Assembly: GCF_900106535.1 (NCBI RefSeq)
Contig: NZ_FNOH01000015.1
Coordinates: 1-64,000, forward strand
Source of the DNA: Myxococcus xanthus
GTDB lineage: Bacteria; Myxococcota; Myxococcia; Myxococcales; Myxococcaceae
Direction of reading: 5' to 3'
DNA: 64,000 nucleotides
Part shown: positions 1-64,000 of the stretch, in pieces
Layout of the letters: each line of letters begins with the position of its first letter
How positions within the stretch are numbered: position 1 is the first letter of the stretch
Program-made: the position numbers and the translations under genes
Notes under the pieces: model-generated
Told to the model about the DNA's origin: nothing
Seen by the model: only the letters and a program-made list of their open reading frames with translations
Database searches by the model: none

Positions 1-3000
1 TTCCGTGAGTTGCTAGCGCAGGTGCGTGAAGTGACGCTGGGTGCGTACGCGCACCAGGAAGTGCCCTTCGAGCGGTTGGTGGAGGAGCTGCAGCCAGAGC
101 GGGACTTGAGCCGCAGTCCGCTGTTCCAGGTGATGTTGGTGCTGCAGAACGCGCCGGGAGGAGCGGTGAGCCTGCCGGGGCTGCAACTGGAGGCGGCGGA
201 GTCGTCTGCGAAGACGTCGAAGTTCGATTTGACGCTCGGCTTGAGTGAGACGGATGAGGGCCTTTCTGGAGGCCTCGAGTTCAACAGCGACCTGTTTGAA
301 GCCGAGACGATGGCGCGGCTGCTGGAGCATCTGCGGGTGTTGTTGGATGCAGCCGTCACTCGGCCTGAGACGCGGCTGGCCGAACTGCCGCTGATGGGCA
401 GTGAAGAGCAGCAGCGGTTGATGAAGGCGTGGAGCGGGGCGACTGCGCATTACCCACGAGAAGCGTCGTTGGCGCAGTTGTTCGACGCACAGGCGCAGCG
501 GACGCCGGACGCGGTGGCGGTCGAGTATGAGGATCGGCGGCTGACGTACGCGGAGCTGAACCGACGTGGCAACCAGCTGGCACACCACCTGAGAAGCATG
601 GGGGTGGGGCCCGAGGTGCGGGTGGGCTTGTGCGTGGAGCGCTCGCTGGAGCTGGTGGTGAGCGTGCTGGGCATCCTGAAGGCGGGAGGCGTGTACGTCC
701 CGCTGGATGCCAGCTACCCGCTGGAGCGCCTGGCATGGATGAAGCAAGAAGCAGGCGTCACGCTGCTGGTGGGGCAGCAGAAGCTGCTCGAGTCCATGGG
801 GCTCAATGACACCGAGTCCAGGGTGTGCGTGGACACGGAGTGGGAGACGCGGATTGCCCATCAGCTGCAAACCACGCCCAGCGCCAACGTGGGCGGTGGC
901 AACCTGGCGTATGTGATGTTCACGTCGGGAAGTACTGGTAATCCGAAGGGTGTGGGCGTGCCCCACCGAGCAGTGTCTCGCTTGGTGCTGGGAACGGACT
1001 TCGCGCACTTCGGGCCGGAGGAGGTGTGGCTGCAATTGGCGCCCATCTCCTTCGATGCATCGACGCTGGAAGTGTGGGGCGCGCTCCTGCACGGAGCGAA
1101 GCTGGTGGTGTACCCGGCGGGGACGCCGTCGCTGGAGGAGCTGGGCCGGAAGCTGGAGTCGTCAGGCGTGACGTCGCTGTGGCTGACGGCGGCGCTCTTC
1201 GAGCAGATGCAGGCGCGGCAGCCGAAGGCGCTGGCCAGTGTCCGCCAGTTGCTGGCGGGTGGCGACGCCTTGCCGGTGTTGCGGGTGAAGGAGCGGTTGG
1301 CAGCGGGCGGTGTGCTCATCAACGGGTATGGCCCGACGGAGAACACGACATTCTCCAGCACGTACCGGATGGAGAGGCCGGAAGAAGTAGGTGCCTCGGT
1401 GTCCATCGGCCGACCGGTGAAGAACACGGTGGCTTACGTGCTGGACATGGGGATGCGGCCGGTGCCGGTGGGGGTGCCGGGTGAGCTGTACGTGGGTGGA
1501 GACGGGCTGGCAGTGGGGTACGTGGGGCGTCCAGAGCTGACGGCGGAGCGCTTCGTACCGAATCCGTACGGCGAAGGAGAGCGGCTGTACCGCACGGGGG
1601 ACGTGGTGCGGTGGCTGAGCAACGGGACGTTGGAGTTCCTGGGCCGAGCGGACACGCAGGTGAAGGTGCGGGGTTACCGCATCGAGCTGGGTGAAGTGGA
1701 AGCGGCGCTGGCCCAGCACAGTGGTGTCAGCGAAGCCGTGGTGGTGGCGCGGGAGGATGGAGGCGAAGGCAAGCGACTGGTGGCGTATGTGACAGCGCGC
1801 ACGGGTACGAGCCTGGAGTCCAGCGCGCTGAGAAGCCACATGAAGCAGCGGCTACCGGAGTACATGGTGCCGTCGGCGTACGTGGTGCTGGAGTCGCTGC
1901 CACTGACGCCGAACGGCAAGGTGGACCGCAAGGCGCTGCCCGCCCCGGATGCCCAGGGGCCGAAGACGGCGCACTTCAAGGCGCCTCGCACGGCGACTGA
2001 GGAGAAGCTGGCATCCATCTTCGCCGAGGTGCTGAACGTCGAGCGCGTCAGCGTCGACGAAGACTTCTTCGAGCTGGGTGGCCACTCGCTGCTGGCAACG
2101 CAGTTGGTGTCACGCGTACGTGAGGCCTTCCGGGTTGAACTGCCACTCCGGACAGTCTTCGAGTCTCGGTCTGTTGAGACACTGGCGAGGTGGCTGGACA
2201 GTGCCTCGGGAGTCGCTGCTGGGCTGAGAGCCCCTCCGCTGGTTCGAGCTTCACGCGATGGCGCGCTTCCTCTGTCATTCGCGCAGCAACGGCTGTGGTT
2301 CCTCCACCAGCTTGACCCCGACAGTGCCTTCTACAACGTGCCCGTGGCGGTGAAGCTCTCGGGGGCCCTTGATGTTGCGGCGCTGGAGCGGAGCTTCCAT
2401 TCACTGGTTCTCCGTCATGAGGCGCTGCGCACGACCTTCCGTTCCGAGGCAGGCGTTCCCACTCAGGTCATCTCTCCCGCGGGAAGGGGCGCGTTGGAGT
2501 TTGTGGACCTGAGTGCACTCCAGGGCTCGGAGAAGACCCTGGAGGTCCAGCGTCGAACGGAACTTCAAACCCTTCGTCCGTTCAATCTGGAGACGGGCCC
2601 GTTGCTGAGGGCGACGTTGCTGAAGGAGGGGGAAGAAGCGCACGTGCTGGTGCTGGTGATGCACCACATCGTGTCGGACGGCTGGTCGATGGGCGTGCTG
2701 GTGAGGGAGTTGGTGGCGCTGTACGAGGCGTACTCGCAGGGGCGCGAGTCACCGCTGGCGGAGCTGGAGGTGCAGTACGCGGACTACGCGGTGTGGCAGC
2801 GAGGGTGGCTGAAGGGTGAGGTGCTGGAAGAGCAGCTGGGGTACTGGAGGAAGCAGCTAGCGGGTGCGCCAGCGGCACTGGAGTTGCCGACGGACAAGGC
2901 GAGGCCGGCGGTCCAGACGTACCGAGGGGACACGCGAGGGCTGGAGTGGCCGAAGGAGCTGTGGGAGGGAGTGAAGGGGCTGGGGCAGCGGGAGAACGCG

Positions 3001-5127
3001 ACGCCCTTCATGGTGCTGCTGGCAGCCTTCCAGGTGGTGCTGTCGCGCTATGCGCGCCAGGACGACGTCTCTGTGGGCTCTCCCATCGCCAATCGCACAC
3101 GAGCCGAGACGGAGGAGTTGATTGGCTTCTTCGTGAACTCGCTCGTGCTACGGACACGGCTGGATGGCAATCCCAGCTTCCGTGAGTTGCTGGCGCAGGT
3201 GCGCGAAGTGACGCTGGGTGCGTACGCGCACCAGGAAGTGCCTTTCGAGAGGCTGGTGGAGGAGCTGCAGCCCGAGCGGGACCTGAGCCGCAGCCCGCTG
3301 TTCCAGGTGATGTTGGTGCTGCAGAACACTCCGGGAGGCGCGGTAAGCCTGCCGGGGCTGAAGCTGGAGGCAGCGGAGTCGACGGGGAAGACGTCGAAGT
3401 TCGACTTGACGCTCGGCTTGGGGGCGTCGAGCACAGACGGACTGACGGGGGCGTTGGAGTTCAACAGCGACCTGTTCGAAGCCGAGACGATGGAGCGGCT
3501 GCTAGGGCATCTGAGGGTGCTGTTGGAGGCCGCCGTCGCCGCGCCGGAGACGCGGCTGGCCGAGCTGCCGCTGATGGGCAGTGAGGAGCGGCAGCGACTG
3601 GTGAAGGAGTGGAGCGGGACGGCTTCCACGTACCCACGCGATGCCAGCCTGAGTGTCCTCTTCGAGCAGCAGGCACAGCGGACGCCGGACGCAGTGGCGG
3701 TGGAGTACGAGGACCAGCGACTGACGTACGCGGAGTTGAACCGGCGTGCGAACCAGCTGGCGCACCACCTGAGGAGAATGGGCGTTGGGCCGGAGGTGCG
3801 GGTGGGGCTGTGCGTGGAGCGCTCACTGGAGCTGGTGGTGAGCGTGCTGGGCATCCTGAAGGCGGGAGGCGTATACGTGCCGCTGGATGCCAGCTACCCG
3901 CTAGAGCGTCTGGCGTGGATGAAGCAAGAGGCGGGCGTCGCGGTGCTGGTGGCGCAAGAGAAGCTCGCGGACGAGGTAGCCACGGGTAGCGAGCTGGTGG
4001 TGTGCGTGGACACGGAGTGGGACACGCAGATTGCCCATCATCCGCAAACCACGCCGAGTGCCAACGTGGGCGGCGGAAACCTGGCGTACGTGATGTTCAC
4101 GTCAGGGAGCACGGGGAAGCCGAAGGGCGTGGGCGTACCGCATCGTGCGGTGTCTCGCTTGGTGCTGGGGACGGACTTCGCGCACTTCGGGCCCGAAGAG
4201 GTGTGGCTGCAACTGGCGCCCATCTCCTTCGACGCATCGACGCTGGAAGTGTGGGGCGCACTGCTGCACGGCTCGCGGTTGGTGGTGTACCCGGCGGGGA
4301 CGCCGTCGCTGGAGGAGCTGGGCCGGAATCTGGAATCGTCAGGCGTGACGTCGCTGTGGCTGACAGCGGCGCTCTTCGAGCAGATGCAGGCGAGGCAGCC
4401 GAAGGCGCTGGCCAGTGTCCGCCAGCTGCTGGCGGGTGGCGACGCGCTGCCTGTGTCCCGCGTGAAGGAGCGGTTGGCAGCGGGCGGTGTGCTCATCAAT
4501 GGGTATGGCCCGACGGAGAACACAACGTTCTCCAGCACGTACCGGATGGAGAGTCCGGAAGAAGTAGGTGCCTCGGTGTCCATTGGCCGGCCGGTGAAGA
4601 ACACGGTGGTCTACGTGCTGGACGCGGGGATGCGCCCGGTGCCGGTGGGCGTGCCGGGTGAGCTGTACGTGGGCGGAGACGGCCTGGCTATGGGGTACGT
4701 GGGGCGCCCGGAGCTGACGGCGGAACGCTTCGTACCGAATCCGTACGGCGACGGAGAGCGGCTGTACCGCACGGGGGACGTGGTGCGGTGGTTGAGGAAC
4801 GGGACGCTGGAGTTCCTGGGCCGAGCGGACACGCAGGTGAAGGTGCGTGGCTATCGCATCGAGCTGGGTGATGTGGAAGCGGCGCTGGCCCAGCACAGTG
4901 GCGTCAGCGAAGCCGTGGTGGTGGCGCGGGAGGATGGAGGCGAAGGCAAGCGTTTGGTGGCCTATGTGACGGCGCAGGAAGGGGCCACACTGGACGCGGG
5001 TGCACTGCGAAGCCACATGAAGCAGCGGCTACCGGAGTACATGGTGCCGTCGGCGTATGTGGTGCTGGAGGCGCTGCCGCTGACGCCGAACGGAAAGGTG
5101 GACCGCAAGGCACTGCCCGCGCCGGAC
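1..5127 (+). repeat. Tandem near-identical NRPS module copies, period about 3177 bp
   Basis: Bases 1 to about 1950 (end of C, all of A1) match 3178 to about 5127 (end of C2, all of A2) almost base for base. The offset is 3177-3180 bp, one C-A-PCP module. Protein similarity continues through the carrier domain but weakens after the conserved [10 protein letters not shown] motif. The main internal mismatch is a short patch between the start of A and the SGSTG loop (about 763-835 against 3943-4012). The third module (about 6340-8300) is clearly more diverged. This fits recent duplication or gene conversion. Confidence 0.9.
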
Positions 5128-8100
5128 ACAGCGGGCACGGCGAGCGAGAAATATGTGGCGCCTCGAACAGCGACCGAAAAGACGTTGGCCGCAATCTTCG
5201 TCGACGTCCTGAAGGTCGAGCGGGTCGGGCTCGACGGAGACTTCTTCGAACTGGGCGGACACTCTTTGCTGGCAACGCAGTTGGTGTCGCGTGTGCGGGA
5301 GGAGCTCCAAGCAGAGCTCCCCCTTCGAGACATCTTCGAGTGTCCCACGGTGGAGAAGCTCGCCCAGCGGCTGGACCACACTTCGAAAACAGATGGCGGC
5401 GCGCAGCCACCACCGTTGGTACGGGTTTCTCGCGACAGGGCGCTTCCCCTGTCATTCGCCCAGCAGCGCTTGTGGTTCCTCGCGCAGTTGGAGCCTGACA
5501 GCACCGTCTACAACGTCCCGGCGTCGGTGCGGTTGTCGGGCGCCTTGAACGTTCCCGCGCTGAAGCAGAGCTTCGACGCACTGGTCCATCGTCACGAGGC
5601 GCTGCGCACCACGTTCCGGACCGAGGGCGGTTCGCCGGTACAGGTCATCGACCCACGGGGCGGCGCGCGGCTCGACATCGTGGACCTGCGCTCACTGCCA
5701 GCCGCGCAGAGGGAAGAGGAGGCGCAGCGGATCGCGCAAGAGGCGTCACAGCGCCCGTTCGACCTGGAAAGCGGTCCGCTGCTGCGACTCGCCTTGCTCG
5801 CGCTGTCGGAGCAGGACCATGTGTTGGTGCTGGTGATGCACCACATCGTCTCGGACGGTTGGTCCATGGGGCTCCTGGTTCGCGAGCTGACCGAGTTCTA
5901 TGCGTCCTTCTCCCAGGGACAGCCGTCGCACCTGCCGGAGCTGCCGCTTCAGTACGCGGACTACGCGGTCTGGCAGCGCGAGTGGCTCCAGGGGGACGTC
6001 CTGGACGCGCAGCTCGGCTACTGGAAGCAACGCCTGGACGGCGCGCCCCGGTTGCTGGAGCTGCCCACGGACAGGCCGCGTCCGGCGGTCCAGTCCCTGG
6101 AAGGGGCGTACGTGCCCTTCTCGTTGGGCCGTGAGCTGTCCGAGGCGGTGCATGCACTCGCCCGCCGTGAAGGCGTCACGCCGTTCATGGTGCTGCTGGC
6201 GGCGTTCCAGGCCGTGCTGGCGCGTTACTCAGGGCAGGACGACGTGAGCGTCGGTTCGCCCATCGCCGGACGCACTCGCGCGGAGACGGAGGGGCTCATC
6301 GGCTTCTTCGTGAACACGCTGGTGCTCAGAACCCGGCTGGAGGGGAGCCCGTCCTTCCGTGAGCTGCTGGCTCGGGTCCGGGAGGTCACGCTTGGCGCCT
6401 ACGCGCACCAGGACGTGCCTTTCGAAAAGCTCGTCGAGGCGCTGCGTCCGGAGCGCAGCCTCAGTCATTCGCCGCTGTTCCAGGTCATGCTCACCTTCGA
6501 CAGCACGCCAGATGCTGGAGGCGACGCACAGGCCGGCATGGGGATGAAGCACGTCGCCGTGGAGCATCGGGTGTCGCGGTTCGACCTCTCGCTCGGCTTC
6601 GTGGAAGGCAAGGACGGCTTCTCCGGTGGACTGGAGTACAGCACCGTCCTCTTCGAGCCCGAGACTGCAGCACGACTTCTGGCCCACCTGAAGACGCTTC
6701 TTGAAGGTGCCGTGACGGAGCCGGACCGGTCCGTGTTCGCGCTGCCCTTGCTGGACGCGGATGAACAGCGGCGGTTGCTGGTGGAGTGGAATGACACCGG
6801 CTCCGGCGACGTCGCGGAGACGAGCATCCACGCCTTGGTCGAACGGCAGGCGGCGGCCACTCCCGACGCCGTGGCGGTGGTGGCTGGTGAAGAAGTGCTC
6901 ACGTACCGCGAGCTCATGCAGCGGTCGGACCGGCTGGCGCGGAAGCTCCGCACTCTGGGCGTCGGGCCGGAGGTCCGCGTGGGCCTCTGTGCGGAGCGCA
7001 ATTCGGACCTGCTGATCGCGGTGCTCGGCATCCTCAAGGCGGGTGGCGCGTACGTCCCGTTGGACCCGGCATACCCGAGCCAGCGGCTGGCCTTCATGAT
7101 CGAGGACTCCCAGCCTCGCGTCCTGGTGGGCCAGCGCGCGCTGCTCGACGCGCTACCTCACGGGGACGTGGCACGGTTGGCGCTCGACGATGCGAATGGG
7201 CTCGTGGCGGAAGCCGAGGCGGCGCCGGTGCTCAGGTCCGCTCCGGACCATCTGGCCTACGTGCTGTTCACGTCGGGCAGCACGGGCCGGCCGAAGGGCG
7301 TGGCCCTGGCGCATCGCAGCGCTGTGGCCTTCCTGCGCTGGACGACGCGGGCCTTCTCGTCGGACGAACTGGCGGGGGTCCTCGCCTCCACGTCGCTCAA
7401 CTTCGACCTGTCCGTGTTCGAGATGTTCGCGCCGCTCATCCGTGGCGGGTCCGTGGTCATCGCTAGTAATGCCTTGGAGTTGCCGTCGCTCCCGGGGGCA
7501 CGGCGGGTGACGCTCATCAACACGGTGCCCTCCGCGATGGCGGAGTTGGTGCGTGCCCAAACCGTGCCGGACTCGGTGCGCACGGTGAACCTGGCGGGAG
7601 AACCGCTGGCCCAATCCCTGGTGGAATCCATCCACCAGTCCGCACCCGGTGTGCAGCGCGTGCTCAACCTCTACGGCCCCACCGAGGACACGACGTACTC
7701 GACCTGGACCGTGGCCCCTCGCGGCGCCACGCGGGAGCCCACCGTGGGGCGGCCGATTGAGGGGACTCGTGCGTACGTGCTGGATGCGCTCGGTCAACCC
7801 GTGCCTCAGGGCGTGGCGGGCGAGCTGTACCTGGGCGGGGCTGGGCTTGCCCGAGGGTATGTCGACCGGCCCGAGTTGACCGCCGAGCGCTTCGTTCCCG
7901 ACGCGTTCAGTCCGCAGCCCGGAGCGCGGCTGTACCGCACCGGAGATAGCGCGCGGTGGTTGCCGGATGGCGTGCTGCAGTACCTGGGCCGAATCGACCA
8001 GCAGGTGAAGGTGCGTGGCTTCCGCATCGAGCTGGGCGAAATCGAGGCGGTGTTGCGAAGGCATCCAGACGTGCGCGAGGCCGTGGTGGTTGTGCGCGAC

Positions 8101-9357
8101 GACGGGAGCGAAGGTCGGCGGCTGGTGGCGTACATCGTGCCGCAGTCGGACAGGGTGCCCGATGCCACGGCGCTCCGGCGCTTCGTGAAGGAAGGGCTGC
8201 CGGACTTCATGGTGCCCTCGGTGGTGATGGTGCTGGCCTCGCTGCCGCTGACGCCCAACGGCAAGGTGGACCGCAAGGCGCTCCCGGCGCCGGACGCACT
8301 CCGTCCGGAGTCGACGCGGGCCTATGTGGCGCCTCGGGATGCGCTGGAGCTCCAGCTCACGCGCATCTGGGAGGAGTTGCTGGGCACCGGCCCCATTGGC
8401 ATCCACTCCGATTTCTTCGAGCTGGGAGGGCACTCACTCCTGGCCATGCGGATGGTGTCGCTCATCCGCGAGCGCCTGGGACGCAGCCTGCCCGTGGTTT
8501 CACTGTTCCAGGCGGGGACGCTGGCGGAGCTGGCCTCTCGGCTCCGGCACGCACCCGGACACGTGTCCTCGCTGGTGCCCATCCAGAGTGGTGGTTCGCA
8601 GCGGCCCGTCTTCTGCGTCCACCCTGTCAGCGGCAACGTCCTGCCGTATTTGGAACTGTCGCGGCGCCTGGGGCCGGACCAACCGTTCTACGCGTTCCAG
8701 GCCCCGGGCCTCGAAGGCGAGCGGGCTCCGCTGGGGACCGTGGAGGCGATGGCCTCCACCTATGTGGAGGCCATGCGCGGCGTCCAGGCCAGCGGGCCAT
8801 ACCGGCTGGCGGGGTGGTCCTTGGGAGGTGTGGTGGCCTTCGAAATGGCGCGGCAGTTGGAGCAGCAGGGGGAGCAGGTGGAGCAGCTGACGCTCATCGA
8901 CGCCTACGCCTTCGATCAGCGGCCAGTGGAACCCGTGGGCGCGGAGTGGATTGCCGCCCGGTTCGTGGAGTTCACGGGTCAGCTCCTGGGCCTGCCCCTC
9001 TCGGAGTTGATCGCGGATGCGCATCCCGCGGACGAGGCTTCGCTGCTGGACCGCCTGTTGGAGCTGGGGCGGCGCACCGGCGTTCTGGCTCAGGGCGTTG
9101 GATCCGAACAACTCCACGCGCTGTACCGTGTTTACGAGAGCAACCTCCGCGCCCTCTGGGATTATCAACCCGGACGATACGGTGGCCGCGTCACTCTGCT
9201 GCGCGCGAGCGAGACGCGCGTACCCACGGGCACGGATGGCGGCTGGGGTGCGCTGGCGGCAGGAGGGGTGGAGGTGCACGAACTCTCCGGTGATCACCAC
9301 TCCATCCTCAGGGCACCAGCGGTTGACGTGATCGCGGAGACGATGGCGCTGAGCTAG
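1..9357 (+). CDS. Non-ribosomal peptide synthetase, terminal modules with thioesterase (5' end outside window)
   Basis: The reading frame is open from base 1, so the gene starts upstream and only its last 3118 codons are seen. Domain order, counting codons from base 1: end of a condensation domain (1-135); adenylation A1 (about 140-650); carrier PCP1 (GGHS serine near 696); condensation C2 (HHIVSDG near 888); A2 (about 1198-1710); PCP2 (serine near 1755); C3 (HHIVSDG near 1947); A3 (about 2255-2765); PCP3 (serine near 2812); type I thioesterase (GWSLGG, Ser near 2940; His near 3100). Aligning the A4-A5 regions to GrsA by eye gives the code DALWLGGTFK for A1 and A2, which is valine-like, and DLFNNALTYK for A3, which is alanine-like as I remember. 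No epimerase or methyltransferase domain is visible. The thioesterase implies this protein ends the assembly line and releases the peptide by hydrolysis or cyclisation. The product is unknown. It converges on the next gene. Confidence 0.97.
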
Positions 9358-9386
9358 ACGGAGCCGAACGCCATCTCCGGGCGGGC

Positions 9387-10829
9387 TCAGGGTTTCGTCT
9401 GAGTGCACTCGTTGGCGGGACGGAAGGGCAGGGCGTAGAGCTCGCGCCCGCTGGCTTCGTCCTCGGCGGTGAAGAACACGTCCCAGCCGGAGCGGATGAA
9501 GGCGCGTGGGGCTCGCGCGGTCCCCGCGTCGAGCTTCCGGGTGCTGGACACAGTGCCGTTGCTCACCCAGGGCTCCGCGCCATGCCCCGTCGTCGCGCCG
9601 AAGAAGAGCCAGCCCTGGATGGCAGTCACCTCGGTGGGGGATGCGCCCTCCGTCCCGGGCACCAGGTCCGCGAAGAGCTTCGTTCCTTTCGACGTGCCAT
9701 CGCTCACCCACAGCTCGCGGCCGTGCTGGCCGTCATCCGCCGCGAAGTAGAGGTGATCTCCAAGCACGGCCAGGAACGCCGGCGCCGAGCCCTCCGCTCC
9801 GGGCCGGATGTCCTTCACCCGCCGCGTGCCGGACACCGTGCCGTCGCTGACCCACAGTTCCTCGCCCTCCGGCGCGTCCGAGCCCGCACTGAAATAGAGC
9901 CGGCCCTGGAACGGCACCAGGTCGTGCGGGTACCGGCCCGGAAAGAAGCGCAGGCGACGTGTGCCCGCCGCCGTGCCGTCCGTGACGTAGAGCGTGGCCT
10001 CGCCTTCGTCGGGGTCCACGAGGAAGAAGAGCCTTCCGCCCACGGACTTCATGCGGAAGATGACCGTGTCCTCGAAGACCTTGAGGAGGGGCGTGAAGGC
10101 CGCGCCGCCTTCGCTTCGCACGAGCCAGTTCTCTTCGCCCACGCTGATGACGAAGTAGAGCGAGCCGTCGTGAACGGTGAAGCGACGAGGGAAGGAACTG
10201 TCCTCGCCTGGGACGAGGTCCGCGACCTCATGGGTGCCCGCGTCCGTGCCATCGCTGGTCCACAGCTCGTTGCCGTGCGCGCCACCCGGCGCGGCGGCGG
10301 AGAAGTAGAGCCGGCCCTTGTACGCGACCAGCGTCTGTCCCTCTCCCTGGCCGGCGCCAATGGGAAGCACGCGCTTCACCAGGGACGTACCTTCGGACGT
10401 GCCGTCGCTGGTCCACAGGGCGCGGCCATTCACCCCATCGTCCGCGATGAAGAAGAGCCGGTCTCCCACGCGTGTGAGGTCGGTGGGGTTGGAGCCCTCC
10501 GGTCCCGGCGCGATGTCCCGGAGCAGCCGGGTTCCTTCGCCCTGCGTGCCGCTGCTCGTCCACAGCTCGGCGCCGTGTTGACCGTCATCCGCGGTGAAGA
10601 AGAGCAAGCCATCCCCGTGGAGGCCTTCCTGGATGGCTGCCTCCTGGGGGCCGGGGTGGATGTCCGCGAGCCTGCGCACGCTGGTCCCACAGGGCTCCCA
10701 CATTCGGTGGTCCGCGGGCCGCCGCGCGGGCGCTTCATTAGATGACGGAAGCGAGTCGTCCACCGGTGGCGGCTCACAGGCAGCCAGAAGGGTCAACAGC
10801 ACCGGGGTCGCACGCCAGGACTTCGTCAT
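9387..10829 (-). CDS. ELWxxDGT-repeat lipoprotein, probable beta-propeller
   Basis: The product is 480 residues. The chosen ATG follows a GGAG ribosome site 7 bases upstream and begins a lipoprotein signal peptide ending in LLAAC (Cys about residue 19); longer starts would bury this signal. The mature part has about nine repeats of roughly 47 residues, each with motifs such as ELWTSDGT or ELWVSDGT, then GTR, then a beta-strand ending LYFSA or LFFIADDG. This pattern is typical of the ELWxxDGT repeat family in myxobacterial and bacteroidete secreted proteins, which is thought to form a beta-propeller. I see no catalytic motif. It probably sits in the outer or inner membrane facing the periplasm or surface, perhaps as a binding or adhesion module. 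It converges with the NRPS gene, with only 29 bases between the stops, and is divergent from the next lipoprotein gene. Confidence 0.9.
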   Translation of the reverse strand: MTKSWRATPVLLTLLAACEPPPVDDSLPSSNEAPARRPADHRMWEPCGTSVRRLADIHPGPQEAAIQEGLHGDGLLFFTADDGQHGAELWTSSGTQGEGTRLLRDIAPGPEGSNPTDLTRVGDRLFFIADDGVNGRALWTSDGTSEGTSLVKRVLPIGAGQGEGQTLVAYKGRLYFSAAAPGGAHGNELWTSDGTDAGTHEVADLVPGEDSSFPRRFTVHDGSLYFVISVGEENWLVRSEGGAAFTPLLKVFEDTVIFRMKSVGGRLFFLVDPDEGEATLYVTDGTAAGTRRLRFFPGRYPHDLVPFQGRLYFSAGSDAPEGEELWVSDGTVSGTRRVKDIRPGAEGSAPAFLAVLGDHLYFAADDGQHGRELWVSDGTSKGTKLFADLVPGTEGASPTEVTAIQGWLFFGATTGHGAEPWVSNGTVSSTRKLDAGTARAPRAFIRSGWDVFFTAEDEASGRELYALPFRPANECTQTKP

Positions 10830-11061
10830 CAGCAGCTCCGTGAGGTCGAGAGCATCTTGGAGCGTCAATCTGTGGATGGTGGGGGCTTGCCCCACCTGCC
10901 CATGGGTCCTGAACGCCGTTTGTAACGTGACGCTTCACACCGACTCACCGTGTGACGCCTGTCTGTTTCACTTTCTAAGAATAAGTTGAAACAATTGAAA
11001 AACAGGACACGCTCCTGGTACTTCGAGTGCACCTCCCCGCGGTACCGGAAAGGTGCACTGT

Positions 11062-12984
11062 ATGCAGCGATGTATCGGAGCAGCCCCACGGCGTTTCCTG
11101 TCCCTCTCCCTCCTGTCCGTCATGGCGCTGAGCCAGGGGTGCCAACCCACGGATGAAGACTTGTCTGTCGAGGAGTCCGCGACGGGCGAAGTCGCACAGC
11201 CCGTCTCGGTTCCTGGCTTCGCGGAGATGCACCACCACATGTTCGCCGAGGAGGCGTTCGGCGGTGGTTGGTTCCACGGCAAGCACAACGGCTCCCTGGT
11301 GAGCTGTGACGGTGGCTTTCCGGAGAGCGACCACGCGCGCGTTCGCATGGACCTGGGCTCCATGCTCAACGTGTGCCCCAACGCAGGCGGAATCAACCTG
11401 AGCGGCGTGCCGGTGCTGTCGCAGATGTTCGGGGTGGGCGGCGCGGTGGCGTCGGAAATCATCGGCGAGGTCGAAGGAACGGAGGGCGACACCGGTCTCC
11501 ACCTGGGCCGGATGAGCGTGCCCACGCAGTGGCCGCGATGGGACACCATCGCGCATCAGCAGGCCTGGGAGGGCTGGCTGCAGCAGGCGCATCAGGGTGG
11601 CATGTCCCTGGTCACCATCTCCCTGGTGAGCAACGAGTTCCTCTGCAGGGCGCTGCCGTACCAGAACATCAAGCGTCCATGTGACGAGATGGTGGACGTG
11701 GACGTGCAGTTGCAGATGGCGCGTGACTTCGACGCTCGCACGCCGTGGGCGGAGATCGCGCTGTCGCCGGCGCACGCGCGGCAGATCATCGCCTCCGGCA
11801 AGCTGGCCATGGTGCTCTCCATCGAGTCGAGCAAGCTGTTCGGCACCAAGAACTGGCAGTCCGAGCTCAACCGCGTCTACTCGCTGGGCGTGCGCTCCAT
11901 CCAGCCGGTGCACCAACTGGACAACCGTTTCGGCGGCGCGGCGCCCCACAACGCCATCTTCCAGGTCTCGCAGTTCTTGGAGAACTGCCACGTGGACACC
12001 GACTGCGGCCTCACGGGCAACGGCTTCACGCTAGGCTTCGATGTGGACGCCAACTGCAAGAACACCAAGGGCCTGACGTCCGAGGGCCGGGCGCTGGTCG
12101 CCGAGATGATGAACAAGGGCATGCTCGTCGACGTGGCGCACATGTCCGAGCGCTCCGTGGACGACACGTTCGCCATCGCCCAGAGCCGCAACTACTACCC
12201 CATGTACATCTCCCACGGTCATTTCCGTGAGGTGATGCACCCGGGGCTCGCCGCCAACGAGAAGACGACGCCCGCGTCCATCATCCGCTACCTGCGTCAG
12301 ACGGGCGGCATGTTCGGCCTGCGCACCGCGCACGATGAGACGCGCGACTACACCCGCACGCCGGTCGCCAACAACTGCCAGGGCTCCACGCGCTCGCTGG
12401 CGCAGGCCTATGAGTTCGGCCGCCTGGGCCTCAAGGTGAACATGGGCTTTGGCGCGGACCTCAACGGCTTCATCCAGCAGACCCGCCCGCGGTTCGGCCC
12501 CCACGGCGCCTGCTCGGCCGGCTTCGCCGCGGAGGCGGCGTTCCAGGCGCAGCAGCAGCTCACCGCTGGCCCGCCGCCGCTGGGCACGGACTTCGACAAC
12601 TACGGCCTGGCCCACGTGGGCCTGCTGCCGGACGTGGTGCGTGACCTGAAGCAGCTCGGCGTCAACACCACGGGCCTGGAGGGCTCGTCCGAGACGTTCA
12701 TCCGGATGTGGGAGCGGGCCACCGGAACGCGCACCGGCATGGCGGACAGCGCGGCGAACATCGACACCAGCGGTGTGGCGGCCTACGTGCCGAAGGAGAC
12801 CCGCGCGGCCCAGTATCCGACCAGCTCCACCTGCACCAACGACAGCGACTGCGCCAGCACCCAGTACTGCGGCTGGGGGCTCAACGCCGGCAAGTGTCAG
12901 AACAAGAAGGCCAAGGGCGCCATCTGCGGCAGCGCGCGGGAGTGTCTGTCCAACAACTGCCGGTGGACCCTGACCTGCGGCTGA
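11062..12984 (+). CDS. Lipoprotein related to membrane dipeptidase (peptidase M19-like), Cys-rich tail
   Basis: The product is 640 residues. ATG at 11062 is preferred over an in-frame GTG nine bases earlier because GGAAAGG sits 8 bases before the ATG and the signal peptide then ends at a lipobox, LSQGC. The body resembles the amidohydrolase-fold M19 family: a His cluster near the N-terminus (EMHHHMF), an SIESSK strand, VDVAHMSE and YISHGH, which correspond to the metal-binding His of that family, and FGADLNG. The usual GHxD motif of renal-type dipeptidases is not obvious, so activity is uncertain. The last 50 residues carry eight cysteines in a CTNDSDC...C pattern common as a myxobacterial secreted-protein tail. 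Two strong hairpins follow the stop codon. I call it a secreted hydrolase of unknown substrate. Confidence 0.85.
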   Translation: MQRCIGAAPRRFLSLSLLSVMALSQGCQPTDEDLSVEESATGEVAQPVSVPGFAEMHHHMFAEEAFGGGWFHGKHNGSLVSCDGGFPESDHARVRMDLGSMLNVCPNAGGINLSGVPVLSQMFGVGGAVASEIIGEVEGTEGDTGLHLGRMSVPTQWPRWDTIAHQQAWEGWLQQAHQGGMSLVTISLVSNEFLCRALPYQNIKRPCDEMVDVDVQLQMARDFDARTPWAEIALSPAHARQIIASGKLAMVLSIESSKLFGTKNWQSELNRVYSLGVRSIQPVHQLDNRFGGAAPHNAIFQVSQFLENCHVDTDCGLTGNGFTLGFDVDANCKNTKGLTSEGRALVAEMMNKGMLVDVAHMSERSVDDTFAIAQSRNYYPMYISHGHFREVMHPGLAANEKTTPASIIRYLRQTGGMFGLRTAHDETRDYTRTPVANNCQGSTRSLAQAYEFGRLGLKVNMGFGADLNGFIQQTRPRFGPHGACSAGFAAEAAFQAQQQLTAGPPPLGTDFDNYGLAHVGLLPDVVRDLKQLGVNTTGLEGSSETFIRMWERATGTRTGMADSAANIDTSGVAAYVPKETRAAQYPTSSTCTNDSDCASTQYCGWGLNAGKCQNKKAKGAICGSARECLSNNCRWTLTCG

Positions 12985-12993
12985 GGTCGCTAG

Positions 12994-13075
12994 CTGGCAT
13001 GTGAGCAAGCCGTGTCAACCCACATGCCAGACCTCCCCGCGGCTGGCCGTTCGCTGAGCGGCGGCCACCGCGGGG
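12994..13075. terminator. Two tandem hairpins between the M19-like gene and mxcB
   Basis: Hairpin 1 has a perfect 10-bp stem, CTGGCATGTG (12994-13003) with CACATGCCAG (13021-13030), and a 17-base loop. Hairpin 2 pairs CCCCGCGG (13035-13042) with CCGCGGGG (13068-13075), extended inward by TGGCCG/CGGCCA with one bulged C. Only a weak T-rich stretch follows. The position right after the stop codon at 12984 and before the Fur box suggests transcription termination that insulates the iron-regulated promoter. Confidence 0.7.
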
Positions 13076-13115
13076 CTCCTTCATTCGTTGCCCGCCTGGG
13101 GGGCTTCATGGTATC

Positions 13116-13134
13116 GAAAATGATATTCAATATC
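13116..13134 (+). promoter_or_regulatory. Fur-box-like operator upstream of mxcB
   Basis: The sequence GAAAATGATATTCAATATC matches 16 of 19 positions of the classical Fur consensus GATAATGATAATCATTATC. It lies inside a larger palindrome, TATCGA...TCGATA (13112-13138), and 17 bases before the GTG start of mxcB. A possible -35 TTGCCC (13088-13093) lies 18 bases from TATCGA, so Fur binding would cover the promoter. Iron repression of mxcB is inferred. Confidence 0.75.
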
Positions 13135-13150
13135 GATACCTGGAGCATTC

Positions 13151-13966
13151 GTGACGACGACGACTGAGCGTGTCTATCGGCGGGGACCGTTCCCCGTGAA
13201 GTTCCGCCTCTTGGAGGTGAAGCGGGTGACGCGGGTGACGCCGCAGATGGTCCGCATCACCCTTGCGGGCGAGGACCTGGAGGGCTTCTACAGCCCCGGC
13301 GCGGACGACCACGTGAAGCTGCTGTTCCCGGAGGAGGGCAAGCGCATGCCTGTCATCCCCACGGTGACGCCCACGGGGTTGGTGCTGAAGGAAGGCGAGC
13401 GCAAGCCGGACGCGCGTGACTACACGCCGCGCCGCTATGACGCCGCGGCAGGCGAGCTGGACATCGACTTCGTGGTGCACGGCACGGGGCCCGCGACGAC
13501 GTGGGCGAGCAAGGCGCAGGTGGGTGACCTGCTGGCCGTGGGTGGGCCGCGCGGCTCCACGTTCGTGGCGCAGGATTTCAGTTGGTACCTGCTCGCGGGC
13601 GATCAGTCAGCGCTGCCGGCCATTGGCCGCATCCTGGAGGAGCTGCCGGAGGGGACGCGCGCCATCGTGTTCTGCGAAGTCCCGGACGCGTCCGAGGAGC
13701 AGCACTTCACCACCCGCGCCAACGCGACAGTGACGTGGCTGCACCGCAACGGCGTGGAGGCGGGGCACTCGGACGTGTTGCAGCAGGCCATCCGCGGGCT
13801 GGAGTTCCCCGCGGGGGACTACTTCGCCTGGGTGGCGGGTGAGGCGCACACCGTGCGCCCCATCAAGGACCACCTCATCAACGAGCGTGGCGCCAACAAG
13901 AGCTGGGTCCGGGTGACGGGCTATTGGAAGCGCGGCACCTCGGACCACCACGACGCGAAGGGCTAG
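13151..13966 (+). CDS. mxcB: Siderophore-interacting FAD/NAD(P)H reductase (ViuB-like)
   Basis: The product is 271 residues. GTG start with GGAG five to six bases upstream. It belongs to the siderophore-interacting protein family (ViuB/YqjH): an N-terminal FAD-binding barrel with the signature YTPRRYD (about residues 93-99) and a C-terminal NAD(P)H-binding half containing LLAGDQSALPAIGR. Members reduce the iron of imported ferric siderophores in the cytoplasm, releasing Fe2+. Next to the myxochelin genes and behind a Fur box, its likely substrate is ferric myxochelin. The gene converges on mxcL, and the two stop codons overlap in a shared CTAG. The symbol follows the myxochelin literature from memory. 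Confidence 0.92.
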   Translation: MTTTTERVYRRGPFPVKFRLLEVKRVTRVTPQMVRITLAGEDLEGFYSPGADDHVKLLFPEEGKRMPVIPTVTPTGLVLKEGERKPDARDYTPRRYDAAAGELDIDFVVHGTGPATTWASKAQVGDLLAVGGPRGSTFVAQDFSWYLLAGDQSALPAIGRILEELPEGTRAIVFCEVPDASEEQHFTTRANATVTWLHRNGVEAGHSDVLQQAIRGLEFPAGDYFAWVAGEAHTVRPIKDHLINERGANKSWVRVTGYWKRGTSDHHDAKG

Positions 13967-15237
13967 GCCGCCGCCGGCTGCGCGAGGGAGCGGAGGACTT
14001 CGCCCGTCATCTCGATGGCGTAGTCAATCTGCTCCTCCGTGTGCGCCGTGCTGAGGAAGGTGACGTCGCGGCGCAGCAGGATGCCCCGGCGGGCCATGCC
14101 CGCCTGGAAGGGCTGCATCTGCTTCGCGTGCTCCGTCGGGTCCTTGGCGAACAGGAAGAAGGGAATCGCGTCGTAGCCAATCACGCGCAACGATGAGCCC
14201 GCGGCCTCCGCCTGGGCGTTGACGCCCTCGCGCAGCTTGCGGCCCAGGTGGGCCAGGTGCTGGATGTAGGCGCCATCCCGGTAGCCCTTCAGCACCGCGT
14301 CGCACACGTACAGCGACAGCAGCTCACCGCCGAAGGTGGTGGACACCTGGAGCTCGCTCAGGCGGCTCAGGTGCTTCGCCGGACCGGCGATGGCCGACAG
14401 CGGCATGCCGCCAGCGATGCTCTTGGACAGCGTGACGAAGTCCGCGCGGACGTCGAAGAACTCCTGGGCGCCGCCCACGGCGAGCCGGAAGCCGGTGACG
14501 ACTTCGTCCAGGGCGAACAGGACGTTGTTCGCGGTGCACGTGGCGCGCACCTGTTGCAGGAAGGCCGGGGTGAGGGGCCGGTTGTAGGGCACCGACAACA
14601 GCACCAGGGCGAGCTCGCTGGCGTTCTTCTCGATGCTGGCCAGCAGGGCCGGTTCGTCCGGGGGCGTGAAGAGCGGCATCCGAAGGGTCAGCGCCGCCAG
14701 CGCGGCCGGGACGCCCGGCGTGTCGAACATGAAGTGGTCGTGCCAGCCGTTGTAGCCGACGGTGATGATCTTCTGCTTGCCGGTGATGTGGCGCGCCAGG
14801 CGCACGGCGGCGGACGTGGCATCCGCGCCCGTCTTGAAGAAGCGCGCCATCTCCGCGCCGGGGATGAGGTCCACCAGCGTCTGGGCGGCGGAGACCTCCA
14901 CGGGCGTGGGCAGCGAGTGGAGGACCCCTTCCTCCAGGTGCTCCCGGATGGCGTTCACCACGGCTGGGTCATTGTGGCCCAGCATGTTGGCGCCCAGGCC
15001 GCCGATGAAGTCGATGTACTCCTGGCCGTCCACGTCCTCCACCAGCGCGCCCTTGCCCTTGGCCAGGAACACGGGGAAGGCGCCGAGCGCGAACATCTCC
15101 GGGCGCTTCATCATGGACTGCGTGACGCCGGGGACCAGCCGCCGCGCCTCGGCGAGGAGCTGGTTGGAGCGGTCGAGCTTCAGCTCGCCCTGGATGGGAC
15201 GAGGCAGGGAAGGGTGCTTCTTGACGGGAGTGTCCAT
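13963..15237 (-). CDS. mxcL: PLP-dependent class III aminotransferase for myxochelin B
   Basis: The product is 424 residues. The ATG beginning MDTPVKKH is preceded by AAGGAA; the longer open frame lacks a better site. It is a class III aminotransferase similar to glutamate-1-semialdehyde aminomutase: FALDEVVTGFR supplies the Asp that contacts the PLP pyridine, and LSKSIAGG contains the Schiff-base lysine. In studied myxobacteria MxcL transaminates the aldehyde released by the MxcG reductase domain, giving the amine myxochelin B instead of the alcohol myxochelin A. It is the last gene of the leftward siderophore operon, 38 bases after the exporter gene. Confidence 0.93.
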   Translation of the reverse strand: MDTPVKKHPSLPRPIQGELKLDRSNQLLAEARRLVPGVTQSMMKRPEMFALGAFPVFLAKGKGALVEDVDGQEYIDFIGGLGANMLGHNDPAVVNAIREHLEEGVLHSLPTPVEVSAAQTLVDLIPGAEMARFFKTGADATSAAVRLARHITGKQKIITVGYNGWHDHFMFDTPGVPAALAALTLRMPLFTPPDEPALLASIEKNASELALVLLSVPYNRPLTPAFLQQVRATCTANNVLFALDEVVTGFRLAVGGAQEFFDVRADFVTLSKSIAGGMPLSAIAGPAKHLSRLSELQVSTTFGGELLSLYVCDAVLKGYRDGAYIQHLAHLGRKLREGVNAQAEAAGSSLRVIGYDAIPFFLFAKDPTEHAKQMQPFQAGMARRGILLRRDVTFLSTAHTEEQIDYAIEMTGEVLRSLAQPAAA

Positions 15238-15275
15238 GGACGTTTCCTTCTGTGGGTCGAGACGGAGACTGCGAT

Positions 15276-16502
15276 TCACCGAGGCGTGGGCGCCGCGTTG
15301 AGCGGGACGGCGCTACGGCCAAAGGTCCAGAGGATGAAGAGCGAAACGGTGGTGACGCCCACGGCGAGCCATCCGGCCAGCCCGAAGCCCACCAGCGCAC
15401 CGCCAGGCGTGGTGGCCAGCATCAGGCCGCTGGCCCACGCCGCGAGCCCGGAGGCACCGTCGCTGGCGGCCATGTTCATGGCCATGTACCGCCCGCGCAG
15501 CGGCGGCGGCACCTTCGCGGAGATCAACGCGATGGTGGGGATGGGCCGCGTGGACGTCAGGGACATGAAGAGGACGAAGGCGACCATCACCACCGGCAGC
15601 GGAGCGGCGGGAAGGTGCGTGAAGCCCAGGTGCGGCACCATAGTGCCCACCAGCAGCAGCCCGAGCACCCGGGCGGGGCCAAACCGGTCCACCCAGCGGC
15701 CCACCTGACGCGCCGCGAGCAGCGTGGCGGCGCCGCCAGCCAGGTACACCCAGGGCAGGTCGGTCTGCTTCAGTCCGAGGTTTCCGACCATGAACGCGCT
15801 CAGGTACGGAATCAGCAAGAAGCTGGAGAAGGCGACGCTGAACGTCAGCAGCCAGCCCAGCGCGAAGCCCGGCGTGAAGAGCGCCGTGACGGAAGGCGCC
15901 TGACGATCCGAGTCCGTGGTGACATGCGCATCCAGTCGCGGAAGCACGGCGAGCAGCCCGAACCACAGGAGCGCCCCAAGGACGCCAATGGCCCAGAAGG
16001 GCGCGCGCCAGCCGAGCATGTTGGCCATGCCCAGGCTCAGGGGAACACCCGCCACCGCAGACAACCCGAGCGATGACATCACCGTGCCAATGGCCTGGCC
16101 CCGGCGTTCACCGGGGATGGTGTCCGCGATGATGGACATGATGACCGCGCCCATGAGGCCCGCACATCCTCCCGCGATGCTTCGGGCCACCAGCAGCCAC
16201 GCGTGGCTCTGCGCCGCGCCGCAGGCCAGCGTGGCTGTGATGAACCCTCCCAGGATGACCAGCAACGTGCTTCTGCGGCCAAACCTGTCGACCCACGCGA
16301 GCCCCAGCACGCCCATGGCGGCGGAGGCCAACGTGTAGGAGGACACCAACGTTCCGAACTGCGCGGCTGACAGACTGAACAGCCGCATGAACTCCGGCCC
16401 CAGCGGCAGGACGATCATGAAGTCCAGCAAGTGGGTGAACTGCACGCCCGCCAGCAGCAGGATGAGCAGACGCTCCTGTCGCGGTGAGAACGAGGCGGTC
16501 AC
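15276..16502 (-). CDS. mxcK: MFS transporter, probable myxochelin exporter
   Basis: The product is 408 residues. I chose GTG at 16502 because AGGAG lies six bases upstream; an upstream in-frame ATG (16529) would overlap the previous gene and has a poorer site. About 12 hydrophobic segments are visible. Family signs of the DHA1 drug:H+ antiporter group include a WVDRFGRRS loop between helices 2 and 3, repeated in the second half as WVDRFGP. Its place in the operon between biosynthesis genes and mxcL suggests export of myxochelin across the inner membrane. Substrate is inferred from context only. Confidence 0.88.
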   Translation of the reverse strand: MTASFSPRQERLLILLLAGVQFTHLLDFMIVLPLGPEFMRLFSLSAAQFGTLVSSYTLASAAMGVLGLAWVDRFGRRSTLLVILGGFITATLACGAAQSHAWLLVARSIAGGCAGLMGAVIMSIIADTIPGERRGQAIGTVMSSLGLSAVAGVPLSLGMANMLGWRAPFWAIGVLGALLWFGLLAVLPRLDAHVTTDSDRQAPSVTALFTPGFALGWLLTFSVAFSSFLLIPYLSAFMVGNLGLKQTDLPWVYLAGGAATLLAARQVGRWVDRFGPARVLGLLLVGTMVPHLGFTHLPAAPLPVVMVAFVLFMSLTSTRPIPTIALISAKVPPPLRGRYMAMNMAASDGASGLAAWASGLMLATTPGGALVGFGLAGWLAVGVTTVSLFILWTFGRSAVPLNAAPTPR

Positions 16503-16518
16503 GAAAGGCTCCTGCGAT

Positions 16519-17871
16519 TCAGGCCGCACGGGCTTCGTGCGTGCGAAGGGACGGCATGGATTCGGCGACGAGGAAGGCCAACTGAAGGGCCTGGTCCGCG
16601 TTGAGGCGCGGATCGCAGTGGGTGTGGTAGCGGCTGGAGAGGTCGTCTTCCGTCACGGGCTGTGGGCCGCCCAGGCATTCGGTGACGTTCTGCCCCGTCA
16701 TCTCCAGGTGCAGGCCCCCGGGGTGGACGCCTTCCGCGGCGGCCGCGTCCATGAAGCCACACACCTCCGTGAGGATGCGGTCGAAGGAGCGCGTCTTGTA
16801 GCCATTGCCGGCCTTGTGGGTGTTGCCGTGCATCGGGTCGATGGACCAGATGACCGGGCGCCCGTCCCGGCGGGTGGCGGCCATGAGCCGGGGCAGCCGT
16901 TCCGCGACCAGGTCCGCGCCAAACCGCCCGATGAGGGTGATGCGGCCCGGGATGCCCTGGGGATTGAGGAGGTCCATCAGCCGGAGCACTTCGTCGGGCT
17001 CCATGGTGGGGCCACACTTGATGCCAATGGGGTTCTGGATGCCGCGCATGAACTCCACGTGGCCGCCGTCGAGCTGGCGGGTGCGCTCGCCAATCCACAG
17101 CATGTGCGCGGACGAGTCGTACCAGCCGCTGCCGTCGGGCTCGGCGCGCGTCATGGCCTCCTCCACGTTGAGGAGCAGGGCTTCGTGGCTGGTGAAGAAG
17201 TCGATGGCATTGGAGCCGCTGCGAGGCTCGGGGCTGACACCCAGCGCCCGCATGAACGACAGGGATTCGAGGATGCGGTCCGCCAGCAAGCGGTTGATGC
17301 CGCCCTGGGGCCAGCGCTGGGGCTCGGCGAGCTCCTCGTAGCCGCGCTGGGCGAAGGCTCGCAGCAGGTTCAGCGTGGCGGAGGACTGGTGATAGGCCTT
17401 GAGCAGCCGGCGCGGGTCGGGCGTTCGCGCCTGGGCGTCGAACTCCATGCCGTTGATGATGTCCCCGCGGTAGCTGGGCAGGGTGACGCCGCCCAGCGTC
17501 TCCATGGGGCTGGAGCGCGGCTTGGCGAACTGCCCGGCGATGCGGCCCACCTTCACCACCGGCCGGTTGCCGGCGAAGGTCAGCACCATGGCCATCTGCA
17601 ACAGCAGCCGGTAGGTGTCCCGGATGTTGTCGGTGGTGAACTCCTTGAAGCTCTCCGCGCAGTCACCGCCTTGCAGCAGGATGGCCTTGCCTTCGGCGAC
17701 CCTGGCGAGCCGGGCGGTGAGCTGGCGCGTCTCGTCCGCGAAGACGAGCGGAGGCAGGCGGGACAGCTCGGCTTCGGTCTGGACCAGGGCCTGCGCGTCC
17801 GGATAGTCCTCCGGCATGTACTTGACGGGCTTGTGCCGCCAGGAGTCTGGCGTCCAGGTGGGGTTCGTCAC
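16519..17871 (-). CDS. Type II (plant-like) DAHP synthase
   Basis: The product is 450 residues. It is a class II 3-deoxy-D-arabino-heptulosonate-7-phosphate synthase, condensing phosphoenolpyruvate and erythrose-4-phosphate as the first shikimate step. Signatures seen: the N-terminal TWTPDSWR start typical of the family, [21 protein letters not shown] with phosphate-binding Arg/Lys residues, GEC-type loops replaced by [12 protein letters not shown], and the C-terminal metal region. The GTG start overlaps the mxcG stop codon (GTGA), so translation is probably coupled. Placing it in the siderophore operon would raise chorismate supply for 2,3-dihydroxybenzoate under iron starvation. A second, housekeeping DAHP synthase is expected elsewhere in the genome. 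Confidence 0.95.
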
Positions 17872-20800
17872 GGGAGTGCCGTTTCGGTTGGAAGGCGGGT
17901 TGCGGGCACGGGCGGCAGCAGGCCCCGCGCAATGCAGTAGTCGAGGTATCGGTACAGCAGCGCACGGTCCGTGGGCGGGCAGGTGATGCCCGTTCCCTCG
18001 AGCGCTTGATGGACCCGCTCACAACGGATGGGGCCCAGGCCAAACGCGGGCACGTCCGTGCCCGAGCGCAGGTCGAAAAAGGCGAGCGTGGATTGGTTCT
18101 CCCCGGTGCCGGCGCGCTCCGCCACGCGGTTGCGCCACTCACCCACGGGGCAGTGCTCCACGAGGTAGCCGTAGTCACGGACCCAGGCGAACAGCTCACG
18201 GAGCTTCACCTCGGGCGTGGGACACAGATTGAACACCGTGGGCGGGCGGGCATCGCGCGCCATCCGGACGATGGCTCCCGCCACGTAGTCCACGGGCGTC
18301 CACACCTCGGCGACGTCGAGCTGGGGCAGCGCGCCCACGGGAATTCCCGCCAGCAGGATGCGCCACACCAGGTCCTGCGGATTGACGATGGCGCTGTCGG
18401 GCGCACCCACCACGCGGCCCAGTCGATACACGGCCACGGGGAGTCCGCGCGCTCCGGCCTGCTCGACGAGCCGCTCGGCGATCCACTTGCTCTGCTGGTA
18501 GCCGTCGCGCAGGCCCGGGTGCGCGGGCACGAAGGCCTCCGGCACGTCGGGGCTGAGGTCGGTCTGCGGCGCCACGGCCAGGGTGGAGACGTAGTGGAAG
18601 GGCTTGGCGCGGACCGCGGCGGCCAGGCGCAGCAGCTCGCGGGTGCCGCGCACATTCACGGCCTGGAGGCTGCCGTATTCGCGCACCACGCTGACCACGG
18701 CGGCGTTGTGGATGACGGTGTCACACTCCGAGGCCAGCCCGTGGAAGCGCGCCTGGCTCAGGCCCAGCCAGGGCTGGGTGAGGTCCGAGGGCAGCGCCAC
18801 CACGCGCTCCGTCAGGTGTTCGGGGGAGAGCTGCTGGGACGCCAGCGCGGCCTGGATGCGCTCCAGGGCGTGCGCCTCGTCGCGAGCGCGGACCAGGCAC
18901 ACCACGCGCGCGTCCGTCTGGCGCAGGAGCTGGTGGAGCAGGTGCGCCCCGACGAAGCCGGTGGCTCCGGTGAGGACGACCTGACGCAGCCGCGGAGACT
19001 CGGCGGAAGCCACCGTGAGCTTGGGGACGACGTCCTCGGACAGCACGGCGTCGGCGAGCATGCTCTCGGTGAGGCCCCCGGCGTCGGAGGCGCCGTCGGT
19101 GCCTTGCTCCAGCGCCTGGGCCAGTCCGGCCGCCGTCGGGTAGCGGAAGACGGTGGCGACGGGAATCTCGCGGCCCAGCTCGATGCTGAGCCGGTTGGCG
19201 ACCTGGATGCTCTGGAGCGACTGGCCGCCCAGGTCGAAGAAGTCATCCTGCGCGGACGTCGTCGTCACGCCCAGTACCTCTTCCCAGACCTTCAGCACCA
19301 CACGCTCCAGGGCCGTGGTTCCCGCTGTGGTGGTCGCGGCCTCTTCGGTGGGCAGCAGGCGGCGCAGCTCGGCGCGGTCCAGCTTGCCGGTGCTGGTGCG
19401 TGGCAGCCGCTCCGTGAACACGAACGTACCGGGCACCATGGGGGCAGGCAGGCCGTTCAGCAGGTGCTGCCGTAGCTCCGCCACGGTGGGCGCGGGCTGC
19501 GTGGTGACGACGTGCGCGCACAGCCGGCGCGAACCGCTGGGGAGCACCTGGCCGACGACGGCCGCCTCGCGCACGCCCGGGTGGCCGAGCAGCGCCGTTT
19601 CGACCTCGGACGGGTCGATGCGGTGGCCGCTGATCTTGAACTCGTCGTCGACGCGGCCCACGAAGACAAGTTGGCCGTCCTCGCGCAGTCGGGCCTTGTC
19701 ACCCGTGCGGTAGGCGCGGGGGCTTCCCGGCAGGGCGTCGAGCGTGATGAAGCGCGTTGCCGTCAGCGCCTCGCGGCCCAGGTAGCCCCGGGCGAGCGCG
19801 CCGCCCAGCAGGTGGAGCTCGCCTTCCTCACCCGTGGGGACGATGCGGCCCTTCGCGTCGGCAATCGCCGCGCGCACGCCAGGCAGGGGGCGTCCGATGG
19901 GCACGTCTTCCCCGGCGGGCGTCACGTCGGGACCGCCGCTGAGCGTGGCGACAGTGGCCACCACGGTGGCTTCGGTGGGGCCGTAGGTGTTGAGCAGCCG
20001 GACCTTGGGACCGGCGGAGGCCCGCCAGCGGGCGACGCGCTCGGGCAAGGCGGCCTCACCGCCGATGATGACGGTGCGCAGCGAGGGCGGCAGCCGGGCC
20101 GCGCCCGTGGACATGCTGTAGGCCAGCTCGTGCCAGAAGGCCGTGGGCAGGTCCAGCAGGGTGATGCCATGTGTGGCGCAGGCTTCGAGCAGCCGGGGCA
20201 CCGACTGGAGCATCTCGTCCGTGCGCAGCACCAGTGTGGCTCCGGCGCACAGGGAGACGAAGATTTCCTCCACGCTGGCATCGAAGTGCAGTGGCGCGAA
20301 CTGCAGCACCCTGTCTTCGGGCGTCACCTCGTAGCGGAACGTCGCGCCCGCCACGAAGTGGGCCAGTGCGTCGTGGTCAATCTGCACGCCGTTGGGCTGG
20401 CCGGTGGAGCCGGACGTGTAGATGACGTACGCCAGCGGCGCGCCCGGCTGGGTCGCCGTGGTCGGCAGCTCCGGGTCGGCGCGCCGGTGCACCGCGAGCT
20501 GCCCGGGTGTCTGCGGAGGCATGCCGGCCGTGAGGTCCTTCACGGCGCTGCTCACCGTCAGTCGTGGCGCGGCGTCATCCAGGATGGCCTTCGTCCGGGA
20601 TTCGGGGCCGAACGGGTCCACGGGGAGGTATCCCGCGCCGGAGAAGAGGACACCCAGCGTGGCCACGATGGCGTCGATGCTTCGGGGCAGTGAGACGGCC
20701 ACCAGCGTGTCGGGCCGCGCGCCGTCGGCCCTCAGCCGCTCCGCGAGCGCCTGTGCGGACTGGAGCAGCGCCGCATAGGTGAGGTGGTGCTCGCCATGCT

Positions 20801-22208
20801 CCACGGCGATGGCATCCGGCCGCGCACGGGCCTGCTCCTTGAAGAGCTCCAGCACGGGCCGTTGCGGAATCGGCAGGGGCCCGCCATCCACGACGGAGGG
20901 CCGCGCGGGGGCAGGTGCCGCGCGCACGGGCTGCTCGGGCGAGGCCACCAGTGACTCCAACAACTGGAGGAAGCCGAGCTGGTGGGCGTCCAGGACGTCG
21001 GGGCTGTAGCAGGCGGGGTTCGCGTCGAAGTCCACGCGCAGTCCGCTGCCATCGGAGCGGGCGTACATGCCGATGGACAGGTCCTCGACGGGACCCGCGG
21101 AGAGGTTGTGGGCGAAGGCCGGCATCCCCGCGAAGCGCAGGGCGTAGTCGAACGGCATGATGTTGACCACGGGGCCGAACAGCCGCCGCTGGCCGCCCAC
21201 GCGCTTCAAGTCGCGGCGAAGCTGCTCGTAGCGGTAGCGCAGGTGCGGCCTCATGGCGCGCAGCTCTGCCGCCACGTCACGGGCCATGGCGAACAAGCCG
21301 GCGTCCGGACGCACCGGGACGCGCAGCGGAACGATGTTCATGGCCATGCACGGCACGCGGATGGCGGCCGAGCCCAGGCGGGCCATCACCGGCAGACCCA
21401 GCACGATTTCGGGCGCACCGGTGTGCTGGTGCAGCCAGGCCGCCGTCGCCGCGAGCACCAGGTCCGGCCACGTGAGCCCGGCCTGCTTCGCGGCGGCCTG
21501 CATCCGCTCCAGGTCCGCGGGCGACAGGTGCCGCGTCTGGCGCACGAATCGCGGCGTCATGGGCGCGGGCTCCGCGAGCGTCACCGGCGTGGGGCCATGG
21601 GTGAAGCGCTCCACCCAGAAGGCGTGGTCCGCGGCGTGCTGCACGCCCCCCTGGTAGGCGGCGTCCTCATCGATGACGGCGCGGAGGGAGCCGAACCCGT
21701 TCGTGGCGGGCTTGCCCGTCACCCGGGCCGTGTAGAGGTCCGCCACGCGGCGGGCCACCAGCGAGAAGCCGAAGCCGTCCAGGGCGATGTGGTGGGCCCG
21801 CTGGAACCAGAAGTAACGGTCCGGCGCCGCCTTGAACAGCGCCTCAGCGAACAGCGGGCCCTGGCCCAGGTCCACCGTGCGCGTCAGGTCCTCGTGCATC
21901 CAGATCTGGGCCGCGGCCCAGGGGTCGGGCGTGTGGCTGACGTCGGCGACGTGTAGCTGCCACGACGCGCGGGGCTGCACGAACTGCACGGGGCCGGAGG
22001 CGCCGGGGACGAAGCGCGCGTGGAGCGCCTCCGCCTCGTCGATGGCCTGACGCAAGGCAGACTCGAAGTGCTCCACGACGAGCGGCCCGCGGATTTCGAT
22101 GCACTCACCCGCGTTGTAGATGGCGCTCGTGAGGTCGAACTGCTGGCCGACCCAGATTCCATGCTGGGCCGCGGACAGCGGCCAACCTGCTTCGTGTGTT
22201 TCGCCCAT
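17868..22208 (-). CDS. mxcG: Myxochelin NRPS, condensation-adenylation(Lys)-PCP-reductase
   Basis: The product is 1446 residues. The ATG at 22208 has GGGAG nine bases upstream; an ATG at 22232 is possible but has no clear ribosome site. Domains: condensation (HHIALDG near 140), adenylation (about 440-950), carrier (LGGQSLQS, with Gln where His is usual), and a C-terminal short-chain reductase with the NADPH loop TGATGFVG and a YQQSK active-site motif. Aligning the adenylation pocket to GrsA gives DAEDIGTVVK, a known lysine code. The enzyme is known to attach DHB from MxcF to both amino groups of lysine and to release the thioester by NAD(P)H reduction to an aldehyde, then an alcohol (myxochelin A), or to hand the aldehyde to MxcL. 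Located between mxcF and the DAHP synthase. Confidence 0.96.
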
Positions 22209-22268
22209 CGCCAGGGACTCCCGTGTGTTCATGCGTCAGGGGCGCGAGGTGACTCGCGCACGGCGGAG

Positions 22269-23168
22269 CTACGCGGCGTTCCGGGAAGCGGGCGTGTTGC
22301 CCAGGGAGAGCAGCGTGAACCAGTCGGCGAGCGTCGGCCGTTCGGCCAGCTCCACGAAGGTGGTCTCCGCGCCAGCGGCCCGCCACTTCTCCACCAGCGT
22401 CATCAGCCGGATGGAGTCCATTCCGCGCTCGAGCAGGTTGTCGTCGTCACCCAGCGCCTCCGGCGACTCCTGGAGCAGCTCCGCCACCTCTGCGCGCACC
22501 TGCTCGCGGGTGAGTGTGCTGGACGTGGAGACGGGGCCCAGCGCGTCGAGCACCTGCTGCGTGGTGGTGGTGACGGCGCACAGCTGGGCTGCGTAGCTCA
22601 ACGCGAGCTGGTGGTGCGCCAGGGAGAAGTCACCCAGCGCGTCGGCGATGAGGAAGGGCCGCACGTCGCTCATGAAGGCGTCGCTGGCCGTCTGCAGGCA
22701 GCCGATGTGCGCGTAGATACCGGAGATGAGGATCTGATCGCGGCCCAGCTTCTTCATCTGGTCCATCAGGTCCGTCTTGCGGAACGCGCTGTAGCGCCAC
22801 TTGGTGAGCTGGATGTCGCCTTCGGCGGGCGTCAGCGCGTCGATGATGCGCTTCTGGTCCGGTCCGCCGTTGATGCCGCCGCCCCAGAAGTCCAGCAGCA
22901 GGCCGCGCTGCTCGGGCGTCTGGCCACCCGGTTGGGCCGAGTACACGACGGGGATGCCCAGCGCCGTGCAGTGCTGCCGCAGCCGCTGGATGTTGGCGAC
23001 CAGCTCCGTCACGGGCGACTGGCCCTGCGTGAAGGCCTCCACGAAGTAGCGCTGCATGTCGTGGATGAGCAGTACGGCGCGGCTCGGGTCCGGCGTCCAG
23101 GAGACCTTGTTCTTCGGCAGGTCGGTGGTGCCGGGCATGGGATAGGGAGCGATGGCGGGGAGCGCCAT
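22269..23168 (-). CDS. mxcF: Isochorismatase / aryl carrier protein (EntB-like)
   Basis: The product is 299 residues. ATG start preceded by AAGGA. The N-terminal 205 residues form an isochorismatase: IHDMQ (Asp37), LTKWRYSAF (Lys123) and the HIGC loop (Gly156-Cys157) fall at the same positions as in E. coli EntB, which hydrolyses isochorismate to 2,3-dihydro-2,3-dihydroxybenzoate and pyruvate. The C-terminal 85 residues are an aryl carrier domain with the phosphopantetheine serine in GMDSIRL (Ser252). It therefore makes the DHB precursor and later carries activated DHB for MxcG. Twelve bases separate it from the mxcE stop. Confidence 0.96.
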
Positions 23169-23180
23169 GGGGAGTTCCTT

Positions 23181-24823
<1,643 letters not shown>

Positions 24824-24827
<4 letters not shown>

Positions 24828-26032
24828 GACTGCACCCCGGCACCGTGGCCCAGGCCCATGGCGTGGAGCATGGTGCGGAACTTGGCCTCGGTCTCCGCCA
24901 GCTCGGACTCGGGCGTGGAGCCCACCACGATGCCCGCGCCCGCGAAGATGCGCAGGGTGCGCTCACTGGCCTCCGCGCAACGGATGGTCACCGCCCACTG
25001 CCCATCACCCGTGGCGTCGCACCAGCCCACCGTGCCGGTGTAGTAGCCGCGCTCGAAGGGCTCGATGGAGCCAATCGCCTCGTGCGCCAGCCGTGTAGGA
25101 TAGCCGCACACCGCCGGCGTCGGGTGCATGGCCGCCGCCAGCGTCAGCGAGGAGATGGAGGGGTCGGCCAGCTCACCGGTGATGCGGCTGGACAGGTGCC
25201 ACATGGTGGCGGTGTTCACGAGCGACGGACCGGCGGGCACGTTCAGCGTCTTGCAGTACGGCCGCAGCGCCTCCGCGACGGCGTCGATGACCACCGCGTG
25301 CTCGTGCAGGTCCTTGGGCGACTTCAGCAGCGCGGCGGCGCGCTCCTGGTCCTCCAGCGGATCCGCGCTGCGGGCCGCGGAGCCGGCCAGGGGATTGGCG
25401 ACCACCTGGAACCCGGAGCGGGACACGAGCAGCTCGGGGCTGGCGCCAATGAGCGTGCGAAGTCCCGCGCCGCGGGTCCCATCCTGCTGGGGGAGGTCGG
25501 CGGCGAAGGTGTAGCCCGACGGGTTGCGCTGCGCGAGGTTGCGCAGCAGCTGCCGCAGGTCGATGGGGGCGGCGGCGTTGAGGTGCAGCGAACGTGACAG
25601 CACCACCTTCTGGAGCGGCCCGCTCTGCATCAGCTTCAGGGCCTGCGCGACGCCGTTCAGGTACGCGGCGGGCTCCGGCACCGGCTGGACGGTGTAGCTG
25701 GCGCTGAACGGCCGCTGCACCGGGACGTCCTTGTCGAACACCAGCGGCCCGGCGCGCTGGAGCGTCAGCGGCACCACGAGCTGTGCGGGTACCGAGCCGT
25801 CGAAGGGCACCGCGCCCACCGCCACGGGGATGTCGTGGTCGGCCTGGCGCGCGTCATTCAGCACCGCCGTCACGCGCACGGGGAGCCGCGCCAGGGCATC
25901 CGCGCCGCCCTGGTGTGGCACGGTAGCAAAGGTGCCGCGCGCCAGCAGCGTGCGGCGCGGCGTGGCGAAGAAGAACGAAGAGCCAGCCTCGTAGCTCTCG
26001 AGCAACTGCGCGGCGAGTGTCTGCGGTCCCAT
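24824..26032 (-). CDS. mxcD: Isochorismate synthase (EntC-like)
   Basis: The product is 402 residues. The ATG beginning MGPQTLAAQ is preceded by GGAACA; extra upstream codons in the open frame have no good ribosome site. It is a chorismate-utilising enzyme: PLQKVVLSR contains the general base lysine, then [10 protein letters not shown], a SPKDLHEH helix, [10 protein letters not shown] and the C-terminal PTPAVCGYP / GYYTGTVGW segments that bind Mg2+ and substrate. It converts chorismate to isochorismate, the entry step to DHB. First gene of the mxcD-E-F-G-DAHPS-K-L run, with its own Fur-like box 83 bases upstream. Confidence 0.95.
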
Positions 26033-26114
26033 GGGGTGTTCCTGTTCCTTCGGCTCAGCGGGCGTCATGCACAGGGCGCCACATGGCGGCGCCTCGGTGG
26101 TAGTTGGTGAATTG

Positions 26115-26133
26115 GATCCTAGTAATCATTATC
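26115..26133 (-). promoter_or_regulatory. Fur-box-like operator upstream of mxcD
   Basis: GATCCTAGTAATCATTATC matches 15 of 19 positions of the Fur consensus, with one perfect half (TAATCATTATC). On the minus strand it lies in the 147-base gap between mxcC and mxcD, overlapping a possible -35 TTGATA. This suggests that the mxcD-mxcL genes have their own iron-repressed promoter and need not rely on read-through from mxcC. Confidence 0.65.
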
Positions 26134-26179
26134 AACTCCGTGGCGGACGAGGGCCTGGGCGGGCCGCACGAGGGTGGGG

Positions 26180-26953
26180 TCAGGCGTCGAGTGTCGCGCC
26201 CCCGTCGACGCGGAGGTCGTGCAGGGTGATGTGGCGTGCCGCGTCCGAGACGAGGAACCGCACCGCGTTGGCGATGTCCTCGGGGGTGGCGATGCGTTGC
26301 AGGGGGATGCCCAGGCGATAGGCCTCGGGCGAGCCGGCAATCACCGCCTGCGCGCCGGAGTCATCCGCCCAGAGCGCGCGCTGCATGGCGGTGTCCGTGG
26401 AGCCGGGGGACACGACGTTGCAGCGGATGCCGTGCGGGGCCAGCTCCAGGCCCAGGCACTTGGTGAACATGCTGGAGGCGGCCTTGGAGGCGGCGTACGC
26501 GGCCATCTGCGTGCGGGGCACGGCGGCGGCGTTGGAGCCCACGGTGACGATGACACCGCTTCGGCGGGGCACCATGCGCCGGGCCACGGCGCGGGACACC
26601 TGGAACACGCCCAGCGTGTTGACGGAGAAGGTGAACGCCCAGTCCTCGTCGCTGTAGGACAGGATGGGGCCCGTGCGCAGGACGCCCGCCACGTTGGCCA
26701 GCACCTCGATAGGGCCCAGCTCCCGCTCGATGCGCTCCACCACGGCGTCGACCGCGGCGACATCACTCACGCTGGCCGGGTAGGCCACCGCGTGTTGATG
26801 CTTCTGCCGGAGCTCGGCCACGAGGGCGCTCAGGCCGTCCGCGTTGGTGTCGACCGCGGCGATGAGGGCTTCGCCCGCCAGCGCACGTGCCACTGCCGCG
26901 CCAATACCTTGTGCGGCACCTGTGACGAGTGCCACCCGGGTGGGCGTTCCCAT
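26180..26953 (-). CDS. mxcC: 2,3-dihydro-2,3-dihydroxybenzoate dehydrogenase (EntA-like)
   Basis: The product is 257 residues, a classical short-chain dehydrogenase. It shows the NAD(P)-binding [12 protein letters not shown] (residues about 11-22), NVAG, the catalytic VGSNAA serine region, YAASKAA with Tyr and Lys, and PGSTDT after strand 6. The ATG has an excellent AAGGAGG seven bases upstream. It oxidises 2,3-dihydro-2,3-dihydroxybenzoate to 2,3-dihydroxybenzoate using NAD+. It is transcribed leftwards from the double Fur-box region at 27006-27030, as a separate unit or with read-through into mxcD. Confidence 0.95.
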
Positions 26954-27005
26954 GTCCCTGCTCCTCCTTCTGGATGCCTGCGCCCGCTTGTTGCGTCCGT
27001 AAGTA

Positions 27006-27030
27006 GATAATGAGAATGATTTTCATTATC
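27006..27030 (-). promoter_or_regulatory. Two overlapping Fur-box-like 19-mers upstream of mxcC
   Basis: GATAATGAGAATGATTTTC (27006-27024) and GAGAATGATTTTCATTATC (27012-27030) each match 16 of 19 positions of the Fur consensus and overlap with a 6-base offset, the spacing expected when two Fur dimers bind one site. The array is 53 bases upstream of the mxcC start. It also lies 287 bases before the divergent permease gene, which might be affected. Confidence 0.78.
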
Positions 27031-27316
27031 GAGTCGGCGCAGATATGTGCCACGCAGCGTCAGGGGTGTCAAGAAGGGAAGTAAGGGATTGCGGGTAACG
27101 CATATTGCAATGGCCGCGCGGTCGGGCTGTCACGCATCGGGTTCCACCGTGGCGCCACGCTTCTTTTGGCCGCGTTGGAAGCGGACCGGGCTCTTGTCCG
27201 ATGATGGGATTTCGCGTGCCACAGGCGAACGCGAATCACGTCCCGGCCGGGTGTACGAAGGGCCCTGTCAGGCGCGACGTTGGATGGCGTTGGAGTTGCA
27301 GTGGAGTCTGTCCTTC

Positions 27317-29704
27317 ATGTCCCAGCTTCTTCAGGACGTTCGATTGTCCCTGCGTCGCATGCGGCGCGAGGCCACATTCACGCTGGTCATCATCACCACG
27401 CTTGCGCTGGCCATTGGCGCCACCACCGCCGTCTTCAGCGCGGTGTACCAGGTGTTACTGCGGCCGTTGCCGTACCGGGCGCCGGAGCAGTTGGTGTCGC
27501 TGTACCAGTCGACGCCCCAGCGCGAGCGGCTGGGCGTGTCGCTGCAGTCACTCCAGGCCTGGCGCGAGCGTGCGTTTGCGCTCCAAGGACTGGAGGGGCT
27601 GTCGATCCGCGACATCACCTTGGCGGGTGACGGCGAGCTGGAGCGGGTGCGGGCGGGGCGGGCAACAGCGGGCTTGTTCTCGCTCCTGGGCGTGCGGCCC
27701 TTGCTCGGACAGGACTTCCGCGCGGACAGGGACGCCAATGGCCTGCTCCTGTCGCATGCGCTGTGGCAGCGGCGCTTCGGTGGCCGCCCGGACGTGGTGG
27801 GACAGACGTTGATGGTGGATGACCAGCTCCACACGGTGGTGGGGGTATTGCCCGCGGGTTTCCGCTTCGCACCGGACGTGGAGGCGTGGAAGCCGTTGGT
27901 CCTGGGGACGGATGAGTCGGCCGGAGGGGTGTGGCTGCGCGTGGTGGGGCGCCTGCGCGAAGGCGTGTCCGCGGAGCAGGCACGCACGGAGATGACGGCC
28001 CTGGGCGCCGCGCTGGTGCGCGAGCCGGGCTTCACGGAGGAGCCTGCTGGGGTGCGGCTGGTGCCCTTGCACACGCAGGTGGTGGAGGGCTCCCAGGCGC
28101 GGCTGTGGCTCCTGGCCGGCGTCGTGGCGTTGGTGCTGCTGGTGGCCTGCGCCAACGTGGCCAACCTGTTGCTGGCGCGGGCTTCCGCGCGGGAGCGCGA
28201 GGTGTCAGTGCGCGCCGCCCTGGGCGCGGGCCGAGGGCGGCTGGTGCGGCAGTTCCTGGTGGAGAGCGGGATGCTGGCGCTCGTGGGCGGCGCCGCCGGA
28301 CTGGTCCTGGCGATGTGGGGCATGGATCTGCTGCGCGCGCTCATGCCGCCTCAGTTCGTGGATGCCGAGGCTCTCCGCCTGCAGCCGCATGTCCTGGGCA
28401 TCGCGCTGGTTCTCTCGGTGGTGACCAGCCTGCTCTTTGGCCTGGTCCCCGCGCTGCGGGTGTCGCGCGCGGATGCGCGGGGCGCGCTGGGCGGGCTGCG
28501 AGGTGGCGCAGGGGCCACGCGGGGCGAAGGCGGGCGCGTGGTGCTGGTGGTCGCGCAGGTGGCCTTGGCACTGATTCCGCTGGTGGGCGCGGGCCTGATG
28601 CTGCGCACCGTCCATGCCTTGAGCGTGGTGCCGCTGGGCTTCAATCCCCAGGGCGTCACCGTGGTGGACCTCTCCCTGCCATCGGCGAAGTACCGGGACG
28701 AGACCGTCCAACGGGCCCTCTTCTCCAGCGTGTTGGAGCGGGTGCGCGCGCTTCCAGGCGTGACGTCCGCGGGCATGTCCAGCACGGTGCCCCTGTGGGG
28801 ACGCAATGGTCTGGCGCCGGTGCTGCTGCCGGGCGAGGCGGCATCACAGGCGGACTCCCGGGAGTTGGTCCACTTCCGCACCACCAGCGACGGCTACTTC
28901 AACACCCTGGGCATCCCGCTGAAGGAAGGGCGCACCATCGAAGCCTGGAATGGGCCGGGCACCGCGCCGGTGGTCGTGGTGAACGAGACGTTCGCCCGGC
29001 GCTACTTCCCCGGGCGGAGCGCGGTGGGACAGCGCGTGCAACTGGTGCTCGACGGTGAGGCCTTCCGCGAAATCGTGGGCGTGGTGGGGGATGTCCAGCA
29101 CAACAGCCTGGATGCGCCCCCGGTCAGCGAAGCCTTCGTCCCCATGGGACAGCTCTGGGGACTGCACATGCTGCTCACCGTGCGAGCCTCGCAGGACGCT
29201 GTTGCGCTTGTCCCGGTGCTGCGCGAGCAGCTTCGCGCCGTGGCCCCCGAGCTCCCGAGAGTCTCCGTGCGCTCTCTGGAATCGGTCGTGGACGCCAGCC
29301 TGGGCCACACGAAGGTGCTGGGTTCGCTGCTGGTGGCCCTGGCGGTGCTGGGGCTGGTGCTCGCGGGCGTGGGGCTCTACGGCGTGTTGTCCTATTCGGT
29401 CAGTCAGCGGACGCGCGAGCTGGGCATCCGCATGGCATTGGGCGCGACCGGGCAATATCTGGTGTGGCGCGTGGTGGGGCAGGGGCTTCGGATGGCCGTG
29501 GCCGGCGTCCTCCTGGGGCTTGTCGGCGCCGCCGTGTTCGCGCGCAGCCTGTCCAGTGTCCTGTATGGCGTGAGCGCGTTCGACATCGTCACCTTCGCGG
29601 CCGTGCCCGTGCTGCTCGCCGCAGTGGCGTTGCTGGCCAGTTGGCTGCCCGCGCGCCGCGTCACCCGCGTGCCGCTGCACGAGGCGCTGCGCTCGGACGA
29701 CTGA
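27317..29704 (+). CDS. MacB/FtsX-type ABC permease (ADOP family), no ATPase
   Basis: The product is 795 residues. ATG at 27317 (MSQLLQDVRLSLRR) has GGAG ten bases upstream and gives the typical N-terminus of the family; the open frame extends much further up but without coding signs. The first helix (TFTLVIITTLALAIG) is followed by a MacB periplasmic core domain, then an FtsX permease block with helices around 280, 330 and 375. A second core and FtsX block ends at the C-terminus (VPLHEALRSD). This internal duplication, with no linked ATP-binding gene, is the ADOP (acidobacterial duplicated orphan permease) pattern. Probable role: export or envelope remodelling with an unlinked ATPase. It is next to, but divergent from, the myxochelin genes. 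Confidence 0.88.
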   Translation: MSQLLQDVRLSLRRMRREATFTLVIITTLALAIGATTAVFSAVYQVLLRPLPYRAPEQLVSLYQSTPQRERLGVSLQSLQAWRERAFALQGLEGLSIRDITLAGDGELERVRAGRATAGLFSLLGVRPLLGQDFRADRDANGLLLSHALWQRRFGGRPDVVGQTLMVDDQLHTVVGVLPAGFRFAPDVEAWKPLVLGTDESAGGVWLRVVGRLREGVSAEQARTEMTALGAALVREPGFTEEPAGVRLVPLHTQVVEGSQARLWLLAGVVALVLLVACANVANLLLARASAREREVSVRAALGAGRGRLVRQFLVESGMLALVGGAAGLVLAMWGMDLLRALMPPQFVDAEALRLQPHVLGIALVLSVVTSLLFGLVPALRVSRADARGALGGLRGGAGATRGEGGRVVLVVAQVALALIPLVGAGLMLRTVHALSVVPLGFNPQGVTVVDLSLPSAKYRDETVQRALFSSVLERVRALPGVTSAGMSSTVPLWGRNGLAPVLLPGEAASQADSRELVHFRTTSDGYFNTLGIPLKEGRTIEAWNGPGTAPVVVVNETFARRYFPGRSAVGQRVQLVLDGEAFREIVGVVGDVQHNSLDAPPVSEAFVPMGQLWGLHMLLTVRASQDAVALVPVLREQLRAVAPELPRVSVRSLESVVDASLGHTKVLGSLLVALAVLGLVLAGVGLYGVLSYSVSQRTRELGIRMALGATGQYLVWRVVGQGLRMAVAGVLLGLVGAAVFARSLSSVLYGVSAFDIVTFAAVPVLLAAVALLASWLPARRVTRVPLHEALRSDD

Positions 29705-29791
29705 GGAAGTCTCCGGGACGTTCGATGCACGCTATCGGCGATTCGCGAGCCGGCTTAGGACTGGGGACAACCTGGCTGGAGGTGCCGCGCG

Positions 29792-30373
29792 ATGAGGAAG
29801 GTGAGTCCCACCGGAAAGCCCGTGCCGGGAAACCGTGGTGCCCTGGTGGCAGTCTTGCAGCGGGACTTGTCGGGCACCCTCCGGATGGGGACCGTCTTCG
29901 GTGTCCTCGGGCTGGTGGCCGTCGTGGCTGGCTGGACGTCCATGGAGCAACTGATTGACGCCGGGCGTCGTGAGTTGGCGTATCGCGTGTTGCTCGTCTT
30001 CTTGGGGGTGCCCGCCATCATGGGTGGGCTGCTGTGCTGGTGGCTCGCGCCCCGCAAAACGCGCAGGCTCGTGCGAAGCGTGGAATCGGACGAGCGGACC
30101 CCGATGCTGATGTCGGTGGAGCGCAAGGTCTTCGGGAGTGGAAGCGACGAAATCGTCCACTTCGTGGCCACGCTGTACAGCCTGAGCGCCCATCATCTGG
30201 TGTTGAGGGACGTGCGCCTGCGCCACGGGAACAATTGCCTGGCGTATCCCTACGACGAAGGTGTCTCCAAGGTGCCGGTGGATGTCTATGGAAGGCCTGG
30301 CGAAGGGCCGGTCGTCATCGATGCGGGCTGGGGATTCCTGCTCCCCTCCAACCGGACCTATCCCTGGTTCTAG
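29792..30373 (+). CDS. Unrecognised protein with two membrane segments
   Basis: The product is 193 residues. ATG start with GGAGGT nine bases upstream. Two hydrophobic helices (about residues 35-48 and 66-86, the second rich in Leu/Val then LLCWWLAP) separate a short N-terminal cytoplasmic part from a soluble C-terminal half of about 105 residues that looks beta-rich (VHFVATLYSL, VPVDVYGRPGEG). No family recognised. It lies between two ADOP permease genes, co-directional with the first and convergent with the second (21 bases between stops). Real coding is supported by the ribosome site and third-position GC. Confidence 0.75.
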   Translation: MRKVSPTGKPVPGNRGALVAVLQRDLSGTLRMGTVFGVLGLVAVVAGWTSMEQLIDAGRRELAYRVLLVFLGVPAIMGGLLCWWLAPRKTRRLVRSVESDERTPMLMSVERKVFGSGSDEIVHFVATLYSLSAHHLVLRDVRLRHGNNCLAYPYDEGVSKVPVDVYGRPGEGPVVIDAGWGFLLPSNRTYPWF

Positions 30374-30394
30374 GAGCCCGCGGGCCCGCCTTCC

Positions 30395-32875
30395 TCAGTC
30401 GTACTTGAGCGCGATGATGGGGTCCACGCGCGAGGCACGCAGCGCGGGCACCCAGGTTGCCACCAGTCCCACGCCCAGCAGCACCAGCGGCGCGGCGACG
30501 AAGGACAGCGGGTCCAGGGCGCTGACGCCGTGGACGAAGCCGGACACCACCCGCGTCAGCGCCAGCGCACCCGCGCACCCCAGCACCACCCCGCCCGCCA
30601 CCGAGCCCAGGCCCTGTCGGAGCACCAGCCTCACCACATCGCCCCGCGTAGCGCCGAGCGCCAGTCGCACGCCCATCTCCCGCGTCCGCTGGCTCACCAG
30701 ATAGGACAACACGCCGTAGATGCCCACTGCGGCCAGCGCGAGCGCCAGCGCCGCCATCATCCCCAGCAACATCATGTTGAAGCGCTCGGAGCCGAGCGAG
30801 CGCGCGACGTGGTCCTCCAACTTCAGCGTCTCCATCACCGGTTGCTGCGCGTCCACCGCCCACACCTCGCGCTGGGCGGCCGTTACGATGTCCGCGTGGC
30901 CGCCCCTGGCGCGCACCAGCAGGTTCTGCGGAATCATCCGCACGATCATCGACGCGACGCCCTGCGACATCTGTCCCGGCGGCAGGTACAGCACCGGGGG
31001 AGCCTCGTCATTCAGGCCGTCCTCGCGCACGTCCCGCACCACGCCCACCACGACGCGGGGCACCACGTCCCGGAGGGACGGCACCGAATGCGCCACCCGG
31101 ATGCGCTGGCCGAGGGGGTCCTCGCCCGGCCAGAACCTGCGCGCCGCCGTCTCGTTGATGACCACCACCGGCTCCGTGCCCGCCACGTCGTTCTCCGCCA
31201 GCAGCCGCCCGCGGACGAGGCCGATGCGCATCACACCGAAGTAGTCCGGCGTCACCGGGCGGTACTGCCCCCAGCCCGCGCCGGGGCCGTTGTCATCCCC
31301 CGTGTACTTGCCCTCGATGGAGAACGACATGCTGGGGCCCCGGTCCATGGGCAACGACGTGGCGAACCCGACCGCCTCCACGCCAGGCAACGACCGCACG
31401 CGCTCCACCACCTGCGTCTCGAAGCGCTCCAGTGCCTGCAACGTGCCGTAGCGTCCCTCCGGGAGCGACAGCCGCAGCACGTGGACGCCGTGCGGGTCGA
31501 AGCCCGGCTGCACGCGCTGGAGCGCGGAGAACCCGCGGATGAGCAGCGCCGCGCCCACCAGCAGCATCACCGCCAACGCCACCTGACCCACCACCAGGAA
31601 CGCGCGCGTGCGCCCACCCCCTGGGCCCAGGGTCGCCCGCTGGCTGCCCTCGCGGAGCGCCATCTGGAGGTCCGTGCGCGACGCTTGCCACGCGGGCAAC
31701 AGCCCGAACAACAGGCCCGTGAGGAGCGACGCGGCCAGCGAGAAGCCCAACACCGTGCCATCGATGCCCACCTGCGCGCCCGCGAGCCCTCCGTCCCCGG
31801 GCAGCAGACCCGAGGTGTCCGGCGCCAGCGACAACAACCCGGGCATCACCGCCATGGCCAACAGCACCCCGAGCCCTCCGCCGGCCACGGAGAGCAAGAG
31901 GCTCTCCGTGAGCATCTGCCGCGCGAGCCGCCCCGGCGCCGCGCCCAACGCCGCGCGCACCACCAGTTCGCGGTTGCGCGCCGCCGCCCGCGCGAGCTGG
32001 AGGTTTGCCAGGTTGACACATGCGATGAGCAACACCAGGCTCACCGCGCCCATCAGCACCCAGAGCGCCAACCGCGTGTCGCCCGCGAGGAACGCCCGCA
32101 GGTCCACCGGGGCGAACTCCTGGCCCTCATCAAGCAGGGCCGGGTTCTCCGCGCGCACGCGTCCCCCCAATGTCTCCAGCGCCGCCGCCGCGCCGTCGGT
32201 CGAGATGCCCGGGCGCAGCCTGCCGGTGACGAAGAGGAAGTGGGAGTTGGTCCGGTCCGTGAGGTCGAGCTGGAGCGGCGTCCACAGGTGCACGCCCGTG
32301 GGGTACGCGAACGACGCGGGCGCCACGCCCACCACCGTATAGGGCTCGTCGTTGAGGACGATGGAGCGGCCCACCACGTCCGGCGCGCCGCCGAAGCGCC
32401 GCCGCCACAGGCTCTCGCTGAGGACGACCACGCGAGGCCCGCCCACCACATCCTCCTCCGGCAGGAAGCCGCGTCCCAGCCTCGGCCTCACGCCGAAGGT
32501 CTCGAAGAAGTCCGCCGTCACGCGCATGCCCGGCAATCGCTCCGGCATGCCGTCGCCCACGGCGCTGAAGCCCGAAGGCAGCACCTCGTAGGCCGCGACG
32601 CGCGAGAAGGGCGACCCCTCCGCGGACATCCACACGTATCCGGCGATGGACTGCGACGCCGACCGCCCGTGGTCCTTGGTGACTCGCACCACCTGCATCA
32701 GCCGGTCTGGCTCCGGGTACGGCAGCGGCCGCAGCAGCACTCCGTTCACCACGCTGAAGATGGCCGTGTTCGCCCCGATGGCCAGGGCCAGCGTCAGGAG
32801 ACAGACCAGCGTGAACCCACGATTCTTCAGCAAGAGCCGGAGAGAGAAACGGACATCCTCGATAAGGGCGGACAC
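30395..32875 (-). CDS. Second MacB/FtsX-type ADOP permease
   Basis: The product is 826 residues. GTG at 32875 is preferred: GAGG lies upstream and the protein then begins [21 protein letters not shown], the usual family start; an ATG 57 bases further up is possible. Layout: first helix ([18 protein letters not shown]), MacB-like periplasmic core, three FtsX helices, second core and three more helices ending in the typical DPIIALKYD. It is only distantly similar to the permease at 27317. No ATP-binding subunit is linked. Probably exports peptides or lipids, or rearranges lipoproteins, with an unlinked MacB-type ATPase; substrate unknown. Confidence 0.9.
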
Positions 32876-32962
32876 GGGGGAACCTCGGGGGGCGTGTGTT
32901 TGCCCTACGGCGCACGATGAGGGCCATTGCACTGGCGGCTGGACAAGCGGTGGACCCGCAAC

Positions 32963-33283
32963 TTACCTGAGTGTGGCGCTTCCCTCTTCGCGGAAGAGGA
33001 AGGTCACCTTGCCATTCGGTTCGAGGAATGCCGCGTGTACGGCACTCAGGTCGCCACGGCCATGCGCGCGCAGGTGGCTGAGAAGCTCCTTGTGGGAGAT
33101 GCGCGTCTTGCGCAGGTTGCCGTGCACCAGGGCAAGGTCGAAGCTTACGTAGCGGCTCAGCTCCTTGCGTCCAACCAACCGCAGGACGAACTGCACGAAG
33201 AGGAACACCAGCGAGACGCGGATGATGACCTCAAAGGGGTGCAGGTCCGGCACCCAGAGGCCATGCCAGTCAATAGGCTTCAT
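32963..33283 (-). CDS. Shortened DUF421 (YetF-like) membrane protein
   Basis: The product is 106 residues. The N-terminus (MKPIDWHGLWVPDLHPFEVIIR) and first helix (VSLVFLFVQFVLRLVGRKEL) match the start of DUF421 proteins, and the C-terminal part (NLRKTRISHKELLSHLRAHG ... AAFLEPNGKVTFL) matches their soluble domain. The two parts meet directly at SFDLALVHGNLRK, where family members normally have two more helices and about 70 residues. It therefore looks like an in-frame deletion product. The ribosome site before the ATG is weak. It may still be expressed, but normal function is doubtful. It is divergent from the enolase-superfamily gene. Confidence 0.65.
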   Translation of the reverse strand: MKPIDWHGLWVPDLHPFEVIIRVSLVFLFVQFVLRLVGRKELSRYVSFDLALVHGNLRKTRISHKELLSHLRAHGRGDLSAVHAAFLEPNGKVTFLFREEGSATLR

Positions 33284-33416
33284 GTTGGAATGCTGCCCAC
33301 GCGCGCCCCCTCCGGTTGGCGTGGGAGCTCTCACCCAGACATCCCCAGGGCAGCCGGAGCGGGCAAGGACTCTCTCAAGGATGATGGGGGCGGGGGCTGA
33401 TGCACGGGGAGAGACC

Positions 33417-34535
33417 ATGGTCCAGAGGCTCAGCGAGGCGGTGCCCATCGAGCGCTGCGAGGTTTCTGCGTACGAGGTCCCAACGGACGCGCAGGAGGCG
33501 GACGGCACCATCGAGTGGGACAGCACGACGCTCGTGGTGGTGGAGTTGACGGCGGGAGGCACGCGCGGGCTCGGCTACACGTACGCGGACGCGTCGGCGG
33601 CGAGCCTCATCCGCTGCTCGCTCATCCGGGCGCTTGAGGGACACGACGTGATGGACGTGCCGGCGCGGATGCGCTCATTGCTGAGGCAGGTCCGCAACAA
33701 GGGGAGGCCGGGGCTGGTGGCCATGGCGCTCTCCGCGGTGGACGTGGCGTTGTGGGACACGAAGGCGCGCTTACTGGACGTGCCGCTGGTGCGGTTGCTG
33801 GGCGCCTCAAGGGATGCGGCACCTGTCTACGGCAGCGGGGGCTTTACCTCGTACTCCATCGAGCGGCTCCAGGCGCAGCTCGCCGGCTGGGTGGAGCAGG
33901 GGATTCCACGAGTGAAGATGAAGGTGGGCAGCCACCCCGAGGAGGACCCAGCCCGGGTGGAGGCCGCGCGGCGCGCCATCGGGCCACGCGCGGAGCTCTT
34001 CGTGGATGGCAACGGTGCATACACGGTGCCGCAGGCCCTCTTGCTCGCGGAGCGCTTCGTAGCGCACGGCGTCTCCTGGTTCGAAGAGCCCGTCTCCAGT
34101 GATGACCTGGAGGGGCTCCACCGCCTGCGAGCTCGCGTCCCCGCCGGCATGGCCGTGGCGGCGGGCGAGTATGGGGACAGCGGCCTCTACTTCCGGCGCA
34201 TGCTGGAGGCAGGCGCGGTGGATGTTCTCCAGGCGGACGCCACGCGCTGCCTGGGCATCAGCGGGTTCCTTCAGGCAGACGCGCTGTGCGATGCGTTCGG
34301 CGTGCCTCTCTCTGCCCACTGCGCCCCCGCGCTCCATGCCCATGTGGCGTGCGCGGCGCGGCGACTGGTGCACATCGAGTACTTTCACGACCACGCACGT
34401 TTGGAGCGGATGCTCTTCGACGGCGTGGCTTCGGTCAGGCATGGGACGCTCGCGCCGGACCTGTCACGTCCGGGCCTGGGGCTGGAGTTGAAGCGGGCGG
34501 ACGCGGCCCGCTACGAGGTGGGCGCCCCCTCCTGA
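33417..34535 (+). CDS. Mandelate racemase / muconate lactonizing family enzyme
   Basis: The product is 372 residues. ATG with GGGGAG six bases upstream. It is an enolase-superfamily enzyme with the N-terminal capping domain followed by a barrel: RVKMKVG supplies the KxK catalytic lysines, FVDGNGAY the first metal-binding Asp, WFEEPV the Glu, AAGEYGD the third acidic ligand, DVLQADATRC a further Asp, and PLSAHCAP the histidine typical of the mandelate racemase branch. Such enzymes abstract a proton alpha to a carboxylate (sugar-acid dehydration, racemisation or cycloisomerisation). The substrate cannot be read from sequence. Convergent neighbour: the FAD/Fe-S dehydrogenase. Confidence 0.9.
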   Translation: MVQRLSEAVPIERCEVSAYEVPTDAQEADGTIEWDSTTLVVVELTAGGTRGLGYTYADASAASLIRCSLIRALEGHDVMDVPARMRSLLRQVRNKGRPGLVAMALSAVDVALWDTKARLLDVPLVRLLGASRDAAPVYGSGGFTSYSIERLQAQLAGWVEQGIPRVKMKVGSHPEEDPARVEAARRAIGPRAELFVDGNGAYTVPQALLLAERFVAHGVSWFEEPVSSDDLEGLHRLRARVPAGMAVAAGEYGDSGLYFRRMLEAGAVDVLQADATRCLGISGFLQADALCDAFGVPLSAHCAPALHAHVACAARRLVHIEYFHDHARLERMLFDGVASVRHGTLAPDLSRPGLGLELKRADAARYEVGAPS

Positions 34536-34569
34536 GGCACGTCATCCTGGGCGGGCTGCTCGACGCTCT

Positions 34570-37500
34570 CTACCCGCTGTAGACACGGCTCAGACGGCGC
34601 CGTGGTGCCGGACGGGCGCGCGAGGTGCTCAGCCGCCGCAGGCCCAGGAGCAGCAGGCCCCCCAGCACCACCGCGGTGCGTGGGCGCCGAAGCGGCGGCC
34701 GCCCCAGCCCCTTCGTCACCCAGCCGCGCTCGGGGAAATCGCCCGAGGGGCCCGTGCTCCCGTACGCCTTGGCCATCTGCACCACCTGCGCGATGTGCAG
34801 CGCCCGGCGGTTCGTGTTCTGCGCAATCTGCTCCCGGCAACTGAAGCCGTCGGCGATGACGAGCGCGTCCCGGGGCGTGGCGCGCACCTTGGGCAGCAGC
34901 ACGCGCTCGCCCACCTGCTGGGAGACCGTGAACTTCTCTCCAGCTTCAAAGCCGAACGAGCCCGCCATGCCGCAGCAGCCCGTCTCCGGGAATTCGTAAT
35001 CCAGCCCCAGCTTGTCGAGCACGGCCTTCTCGTCCGTCATCTGGAAGAGTGACTTGTGATGGCAGTGGCCGTGCACCACCGCCTTCTTCGCCATGTGGGG
35101 CAGGGGCACGTCCTTCGCGTACCGGGTGAGGAACTCGCTGAAGAGGAACGTCTGACGGCGGAGCTGTGTGGCGAGCTCCCAATCCGGGAAGAGGTTGCGC
35201 AGCTCATCTCGAAAGACGGACACGCAGCTCGGCTCCAGACCCACCAGTGGCACGCCCGCCTCAATCTCCCGGCGGAGGCTCTCCAGCGTGCGTCGCAGCA
35301 TCCACTTCGCCGTCGTCAGCATGCCGAAGTCGTAGAGCGGCCGGCCGCAGCACAGGAACCCCTGGGGAACCACCACCTCGAAGCCCGCGTCCTCCAGCAC
35401 GTCCAGCGCCGCTGCCGCCGTCTCCGGAAAGAAGTGGTTGTTGAAGGTGTCCGGCCACAGCATCACCCGCTGGTGGCCATGCTGGTTCGACACCGGCCGG
35501 CGCGCCACCCATCGCTGGAAGGACTCGGGCGCGAAGCGCGGCATCTTCCGCTGCGTCGACATGCCGGCCAGCCTCTGGAGCAGCATACGGGTCGGTGGGA
35601 AACCGGTGAGGACATTCACCAGTCGAGGGGCCCGCATGGCTGCGCGGGCCCAGAGCATGATGAGGCCCATGGCGTAGGCGGGCCGCGGGCGCAGGTGCCC
35701 CTGGTAGTAGTGCGACAAGAACTCCGCCTTGTACGTCGCCAGGTCCACCTGCACCGGGCAGTCGCCCTTGCAGCCCTTGCACGCCAGGCACAGATCCAGT
35801 GACTCCTTCACCTTGTCGTCGCGCCAGCCGTTCTTGATGACCTCGCCCTGGAGCATCTCGAAGAGCAGGTGGGCGCGGCCGCGCGTGGTGTGCTTCTCCT
35901 CCTTCGTCACCATGTAGCTGGGGCACATGGTGCCGCCGCCGTCCCGCCGGCACTTGCCCACGCCCACGCAGCGCTCGGTGGCCCGGTACAGCAGGCCGTC
36001 GTCGTCCGGGTACTTGAAGTGCGTCCGCGGCTTCCAGGTGCGCGCCCGGAAGTCCCGGCCCAGGCGCAACTCCTGGTCGATGGGGTTCGGGTCCACCACC
36101 TTGCCCGGGTTCATCTTCCCCTGCGGATCCCAGATGCTCTTGAACTCGCGGAAGGCCTGCACCAGCTCCAGGCCAAACATGCGCGGGAGGAACTCGGCGC
36201 GTGACTGGCCATCGCCGTGTTCGCCGGACATCGAGCCTCCCATGGACACGCAGAGGTCCACCGCTTCCTCGATGAAGGCGCGGTACTGCTGGATGCCTCT
36301 GGATGAGGTGAGGTCGAAGTCGATGCGCGTATGGACGCACGCCTGGCCGAAGTGGCCATAGAGCGAAGCATCATACCCGTACTTGTCGTACAGCTTGCGC
36401 AGGGCGCGCAGGTAGGCCCCCAGCTTCTCGGGAGGCACCGCTGAGTCCTCCCAACCGGGACCGGAGTCTGGCTTGCCTGGCACTCGCGCGGTGGCGCCCA
36501 GTCCCGCCTCGCGAACCTTCCACGCGTGTTCGATGTGTTCCCTGTCCGAAAACAGCCGCATGTCCACGGGAGCGCCGCGGCCCGTGCGCAGCGCATCCAT
36601 CAGCTCGCGGGCTCGCTCGAGTGCCTCCTCCCGCGTGTCGCCGCCGAGCTCGAGCATGAGGTAGCCCTGGCCCTGTGGGAGGATGTCGAGGAACTCGGCG
36701 TGCGAGCTCATGGGATGGAGGGACTCCATCTGGCTGGTGCGGCCCTTCAGGACGACGTTGTGGATGAGTTCGTCATCCAGCCCCTCCAGCGCGAGCGGGT
36801 GGAAGCGCTCGGCGAGCTCATGGGCGTGGTCTCCGGCGATGTAGATGTCCGGATAGCCGAGCATCACCACCACCCGGTGCGGCGGGCTGGGCACGAGCTT
36901 CAACGTCGCCTCCAGGATGGTGACGCACGTGCCCTCGGTGCCCACCAGGGCGCGCGCCACGTCGAAGCCGTGCTCGGGAAGAAGTGCGTCGAGGTTGTAG
37001 CCGGAGATGCGCCTCGGAATCGGCGGGTAGCGGCGCCGAATCTCCTCCGCGTACCTGTCTCTCAGCTCGCGCAGCTTGCGGTAGATGTCCCCGCGCCGGC
37101 CGCCGGCGCGGATGAGGGCTTCCAGCTCCGCGTCGCTGGTGGGACCCACCTTCAGGCGCAGGCCGTCATGGGTGAGCACGTCCAGCGCCCGCACGTTGTG
37201 CGAGACGGGGCCGGCCATCTGGGCATGAGAGCCGCACGAGTTGTTGCCCAGCATGCCGCCGAGGGTGCAGTGGTTGTGCGTGGCGGGATCCGGGCCGAAG
37301 GTGAGGTGGTACTGCTCGGCCGTGTCGCGCAGGTGGTCCAGGATGGTGCCGGGCTGAACGCGGGCCGTCTTCGTGCCGGGATCCACCTCCAGCACCCGGC
37401 CCAGATACTTCGTCCAGTCGATGACGACGGCCACGTTGCAGCACTGGCCGGCGAGGCTCGTGCCTCCGCCGCGCGACAGCAAGGGGGCGTCGTATTCACG

Positions 37501-37773
37501 GCAGGCACGCACGGTGGCGAGGACGTCGTCGAGGCTGCGGGGGACGACGACACCTAGGGGGACCTGCCGGTAGTTGGAGGCGTCCGTGGCGTAGAGCGCA
37601 CGGCTCCCATTGTCGAAGCGGACCTCGCCCTCCACGGAGCGGCGCAGCGCTGCCTCCAGCCCTTGGACGTCCACGGCGACGTCACCGCCCTGTGTGCCTG
37701 GGAGCGGATGGGCGGCGGGCCGCTTGCGCGAGAGCCGCGAGAGGGTGCGTTGGATGGCGTCCGTAGAGCGCAT
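34570..37773 (-). CDS. FAD-linked / Fe-S D-2-hydroxyacid dehydrogenase (YdiJ-like)
   Basis: The product is 1067 residues. N-terminal half: a PCMH-type FAD-binding domain (SRGGGTSLAGQ, GPDPATHNHCTLGGMLGNNS, VGTEGT) and a FAD-oxidase C domain. C-terminal half: a GlpC-like iron-sulfur region with CVGVGKC...C and CLACKGCKGDCP binding motifs and two cysteine-rich CCG domains (CCGRPL and ETGCCGMAGSFGFE). This fusion of about 1020 residues is the YdiJ architecture; E. coli YdiJ oxidises D-2-hydroxyglutarate, and relatives use D-lactate. An extra C-terminal tail of about 50 residues has a hydrophobic segment (TAVVLGGLLLLGL) that could anchor it to the membrane. AGAGGA lies before the ATG. It is divergent from the TPP enzyme across 234 bases. 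Confidence 0.93.
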   Translation of the reverse strand: MRSTDAIQRTLSRLSRKRPAAHPLPGTQGGDVAVDVQGLEAALRRSVEGEVRFDNGSRALYATDASNYRQVPLGVVVPRSLDDVLATVRACREYDAPLLSRGGGTSLAGQCCNVAVVIDWTKYLGRVLEVDPGTKTARVQPGTILDHLRDTAEQYHLTFGPDPATHNHCTLGGMLGNNSCGSHAQMAGPVSHNVRALDVLTHDGLRLKVGPTSDAELEALIRAGGRRGDIYRKLRELRDRYAEEIRRRYPPIPRRISGYNLDALLPEHGFDVARALVGTEGTCVTILEATLKLVPSPPHRVVVMLGYPDIYIAGDHAHELAERFHPLALEGLDDELIHNVVLKGRTSQMESLHPMSSHAEFLDILPQGQGYLMLELGGDTREEALERARELMDALRTGRGAPVDMRLFSDREHIEHAWKVREAGLGATARVPGKPDSGPGWEDSAVPPEKLGAYLRALRKLYDKYGYDASLYGHFGQACVHTRIDFDLTSSRGIQQYRAFIEEAVDLCVSMGGSMSGEHGDGQSRAEFLPRMFGLELVQAFREFKSIWDPQGKMNPGKVVDPNPIDQELRLGRDFRARTWKPRTHFKYPDDDGLLYRATERCVGVGKCRRDGGGTMCPSYMVTKEEKHTTRGRAHLLFEMLQGEVIKNGWRDDKVKESLDLCLACKGCKGDCPVQVDLATYKAEFLSHYYQGHLRPRPAYAMGLIMLWARAAMRAPRLVNVLTGFPPTRMLLQRLAGMSTQRKMPRFAPESFQRWVARRPVSNQHGHQRVMLWPDTFNNHFFPETAAAALDVLEDAGFEVVVPQGFLCCGRPLYDFGMLTTAKWMLRRTLESLRREIEAGVPLVGLEPSCVSVFRDELRNLFPDWELATQLRRQTFLFSEFLTRYAKDVPLPHMAKKAVVHGHCHHKSLFQMTDEKAVLDKLGLDYEFPETGCCGMAGSFGFEAGEKFTVSQQVGERVLLPKVRATPRDALVIADGFSCREQIAQNTNRRALHIAQVVQMAKAYGSTGPSGDFPERGWVTKGLGRPPLRRPRTAVVLGGLLLLGLRRLSTSRARPAPRRRLSRVYSG

Positions 37774-38007
37774 TATGGGTTCCTCTCCCGTTCAGGTGCG
37801 TGCCCGAGGCGGAGGCACGCAGAGAACCTGCGCACCGCGCGCGCGGCACGGACATGCCGGGGCGGCGCGGCGCACGTCTTCCCGCCTCGTCTGGTACGGC
37901 TGGGACGAGGGCCCCCGGGCGGGACTGCCGCGTGCCGGTTCCCCGCATCTCCAGGGGATGCCCAGCTTCGAGAGGCACCCCTTCGCTCCCAGCCCCGAGG
38001 AGTTTCA

Positions 38008-39792
38008 ATGAGCGCCACCGTCGCCGATTATCTGCTCTACCGCCTGACCCAGTGGGGCATCCGCCGGCTCTATGGCTATCCGGGCGATGGCATCAACGGC
38101 ATCATCGGCGCGCTGGGGCGTACCACCGAGCTCCGGTTCATCCAGGCGCGCCACGAGGAGATGGCCGCCTTCATGGCGTGCGCGCACGCGAAGTTCACGG
38201 GAGAGGTGGGCGTCTGTCTGGCTACCTCCGGCCCCGGTGCCATCCACCTGCTCAATGGGCTCTACGACGCCAAGCTGGACCACCAGCCCGTGGTGGCCAT
38301 TGTCGGCCAGCAGGCACGCTCGGCCCTGGGCGGCCATTACCAGCAGGAGGTGGACCTCACCACGCTCTTCAAGGACGTGGCCAGCGAGTACGTCACCATG
38401 GTGACGAAGACCTCCGCCGTCCGCCACGCCATCGACCGGGCAGTGCGAATCGCGCTGAACCAACGCTCTGTGACGTGCGTCATCATCCCGAACGACTTGC
38501 AGGAGCTGGAGTACCAGAAGCCTCCGCGGAAACACGGCACCGTCCACTCCAGCGTGGACTTCAGCCCGCCGTACGTCATTCCCCAGGAGAAGGACCTGCG
38601 CCGCGCCGCCGCCGTGCTCAATGCCGGCAAGAAGGTGTCCATCCTCATCGGCGCGGGTGCGATGAACGCCGCCAACGAGGTGGTGGAGGTGGCCGACCTG
38701 TTGGGCGCTGGGGTGGCCAAAGCGCTGCTGGGCAAGGCGGTGCTGCCGGACGCGCTGCCGTTCGTGACGGGCGCCATCGGCCTGCTGGGGACGAAGCCCT
38801 CGTGGGACATGATGATGGACTGCGACACGCTGCTGATGGTGGGCACGAGCTTCCCGTACTCGGAGTTCCTCCCACCAGAGGGCCAGGCGCGCGGCGTGCA
38901 GATCGACATCGACGGTCGCATGCTCGCCATCCGCTACCCCATGGAGGTGGCGCTCGCGGGGGACAGCAAGGAGACGCTGCGCGCGCTGATTCCCATGCTT
39001 CAGCGCAAGCAGGACCGGAGCTGGCGCGAGCAGCTCGAGAAGGGCATCCGCCAGTGGTGGAAGATGCTGGAGGCGCAGGCGATGAATTCGGCCGACCCCA
39101 TCAACCCCCAGCGCGTCTTCTGGGAGCTGAGCCCCAAGCTGCCCGACGGCGTCATTCTGACCGCGGACTCGGGCTCGGGGACGAACTGGTTCGCTCGCGA
39201 CTTGAAGATGCGCAAGGGGATGCTGGCGTCGCTGTCGGGCAACCTCGCCACCATGGGCTGCGGCATGCCGTACGCGATTGGGGCGAAGTTCGCATTCCCA
39301 CACCGGCCGGTGCTCGCCATGGTGGGTGACGGCGCGATGCAGATGAACGGCAACGCGGAGCTCGTCACCGTGGCGAAGTACTGGAAGGAGTGGAAGGACC
39401 CGCGCTTCATCGTCCTGGTGCTCAACAACCGCGACCTCAACCAGGTGACGTGGGAGCAGCGTGTCATGGCCGGTGACCCGAAGACGCCGGCCACGCAGAC
39501 GCTGCCGGACTTCCCCTACGCGCGCTACGCGGAGTCGCTGGGCCTGCGCGGCGTGCGTGTGGACCGCCCCGAGCAGATTGCCCGCGCCTGGGACGAGGCG
39601 CTCTCCGCGAACAGGCCCGTGCTGTTGGAGGCCTACACGGACCCCGACGTACCGCCGCTGCCGCCGCACATCACCTTCGAGCAGGCCCGGAACTTCGCAG
39701 CGGCGCTCCTGGAAGGGGACGAGGACGCGCCGGGCGTCATCAAGCAATCCCTCAAGGGCATGGTGGACAAGCTCCTCCCGCACAAGGGGTAG
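38008..39792 (+). CDS. Thiamine-pyrophosphate enzyme, pyruvate oxidase-like
   Basis: The product is 594 residues. GAGGAG lies five bases before the ATG. It has the three-domain layout of the acetolactate synthase/pyruvate oxidase family: N-terminal Pyr domain with the catalytic glutamate in RHEEMAAFMA, a central domain (ILIGAGAMNA), and a TPP-binding domain with GDGAMQMNGN followed by NN about 28 residues later. The YPGDGINGIIGAL start is typical of the PoxB-like subgroup that decarboxylates pyruvate to acetate or acetyl-phosphate. Sequence alone does not separate oxidase from other 2-oxoacid decarboxylases. Divergent neighbour: a hydroxyacid dehydrogenase that could supply the 2-oxoacid. Confidence 0.9.
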   Translation: MSATVADYLLYRLTQWGIRRLYGYPGDGINGIIGALGRTTELRFIQARHEEMAAFMACAHAKFTGEVGVCLATSGPGAIHLLNGLYDAKLDHQPVVAIVGQQARSALGGHYQQEVDLTTLFKDVASEYVTMVTKTSAVRHAIDRAVRIALNQRSVTCVIIPNDLQELEYQKPPRKHGTVHSSVDFSPPYVIPQEKDLRRAAAVLNAGKKVSILIGAGAMNAANEVVEVADLLGAGVAKALLGKAVLPDALPFVTGAIGLLGTKPSWDMMMDCDTLLMVGTSFPYSEFLPPEGQARGVQIDIDGRMLAIRYPMEVALAGDSKETLRALIPMLQRKQDRSWREQLEKGIRQWWKMLEAQAMNSADPINPQRVFWELSPKLPDGVILTADSGSGTNWFARDLKMRKGMLASLSGNLATMGCGMPYAIGAKFAFPHRPVLAMVGDGAMQMNGNAELVTVAKYWKEWKDPRFIVLVLNNRDLNQVTWEQRVMAGDPKTPATQTLPDFPYARYAESLGLRGVRVDRPEQIARAWDEALSANRPVLLEAYTDPDVPPLPPHITFEQARNFAAALLEGDEDAPGVIKQSLKGMVDKLLPHKG

Positions 39793-39860
39793 CGGCCGGA
39801 AGGGCCGTCGCAACACGTCGCAGGCAGGACCTCTCAGGTTTCATCCGTGGTGAAATGAAA

Positions 39861-39895
39861 CGGGGCCCGACGCGAAATCACCGCGTCGGGCCCCG
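39861..39895. terminator. Bidirectional hairpin between convergent genes
   Basis: A perfect 14-bp stem, CGGGGCCCGACGCG (39861-39874) with its exact complement (39882-39895), closes a 7-base loop AAATCAC. It lies 68 bases after the TPP enzyme stop and 32 bases beyond the stop of the convergent DUF4082 gene. No T-run follows on either side. A shared terminator or mRNA-stabilising hairpin is likely. Confidence 0.8.
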
Positions 39896-39927
39896 GAGGA
39901 TGACGCGCCTTGGGCGGCGCGAGTGAC

Positions 39928-42900
39928 TCAGTTGTAGGTGGCGGTGTAGGTGCCGGCCAGCGCGCCGTCGATGAAGGCGAAGTCCACGCCCTTGATGGTG
40001 CGCGTCACCGTCGTCACAGCGGAGCCCGCGCGGGTGACGGACAGCAGCGTGCGGCCCGTCGTGGTGCGGGTGGGCACCATGAGGGACAGGTTGCGCGCGG
40101 GGCTCGTGAGGTTGAAGGTGAGCACCGTGCCGGTGAAGGCCACGGTGGACACCTGGGTGGCCTCGCGGGCATCGAGCCACTCCAGCAACTGCTTCGCGGT
40201 GATGACCGGCACGCCGTCACGCTTGGCGGACGCGATGATGGCGGCCGAGCCGGAGGCGCCGGCCGATGGCTGCGAGTCGACGTGCATGTTGGCGTTGAAG
40301 GCGCCGTAGTAGCCCGTGGGCCCCAGCGCGTTGTCCAGCAGCGTGTCGATGTGCAGCGGGTAGGACTGGCCGGACTCGTCCGTCATCTGCGTGGCGAGCT
40401 GGTAGACGTCCAGCGGAGTGCCGTCCAGGTCCGCGAAGCGCATGGCCAGGCCGGAGCCAGTGAACATACCCGGGCGGTCCTGCACCCAGTAGTCGGGCCA
40501 GTAATAGTAGTTGGTGTCCAGGCGGATGCCGTGCAGGCGCGACACCTTGGGCTGGGTGGACCAGTCGCTGAACGCGATGCAGTGCGTGCGGTTGGTGACG
40601 GGCGCGGGGACAGCGGGGAAGGCGGACGCGAAGCTGGCGAGCTGTGGGGTGAAGAAGTTCGGGTCCAGCGTGTTGGCCGTGTAGTCCGCGCAGCCGGTGT
40701 TGATGTGCAGGGCGTACTCGAAGCCCTGGGCCACGTAGGTGTTGGCCTGGGTGGCGCTCAGGCCGCCCACGTAGTCGTAGATGGTGCCTCGGATGCACTC
40801 CCAGTCGTCCACGCTGCATCCGGTGGGGCTGTCCGCGAGGTACTGGTTCCAGCGCTGGGTGGTGGCGCCACCCGGGTGTCCGTCGCCCGTCATCACCACG
40901 ACGGCCTTCTTGGCGCTGGGGAAGTACCAGAGGCGCGGCAGCGGCGTGGTGCTCGTCTGGTGCAGCACGTTGGCGAGCAGGCGCTGCTGCTCGTCCGCCT
41001 GGGGAATCTGGACCTTGGCCAGGTTCACCCAGTCCGGCTGCGGGTCGAAGGACGCGTTGCCGTAGAACATGTCGTTGGCGCGCGCGCCCGGGCCAATGGA
41101 GGAGCCGTCCCGGTTCTGTCCCTGCCAGGCCGGGTTTCCCTGCCGCGTGTAGATGACGGACTTCGCCAGGTCATACATGAAGGCGGTGGCGGTGCCGCTG
41201 CCCACGGTGCGCTGGCTGACGGCGGTGAACGTCGTCGCGGTGGTGGCATCCGAGTAGAGCGTGGCGACGGTGCGCGTGCCGGTGACGACGGTGCGCTTGT
41301 CCGCGAGCCCGTGGTACTGCATCGTCTCCGCGGTGATGCCCGTGCCCGGGGCCTGGGTGTCGTTGACCAGGATGTAGCCATTGGCCTGCGTGCCCTGAGA
41401 GGCATTGAGCCCGAGCAGCGACTGGAGGTTCGCCGCGGGCCGCAGGGCGATGAGGCTGCCGCCAGCGGTGACCCAGTGGGTGATGAGCGTCACCTGGGCC
41501 GCGCTCAGCGTCTGCTCGCCGAGCACCAGCACTTTGTAGTCATCAAGGGAGACGGAGACGCCCAGGTTGCCGGCGTCGGTGGTGGCGAAGGCGGCGATGC
41601 CCTCGGCCTCCAGGATTTCGCGAAGGTAGTCGGTGAAGGGGTTGCCGGGAGCAGTGGCCACCAGCACGGGGCCCGCGCCGTGGACGCCCGGACGGGGCGG
41701 CGGTCCGTAGGTCTCGAAGACGACGTCCACCCAGTAGTTGGAGTTCTGGTGGCTGCCGTTGGGGAACGTGGAGGTGGAGGCATAGGCGAAGACGCCGTTG
41801 CCGCCTGATGTGGTGGCGCCAGGCAGGGCGTGCAGCGGAGGGGCATCCACTCCGGTGGCCAGGCCGTTGCTGTCGAACGAGTAGCCGCCGAGCGGCGCGA
41901 AGTACGACGCCACGTAGGTGGTGCCGGCGGTGATGGCGACGGGAGAGGAGAACGTCACCTCCTGCCAGCCGACGGCCGTTTCGTTGGTGAAGGTGGCGGA
42001 GGCGAGCGGCTGGCCCGTGGCGCTCCACAGATTGCCCACGTGGGTGCCGTTGTTGCCGCTGCCCTTGTAGAAGCGCACGCCCGTCACCTGTCCGTCCACA
42101 TCCGAGCGGAACTTCACGCCCACTTCGATGGCGGCGGTGTCAGAAGCGGTGGCGGTGCCGGGCGTAGCGGTGGGGGCGAAGATGCGGAAGGTGTTGTCCG
42201 GGGGCTGTGTCGGGGGCGGTGCGCCGGTGGCCTGGAAGACGACGTCCACCCAGTAATTGGAGTTGCCGAAGCTGTTGATGGGGAAGGAGCCCGCGGCGCC
42301 GTAGGTGAAGACGCCGTTGCCGCCGCTGGTGCTGCCGGGCAGCGCGAAGAGGGGCGGGGTGTCCTGGCCGCTGGCGAGGCCACCGTTGTCGAAGGCGTAC
42401 GAGCCGACGGGGGCGTGGTACGAGGCGACGTAGGTGGTGTTGGCGGCGATGGCGACAGGGGTGGAGAACGTCACCTCCTGCCAGCCGGTGGCCGTCTCGG
42501 AGGTGAAGGTGGCGAAGGCCAGGCGCTGCCCGTTGGCGCTCCAGAGACTTCCCACGTGGGTGCCGGTGTTGGCGGCGCCCTTGTAGAAGCGCACGCCCAG
42601 AACGTTGCCGCTCACGTTCGTCTTGAACTTCACGCCCAGCTCCACGGGGTCGGAGTCATTGGTGACGGAGGCGACTGCGGGCATGGCGGTGACAGGCCAC
42701 AGGGTGACGGGCTCCGCCGGGCGGAAGACGACGTCCACCCAGTAGTTGGAGTCGCCGAAGCTGGTGCTGGGGAAGGAGCCCGCGGCGCCGTAGGTGAAGA
42801 CGCCGTTGCCGCCGCTGGTGGCGCCCGCGAGCGCATGGAGGGGAGGGGCGTCCACGGCCGAGGCCAGTCCCGCGCTGGTGAAGCCGTAGGCGCCGCCAGG

Positions 42901-43314
42901 CGCGTGGTACGAGGCGACGTACGTGGTGTTGGCACTGATGCGCACGGGCGTGGAGAACATCACCTCCTGCCAGCCGGTGGCCGTCTCGGACGTGAAGGTG
43001 GCGAAGGCGAGGCGCGCGCCAGCGGCACTCCAGAGACTTCCCACGTGGGTGCCGGTGTTGGCGGGGCCCTTGTAGAAGCGGATGCCGAGGATGTCTCCCT
43101 CGATGTCGGACTGGAACTTCACGCCCAACTCCACCGGGGCGAAGTCATTGGTGACAGAGGGGACGGCCGGGGTGGAGGTGGGGGCGAACAGCGTGTACGT
43201 CGGCTGGGCGCGCGCGGCGGTGGGCAGCGCGAGCAAGACGGCCGCGAGCAGCGCCAGCGCGTGGGCGCGTGGCGGCCTCGCGACCCAGTTGGGCCGTGGC
43301 TTCGAAGGTGTCAT
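39928..43314 (-). CDS. Secreted protein with three DUF4082 repeats and deacetylase-like region
   Basis: The product is 1128 residues. The ATG at 43314 follows AAGGA and starts a signal peptide (AHALALLAAVLLALPTAARA, cleaved near residue 37). Three repeats of about 140-150 residues follow (about 40-190, 195-340, 350-500), each with FAPxxxP, VELGVKF, GVRFYKG, GTHVGSLWS, GWQEVTFSTPV, TYVASYHAP and NYWVDVVF: this is the DUF4082 carbohydrate-binding-like domain. Next come a glutaminase-like fold (LVATAPGNPFTDYLREILEA, VLVLGEQTL, GGSLIALRP) and a region starting KAVVVMTGDGH that resembles polysaccharide deacetylases. Probably an extracellular enzyme acting on polysaccharide; the catalytic metal site is not certain. 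Confidence 0.88.
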   Translation of the reverse strand: MTPSKPRPNWVARPPRAHALALLAAVLLALPTAARAQPTYTLFAPTSTPAVPSVTNDFAPVELGVKFQSDIEGDILGIRFYKGPANTGTHVGSLWSAAGARLAFATFTSETATGWQEVMFSTPVRISANTTYVASYHAPGGAYGFTSAGLASAVDAPPLHALAGATSGGNGVFTYGAAGSFPSTSFGDSNYWVDVVFRPAEPVTLWPVTAMPAVASVTNDSDPVELGVKFKTNVSGNVLGVRFYKGAANTGTHVGSLWSANGQRLAFATFTSETATGWQEVTFSTPVAIAANTTYVASYHAPVGSYAFDNGGLASGQDTPPLFALPGSTSGGNGVFTYGAAGSFPINSFGNSNYWVDVVFQATGAPPPTQPPDNTFRIFAPTATPGTATASDTAAIEVGVKFRSDVDGQVTGVRFYKGSGNNGTHVGNLWSATGQPLASATFTNETAVGWQEVTFSSPVAITAGTTYVASYFAPLGGYSFDSNGLATGVDAPPLHALPGATTSGGNGVFAYASTSTFPNGSHQNSNYWVDVVFETYGPPPRPGVHGAGPVLVATAPGNPFTDYLREILEAEGIAAFATTDAGNLGVSVSLDDYKVLVLGEQTLSAAQVTLITHWVTAGGSLIALRPAANLQSLLGLNASQGTQANGYILVNDTQAPGTGITAETMQYHGLADKRTVVTGTRTVATLYSDATTATTFTAVSQRTVGSGTATAFMYDLAKSVIYTRQGNPAWQGQNRDGSSIGPGARANDMFYGNASFDPQPDWVNLAKVQIPQADEQQRLLANVLHQTSTTPLPRLWYFPSAKKAVVVMTGDGHPGGATTQRWNQYLADSPTGCSVDDWECIRGTIYDYVGGLSATQANTYVAQGFEYALHINTGCADYTANTLDPNFFTPQLASFASAFPAVPAPVTNRTHCIAFSDWSTQPKVSRLHGIRLDTNYYYWPDYWVQDRPGMFTGSGLAMRFADLDGTPLDVYQLATQMTDESGQSYPLHIDTLLDNALGPTGYYGAFNANMHVDSQPSAGASGSAAIIASAKRDGVPVITAKQLLEWLDAREATQVSTVAFTGTVLTFNLTSPARNLSLMVPTRTTTGRTLLSVTRAGSAVTTVTRTIKGVDFAFIDGALAGTYTATYN
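41700..43200 (-). repeat. Three DNA repeats of about 500 bp encoding DUF4082 domains
   Basis: Similar blocks begin near 41715, 42235 and 42725 on the plus strand, each containing the conserved string GACGTCCACCCAGTA and, about 250 bases on, TGGGTGCCG. Units two and three (42235-43200) are closer to each other than to the first. They encode the three DUF4082 domains and could recombine with each other. Confidence 0.7.
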
Positions 43315-43588
43315 TCGGACTTTTCCTTGGGGGGATGGCACGACGAGACAGAGCAGCGGCGGCATCTTGCTGTCTGTCCCTGACGTGGACAATGACGCGA
43401 GACGTAGGTCCGCGAGTCATTGCCGCATGCCGCGATTTTTGGCTTCCTGGCGGTCAGACTGTTCCGGTGTCTGTTGTCCTCGGTCGTGATGGGGGCCTTG
43501 ATGCACTGCATGGCGTTGCATTGACGCATCCATATTGCAGCGACCAGGTTGGGGAAGCGCAGATGCGCTGCGGCTGGTATGAAGGGGG

Positions 43589-44299
43589 ATGTTCCATTTT
43601 TTAGCAACGAGGGTTGTCCAGCTCGACGAAATCAAGGTCCGCTTCGAGGCCGCGAACGAAGCGGAGACCTTCGGCTGGTTCGTCGAGCACTTCGAGCGGA
43701 TTCAGGATCGCGCCCAGCAGCAGAATCAGCCCGCTGTCGAGATCCATCTGGCGACTGGGCTCGTGCGTGCCGACACGCTCGCCCCTGCGTCTCCGTGGAT
43801 TCTCGTTGTCGATGGAGATCTCGAGGTAGCGAGTGACATCGACCTGTCGACCCAGCCTTACGACATCAGTTTGTTCGTGGTGCTCGGCAGCGTGCATTCG
43901 AAGAACCTGCGCTTCAGCGGAAGCGCGTGCTGCTACGTGACGAAGTCGGTCGAGCTTGCGGGCGGCTGCTTCGGAGATCACGGCGACGAGGCGGCCGAAC
44001 TCCACACCATCCGTCTGAAGGCGCGCGTATTGATGCTCGACGGCAACACCGGAGTGAACGCTCAGCATCTCGATGCGGTGGTGTTCGCAAGCAAGGGCTG
44101 GGGCCTGCCTCGACACTTCACCGACGATGACGTGACCGCAGATTTCTTCGTCGCCGAGGCGCTGGACGAGGACGGTGGAATTGACGAGGGTGCGGTGTGG
44201 GAGTTGATGACGAGCGGGAAGGACCCGTTTCAGCCCGGAGCACTGGCGGCGCTCAGCGCGAGGCGCGTCGATGCCGAGACGCGACTCAAGCCTCAATGA
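43589..44299 (+). CDS. Unrecognised 236-residue protein, beta-helix-like centre
   Basis: No signal peptide or membrane segment. The centre (about residues 75-145) has short alternating hydrophobic strands with glycine turns (LEVASDIDL, ISLFVVLGSVHSKNLRFSGSAC, CYVTKSVELAGGC), resembling the spacing of a bactofilin-like or right-handed beta-helix protein, but I cannot assign a family. The C-terminal quarter is acidic (TDDDVTADFFVAEALDEDGG). A G-rich stretch lies directly before the ATG, too close for an ideal ribosome site, so the start may differ. Codon use appears a little less GC-biased than in neighbours. Flanked by 274 and 130 bases of non-coding DNA, it appears to be a single-gene unit. 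Confidence 0.75.
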   Translation: MFHFLATRVVQLDEIKVRFEAANEAETFGWFVEHFERIQDRAQQQNQPAVEIHLATGLVRADTLAPASPWILVVDGDLEVASDIDLSTQPYDISLFVVLGSVHSKNLRFSGSACCYVTKSVELAGGCFGDHGDEAAELHTIRLKARVLMLDGNTGVNAQHLDAVVFASKGWGLPRHFTDDDVTADFFVAEALDEDGGIDEGAVWELMTSGKDPFQPGALAALSARRVDAETRLKPQ

Positions 44300-44429
44300 G
44301 TCGTGCCGAAGCTCCGCAACGCGTTGTCGGCGAGCTGATCGCGGCCCAAGCTCGGCCTCTCCGTCTCGGGAGGCGACAACACGGCCCGGCCGGTCAGCCG
44401 AGGCGGCAACCTTCCTGACACAGGGGGCA

Positions 44430-45149
44430 TCAGAGCGCCGCGAAGATGTCGCCGAGGGTGGCGAGCATCGACTTCGAGTCCCGCACCTGGAACGTCGCCG
44501 CCTGGACGCTCGCGGATTCGATGCGGTCGACGCGGAGCATGCGCACCGCTCCGCGCAGGTGGTCCCAGACGAGCAGGTACCACGCGGGCCAGCTCAGCAG
44601 CAGGTAGTGCGGCTCCACGATGCGCACCGTGCGCACGTCGTTCGAGCGGTACGTCAGCTCCAGGGCGTGCTGCTCGAAGAAGGACTCCTGGAGGGGACGT
44701 AGCACCGCCGCTCGGGGAGGCTTCCAGGTCGCGGTGACGTTCCGTGAAGTGGGGCCGACGAGGATGCGACGGCGCAGCTTGCCGACGCGTGCGCGCTCCT
44801 CCGGTGGGAACGAGGCGGCGAGCTTTTGACGCAGGCTCTTGAGTGTCGAGAGCAGGAGCGGAGACTCGAGTCGCTCGGCGAGCGCCAGGGCGAGCAGGAG
44901 GTCAAGCAGCTCCTGGGCGCTGAGCTGCACGCGCCCGAGCCCCGTTCGGGGCGGTACCCGAATGCCGCCGCCTCGGCCTGCGTCCGACTCGATGGGGACG
45001 CCGCGGGCGGAAAGCCGGGACAAATCCCGTCGAACGGTACGCACGCAGACGCGGAGCTCCTCCGCCAGCTCCGGGGCTGTCCAGGACGGCCGGGAGGCGA
45101 GGAGGCCCAGGACACGGTCCAGGCGGTCGGTGACGGGCTCACGCTTCAA
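44430..45149 (-). CDS. YafY-type transcription regulator (HTH + WYL domains)
   Basis: The product is 239 residues. The N-terminal 60 residues form a DeoR/HTH_11-type winged helix (LDRVLGLLASRP, TAPELAEELRVCVRTVRRDL). A linker with AQELLDLLLALALAER and a C-terminal WYL domain follow; the WYL signature is present as SWPAWYLLVWDHLRGAVR with the downstream LRVDRIES. The frame opens at TTG 45149; no ATG or GTG gives a better start. It is divergent from a VOC-family gene 78 bases away, a common arrangement in which the regulator controls its neighbour. WYL domains often sense nucleic acids or nucleotides; the ligand here is unknown. Confidence 0.9.
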   Translation of the reverse strand: MKREPVTDRLDRVLGLLASRPSWTAPELAEELRVCVRTVRRDLSRLSARGVPIESDAGRGGGIRVPPRTGLGRVQLSAQELLDLLLALALAERLESPLLLSTLKSLRQKLAASFPPEERARVGKLRRRILVGPTSRNVTATWKPPRAAVLRPLQESFFEQHALELTYRSNDVRTVRIVEPHYLLLSWPAWYLLVWDHLRGAVRMLRVDRIESASVQAATFQVRDSKSMLATLGDIFAAL

Positions 45150-45227
45150 ACGTGACTCATTCTGTCATGTTCTGGGGCCATGGTCATGGGGTCGCGAACG
45201 GGCGCGGCCAGGACACGAGAGAGCCCC

Positions 45228-45656
45228 ATGAACACCTTGCGCGGATTGTGCACCTTCAACCTCTGGGCGGATGACCTTCGGGCGGCGACGCGCTGGTACG
45301 CGGAGCAGCTCGGCGTGGAGCCTTACTTCAGCAGCGAGGCCGCCGGACGTGGTCTCGGGTATGTCGAGTTCCGCATCGGCGACTACCAGCATGAGCTGGG
45401 TATCATCGACCGGCGATTTGCTCCGCCGGGGCTCGCCACGGCTCGGGGCGGTACGGTCGCCTACTGGCATGTCGACGACATCGCCGCCACGCTCGATCAG
45501 TTGCTCTCACTGGGGGCCCAGCTCCTCGAGGGCGTCACCGAGCGTGGCCCCGGCTTCGTCACGGCGTCGGTCATCGACCCATTCGGGAACGTGCTGGGCG
45601 TCATGTTCAACCGTCACTACCTGGACGTCCTGGGAGGTGCCCGTGGCCAGCGTTAG
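45228..45656 (+). CDS. VOC-family (glyoxalase-fold) protein
   Basis: The product is 142 residues. The ATG at 45228 gives the normal N-terminus (LCTFNLWADDLRAATRWYAE); the open frame extends 48 bases up but without a site. Two betaalphabetabetabeta modules are visible: the first ends around HELGIIDRRF, the second has VAYWHVDDI, DQLLSLGAQ and VIDPFGNVLGVMFN. Possible metal ligands are His in WHVDD and Glu/His residues in YVEFRIGDYQHE. Members include dioxygenases, glyoxalases and resistance proteins, so no reaction is assigned. Likely in an operon with the next gene (24 bases apart) under the divergent WYL regulator. Confidence 0.88.
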   Translation: MNTLRGLCTFNLWADDLRAATRWYAEQLGVEPYFSSEAAGRGLGYVEFRIGDYQHELGIIDRRFAPPGLATARGGTVAYWHVDDIAATLDQLLSLGAQLLEGVTERGPGFVTASVIDPFGNVLGVMFNRHYLDVLGGARGQR

Positions 45657-45680
45657 GCAGGAGGGGCGTGGGGGCGCGGC

Positions 45681-46241
45681 ATGGATGCGCCGGTGATTGC
45701 GTTCCGGGGTGCGGCGGAGTTCGAGGCCTGGCTCCATGCGCATGCCGATGCTCCTTCTGGCGTCTGGTTGAAGCTCGCGAAGAAGGGGACGGACATCCCG
45801 TCGCTCACCGATGACGAGGCGGTCGACGTGGGGCTCTGCTTTGGATGGATTTCGGGGCAACGGAGGTCGCTCGATGCGCGCTTCTATCTGCAGAAGTACG
45901 TCCCGCGCCGGCCGCGCAGCCGCTGGTCCTGTGTGAATGTGAGGAAGGTCGAGGCGCTGCTACGCGCGGGCAGGATGCGGCCCTCGGGGCTCGCCGAGGT
46001 CGAGGCCGCCAAGGCCGATGGACGCTGGGCCGCGGCCTACGCGTCCCAGAAGAACGCCACGGTGCCGGAGGACCTGACGGTGGCGCTGTCTGCGAGCCCG
46101 CGTGCCGCGCGGGCGTTCGAGGCGCTTGGCAAGACGCGGCGGTACGGGCTCATCCTCAAGGTGATGACAGCGCGTACCGAGAAAGGGCGCGCGAGTCAGG
46201 TCCGCCGTGTCGTCGCGGAGCTGGACGCGGCGGCGGATTGA
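45681..46241 (+). CDS. YdeI/OmdA-family protein
   Basis: The product is 186 residues. It matches the YdeI (OmpD-associated, bacteriocin-protection) family: VIAFRGAAEFEAWLHAHAD at the start, GVWLKLAKKG, EAVDVGLCFGWISGQRRSLD and FYLQKYVPRRPRSRWSCVN in the middle, and the C-terminal OmdA-like segment (VPEDLTVALSASPRAARAFEAL). The family is linked in enterobacteria to resistance to antimicrobial peptides, but the biochemical role is unclear. It follows the VOC gene by 24 bases, probably as one operon. Confidence 0.88.
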   Translation: MDAPVIAFRGAAEFEAWLHAHADAPSGVWLKLAKKGTDIPSLTDDEAVDVGLCFGWISGQRRSLDARFYLQKYVPRRPRSRWSCVNVRKVEALLRAGRMRPSGLAEVEAAKADGRWAAAYASQKNATVPEDLTVALSASPRAARAFEALGKTRRYGLILKVMTARTEKGRASQVRRVVAELDAAAD

Positions 46242-46292
46242 GCGCGGGTGGGGCACCCTGGGGGCACATGCTGCCCACCAGGGGCAATCCGC

Positions 46293-47183
46293 TCACGGGC
46301 GCGAGCGGCTCCGCTCCTGGATGAAGCGCTCGAGGTCCTCGTCCTGCCCCAGATGGCGGAGCGCGCGCGCCTGGTGGCCCGCGTGGCGAAAGCCGGCCTT
46401 CTCCAGCACACGCCGGGAGCCGGGGTTGCGGGAGAAACAACTGGCATGGAGGGATTCCAGCCCGAGCGTTTCGAAGCCGTAGCGGACCAGGGTCTGGGCT
46501 GCCTCCGTCCCAAAGCCCTGTCCCCAGTACGCGCGGCCGAGCCAGTATGAGAGCTCGGCCGTGCGAGGGCGCTCCTCGTCGGCCTCCACCAGCCCGGCCA
46601 GGCCCATGAACTCGCCAGACTCGGAATGGCCGAGCGCGAAGACATGCGAACGTGCATCCAGCGAGGCAATCCAGGCTTCCGCCATGCCGTCCTCGAACGG
46701 ATGTGGGATTCCCGCCGCGTTCGCCGCCACCTCGCGGTCACCCGCCAGGCGCTGAATGGCGCGGGCGTCGTCAGGGAGGAGGGGACGGAGAATCATCCGG
46801 GCACTCACGAGGGCTCCCTCCCCGCGCTCAGGGGCGAGCGCGCGCCGGATGACAGGGCGCAGGTCGGCCGCACCGAGCGCGTCCAGGGCAAGCTCCCATC
46901 GGCCCTCGGCGCAGAGCCCGCTCAGGCCGCCGTCGTCATAGGCCCGCAGGGCCACCGTCCGCAGCGCTTCGCGAACCGCCTCGGCGACCGCGTGCCCTGC
47001 TTCGTCACAACGCTTGCAATCGAGCTCAACACCGAGGCGGCTGCGCCTCCCGTCCTCGGAGAGGACCCAGGGGCGCACCATCCAGGGCGGGTCATGGCGC
47101 ATGTGCTGCCGGTGGCCACACTTGAGGTCAGCCACCCAGTGGTCTTCCCGGTCGAGGTGGAAGCCTGTGATTTTCTGCTTCAT
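46293..47183 (-). CDS. DUF3565 domain fused to GNAT acetyltransferase
   Basis: The product is 296 residues. Residues 1-60 match DUF3565: KITGFHLDREDHWVADLKCG, HRQHMRHDPPW and a CKRC pair, probably a small metal-binding unit. A linker of about 60 residues follows. The C-terminal 170 residues are a RimJ/RimL-type N-acetyltransferase: ARMILRPLLPDDARAIQRLA, WLGRAYWGQGFGTEA (acetyl-CoA-binding Q/RxxGxG/A variant), SRNPGSRRVLEKAGF. The two parts are usually separate proteins, so this is a natural fusion or an old gene merger. AGGGA lies just before the ATG. Substrate unknown. Confidence 0.85.
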   Translation of the reverse strand: MKQKITGFHLDREDHWVADLKCGHRQHMRHDPPWMVRPWVLSEDGRRSRLGVELDCKRCDEAGHAVAEAVREALRTVALRAYDDGGLSGLCAEGRWELALDALGAADLRPVIRRALAPERGEGALVSARMILRPLLPDDARAIQRLAGDREVAANAAGIPHPFEDGMAEAWIASLDARSHVFALGHSESGEFMGLAGLVEADEERPRTAELSYWLGRAYWGQGFGTEAAQTLVRYGFETLGLESLHASCFSRNPGSRRVLEKAGFRHAGHQARALRHLGQDEDLERFIQERSRSRP

Positions 47184-47291
47184 GGGTCCCTGTGTCGTTG
47201 GAGGCGGGTGACACGATAGGGATGGAGTCGCGGCGAGTGGAAGCGCCGCGACAACGTCGCAAGACCTTCTCTGGAAATGCCAGCTTGCGGC

Positions 47292-48296
47292 TCAGGGGCG
47301 GACGACGCAGCGGAACCCGATGTGCGACGTGCCGCTGTCCACGGCCTGCGGTGAGCGCGCCGCCGGGCGGTAGCGCAGGCAGTAGTTCGGCGCGCACAGG
47401 TGGCTGCCGCCCTTGAGGACGCGCCGGGGAATCTTCACCTTCGGCAGGCACGGGTCCAGGCTGCGATCCGACGTGGCCGGTCCCCGTGGATTGACGGGGA
47501 TGCAGCAGGGCTTTCCGCCATTCCCCTCGTGCCGCTCCTGGTACCAGTCCGAGGTCCACTCCCACACGTTGCCGGCCATGTCGAAGAGGCCGTAGGCGTT
47601 CGGTGGGAAGTTGCCCACCGGGGACGTGCCCTCGAAGCCATCCGTGTTCAGGTTCTGCCAGGGGAACTCCCCCTGCCAGGTGTTGGCCATCAGCTTGCCA
47701 CCCGGCGCGAACTCGTCGCCCCAGACGTAGACCTTCCGGTCCAGGCCTCCGCGCGCGGCGTACTCCCATTCCGCCTCGGTGGGCAGCGTCTTGCCCGCCC
47801 AGAGCGCATAGGCGAGCGCGTCCTCGAAGCAGACGTGAACCACCGGGTATTGTTCGCGCCCCTGCCAGGTGCTGCCCGCGCCTTCGGGGTACTTCCAGCA
47901 GGCGCCCGCCGTATAGAACCACCACTGCGTCAGGTCGCGCAGGTCCACGCGAGCGAGCGTCTTCTTGAAGACGAGCGAGCCCGGGACGAGCAGCGCTGGA
48001 TTCGCGCCGGGAAAGTCGTCGGGGTTCAAGGGGCGCTCGGCCACGGTGACGTAGCCGGTGGCCTCCACGAAGCGCGCGAAGTCCGCGTTCGTCACCAGTT
48101 GGCTGTCCATCCAGAAGTCCGTCACCGTCACCTGGTGCGTCGGCCGCTCCTCCGGATAGTGATGGTCCGAGCCCATCCAGAACGTCCCACCGGGGATGTA
48201 GACCATGCCCGGCAGCGAGCGGGCTTCCTGCCCCGCGCCGTCCTCGAGGGGCCGGCCGCCCTGGGCCGGGACTTCGTCGATGACGTCGATGCTCAT
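47292..48296 (-). CDS. Formylglycine-generating enzyme (sulfatase-modifying factor) homologue
   Basis: The product is 334 residues. The ATG follows AAGGAGG seven bases upstream. It carries the whole FGE-sulfatase domain: MVYIPGGTFWMGSD near the N-terminus, EWEYAARGG, GLFDMAGNVWEWTSDWY and the C-terminal GGSHLC...YCLRYRPAARS. Cys301 and Cys306 align with the two copper-binding catalytic cysteines of human FGE (Cys336 and Cys341), which many family members lack. The family oxidises a cysteine in CxPxR of sulfatases to formylglycine. No sulfatase gene lies in this window, so the substrate must be encoded elsewhere. There is no signal peptide, so the protein is cytoplasmic. Confidence 0.92.
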   Translation of the reverse strand: MSIDVIDEVPAQGGRPLEDGAGQEARSLPGMVYIPGGTFWMGSDHHYPEERPTHQVTVTDFWMDSQLVTNADFARFVEATGYVTVAERPLNPDDFPGANPALLVPGSLVFKKTLARVDLRDLTQWWFYTAGACWKYPEGAGSTWQGREQYPVVHVCFEDALAYALWAGKTLPTEAEWEYAARGGLDRKVYVWGDEFAPGGKLMANTWQGEFPWQNLNTDGFEGTSPVGNFPPNAYGLFDMAGNVWEWTSDWYQERHEGNGGKPCCIPVNPRGPATSDRSLDPCLPKVKIPRRVLKGGSHLCAPNYCLRYRPAARSPQAVDSGTSHIGFRCVVRP

Positions 48297-48490
48297 GTGC
48301 GTGCCTCCTTCCCTGCGAGAACGGAGGGGCGCGCCGTGCCCCGGTAGCAAACGTGGGGGGCCACGCGGCACGGAACAATCCGGCCCTCAGGGGTAGGCCT
48401 CGTGTCCGCGCCTGCTCCTGCCGGTCGTCGCCCGGCCGGGGGGCGCTTGTGGGTTCCTGGACGCAGCCCCACCGTGGAGACGGCGCCCTC

Positions 48491-49633
48491 ATGGACCCGC
48501 ACTCGACGATTGCCGAATTCTCCCTGGTGAAGGGCGGGCTGCTCTTCGAGACCGAGCGCCGGCTCCGGCGGGGTCCGCGCAAGCGTTATGACCCCGTGTT
48601 GCGGGCGCTGGCCTTCTCGGCGATCGGCTGGCTGCCCTTGCTGATCTTCACGCTGCCTTCGGGTGGGCCGACCGTGGGCTCCCTGTTCATGGAACTCCAG
48701 GTCCATGCGCAGTTGCTGGTGGCGCTGCCCGTGCTCCTCGCCGCGGAGCCCTACATCGACGGCCGCCTGGCTTTCGCGGTCCGCCAGTTCCTCAATTCGA
48801 ACCTGGTGGCGACGGACGGCCTCCGGACGTTCGAAGCGGATGCCCGGCGCGCCATGCACTGGCGGGACAGCTATATCGTGGAGGCGCTGCTGCTCATCCT
48901 GGCGTATGCCCTCACGTTCATCACCCCGGCCGACGCCACCCGGTCGTGGACCCTCAGCGGCGATGGGTTCTCCATGGCGGGGTGGTGGAACCTCGCCGTG
49001 AGCCAACCCCTGTTCCGTTTCCTGGCGCTCCGGTGGCTATGGCGTGGCGTCGTGTGGAGCGCCTTCCTGCTGCGTGTGTCACGTCTGCCGTTGACCCTGG
49101 TTCCGACACATCCGGACATGATGGGCGGGCTCGGGTTCCTGCCTGTCTGCCAGGCCTGTTTTTCGCCCGTGGTGTTCTCCCTGGCCGTGGTGGTGGCGGC
49201 ATACACGTCCCGGGTGGAGCCCAAGGACCTGTCGGCCAACCCCGCGGCCTACGTGATTCCGCTGGTGGTCATCGCGGCCGGCGCGGTGGTGCTGGTGTTC
49301 GCGCCGATGAGCTTCTTCGTGCCCCAGCTCGTGCGGGCGAAGCGGATCGGTGACGAGGACTTCTCGAAGGTCGCGGCCAAGCACTCGCGGCAGTTCGAAC
49401 ACAAGTGGTTCCGGGGCGGACCGGAGCCGGAGCTGCTGGGCGCGCCGGAGATGTCCTCGCTGGCGGACATCGGCACGGCCTTCACGCTGGAGCGGAGGAT
49501 GCGCCTGTTGCCCTGGGACAAGATGGCCCTGCTGGCCGTGGTGGGGGCGGCGCTGGCGCCACTGGTCATGTTGCTGGTGATGGACCGGCAGTTCATCTCC
49601 GTCCTCAAGTTCATCCACGAGGGCTTGAGGTGA
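48491..49633 (+). CDS. Multi-pass membrane protein of unknown function
   Basis: The product is 380 residues. ATG at 48491 (MDPHSTIAEF) is the first with a natural N-terminus; GGAG is 12 bases upstream, slightly far. Hydrophobic helices appear near residues 43-58, 74-92, 135-152, 180-200, 220-240, 260-285 and 345-365. Between them is a cytoplasmic stretch, FEADARRAMHWRDSYIVEAL. No family signature recognised. It lies divergent from the FGE homologue across 194 bases and converges on the beta-barrel gene with a hairpin between them. Confidence 0.8.
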   Translation: MDPHSTIAEFSLVKGGLLFETERRLRRGPRKRYDPVLRALAFSAIGWLPLLIFTLPSGGPTVGSLFMELQVHAQLLVALPVLLAAEPYIDGRLAFAVRQFLNSNLVATDGLRTFEADARRAMHWRDSYIVEALLLILAYALTFITPADATRSWTLSGDGFSMAGWWNLAVSQPLFRFLALRWLWRGVVWSAFLLRVSRLPLTLVPTHPDMMGGLGFLPVCQACFSPVVFSLAVVVAAYTSRVEPKDLSANPAAYVIPLVVIAAGAVVLVFAPMSFFVPQLVRAKRIGDEDFSKVAAKHSRQFEHKWFRGGPEPELLGAPEMSSLADIGTAFTLERRMRLLPWDKMALLAVVGAALAPLVMLLVMDRQFISVLKFIHEGLR

Positions 49634-49635
49634 CG

Positions 49636-49659
49636 CGGGCCCGGAGGGCTCCGGGCCCG
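49636..49659. terminator. Hairpin between convergent genes
   Basis: CGGGCCCGGA (49636-49645) pairs perfectly with TCCGGGCCCG (49650-49659) around a GGGC loop. It begins three bases after the membrane-protein stop codon and ends 15 bases from the stop of the opposing gene, so it can serve both. No T-run is present. Confidence 0.75.
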
Positions 49660-49674
49660 GTCATGCCGATGCGC

Positions 49675-50292
49675 TCAGAACGTGGCGCCGACGTTCAGCG
49701 TGGCGTTGTAGCTGGAGCCTCCCGCGAACGTGACGTCTTTCACGGGTTGGTTCTCTGCGGGCGGCAGCGTGGGGACGAGCTCCTGGTTGAAGAGGAGGTT
49801 GTAGTTGGCCCGCACGTCCGCGGTGAAGGAGCCGGTGTAGAAGCGCAGCCCCGCGCCCAGCGGTACGGCGCCAGCGGTGTCGTCGCGGTAGCCCAGCGCT
49901 TCCGCGCCGCGGCGGACGTTGTACCAGTTCATGCCGAGGCCGCCGAGGAGGTACGGCTGCACGGGGGTCGCCGTCAGGCCGATGGTGGCCACGGCCTGGC
50001 CTCCGTTGCGGACGATGTCCGGGTTTCGAGCCAGGTCCTCCAGGCCGCGCCGGTCGAGCTTGTTGATGGCGCCGGTGTAGCCCAGCTCGATGCCCAGCAC
50101 GGTGGACGGTTTGAGCGTGGCCGTGGCGCCGTACGCCGCGCCCGGATCGATTCGGGGGGCCAGCCCACCGCTGTAGCCCTCCACGCCACCGCCCACGGTG
50201 ACGGTGAGCCCGCGCATGTCGGGCTTGTCCTTGGCCAGCGCCGTGCCTCCGCACAACGCGCCCGCGATGGCCAGTGCCTGGATTCGTTTCAT
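49675..50292 (-). CDS. Small outer-membrane beta-barrel protein
   Basis: The product is 205 residues. The ATG at 50292 (MKRIQALAIAG) has GGAGG eight bases upstream and starts a signal peptide cleaved after ALA near residue 21. The mature protein alternates polar and hydrophobic residues in strands with short turns (LTVTVGGGVEGYSGG, VLGIELGYTGA, VQPYLLGGLGMNWYNV, VPLGAGLRFYTG, FTADVRANYNLLFN) and ends in the aromatic NATLNVGATF that Bam recognises. This looks like an 8-stranded OmpX/OmpW-type barrel. Function unknown. Confidence 0.85.
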   Translation of the reverse strand: MKRIQALAIAGALCGGTALAKDKPDMRGLTVTVGGGVEGYSGGLAPRIDPGAAYGATATLKPSTVLGIELGYTGAINKLDRRGLEDLARNPDIVRNGGQAVATIGLTATPVQPYLLGGLGMNWYNVRRGAEALGYRDDTAGAVPLGAGLRFYTGSFTADVRANYNLLFNQELVPTLPPAENQPVKDVTFAGGSSYNATLNVGATF

Positions 50293-50519
50293 TTCGAGCG
50301 CCTCCAACAGACGGGGTTGTTCCGCCAGGAAGCTGGGGCCGCGGACAGGCCGGTTCAAGGCAAGCCGGCAAGGCATCTCCGCGAGCCCTCCCAAGCGTGC
50401 CTGTGTCCCACCGCCGGACACCCCACCTGGTGCGGTGGCATTGTCCGGCCGGGTTGAAACGGGAATCGCGTGGCTTTATAGAGGGGGGCGCCAGCGGCCT
50501 CATCGTGAGGGTGTCTGGC

Positions 50520-50560
50520 CCGGACGAGGCGCGCCGTACCCGGTCAGGACAAGACGACGC
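50520..50560 (+). promoter_or_regulatory. Guanidine-III (ykkC-III) riboswitch aptamer
   Basis: The 41 bases match the class III guanidine aptamer from Thermobifida fusca, as I remember it, at 39 positions (differences at 50530 and 50557). Pairing: P2 is CCGG (50520-50523) with CCGG (50540-50543); P1 is GCGCCGT (50531-50537) with ACGACGC (50554-50560), with one C-A mismatch; these interleave as the pseudoknot of this class. The conserved ACGAGG and TCAGGACAAG loops are intact. It ends 6 bases before a GGGAG ribosome site serving a guanidinium exporter gene, the typical target. Confidence 0.93.
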
Positions 50561-50580
50561 GACAACGGGAGTCGTACGTC

Positions 50581-50901
50581 ATGTCCTGGATTCTACTCGT
50601 CATCGCGGGGTTGCTCGAGGTCGGTTGGGCCATCGGTCTCAAGTACACCGAGGGCTTCACCCGGCTGGTACCAAGCGTCCTCACGGGCGGCGCCATCGTC
50701 GCCAGCATGGTGCTTCTGGGGATCGCCACGAAGAACCTGCCCATTGGCACGGCCTATGGTGTTTGGGTCGGCATTGGCGCCGTGGGCGCGGCCATCATGG
50801 GCATCGTGCTCTTCAATGAGCCGGCCACGCCCGCGCGCGTGTTCTTCCTGGTGCTGCTCCTCACCTCCATCGTGGGCTTGAAGGTCACCAGCGGCCGGTA
50901 G
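50581..50901 (+). CDS. Guanidinium exporter, SMR family (Gdx/SugE)
   Basis: The product is 106 residues with four transmembrane helices. Residues known to shape the guanidinium site in Gdx-Clo are all present at the same numbers: Glu13, Trp16, Ser42, Tyr59 and Trp62; the [14 protein letters not shown] helix is diagnostic of the Gdx branch rather than the EmrE multidrug branch. It exports guanidinium in exchange for protons as an antiparallel dimer in the inner membrane. The guanidine-III riboswitch right upstream gives an independent reason for this assignment. The ribosome site GGGAG is nine bases before the ATG. The usual symbols gdx or sugE apply. Confidence 0.95.
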
Positions 50902-50962
50902 GTGGCCCTTCGGTGCTGATTTCCCAGGCGCTGCCTTGTAGGCAGCGCTACACGTGGGAGTC

Positions 50963-52162
50963 ATGCGCGATGCGTTCCTGGGTGGAGGTCGTCCGAAGCG
51001 GCGGGGCCTGTGGCGGTATGCCCTGGGCGTGATGGGGCTGGGCGCGGGCGTGGGTGCCCTCCTCACGTGGACGACGACGGACGGCCTCCAGTCTTTCGGG
51101 GCGCGGGCAGATGGGGCGCGCCTGGAGCGGATGAAGGCATCGTCGCGCTACCAGGCCGGCATCTTCATCAACACCGCCGGTGCCAGGCTGCCGCAGAATG
51201 GGCCGGACTGGGGCACGTTGAAGGAGATGCTCTTCGGCACCCAGCAGCGTACGCCGCCGTCCGCGCTGCCCATGGAACGGGACGTGGCCGCGGCGCTGGC
51301 GAAGCCGCCGGAGAGCGGCCTGCGCGTGACGTGGCTGGGCCACTCCTCGCTGCTGGTGGAGATTGACGGCTTCCGCATTCTCACAGACCCCATCTGGGGC
51401 GAGCGCGCGTCGCCGTCCACCATTGCTGGGCCCAAGCGGTTCCATCCGCCTCCGCTTCCGCTGGAGGCGCTGCCGGACGTGGACGCGGTGCTGCTGTCGC
51501 ATGACCACTACGACCACCTGGACATGCCCACCATTCGGGCGCTGGTGCCGCGTCAGGTGACGTTCTACGCGCCGCTGGGCGTGGGAGCGCACCTGGAGAA
51601 GTGGGGCGTTCCGGCGGAGCGCGTGGTGGAGCTGGACTGGTGGCAGGAGGTGTCACTGGGGGAGGGGGAGGGCCGCCTGCGCATGGTGGCCACGCCCGCG
51701 CAGCACTTCTCCGGCCGGGGCCTGACGGACCGCAACAGCACGTCCTGGACGTCGTGGACGCTGCTGGGCTCGCAGCATCGGGTCTTCTTCAGCGGGGACA
51801 CGGGGCTGACGGAGGAGTTCGCGGAGGTAGGGCGCCGCTTCGGTCCGTTCGACGTCACCATGTTCGAGGTGGGCGCCTTCCATCCATCTTGGGGAAGCAT
51901 CCACCTGGGGCCGCAGCAGGCGCTGAAGGCGCATGAGATGGTGCGGGGGCGCACCTTGCTGCCCATCCACTGGGGGACGTTCAGCCTGGCGCTGCACGCC
52001 TGGGATGCGCCCGCGAACGAGCTGGCGGCCGGGGCGCGCGAGCGGGGCGTGAGTCTGCTCACGCCCGTCTTGGGCCGCCCCGTGGAACCGACGCGGGAGC
52101 GCGCGGACACGGCGTGGTGGAGCACGGTGCAGGCCGCTGCTGTCGTTGGCGACGCGCCTTGA
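50963..52162 (+). CDS. Metallo-beta-lactamase-fold hydrolase (NAPE-PLD/UlaG-like)
   Basis: The product is 399 residues. Two starts are possible, GTG 50954 and ATG 50963; neither has an ideal ribosome site, and I prefer the ATG. An N-terminal hydrophobic helix (WRYALGVMGLGAGVGALLTW) anchors or exports the protein. The catalytic fold shows VTWLGHSSLLVEIDG, SHDHYDHLD (the HxHxDH metal motif), TPAQHFSGRG, FFSGDTG and PIHWGTF. This set is typical of N-acyl-phosphatidylethanolamine phospholipase D-like hydrolases, so a lipid phosphodiester substrate is possible. Neighbours give no further clue. Confidence 0.88.
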   Translation: MRDAFLGGGRPKRRGLWRYALGVMGLGAGVGALLTWTTTDGLQSFGARADGARLERMKASSRYQAGIFINTAGARLPQNGPDWGTLKEMLFGTQQRTPPSALPMERDVAAALAKPPESGLRVTWLGHSSLLVEIDGFRILTDPIWGERASPSTIAGPKRFHPPPLPLEALPDVDAVLLSHDHYDHLDMPTIRALVPRQVTFYAPLGVGAHLEKWGVPAERVVELDWWQEVSLGEGEGRLRMVATPAQHFSGRGLTDRNSTSWTSWTLLGSQHRVFFSGDTGLTEEFAEVGRRFGPFDVTMFEVGAFHPSWGSIHLGPQQALKAHEMVRGRTLLPIHWGTFSLALHAWDAPANELAAGARERGVSLLTPVLGRPVEPTRERADTAWWSTVQAAAVVGDAP

Positions 52163-52336
52163 TGTATCGCCGAGGCCCCGACGTCACCCGGAGTCAGTCG
52201 GTACCCTGACAATCACGTCCTGAACAATCGGTGGCCGCGTATGACTGCTTTGTCGTGCTTCGGCCGGTATGCAAGGTCTCCCGACGATGCATTGAGATGT
52301 CTGTCGTTGGGTATGGGACGTGCAGTGCGGCCGGGT

Positions 52337-53038
52337 ATGATTCGAACAGTACTCGTGGCGATGCTCCTGTTCGCAGGCACCGGGAAGGCTCAAGGCGTGG
52401 AGGCCGCGTCGGTGCCGCAGGCACCTCGCGCGGAGCGTGCCGGGCTGGCCATCTGGACGGCCTCCGTCATCGATTGGAGCCTGCTTCTGGTGGGGCCAAT
52501 CCTGGGCGTGGGCCTCAATGTCGCGCTGCCAGTGGGCATGAACGTGCCTTTGACGGATACAACGGATGGCGTTTTCGAACTCCGACCCATGCTGGCGCGC
52601 AAGAGGTGCACCAACATCCACGGAGACGCCATGCCCCGTTGCGGCACCCTGCAAGCCCTTCGGGCCACGGTGGGCCTGGCGTGGACGCCCTGGCCGGGCG
52701 AGCGGGGCGATGGCTTCTTCATCCAGCCCAAGCTGAGTGGCATGGTGACGCATCAGACCGTGCGTGGGACGGAAATCCCAGTGACGGCGGAGGGCACGAG
52801 GATGGAGACGGGCGGACAGGTCTCCCTCGGGTTCGACGTGGGGTACCGGAAGACGTCCCGCCGCTCGCGTTCTTTCCTGGCTCCGGTGATAGGCGTTGGC
52901 GTGGGCTATAGCTGGAACCAGCAGCGCGGGCGGGTCGACCCGGGATGGCTCTTTGCTCGGGAGCAGGCACGTGGCTGGAAAGACAAGTTCATCGTGGACC
53001 TGAACCTGGACCTCTTGCGGTTCGGGGCCACGTTCTAA
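52337..53038 (+). CDS. Secreted or outer-membrane protein of unknown function
   Basis: The product is 233 residues from ATG 52337 (MIRTVLVAMLLFAGTGKAQG), which begins a clear signal peptide cleaved near residue 20; ATG positions further up (52241, 52313) would place extra residues before it and lack ribosome sites. The mature part has strand-like segments (LLLVGPILGVGLNVALPVGM, ATVGLAWTPW, GFFIQPKLSGMV, QVSLGFDVGYRK, APVIGVGVGYSWN) and ends in LDLLRFGATF, so a beta-barrel or porin-like fold in the outer membrane is likely. Two cysteines lie in CTNIHGDAMPRC. No family recognised. Confidence 0.75.
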   Translation: MIRTVLVAMLLFAGTGKAQGVEAASVPQAPRAERAGLAIWTASVIDWSLLLVGPILGVGLNVALPVGMNVPLTDTTDGVFELRPMLARKRCTNIHGDAMPRCGTLQALRATVGLAWTPWPGERGDGFFIQPKLSGMVTHQTVRGTEIPVTAEGTRMETGGQVSLGFDVGYRKTSRRSRSFLAPVIGVGVGYSWNQQRGRVDPGWLFAREQARGWKDKFIVDLNLDLLRFGATF

Positions 53039-53054
53039 CGACCGCGGGGCTGCG

Positions 53055-53251
53055 TCAGTCGGCGTCGTCGGTGATGTCGAAGTGCAGCACGTCTTCGCGC
53101 GTGGCCAGTTGCGGCAGGTGAAGTCCATGCCCGGCGTGAATTTGCGCTGGGAAAGCAGTCGCCCGTGTCCGCGGAGTAAGGGGTTCCCGAGGGATTGCAC
53201 CCCCGCACGCTGGCGCCCACAATGCGACGCGTCTGGATTGTCAGATGGAGC
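53055..53251 (-). pseudogene. Possible remnant of a frameshifted gene
   Basis: Three minus-strand frames each carry a protein-like segment in a natural order: GCNPSGTPYSADTGDCF (about 53152-53202), KFTPGMDFTCRN (about 53110-53145) and ATREDVLHFDITDDAD ending at a stop (53055-53105). Third positions in the last segment are almost all G or C. If joined by two small frameshifts they would form one short protein starting near the ATG pair at 53246-53251. No family recognised. Chance is possible because GC-rich DNA gives many open frames. Confidence 0.3.
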
Positions 53252-53289
53252 ATCATTTCCCGTTTTGAGCCCGGATCGGGCACGGCCGG

Positions 53290-54822
53290 ATGCGACTCTC
53301 ACTCACCCATAAAATCACCCTGGCGCCCATCATCGTGGCGCTCCTGTTCGTCCTTCTCTCTCAGGGCTACACCGTGCCTCGCCTCCAGGAGGCCTTCGAG
53401 GCGCAGGGGCGGGAGCTGAGCGGCGCGCTGCCTGCGGTGCTCGCCGCCGCGGTGGCGGACGGCATGAAGCGGAGCGCGCACGACGAGGTCCAGCAGACGC
53501 TGGAGGCCGTGGCTCGGCATGGTGGGGCGGCCTACGTCGCCGCGTTCGACGCGGGGGGGACGTTGGTGGGCGTGGCCGGTGAGAAGGCCCAGATGCTACG
53601 GGATGCCCGCGAGCAGTTGAGGTCCTCCGAGGGAGGGCTCGTCCTGCGGGATGGGGACACGGAGCTGCAGGACCTGGTGGCGCCGGTACCAGGTGACGCC
53701 GGCTGGGTCCACGTGGGCTTCGACCGCACCCATGCGCGTGGGCTCGTGGAAGGGGCGCTGGCGAACGTGGGCATCACCGTGCTGGTCGCGCTGCTCGTCT
53801 TCACCGCGGCGGCCTTCCTGGTCAGCCGCGCCATCGTGTCGCCCCTGAACCAGCTCTCCTCCGCGGTCCGCCATATCGCCGAGCGCGGCGACCTGCGGCA
53901 GACTATTCGCATCGACTCGGATGACGAGGTGGGGCAGCTCGCGCGGGCCGTGGGCATGCTGGTGGGCAAGCTGAAGGAGCTGCTGCATCAGCTCCAGTCC
54001 TCGACGGAGCTGCTGAGTGACTCGGTGTCGGGGCTGACGGAGTCGGCGGATCAGCAGAATGAGATGGTGACGCGCCACGCGGCCGCACTCCAGGAGACGC
54101 AGGTGACGGCTCAGGAGATTCGCCAGACGGCGATGCTGGCGTCGGGCTCCGCGGAGTCCGTCATCCAGGTGGCCGAGCGCGCCGAGCAACTGAGCCGCAC
54201 CGGCGAGGAGGCCGTCTCGGCGAGCATCGACGGCATGGAGGAGGTGCGCAATCAGGTGGCAGAGATCGCCGCGCGCATCACCTCCCTGGGCGAGCGGACC
54301 AGGCAGATCAGCGGCATCACCGAGACGGTGAAGGACCTGGCGGACCAGTCCCACCTGCTGGCCGTCAACGCCGCCATCGAAGCGGCGCGCTCCGGGGAGC
54401 ACGGCAAGGGCTTCGTCGTGGTGGCGAAGGAGATTCGTGCGCTGGCGGACCAGTCCATCCGGGCCACCAACCAGGTGCGGCGCATCCTCCAGGACATCAA
54501 TCAGGCCATCATCGGCACGGTGGAGATCACCGTCGAAGGCACCGAGCGCATGGAGGCGGGGCTGGCGCAGGTCCGCACGTCCGGCGAGACGCTGAAGGAG
54601 CTCACCGCCATCGTCGAGGACAGCACCGCGGCGGCGCGGCAGATCGCGCGGACGGTCAGCCAGCAGGCCACGGGCATCGAGCAGATCTTCACCGCGGTCA
54701 ACGAGCTGAACACCCTGATGACGGACACCGTGTCCCGCATCTCCACGACCAGTGACTCCGCCATGTCCCTGAAGATGCTCTCCGAGCGCGTCTCCCAGGT
54801 CGTCCGCGCCTACAACGTCTGA
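53290..54822 (+). CDS. Methyl-accepting chemotaxis protein
   Basis: The product is 510 residues. Layout: short cytoplasmic start and TM1 (KITLAPIIVALLFVLLSQGY, residues 7-26), a periplasmic sensor of about 130 residues with no recognisable ligand motif, TM2 (VGITVLVALLVFTAAAFLVS, about 160-179), a HAMP domain (about 180-235) and a long coiled-coil signalling domain. The hairpin tip is well conserved: LLAVNAAIEAARSGEHGKGF and VVAKEIRALADQS, which bind CheA and CheW. No C-terminal CheR-docking pentapeptide is present (ends VVRAYNV). It is not beside other che genes here, so its array partner genes are elsewhere. Confidence 0.94.
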   Translation: MRLSLTHKITLAPIIVALLFVLLSQGYTVPRLQEAFEAQGRELSGALPAVLAAAVADGMKRSAHDEVQQTLEAVARHGGAAYVAAFDAGGTLVGVAGEKAQMLRDAREQLRSSEGGLVLRDGDTELQDLVAPVPGDAGWVHVGFDRTHARGLVEGALANVGITVLVALLVFTAAAFLVSRAIVSPLNQLSSAVRHIAERGDLRQTIRIDSDDEVGQLARAVGMLVGKLKELLHQLQSSTELLSDSVSGLTESADQQNEMVTRHAAALQETQVTAQEIRQTAMLASGSAESVIQVAERAEQLSRTGEEAVSASIDGMEEVRNQVAEIAARITSLGERTRQISGITETVKDLADQSHLLAVNAAIEAARSGEHGKGFVVVAKEIRALADQSIRATNQVRRILQDINQAIIGTVEITVEGTERMEAGLAQVRTSGETLKELTAIVEDSTAAARQIARTVSQQATGIEQIFTAVNELNTLMTDTVSRISTTSDSAMSLKMLSERVSQVVRAYNV

Positions 54823-54993
54823 CGCCGCCGCAGGAGAAGCGGTGAGCTTCTTCGGCCGCTACGACGCGGACGGAGCGGCCTTCTTCCGTGACGCGTGTTT
54901 CGTGGCGTGGGGGCGCTTCGCTTCCACCCCGTCTTCAGGAGGCTGCTGCGCGGAAGGGTAAGCACGACCCCGGGGGACGGCGAGTCACCTCCG

Positions 54994-55263
54994 TCAGCGG
55001 GACTCCGCCTTCTTGTAGCGCAGGCGCTTCATGGCCTCGAAGCGGGCCCTGTCCTTGGGCGGCGTGGTGGCCACCAGCCCGTCGAGCATGCGCTTCGAGC
55101 TCTGGAAGATTTCCTCGACGGCGACCTCGAAGGCGTCGGTGTTCTGCTTCGACGGCGTCCGCGTCCCGGCAATCTTCCGGACGAATTGAAGCGCCGCCGC
55201 GCGGATGTCGGCATCGGTGGCGGGAGGCGCGAAGTTGAACAGGGGCTTGATGTTCCGGCACAT
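54994..55263 (-). CDS. DUF2277 family small protein
   Basis: The product is 89 residues. The ATG at 55263 (MCRNIKPLFNFAPPATD) gives exactly the start of DUF2277 proteins; a longer open frame adds 12 residues not expected in the family. Conserved parts: IRAAALQFVRKIAG, PSKQN and LLDGLVATTPP with variation. All-helical, cytoplasmic, function unknown. It lies 42 bases after the CzcA stop, so it may be the last gene of the metal-efflux operon or a separate unit. Confidence 0.85.
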   Translation of the reverse strand: MCRNIKPLFNFAPPATDADIRAAALQFVRKIAGTRTPSKQNTDAFEVAVEEIFQSSKRMLDGLVATTPPKDRARFEAMKRLRYKKAESR

Positions 55264-55305
55264 GCCCTCAGGGTAAAGCGAGTCCGGAGAACAGGCCATT
55301 GCGCA

Positions 55306-58300
55306 TCACGGAGTCCTCGTCATGGGCGTGTCCTTCCCGGCACCGAAGACCGAGTAGAGGACTGGGAGCACCACGAGGGTGAGCAGGGTGGACGACAGGA
55401 CGCCTCCAATGACGACCGTGGCCAGGGGCCGCTGGACCTCCGCGCCGACGCCGGTGTTGAGCGCCATGGGCACGAAGCCGATGGCGGCCACCGCGGCGGT
55501 CATCAGCACGGGCCGCAGCCGGGACACGGCCGCCTGGCGAATGGCTTCGCCCAGGGCCTGACCTTGCTCCAGCAAGGCGCGGACCCGTGAGACGAGCACC
55601 ATGTCCCCCAGGACCGAGACGCCCGACAGGGCGATGAAGCCCACGGCGGCGGAGATGGAGAAGGGCAGGCCCCGCAGCAGAAGCGCGAGCACGCCGCCCA
55701 CGAGCGCGAAGGGGACGCCCGCGAAGATGCGCACGGCGTCCAGGACGCGCTGATAGGTGAGGTAGAGCGGCAGGAAGATGAGTGCCAGCGCGACCGGCAC
55801 CACGATGAGCAGGCGCGTCTGTGCGCGTTCGAGGTGTTCGAACTGACCGCCGTAGCGGACGTAGTAGCCCGCGGGCAGCTCCAGCTTCTCATCGAGTGTT
55901 CGGCGGACCTCCGCGACGAAGCCGCCGAGGTCGCGTTCTCGCACGTTGGCCTGGACCACCAGCCGCCGTTTGCCCCACTCGCGCTGGATGGTGGTGGGGC
56001 CGGATGTCTCCTTCATGGTCGTCAGCCGTCCGAGGGGAACGCGCTCGCCGCCGGGCGCGGCCACGGGGATGGTGGCGAGCTTCGTGGGTTCCTCGCGGTA
56101 CTCCTCGGAGAGGCGCACGGCCAGGTCGAAGCGGCGCTCGCCTTCGCGCACCTCCCCGACGATGCGCGTGCCCACTGCTTCCACGACGTCGAGGACGGAG
56201 CGAGCGGGAATCCCGTAACGGGCCACCGCCGCCCGGTCCACCGTGATTTCCAACACGGGCTGGCCCGTCACCTGCTCCACGGTGACGTCGGCCGCGCCGG
56301 GGATGGCCCTCACCAGGGTCTCCAGCTCACGGGCCTTGGCCTTGAGCACGTCGAGGTCATCCCCGAAGAGCTTGATGCCGACGTCGCTTCGCACGCCCGC
56401 GATCATCTCGTTGACGCGCATTTCAATGGGCTGAAGGAAGGCCATGCGCATGCCTGGGAGGTCCGCCAGTTCGGCCTTCATCTCGTTCACCAGCTCCTCC
56501 TGGGTGGTGGCCCGCTTCCACTGCTCCCGAGGCTTGAGGGTGATGAAGACGTCGGAGAGCTCGACGCCCATGGGGTCCGTGGCCACCTCCGCGGTGCCGG
56601 TCCGGGTCCAGACGCGTCGCACCTCGTCTGGGAACCGGGACAGCAGCAGCCGCTCTATCTGGCTGCCGTAGCGGATGGATTCGGAGAGGGAGACCTCCGC
56701 CAGGCGCACGGTGTTGATGACGAGCGTGCCTTCGGACAGGCGGGGGACGAACTCGCTGCCGAGGCGCGTGGCGGCGAGGGTGGCTCCCACGATGAGGAGC
56801 GCGGCGGCGGTCAGGGTGACACGCGCATGGGCCAGCGCCCATTCGAGGACGGGCCGGTAGATTCGTTGGAGCCAGCGCATGAGCCGTGGCTCATGGTGAG
56901 GGCTGCCGCCGCCTCGCTTCAGCGCGAAGGAGGCCAGTACCGGCATCAGCGTCATGGAGAGCAGCGCACTGCCCAGGAGCGCGAAGATGACCGTGAGCGC
57001 CATGGGGCGGAACAACTTCCCCTCCACGCCTTCGAGGGCGAGGATGGGCAGGTAGACCACCATGATGATGAGCTCGCCGAAGAGCGTGGGCTTGCGGACC
57101 TCGACGGCGGCATCCCGCACCACCTCCAGCAGGGAGCGTCCGTCCCGGGCCTCGGAGAGTCGCCGCTCCGCGTTCTCCACCATGATGACGGAGGAGTCGA
57201 CGACGAGCCCGAAGTCGATGGCGCCCAGCGACATGAGCGTGCCGGCGATGCCGAAGCGCAGCATCGCGTTGAAGGCGAACAGGAGCGACAGCGGAATGGC
57301 CGCCGCCACGATGAGGCCGGCGCGCCAGTTGCCCAGGAAGATGAAGAGCACCGCGATGACGAGCAACGCGCCTTCCAGCAGATTGGTCCGCACGGTGCGC
57401 AGCACGTGGTCCACCAGCTCGGTGCGCTCATAGACGGGCTCCACGCGCACGTCCTCCGGCAGCGTCCGCTGGATGTCCTCCAGCCGCTGGGCGAGCGCCT
57501 TCGTCACCGTGTGGGAGTTTTCGCCTACCAGCATGAAGCCCAGGCCCAGCACGGCCTCGCCCTCGCCATCCGCGGTGGTGGCGCCGCGCCGGATTTCATG
57601 GCCCACCTCGACGCGCGCCACGTCCCGGATTCGCACGGGAACGCCGTGGTGCGCCGCGATGACCACGTCCTCGATGGCGTTGCCGTCCGTGAGCACTCCC
57701 ACCCCGAGCACGAGCGTCGCCGCGCCGCCCCGCTCGAGCACGCCGCCCCCGACGTTGGCGTTGTTCTCCTCCAGCGCCCGGTAGATGTCTCCGAGGGACA
57801 GGTTGAACTGCTGCATTCGGAGGGGGTCGACGATGACGTGCCACTGCTTCTCCTCGCCGCCCCAGGCATTCACCTCCGCCACGCCCGGCACGCTGCGCAG
57901 TTGGGGCGCGATGACCCAGTCATGCAGGGTGCGCAGCTCCTCGAGGCTCTTCGTCCGGCTCTTGACGAGGTAGTGGAAAACCTCGCCCAGGCCGGTGGCG
58001 ACGGGCCCGAGCGTCGGGGGCGCGATGCCCGCGGGTAGCTGCACTCGGCTCAGCCGTTCGGACACCTGCTGCCGCGCGAACCACAGGTCGGTTCCGTCTT
58101 CGAACTGGAGGGTGACCTGGGAGAGGCCGAACTTGGAGATGGAGCGCAGCTCGCTGACGCGAGGCAGGCCCGCGAGCGCCTGCTCCACGGGGACGGTGAG
58201 CTGGCGCTCCACTTCGTTGGGCGTGAGCGCCGGTGCGACGGTGTTGACCTGCACTTGCGTGGGCGTCGTGTCCGGGATGGCGTCGATGGGCAGCGCCCGG

Positions 58301-58392
58301 AAGGCGAGCAGACCCGAAATGACGAGGGCCCCCGTTCCCAGGAGGACGGCCCAGCGGTGGGACAACGACCATTCGATGAGCCGGGTGAGCAT
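55306..58392 (-). CDS. Heavy-metal RND efflux pump, CzcA-like
   Basis: The product is 1028 residues, the size of HME-RND transporters. Twelve membrane helices and two large periplasmic loops are arranged in the usual internal duplication. Helix 4 carries GAIDFGLVVDSSVIMVENAE, matching the DFGxxxD...E signature with the proton-relay and metal residues of CzcA (divalent cations such as Zn, Co, Cd) rather than the CusA (Cu/Ag) form. It takes metal from the periplasm and drives it out through an outer-membrane channel using proton influx. Six bases after the adaptor gene stop. No outer-membrane CzcC-type gene is present in this operon. Confidence 0.93.
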   Translation of the reverse strand: MLTRLIEWSLSHRWAVLLGTGALVISGLLAFRALPIDAIPDTTPTQVQVNTVAPALTPNEVERQLTVPVEQALAGLPRVSELRSISKFGLSQVTLQFEDGTDLWFARQQVSERLSRVQLPAGIAPPTLGPVATGLGEVFHYLVKSRTKSLEELRTLHDWVIAPQLRSVPGVAEVNAWGGEEKQWHVIVDPLRMQQFNLSLGDIYRALEENNANVGGGVLERGGAATLVLGVGVLTDGNAIEDVVIAAHHGVPVRIRDVARVEVGHEIRRGATTADGEGEAVLGLGFMLVGENSHTVTKALAQRLEDIQRTLPEDVRVEPVYERTELVDHVLRTVRTNLLEGALLVIAVLFIFLGNWRAGLIVAAAIPLSLLFAFNAMLRFGIAGTLMSLGAIDFGLVVDSSVIMVENAERRLSEARDGRSLLEVVRDAAVEVRKPTLFGELIIMVVYLPILALEGVEGKLFRPMALTVIFALLGSALLSMTLMPVLASFALKRGGGSPHHEPRLMRWLQRIYRPVLEWALAHARVTLTAAALLIVGATLAATRLGSEFVPRLSEGTLVINTVRLAEVSLSESIRYGSQIERLLLSRFPDEVRRVWTRTGTAEVATDPMGVELSDVFITLKPREQWKRATTQEELVNEMKAELADLPGMRMAFLQPIEMRVNEMIAGVRSDVGIKLFGDDLDVLKAKARELETLVRAIPGAADVTVEQVTGQPVLEITVDRAAVARYGIPARSVLDVVEAVGTRIVGEVREGERRFDLAVRLSEEYREEPTKLATIPVAAPGGERVPLGRLTTMKETSGPTTIQREWGKRRLVVQANVRERDLGGFVAEVRRTLDEKLELPAGYYVRYGGQFEHLERAQTRLLIVVPVALALIFLPLYLTYQRVLDAVRIFAGVPFALVGGVLALLLRGLPFSISAAVGFIALSGVSVLGDMVLVSRVRALLEQGQALGEAIRQAAVSRLRPVLMTAAVAAIGFVPMALNTGVGAEVQRPLATVVIGGVLSSTLLTLVVLPVLYSVFGAGKDTPMTRTP

Positions 58393-58397
58393 GGCGG

Positions 58398-59960
58398 CTA
58401 CTCGCCTCCCGCCGTCTCGCAGCAGCCCGCGCCGATGGAGTCCTTGAGGATCTCCGTCTTGAGCAGGAAGGCACCGGTGGTGACGACCTCCACCCCCGCC
58501 GAGAGGCCCTTGACGATTTCCACCTCCTCGCGCGTGCTGGCGCCCAGCTCCACCGCGACGGGCTCGTAGAGCCCCGGCTGCTTGCGCACGAAGACCAGCG
58601 TCTGGCCTTCCGCGCGCTGGATGGCCGCGTGGGGAACCAGCACCGCCTCATGTTCCGGGGCGACCTGGACCCTTGCCCTGAGGAAGAGCCCGGCCTTGAG
58701 GGCGCCGTCGGGGTTGGGCAGTTCGACCCGGGCGCGCACCGTGCGGGAGGCCCGGTCCACCGACGCGCTCACGCGGGTGAGGGTGGCGTCACGCGTCTGT
58801 CCGGGCATGCTTTCGAAGGTGAGGGTGACGCGCTGTCCCGCGCGAACCTGGAACGCGTCCGCCTCCGGAATCTCCAGCAGGGCCCACATGGTGCTCAGGT
58901 CCGCCACCTGGATGAGCGGCTGTCCAGCGGATGCATGGCGTCCGGCGACGGCGTCTCGCGCCACCACCGTCCCCGCGAAGGGCGCCGACAGGGCATAGGT
59001 CCCCTGCGGGCCCTGGCCGTTGGCGCCCGCGGCGGAGAGCGCTGCGCGGGCGGCATTGCGCTCGGCCTCGGCCGCCGCGACCTCCGCCTGGGCGGTCTCC
59101 ACGTGTTTTCGTGCGCGGATTCCGCTCGTGGCCAACTGCTGCTCGCGCTCGAGCGCCGAGCGCGCCACCGTCAGCCGCGTCTGTGCCGCCGACAGCCGTC
59201 CCTGGTCCGCGCCCACGGCCCCCGAGGTGACCAGCACCAGTGGCTGGCCCGCCTTCACCTCGTCGCCGACGTCCACGCGGACGTCCGTTATCAGCGCCTC
59301 GCTGCGGGCGGACAGCTGCGCCAGCCGGTTCTGGTTGAAGTCGAGCTGCCCGACGACGTCCAGGGTCCGGGCAAAGGGCCGCTTCACCGCGCGACGTGTC
59401 TGGATGCCAGCCTCGCGGGCCGTCTCGGCGGACGCGAGACGGACGCGTGTGCCCGGCTCGGGGAAGGTGGGGGGCTGGGCACCCGCGGCCTTCACCAACT
59501 CCGGGTGGCAGTACGGGCAGACGGACTCCGGGAAGCCGTGCTCCCGGCAGTAGTCACCGGCCTCGATGAACTTCGCGACCAGCGACGGGTTGCATTTGGT
59601 GCAGCGGGACTCGGGGACCGCGTGCTCCTTGCACCAATCCTTGGGGGTGGTGTCCCGCGCGGTGAAGGTGAGGCCCGGGTTGCATTGGAAGCACTGGGAT
59701 TCGGGGACGCCGTGCTCACCGCACCAGTCGTCCTGGTCCTTGAAGACGTCGATGAGGTCGGGGTTGCACCGGGTGCACAGCTCCGCGGGGACGCGGTGCT
59801 CACAGAGTGCGACCTCGGACGGGGTGGACGTGCCTCCCGAGGCGACTGGCGGCGGTGAAGGCGCCTTCGCCGTGGGGGGACTCGCTTGTTGGCTGCAACT
59901 GGCGGCGCTCAGTGCCAGCAGCACCGCCAGGACGCTGGGGCCGACTCGGGAGGCACGCAT
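58398..59960 (-). CDS. RND efflux adaptor lipoprotein with Cys/His-rich N-terminal repeats
   Basis: The product is 520 residues. A lipobox (LSAASC, Cys about 22) anchors it to the inner-membrane periplasmic face. Residues 52-155 hold four repeats of the form C-EH-x(2)-P-E/A-x(2)-C-x(2)-C-N/H-P-x-L, spaced about 30 residues apart. The remaining 350 residues are a normal CusB/CzcB membrane-fusion protein: a barrel-sandwich hybrid with paired lipoyl-like halves, a helical hairpin (about 250-310) and beta-barrel and proximal domains (YEPVAVELGASTREEVEI). The cysteines and histidines could bind metal and deliver it to the CzcA pump. Neighbour: a small protein with two more copies of the repeat, whose TAG stop directly abuts this ATG. 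Confidence 0.92.
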   Translation of the reverse strand: MRASRVGPSVLAVLLALSAASCSQQASPPTAKAPSPPPVASGGTSTPSEVALCEHRVPAELCTRCNPDLIDVFKDQDDWCGEHGVPESQCFQCNPGLTFTARDTTPKDWCKEHAVPESRCTKCNPSLVAKFIEAGDYCREHGFPESVCPYCHPELVKAAGAQPPTFPEPGTRVRLASAETAREAGIQTRRAVKRPFARTLDVVGQLDFNQNRLAQLSARSEALITDVRVDVGDEVKAGQPLVLVTSGAVGADQGRLSAAQTRLTVARSALEREQQLATSGIRARKHVETAQAEVAAAEAERNAARAALSAAGANGQGPQGTYALSAPFAGTVVARDAVAGRHASAGQPLIQVADLSTMWALLEIPEADAFQVRAGQRVTLTFESMPGQTRDATLTRVSASVDRASRTVRARVELPNPDGALKAGLFLRARVQVAPEHEAVLVPHAAIQRAEGQTLVFVRKQPGLYEPVAVELGASTREEVEIVKGLSAGVEVVTTGAFLLKTEILKDSIGAGCCETAGGE

Positions 59961-60230
59961 CTACTTCACGCCCTTCTTGGAGAGTTCCGGGTTGCAGAGG
60001 ACGCACTGGGATTCGGGCCGCGCGTGCTCGGGGCACCAGTCACCCTTGGCCTTGAAGACGGGAGCCAGCTTCGGGTTGCAGCGGGCACAGAGGCTCTTCT
60101 GGACGCCGTGCTCGCAGCGCGGCTTCTCGGACCCGGCCGTCTGGGGCTGCTGGGCGGGCTTGCTCTCGTCGGCCAGGACGGGGGCGGCGAACAGGGACAG
60201 GACGACGGACAGCGTACGCAGCGAGTGCAT
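59961..60230 (-). CDS. Small secreted protein with two Cys/His repeats
   Basis: The product is 89 residues. AGGAG is nine bases before the ATG. A signal peptide (MHSLRTLSVVLSLFAAPVLA) is followed by two copies of the repeat found in the adjacent adaptor: CEHGVQKSLCARCNPKLAPV and CPEHARPESQCVLCNPEL. Each unit offers up to three cysteines and one histidine for a metal ion. I infer a periplasmic metal-binding or metallochaperone role for the same efflux operon. No enzyme motif. Stop and next start codon are adjacent (TAG ATG), which favours coupled translation. Confidence 0.85.
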   Translation of the reverse strand: MHSLRTLSVVLSLFAAPVLADESKPAQQPQTAGSEKPRCEHGVQKSLCARCNPKLAPVFKAKGDWCPEHARPESQCVLCNPELSKKGVK

Positions 60231-60385
60231 GATGAGGCGCTCCTGCCGGGGCGCGTGCCCACGGCGGTGGTGGCCCGCGCGAAGGTGCGCGGGAAGGTCG
60301 GACAGGGCTTGGGCGCAGCGGGAGGACGTTCGCGCACGTCCGGCCACGGCCCTCGCAAGACACACGTCTCCCGTGAAGGGCGGTG

Positions 60386-60688
60386 TCAGGCTCTGGGCGG
60401 CTGGAAGATGTCGGTCCCTACGCCGGAGAGCGTGGGCTCCTCCACGCGCGAGGGGATGGGCAGCGGCCGGGGCGGCGGGATGAGACGCGCGTTGGGCAAC
60501 GCGGGAGCGGGGGCGGCTCTCAGCGGGCAGCACACGCACAGCACGCAGTTGGGCGAGCAGTCCTCGCACTCGTCGGATGCCTCTTCCGCGCATTCGTCGT
60601 GCACGTCCGACGCCAGGGCCAGCGTCTGGAAGACGCCGCCCGTCATCAGGACGAGGAGCACGGCGAGAAATCGCAGAAGGGACTGCAT
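60386..60688 (-). CDS. Small secreted Cys-rich protein, first gene of the metal-efflux operon
   Basis: The product is 100 residues. The N-terminal signal peptide (LLRFLAVLLVLMTGGVFQTL) is followed by an acidic Cys/His stretch (SDVHDECAEEASDECEDCSP, then CVLCVCCP) with seven cysteines in about 25 residues, then a proline-rich tail. It resembles, in size and position only, the small periplasmic proteins (such as CzcI) that open some metal-efflux operons. A metal-sensing or binding role is inferred. The ribosome site is weak, so the start is less certain. It is 155 bases ahead of the next gene. Confidence 0.7.
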   Translation of the reverse strand: MQSLLRFLAVLLVLMTGGVFQTLALASDVHDECAEEASDECEDCSPNCVLCVCCPLRAAPAPALPNARLIPPPRPLPIPSRVEEPTLSGVGTDIFQPPRA

Positions 60689-60722
60689 CCGGGACCGGCT
60701 TATTAAATGGGGCTTGGCGGTG

Positions 60723-61232
60723 TCAATCCAGCGGGCGAGGCGCTGAGGGTGAGGGTTCGCGTATCAGGCGCTCCAGCAGACGGCGCATCGCGCCGGCATC
60801 CCATTCCCGCGGGCCCGAGAAGCGGGCGACCTGGCGGCCGTCGACCAGGAGGACGCTGACGGGGAGCTGGTCCGCGCCGAACGCGTCACCGGCCCGTTTG
60901 TCCACGTCGAGGCGCAGGTGAAGCGGCGTGGGTGGAGGCCCCTTGAAGAAGGACTCCACCGCCTGGGGCGTCTCGTCATGGCTGAAGACGACGACCTGGA
61001 GGTCCTCGGGGGGCGCTTGGGCCAGGGCGACGAGCTGGGGTGTCTCCTGCCTGCAGGGCGGACACCACGACGCCCAGAACACGATGAGCAAGGCGCGGGA
61101 GGGCGGCACGTCCGCGACGGTGGGCGCGGTCCCCTGGAGCCGGACATAGGCCGGTGGGGGCTCGCGCTTGCATGCCCAGGTCAGCGGCGACAGGCCGAGC
61201 AGGAGCAGGCTCAAGGCGGTAGGCGTGCGCAT
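60723..61232 (-). CDS. TlpA/ResA-like thioredoxin-fold lipoprotein
   Basis: The product is 169 residues. The lipobox LTWAC puts it in the envelope. The redox-active motif WCPPC sits in VFWASWCPPCRQETPQLVAL, followed by a thioredoxin fold (LQVVVFSHDETPQAV, LPVSVLLVDGRQVARFSG) with the cis-Pro in LPV. Such proteins reduce or oxidise periplasmic disulfides, for example in cytochrome c maturation. It is 34 bases upstream of the small Cys-rich gene on the same strand, so it may be co-transcribed with the metal operon and keep its cysteines reduced; this link is inference. Confidence 0.88.
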   Translation of the reverse strand: MRTPTALSLLLLGLSPLTWACKREPPPAYVRLQGTAPTVADVPPSRALLIVFWASWCPPCRQETPQLVALAQAPPEDLQVVVFSHDETPQAVESFFKGPPPTPLHLRLDVDKRAGDAFGADQLPVSVLLVDGRQVARFSGPREWDAGAMRRLLERLIREPSPSAPRPLD

Positions 61233-61327
61233 CCTGAGGGTGATACCTCAAGACGCGGCGCCTGCCATGCGCGCCTGGGACCAGGCCGGAGCCCACGAGG
61301 GAGCTCCGGCCCGGTGGGGTTCAACGA

Positions 61328-63406
61328 CTAGAGCTTGGCTGCCGTCGCGCTGAAGGCCGCGCAGGCGGCGGGCACCGCGAAGCCGTTGGTGGGCGTCGTG
61401 CCGCCGGAGCCGCTGGACACGGCGTTGGTGCCCATGCCGAACGCGGCGAAGGCCGTCCACAGGCGGCAGACGTCCTCGCCACCGTGCAGGGTGGTGGCCG
61501 CGGTGATGATGCCGTCACGCACCTGGGTGAAGGTGGGGCTGCACGGCGTGTTCTTCAGGCCCTGGGTGAAGTACAGCATCATGCGCTGGTTACCCGCGGT
61601 GCCCGTGGCGTCGTACAGGTTGGCGCTGAAGCCGTGGTGGTTGACCAGGGCCCAGTAGGCCTCCCACATGCCCTGGGCGAACACGGCACCCACGCCGTGC
61701 GGAACCGCCATGCCGTTGATGCTGGCGTAGGTCCAGGTGTTGACGGCGCTGCTGGTGCTGTAGCGCTGGGGACGGATGCCCACGCCCGTGGTGGGCTGGT
61801 TCAGGGCGTAGGTGCCCACGCCGCGGCCCTGCGCGCCGGTGTCCGTCGCCTTCGCGGTGTAGAAGAGCGACAGGAAGTCGCTGATGCCCTCGCCCGGCTG
61901 CTGGCGGTTCGACAAGCAGGACACGTTGCTGGGGCCGCCCACGAGGCGGTTGGAGATGCCGTGGCCGTACTCGTGGACGATGATGCCGGCGTCCAGGTCT
62001 CCGTCCTTGTTCGGCGTCACCGTGTTCCAGCGGTACATCTGCATGCGCGGCCGTTGGCCATCCGGCGGGGTCATGAAGTTGGCGTTGTTCATGCCGCCGC
62101 CGTCCTGCGCCTCCGCGCGGACGTCGTCGTTGCCGGCGCCGCCCCGGCCGTAGTTGTTGACCTGGAAGTTACCGGACGCCTCATCGAAGCCGTACTGGTA
62201 CTGGACGTCGTGGATGATGTTGTTCCAGTAGAACAGGTTGGTGACGGCCGCGGGGATGTACGTGGACGGCGCGCCCGTGAGGGTGATGGGGAAGTCGCAG
62301 TGGATGAGCGAGGTGCAGTCGGGCTGCACGGCGGGCGGCAGGCCATCGTTGTTGGTGTCCTCGTAGGCGTGGACGTTGTTGCCGCGGAGGGTGGTGTACT
62401 CCGCGCCGGCCGCTCCGTTCGTATCGTGCCAGCCGTAGGGCGACGCCGTGGCGTTGGCGGGGTTGGAGACCAGCACGCGCCCATCCGCTGGCGGCAGCGG
62501 CGTGGTGTGGTTGGGGCTCTCCACCGGCATGGGATAGACGCGGTAGGCATCATCGGCCGCCACCCAGTCGAAGCGGGTCCAGACCTCGCCCGTGGACGCG
62601 TCCACCGTGACGTCGTAGGCGTGGTCGGTGTCCAGGGTGTGGACCTGGAAGCGCCACACCAGCCGGGCCTCGCCTCGGCGGACCGGCAGCACCGCCAGCT
62701 CCGCGTCGATGGGCTCGGTGGACAGGCCTTCCACCGCCACGCGCGTGCGCTGACGCGCGCCGGGCTCGGCCTTCAGGGACTGCGGCGCCGCGGAGAGGCG
62801 GACGCCCAGGTGCTTCGCCACGCCCACCACCGCGTCCGCGGCGCTCAGGCGCGGCGTGGTGCCAGCGAGCGAGGACTCCAGGGCCGGGAGGAAGTCGCTG
62901 TGCACGCTGAGCACGCGGCCGTCGCGGTCCACGTTGATCTGAAGCTGGCCGTTGTAGACGGGCAGGCCCCGGTACGTCTGGCGCAGGTACAGGTTGGTGG
63001 TGCCGCTCACCTTCGAATAGACGCGGTCCGTCACCTCGAGGTTCGCCAGGTCGTTGAGCCCCAGCCCGAGCGCGTCCCGGTGCTTCTGGACGAAGTCCAG
63101 GCCAATGGCCATCGGGTCCCCGCTGCGCGGATCGGAGAGCGCACCCACCGGATTGGTGAGCGAGCGCACCAGGCCGTTGGACTCGTCGAACTCCACCATC
63201 AGTTCCGGCACGGCCTGCCGCAGCGCGGCCTGGCTGGACGTCTGGGCAGACGAGATGCCAAACCGTGCCTGCGCGTTGTAGGCATCTCGCGCATCGTAAT
63301 TACGAACGCCTTCCTCTGAATGGACTGCCATTGCAGCGGAACCCGAGAGGGTTCCCACGAGAAACACCGCATGAAAAAGGCGCCTTCGGTAAGGACCTGA
63401 GGACAT
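61328..63406 (-). CDS. Secreted M36 (fungalysin-type) zinc metallopeptidase
   Basis: The product is 692 residues. The ATG at 63406 (MSSGPYRRR) has AGGAG six bases upstream. Order: signal peptide ending near AMA (residue 28); an FTP-type inhibitory propeptide (about 85-220, with LRQTYRGLPVYNGQLQINVD); the catalytic domain with HEYGHGISNR (zinc His/Glu, first His about 478) and the third ligand Glu in EGISDFLSL; and a short C-terminal part (DVCRLWTAFAAFGMG). Cysteines pair in NVSC...C and PCSP...VC. Predicted extracellular endopeptidase, fitting predatory myxobacteria. Upstream is a large palindrome (63517-63553). Confidence 0.95.
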   Translation of the reverse strand: MSSGPYRRRLFHAVFLVGTLSGSAAMAVHSEEGVRNYDARDAYNAQARFGISSAQTSSQAALRQAVPELMVEFDESNGLVRSLTNPVGALSDPRSGDPMAIGLDFVQKHRDALGLGLNDLANLEVTDRVYSKVSGTTNLYLRQTYRGLPVYNGQLQINVDRDGRVLSVHSDFLPALESSLAGTTPRLSAADAVVGVAKHLGVRLSAAPQSLKAEPGARQRTRVAVEGLSTEPIDAELAVLPVRRGEARLVWRFQVHTLDTDHAYDVTVDASTGEVWTRFDWVAADDAYRVYPMPVESPNHTTPLPPADGRVLVSNPANATASPYGWHDTNGAAGAEYTTLRGNNVHAYEDTNNDGLPPAVQPDCTSLIHCDFPITLTGAPSTYIPAAVTNLFYWNNIIHDVQYQYGFDEASGNFQVNNYGRGGAGNDDVRAEAQDGGGMNNANFMTPPDGQRPRMQMYRWNTVTPNKDGDLDAGIIVHEYGHGISNRLVGGPSNVSCLSNRQQPGEGISDFLSLFYTAKATDTGAQGRGVGTYALNQPTTGVGIRPQRYSTSSAVNTWTYASINGMAVPHGVGAVFAQGMWEAYWALVNHHGFSANLYDATGTAGNQRMMLYFTQGLKNTPCSPTFTQVRDGIITAATTLHGGEDVCRLWTAFAAFGMGTNAVSSGSGGTTPTNGFAVPAACAAFSATAAKL

Positions 63407-63516
63407 GTCGTGCTCCTGCACTGCGGGTTGACCGCGCTCCTCTGGGAGCTACGGTGCTGGAGCGGCAGAAATCACACTTTGAGTGAAAATAGCAAATCAC
63501 CAACTAATCTGGAATT

Positions 63517-63553
63517 CTGCGGTTTTGTGCAACGGATTTGCACAGTCCCGCAG
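63517..63553. other. Long imperfect palindrome upstream of the M36 gene
   Basis: Outer stem CTGCG (63517-63521) with CGCAG (63549-63553); inner stem TGTGCAA (63526-63532) with TTGCACA (63538-63544), loop CGGAT, four-base internal loops GTTT and GTCC. It lies between the stop of an MFS transporter gene (63590) and the M36 start (63406), in AT-richer DNA. It can be a terminator for the first gene or an operator for the second; the sequence does not decide. Confidence 0.5.
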
Positions 63554-63589
63554 TATGACAAGCAATGACGCTGTTGCGTCTTTTGAATG

Positions 63590-64000
63590 TCAATCATCCA
63601 ACGCTGCGCGGTGAGCAGGAATTGGCCGCGGGAGCAGGCGCGACAGCAGCGCTCTCACGGAGCGCACGGGGTGGGCGCCGGGCTCGGGGATGCGCGCCGT
63701 CAACAGGGCCGCGCCCAGGCGGGCCACCGAGGACAGCACGAAGAGCGCGTGCAGGTTCACCCAGACGTGGCCGCCCAGGGTGAACTGGGTGGGCAGGGCG
63801 GCGGCGATGGCGCCTCCCAGCGCGGCCGCGGCGGTATAGGCCAGGCCGCCGGCGGTGGCGAAGGCCGCCAGGTAGAAGGGGCGGTTCTTCCGGGGGGCGA
63901 CGGTCAGGGGCAGCTCGAAGATGGCCAGACCGTGACCGCTCCACAGCGCCCCGGCGAGGACGACGTCGAAGAGCAGGGGCCACAGCGTCCCCGCGGAAGG
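63590..64000 (-). CDS. MFS transporter, C-terminal part (cut by window edge)
   Basis: The minus strand is open from base 64000 to a TGA at 63590-63592 with no start inside the window, giving 136 residues. The translation is hydrophobic with clear membrane helices: LWPLLFDVVLAGALWSGHGL, LAAFATAGGLAYTAAAALGG and VNLHALFVLSSVARLGAALL, then a short tail (LLSRLLPRPIPAHRAALDD). This matches the last three helices and tail of a Major Facilitator-type protein. The neighbouring frame ending at 63594 is an Arg/Pro-rich shadow. Substrate unknown. Confidence 0.8.
   Translation of the reverse strand, partial: PSAGTLWPLLFDVVLAGALWSGHGLAIFELPLTVAPRKNRPFYLAAFATAGGLAYTAAAALGGAIAAALPTQFTLGGHVWVNLHALFVLSSVARLGAALLTARIPEPGAHPVRSVRALLSRLLPRPIPAHRAALDD

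Follow-up and report, generated by a model that had tools for sequence, protein, structure and literature searches.

A conserved Cys/His repeat in a CzcB-like adaptor and a small secreted protein of Myxococcus xanthus, a candidate metal-binding module of CzcA-type efflux cassettes

The locus lies near the end of the 64,000-nucleotide window, the whole stretch of Myxococcus xanthus DNA analysed here, where five genes are transcribed in the order P0005, P0004, P0002, P0001 and P0003 (Table 1). No base separates P0002 from P0001 and only 5 bases lie between P0001 and P0003, so that these three genes almost certainly share one transcript. For both P0001 and P0002, dN was lower than dS (0.10-0.22 against 0.19-0.72 in the case of P0002), and both reading frames are under purifying selection. 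P0004 is a conserved upstream neighbour of the cassettes of Myxococcaceae and Anaeromyxobacter; it may be a CzcI-like regulator or another metal protein. A DUF2277 gene, P0006 (54994-55299, minus strand), lies 6 bases downstream of CzcA; only the nearest relatives within Myxococcus have it at this place, and it was left out of the system.

Table 1. Genes and sequence features of the locus (positions in the window)
Feature	Position	Strand	Description
Pump P0003	55306..58392	-	CzcA-type HME-RND
Adaptor P0001	58398..59960	-	CzcB/ZneB-like periplasmic lipoprotein, 520 aa, lipobox LSAASC; four repeats N-terminal to HlyD fold
C-terminal GAGCC tail of P0001	58419..58433	-	found together with the repeats
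Adaptor repeat 4, CREHGFPESVCPYCHP	59502..59549	-	motif match
Adaptor repeat 3, CKEHAVPESRCTKCNP	59586..59633	-	motif match
Adaptor repeat 2, CGEHGVPESQCFQCNP	59676..59723	-	motif match
Adaptor repeat 1, CEHRVPAELCTRCNP	59760..59804	-	motif match
Small protein P0002	59961..60230	-	89 aa, stand-alone secreted: signal peptide and one repeat pair
Small-protein repeat 2, CPEHARPESQCVLCNP	59988..60035	-	residues 66-81 of P0002
Small-protein repeat 1, CEHGVQKSLCARCNP	60072..60116	-	residues 39-53 of P0002
P0004	60386..60688	-	secreted Cys-rich 100-aa protein, DECEDCSPNCVLCVCCPL
P0005	60723..61232	-	TlpA/ResA-like thioredoxin lipoprotein, WCPPC; gene upstream of cassette

The repeat has the consensus C-x(1,2)-H-x6-C-x2-C-[N/H]-P and occurs in four copies in P0001 and two in P0002. 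When the 64-kb window was searched in all six frames with the regular expression C-x(1,2)-H-x6-C-x2-[CH], exactly six matches were obtained, all of them being these repeats, and residue shuffling gave an expected mean of 0.0007 matches for P0001 and 0.002 for P0002. Both results agree with the preliminary description of this DNA, which placed four repeats before a CzcB-like fold and two in an 89-residue secreted protein. The uniform motif given there, on the other hand, stands only in part: the six repeats are real, but the first copy of each protein reads CEH (C-x-H) and the later ones CxEH. An early DNA-pattern search of the same genome returned 22 places and equally many in the control, the pattern being too loose. 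The profile of the repeat matches a single locus in this genome, and the adaptors of the four other HME pumps are devoid of it; six HME efflux systems have reportedly been studied in M. xanthus. The AF2 model predicts well-folded repeats within the adaptor, with pLDDT of about 90-97, and the linker between paired neighbouring repeats is 14 residues long in 204 of 262 cases. The number of repeats per adaptor ranges from 1 to 9 and, since adaptors with 1, 3, 5, 7 or 9 copies exist, each repeat is probably a self-contained unit. Planctomycete adaptors with 7 to 9 tandem repeats were seen at L206:6123-8408 (minus strand), L209 and L104. At L199:4790-9064 (plus strand), a 1424-residue frame called as one adaptor holds two repeats, its N-terminal 1000 residues being unexplained and possibly due to an over-extended start.

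The repeats of P0001 and P0002 fall outside every Pfam and NCBIfam family, all matches in these regions at E<=1 being sub-threshold. No relative of the repeat was found in the PDB by sequence or in a viral sequence collection, a Foldseek comparison of the AF2 model of P0002 with the PDB gave no fold match, and the literature search found no name for the motif; the repeat is absent from Pfam, NCBIfam and the PDB. Among 57 small-protein orthologues, only sub-threshold resemblances to no consistent family were seen, most commonly to DUF5879 and the B-box zinc finger. The repeat had also been set apart from the HMBD and YHS domains usual in such adaptors, a distinction that was upheld. The HMBD of CusB-type adaptors and P1B-ATPases (PF19335; gathering score 23.6) likewise stands N-terminal to the adaptor core and has the ligand order C-x2-H ... 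C-x2-C, but 10 residues separate its His from the second Cys pair, compared with exactly 6 in the repeat. P0001 gave no HMBD match at E<=1 and hhalign of the repeat with HMBD returned a probability of 7.7% over 12 columns, while another adaptor encoded in this genome (L197), used as positive control, was recognised by Pfam as a genuine HMBD protein. YHS/TRASH is absent among the Pfam matches listed. The TRIM B-box (PF25287) shares the pattern CxEHG...CxxC, weakly and below cut-off, with 42 of the 57 small proteins; P0002 itself scores 9.7 bits against a gathering score of 27 (best member, E 1.3e-5), and this eukaryotic family, which is without the second half of the ligands, was rejected. The CusF/SilB chaperone domain was also rejected, with no CusF-like match in Pfam or NCBIfam. 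The repeat module is real, conserved and apparently undescribed, within a machine of known type.

The remainder of the adaptor and the pump are clear members of the divalent HME-RND class of ZneB/CzcB and ZneA/CzcA. The P0001 core matches HlyD_D23 of Pfam (2e-42) and RND_mfp (5e-54) and has the parts of the HME-RND adaptors CzcB, ZneB and CusB, namely an HlyD_D23 barrel-sandwich, an alpha hairpin and a beta barrel. Its nearest solved relative, both by sequence and by fold, is ZneB (3lnn), which aligns only with the core (from residue 169) and has no counterpart of the Cys3His repeats. P0003 scores 1219.6 bits with the HME-RND model TIGR00914 (cut-off 701.45), its best PDB match being ZneA (4k0e). 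M573, M623 and M672, the three Met of the Cu(I) substrate site of CusA, align with N, L and E in P0003; since these Met are not kept, a Cu(I)/Ag(I) pump of CusA type was rejected. Pump position 140 is His in 91% of 81 cassette pumps versus 13% of 15 other pumps. A C-terminal G[AS]GC tail ends 83 of 90 repeat-bearing adaptors versus 0 of 18 repeat-free ones, several of which end in His-rich tails; the G[AS]GC tail may be a second Cys site.

In order to follow the module beyond this genome, 84,980 GTDB species were scanned with one narrow pattern, giving 203 confirmed stretches of which the best 80 were analysed. The profile search, proposed earlier for proteobacteria, was run beyond them and found the repeat in Myxococcota, Polyangia, Planctomycetota and some Desulfuromonadales. 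The module is present in 57 of 195 Myxococcota genomes and, counted over the phyla of the respective relatives, in 26 of 188 genomes (Sorangium, Polyangia), 40 of 246 (Planctomycetia) and 4 of 247 (Desulfuromonadaceae); MAGs of Armatimonadetes, Zixibacteria and Ignavibacterium are included in the best 80 of 203. The true spread probably exceeds the scan result because the pattern was narrow. The cassette is missing from some Myxococcus genomes and is therefore non-essential. A stretch titled Comamonas sp. KCTC 72670 (L050, BNCN01000013.1) holds a Myxococcus-like cassette at 94% to the query and is probably from a mislabelled myxobacterium.

Nearly always, the usual cassette is made of the small protein, the repeat-bearing adaptor with its C-terminal GAGC tail and CzcA. 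Among the best 80 of 203 stretches, 72 hold a repeat-bearing CzcB-like adaptor, directly followed by CzcA in 66 of the 72 loci, which confirms the tie to a CzcA-type pump made in the preliminary description. The small repeat protein is present in 59 of these 72 adaptor loci, with the order small protein, adaptor, CzcA in 42; it is listed after in 11, of which at least 7 are real (planctomycete-type loci) and the others reflect overlong ORF starts. In 6 of the 72, the small protein and adaptor have no adjoining CzcA detected by the test used, and in 13 of the same best 80 stretches, some of them cut by contig ends, the adaptor and CzcA are found with the small protein undetected. The rest of the best 80 of 203 are 5 repeat-thioredoxin fusions, 2 small proteins on short contigs for which no adaptor was detected, and 1 unclassified fragment. 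The modularity proposed earlier is accordingly seen over many genomes, in the adaptor, stand-alone and thioredoxin-fused forms. Neighbours of the cassettes include ArsR/SmtB regulators (10 loci), Zn/Cd-type P1B-ATPases (8) and CDF exporters, DmeF among them (8). On a planctomycete plasmid (L213), one strand carries czcC, a Cys-rich ORF, czcB with the repeat, czcA, the small repeat protein, cadA, trxA and czcD.

A further partner is suggested by P0005, an exported protein with WCxxC that matches Redoxin/Thioredoxin in Pfam, falls below the NCBIfam equivalog cut-offs and has a homologue at the same position in other Myxococcaceae. Of 65 repeat cassettes, 24 have a TlpA/ResA-like gene beside them in the same orientation, lying upstream in 11 (Myxococcia) and downstream in 13 (mostly Polyangia), where it often overlaps the pump gene by 4 bases. 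The other 41 of the 65 have no adjoining thioredoxin of TlpA type, which was counted against the preferred reading given below. Also weighed against it were the 13 stretches with no small protein detected, the Myxococcus genomes devoid of the cassette and the lack of a Foldseek match for the P0002 model. As a control, repeat-free pumps in the same loci were considered: a thioredoxin stood at 2 of 8, in both cases the gene common to the adjacent repeat cassette. The repeat pair is also found fused to a WCxPC thioredoxin lipoprotein, in one line with His in place of Cys at ligand 4. The existence of two arrangements, a third on the planctomycete plasmid, and the fusion makes an association by coincidence unlikely; the control set, at 8 pumps, is small. 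Repeat-thioredoxin fusions outside any CzcA locus were observed at L035-L039, L064, L066, L070, L105, L200, L201 and L211. The thioredoxin link, the GAGC tail and the wide phylogenetic spread are new relative to the preliminary description.

Evidence on the nature of the site comes from 386 distinct units of the fetched loci, aligned with an HMM made from regex-conforming units. Ligands 1 (Cys) and 2 (His) are invariant where aligned, ligand 3 is Cys in 382 units and Asp in 4, and ligand 4 is Cys in 378 and His in 7, a few units being gapped at a ligand column where the local alignment stops. No Ser, Ala or Tyr was found at the four ligand columns in the 386 aligned units; the HMM favours intact sites, so that badly decayed repeats could escape it, but isolated changes to Ser or Ala ought to be seen just as those to Asp were. 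Two small proteins of Desulfuromonadales (L118 and L124) have Asp for the first Cys of repeat 2 in addition to Asp at ligand 3 of repeat 1. Natural variants with Asp at position 3, some also at position 1, are the small proteins L118, L121, L124, L093 and L126. Both Asp and His are Zn-type ligands. As Cys is replaced by His or Asp only, and mostly singly, a metal site is predicted rather than disulfides, and a disulfide-domain reading is disfavoured. Given these ligand-type swaps and the metal-resistance neighbourhood, the repeat very probably binds metal through Cys, His, Cys and Cys; a preference for divalent ions is likely, the replacements being other metal ligands, which would fit the borderline ions Zn, Cd and Co.

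The reading preferred here, to which a probability of roughly 0.55 is given, is that the repeat is a small mononuclear metal knuckle which, as a module on a CzcB-like adaptor, captures divalent metal (Zn/Cd/Co class) in the periplasm, with a TlpA-like protein keeping it reduced. A toxic divalent ion in the periplasm would be taken up by free P0002 and by the N-terminal repeats of the adaptor, and could then be handed to the adaptor core or GAGC tail and to the CzcA entrance for export, by analogy with CusF and CusB for Cu(I). In the oxidising environment of the periplasm, the TlpA-like protein would maintain the Cys ligands in reduced form, a role modelled on that of TlpA towards ScoI and CoxB. 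The module also occurs as a periplasmic protein of its own, free or anchored to lipid. By analogy with CusF and CusB, transfer of metal to the pump is plausible, and the relay put forward in the preliminary description is reasonable and has partial support.

The best-surviving alternative is that the repeats are structural zinc ribbons with permanently bound zinc, having a role in assembly, such as that of the adaptor hexamer or docking on CzcA or another partner, and none in transfer. Structural zinc typically has a tetrahedral Cys3His ligand set, and the rigid linker (204 of 262 pairs) and the sub-threshold B-box resemblance (42 of 57 small proteins) are consistent with this reading. However, a free protein that is almost wholly repeat, copy numbers of 1 to 9 per adaptor and copies borne by thioredoxins suggest metal cargo, making structural zinc rather unlikely. 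A periplasmic metal sponge resembling SilE/PcoE, in which the repeats would buffer or sequester metal and raise tolerance with no hand-over to the pump, would agree with tandem sites numbering up to 9 in one adaptor and with a free protein that is secreted or lipid-anchored; it is improbable given that the repeats are physically within the pump adaptor, at a single locus, and that the same genome's other adaptors have none. Slightly less probable again is a thiol-redox or metal sensor whose Cys cluster would toggle between metal-bound/reduced and disulfide states to gate the pump and be reset by thioredoxin, for although thioredoxin adjacency and fusion and the Cys-rich GAGC tail fit it, a single Cys to Asp or His swap preserves a metal site and would break a disulfide pair.

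For the preferred capture-module reading, two known systems offer parallels. The CusF/SilB/CusB systems pair a small metal protein of the periplasm with an HME-RND adaptor bearing a fused module of like kind, and hand-over to the pump has been proposed (PMC4446572). P0002 and P0001 have this arrangement of a free small protein and the same type of module on an adaptor, but CusF takes Cu(I) and is built as a Met/Trp beta-barrel, whereas the present module is a Cys3His repeat of about 15 residues with no sequence kinship to it; P0001 also differs from CusB/SilB systems in having tandem repeats at the adaptor N-terminus and a non-Cus pump. TlpA reduces ScoI and CoxB (PMC6696091), and at the P0005 locus a TlpA-like WCxPC lipoprotein is likewise tied to proteins with Cys metal sites; the tie of P0005, however, is one of genome context and to metal efflux, while TlpA, ScoI and CoxB serve copper insertion into cytochrome oxidase. 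The broader proposal, that an undescribed Cys3His repeat family (free, on HME-RND adaptors and on thioredoxins) acts with a TlpA-type reductant as a redox-protected thiol relay capturing divalent metal in Myxococcota, Planctomycetota and other groups, is put forward tentatively. If true, divalent metal would have a thiol-based equivalent of the CusF-CusB-CusA path. The way in which divalent HME-RND pumps obtain their ion in the periplasm is understood less well than in Cus, which has a chaperone. A conserved cassette that brings its own stand-alone metal module, together with a likely reductant of thiols, would allow a chaperone path to be tested directly for a CzcA-type pump. In the hosts, predatory myxobacteria and planctomycetes, metal handling is of importance. 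The repeat would also supply an annotation for many proteins presently called hypothetical; the small repeat protein of the planctomycete plasmid carries the annotation 'hypothetical protein'. On the same plasmid, the position of the Cys-rich ORF (L213:1294-1707) resembles that of P0004.
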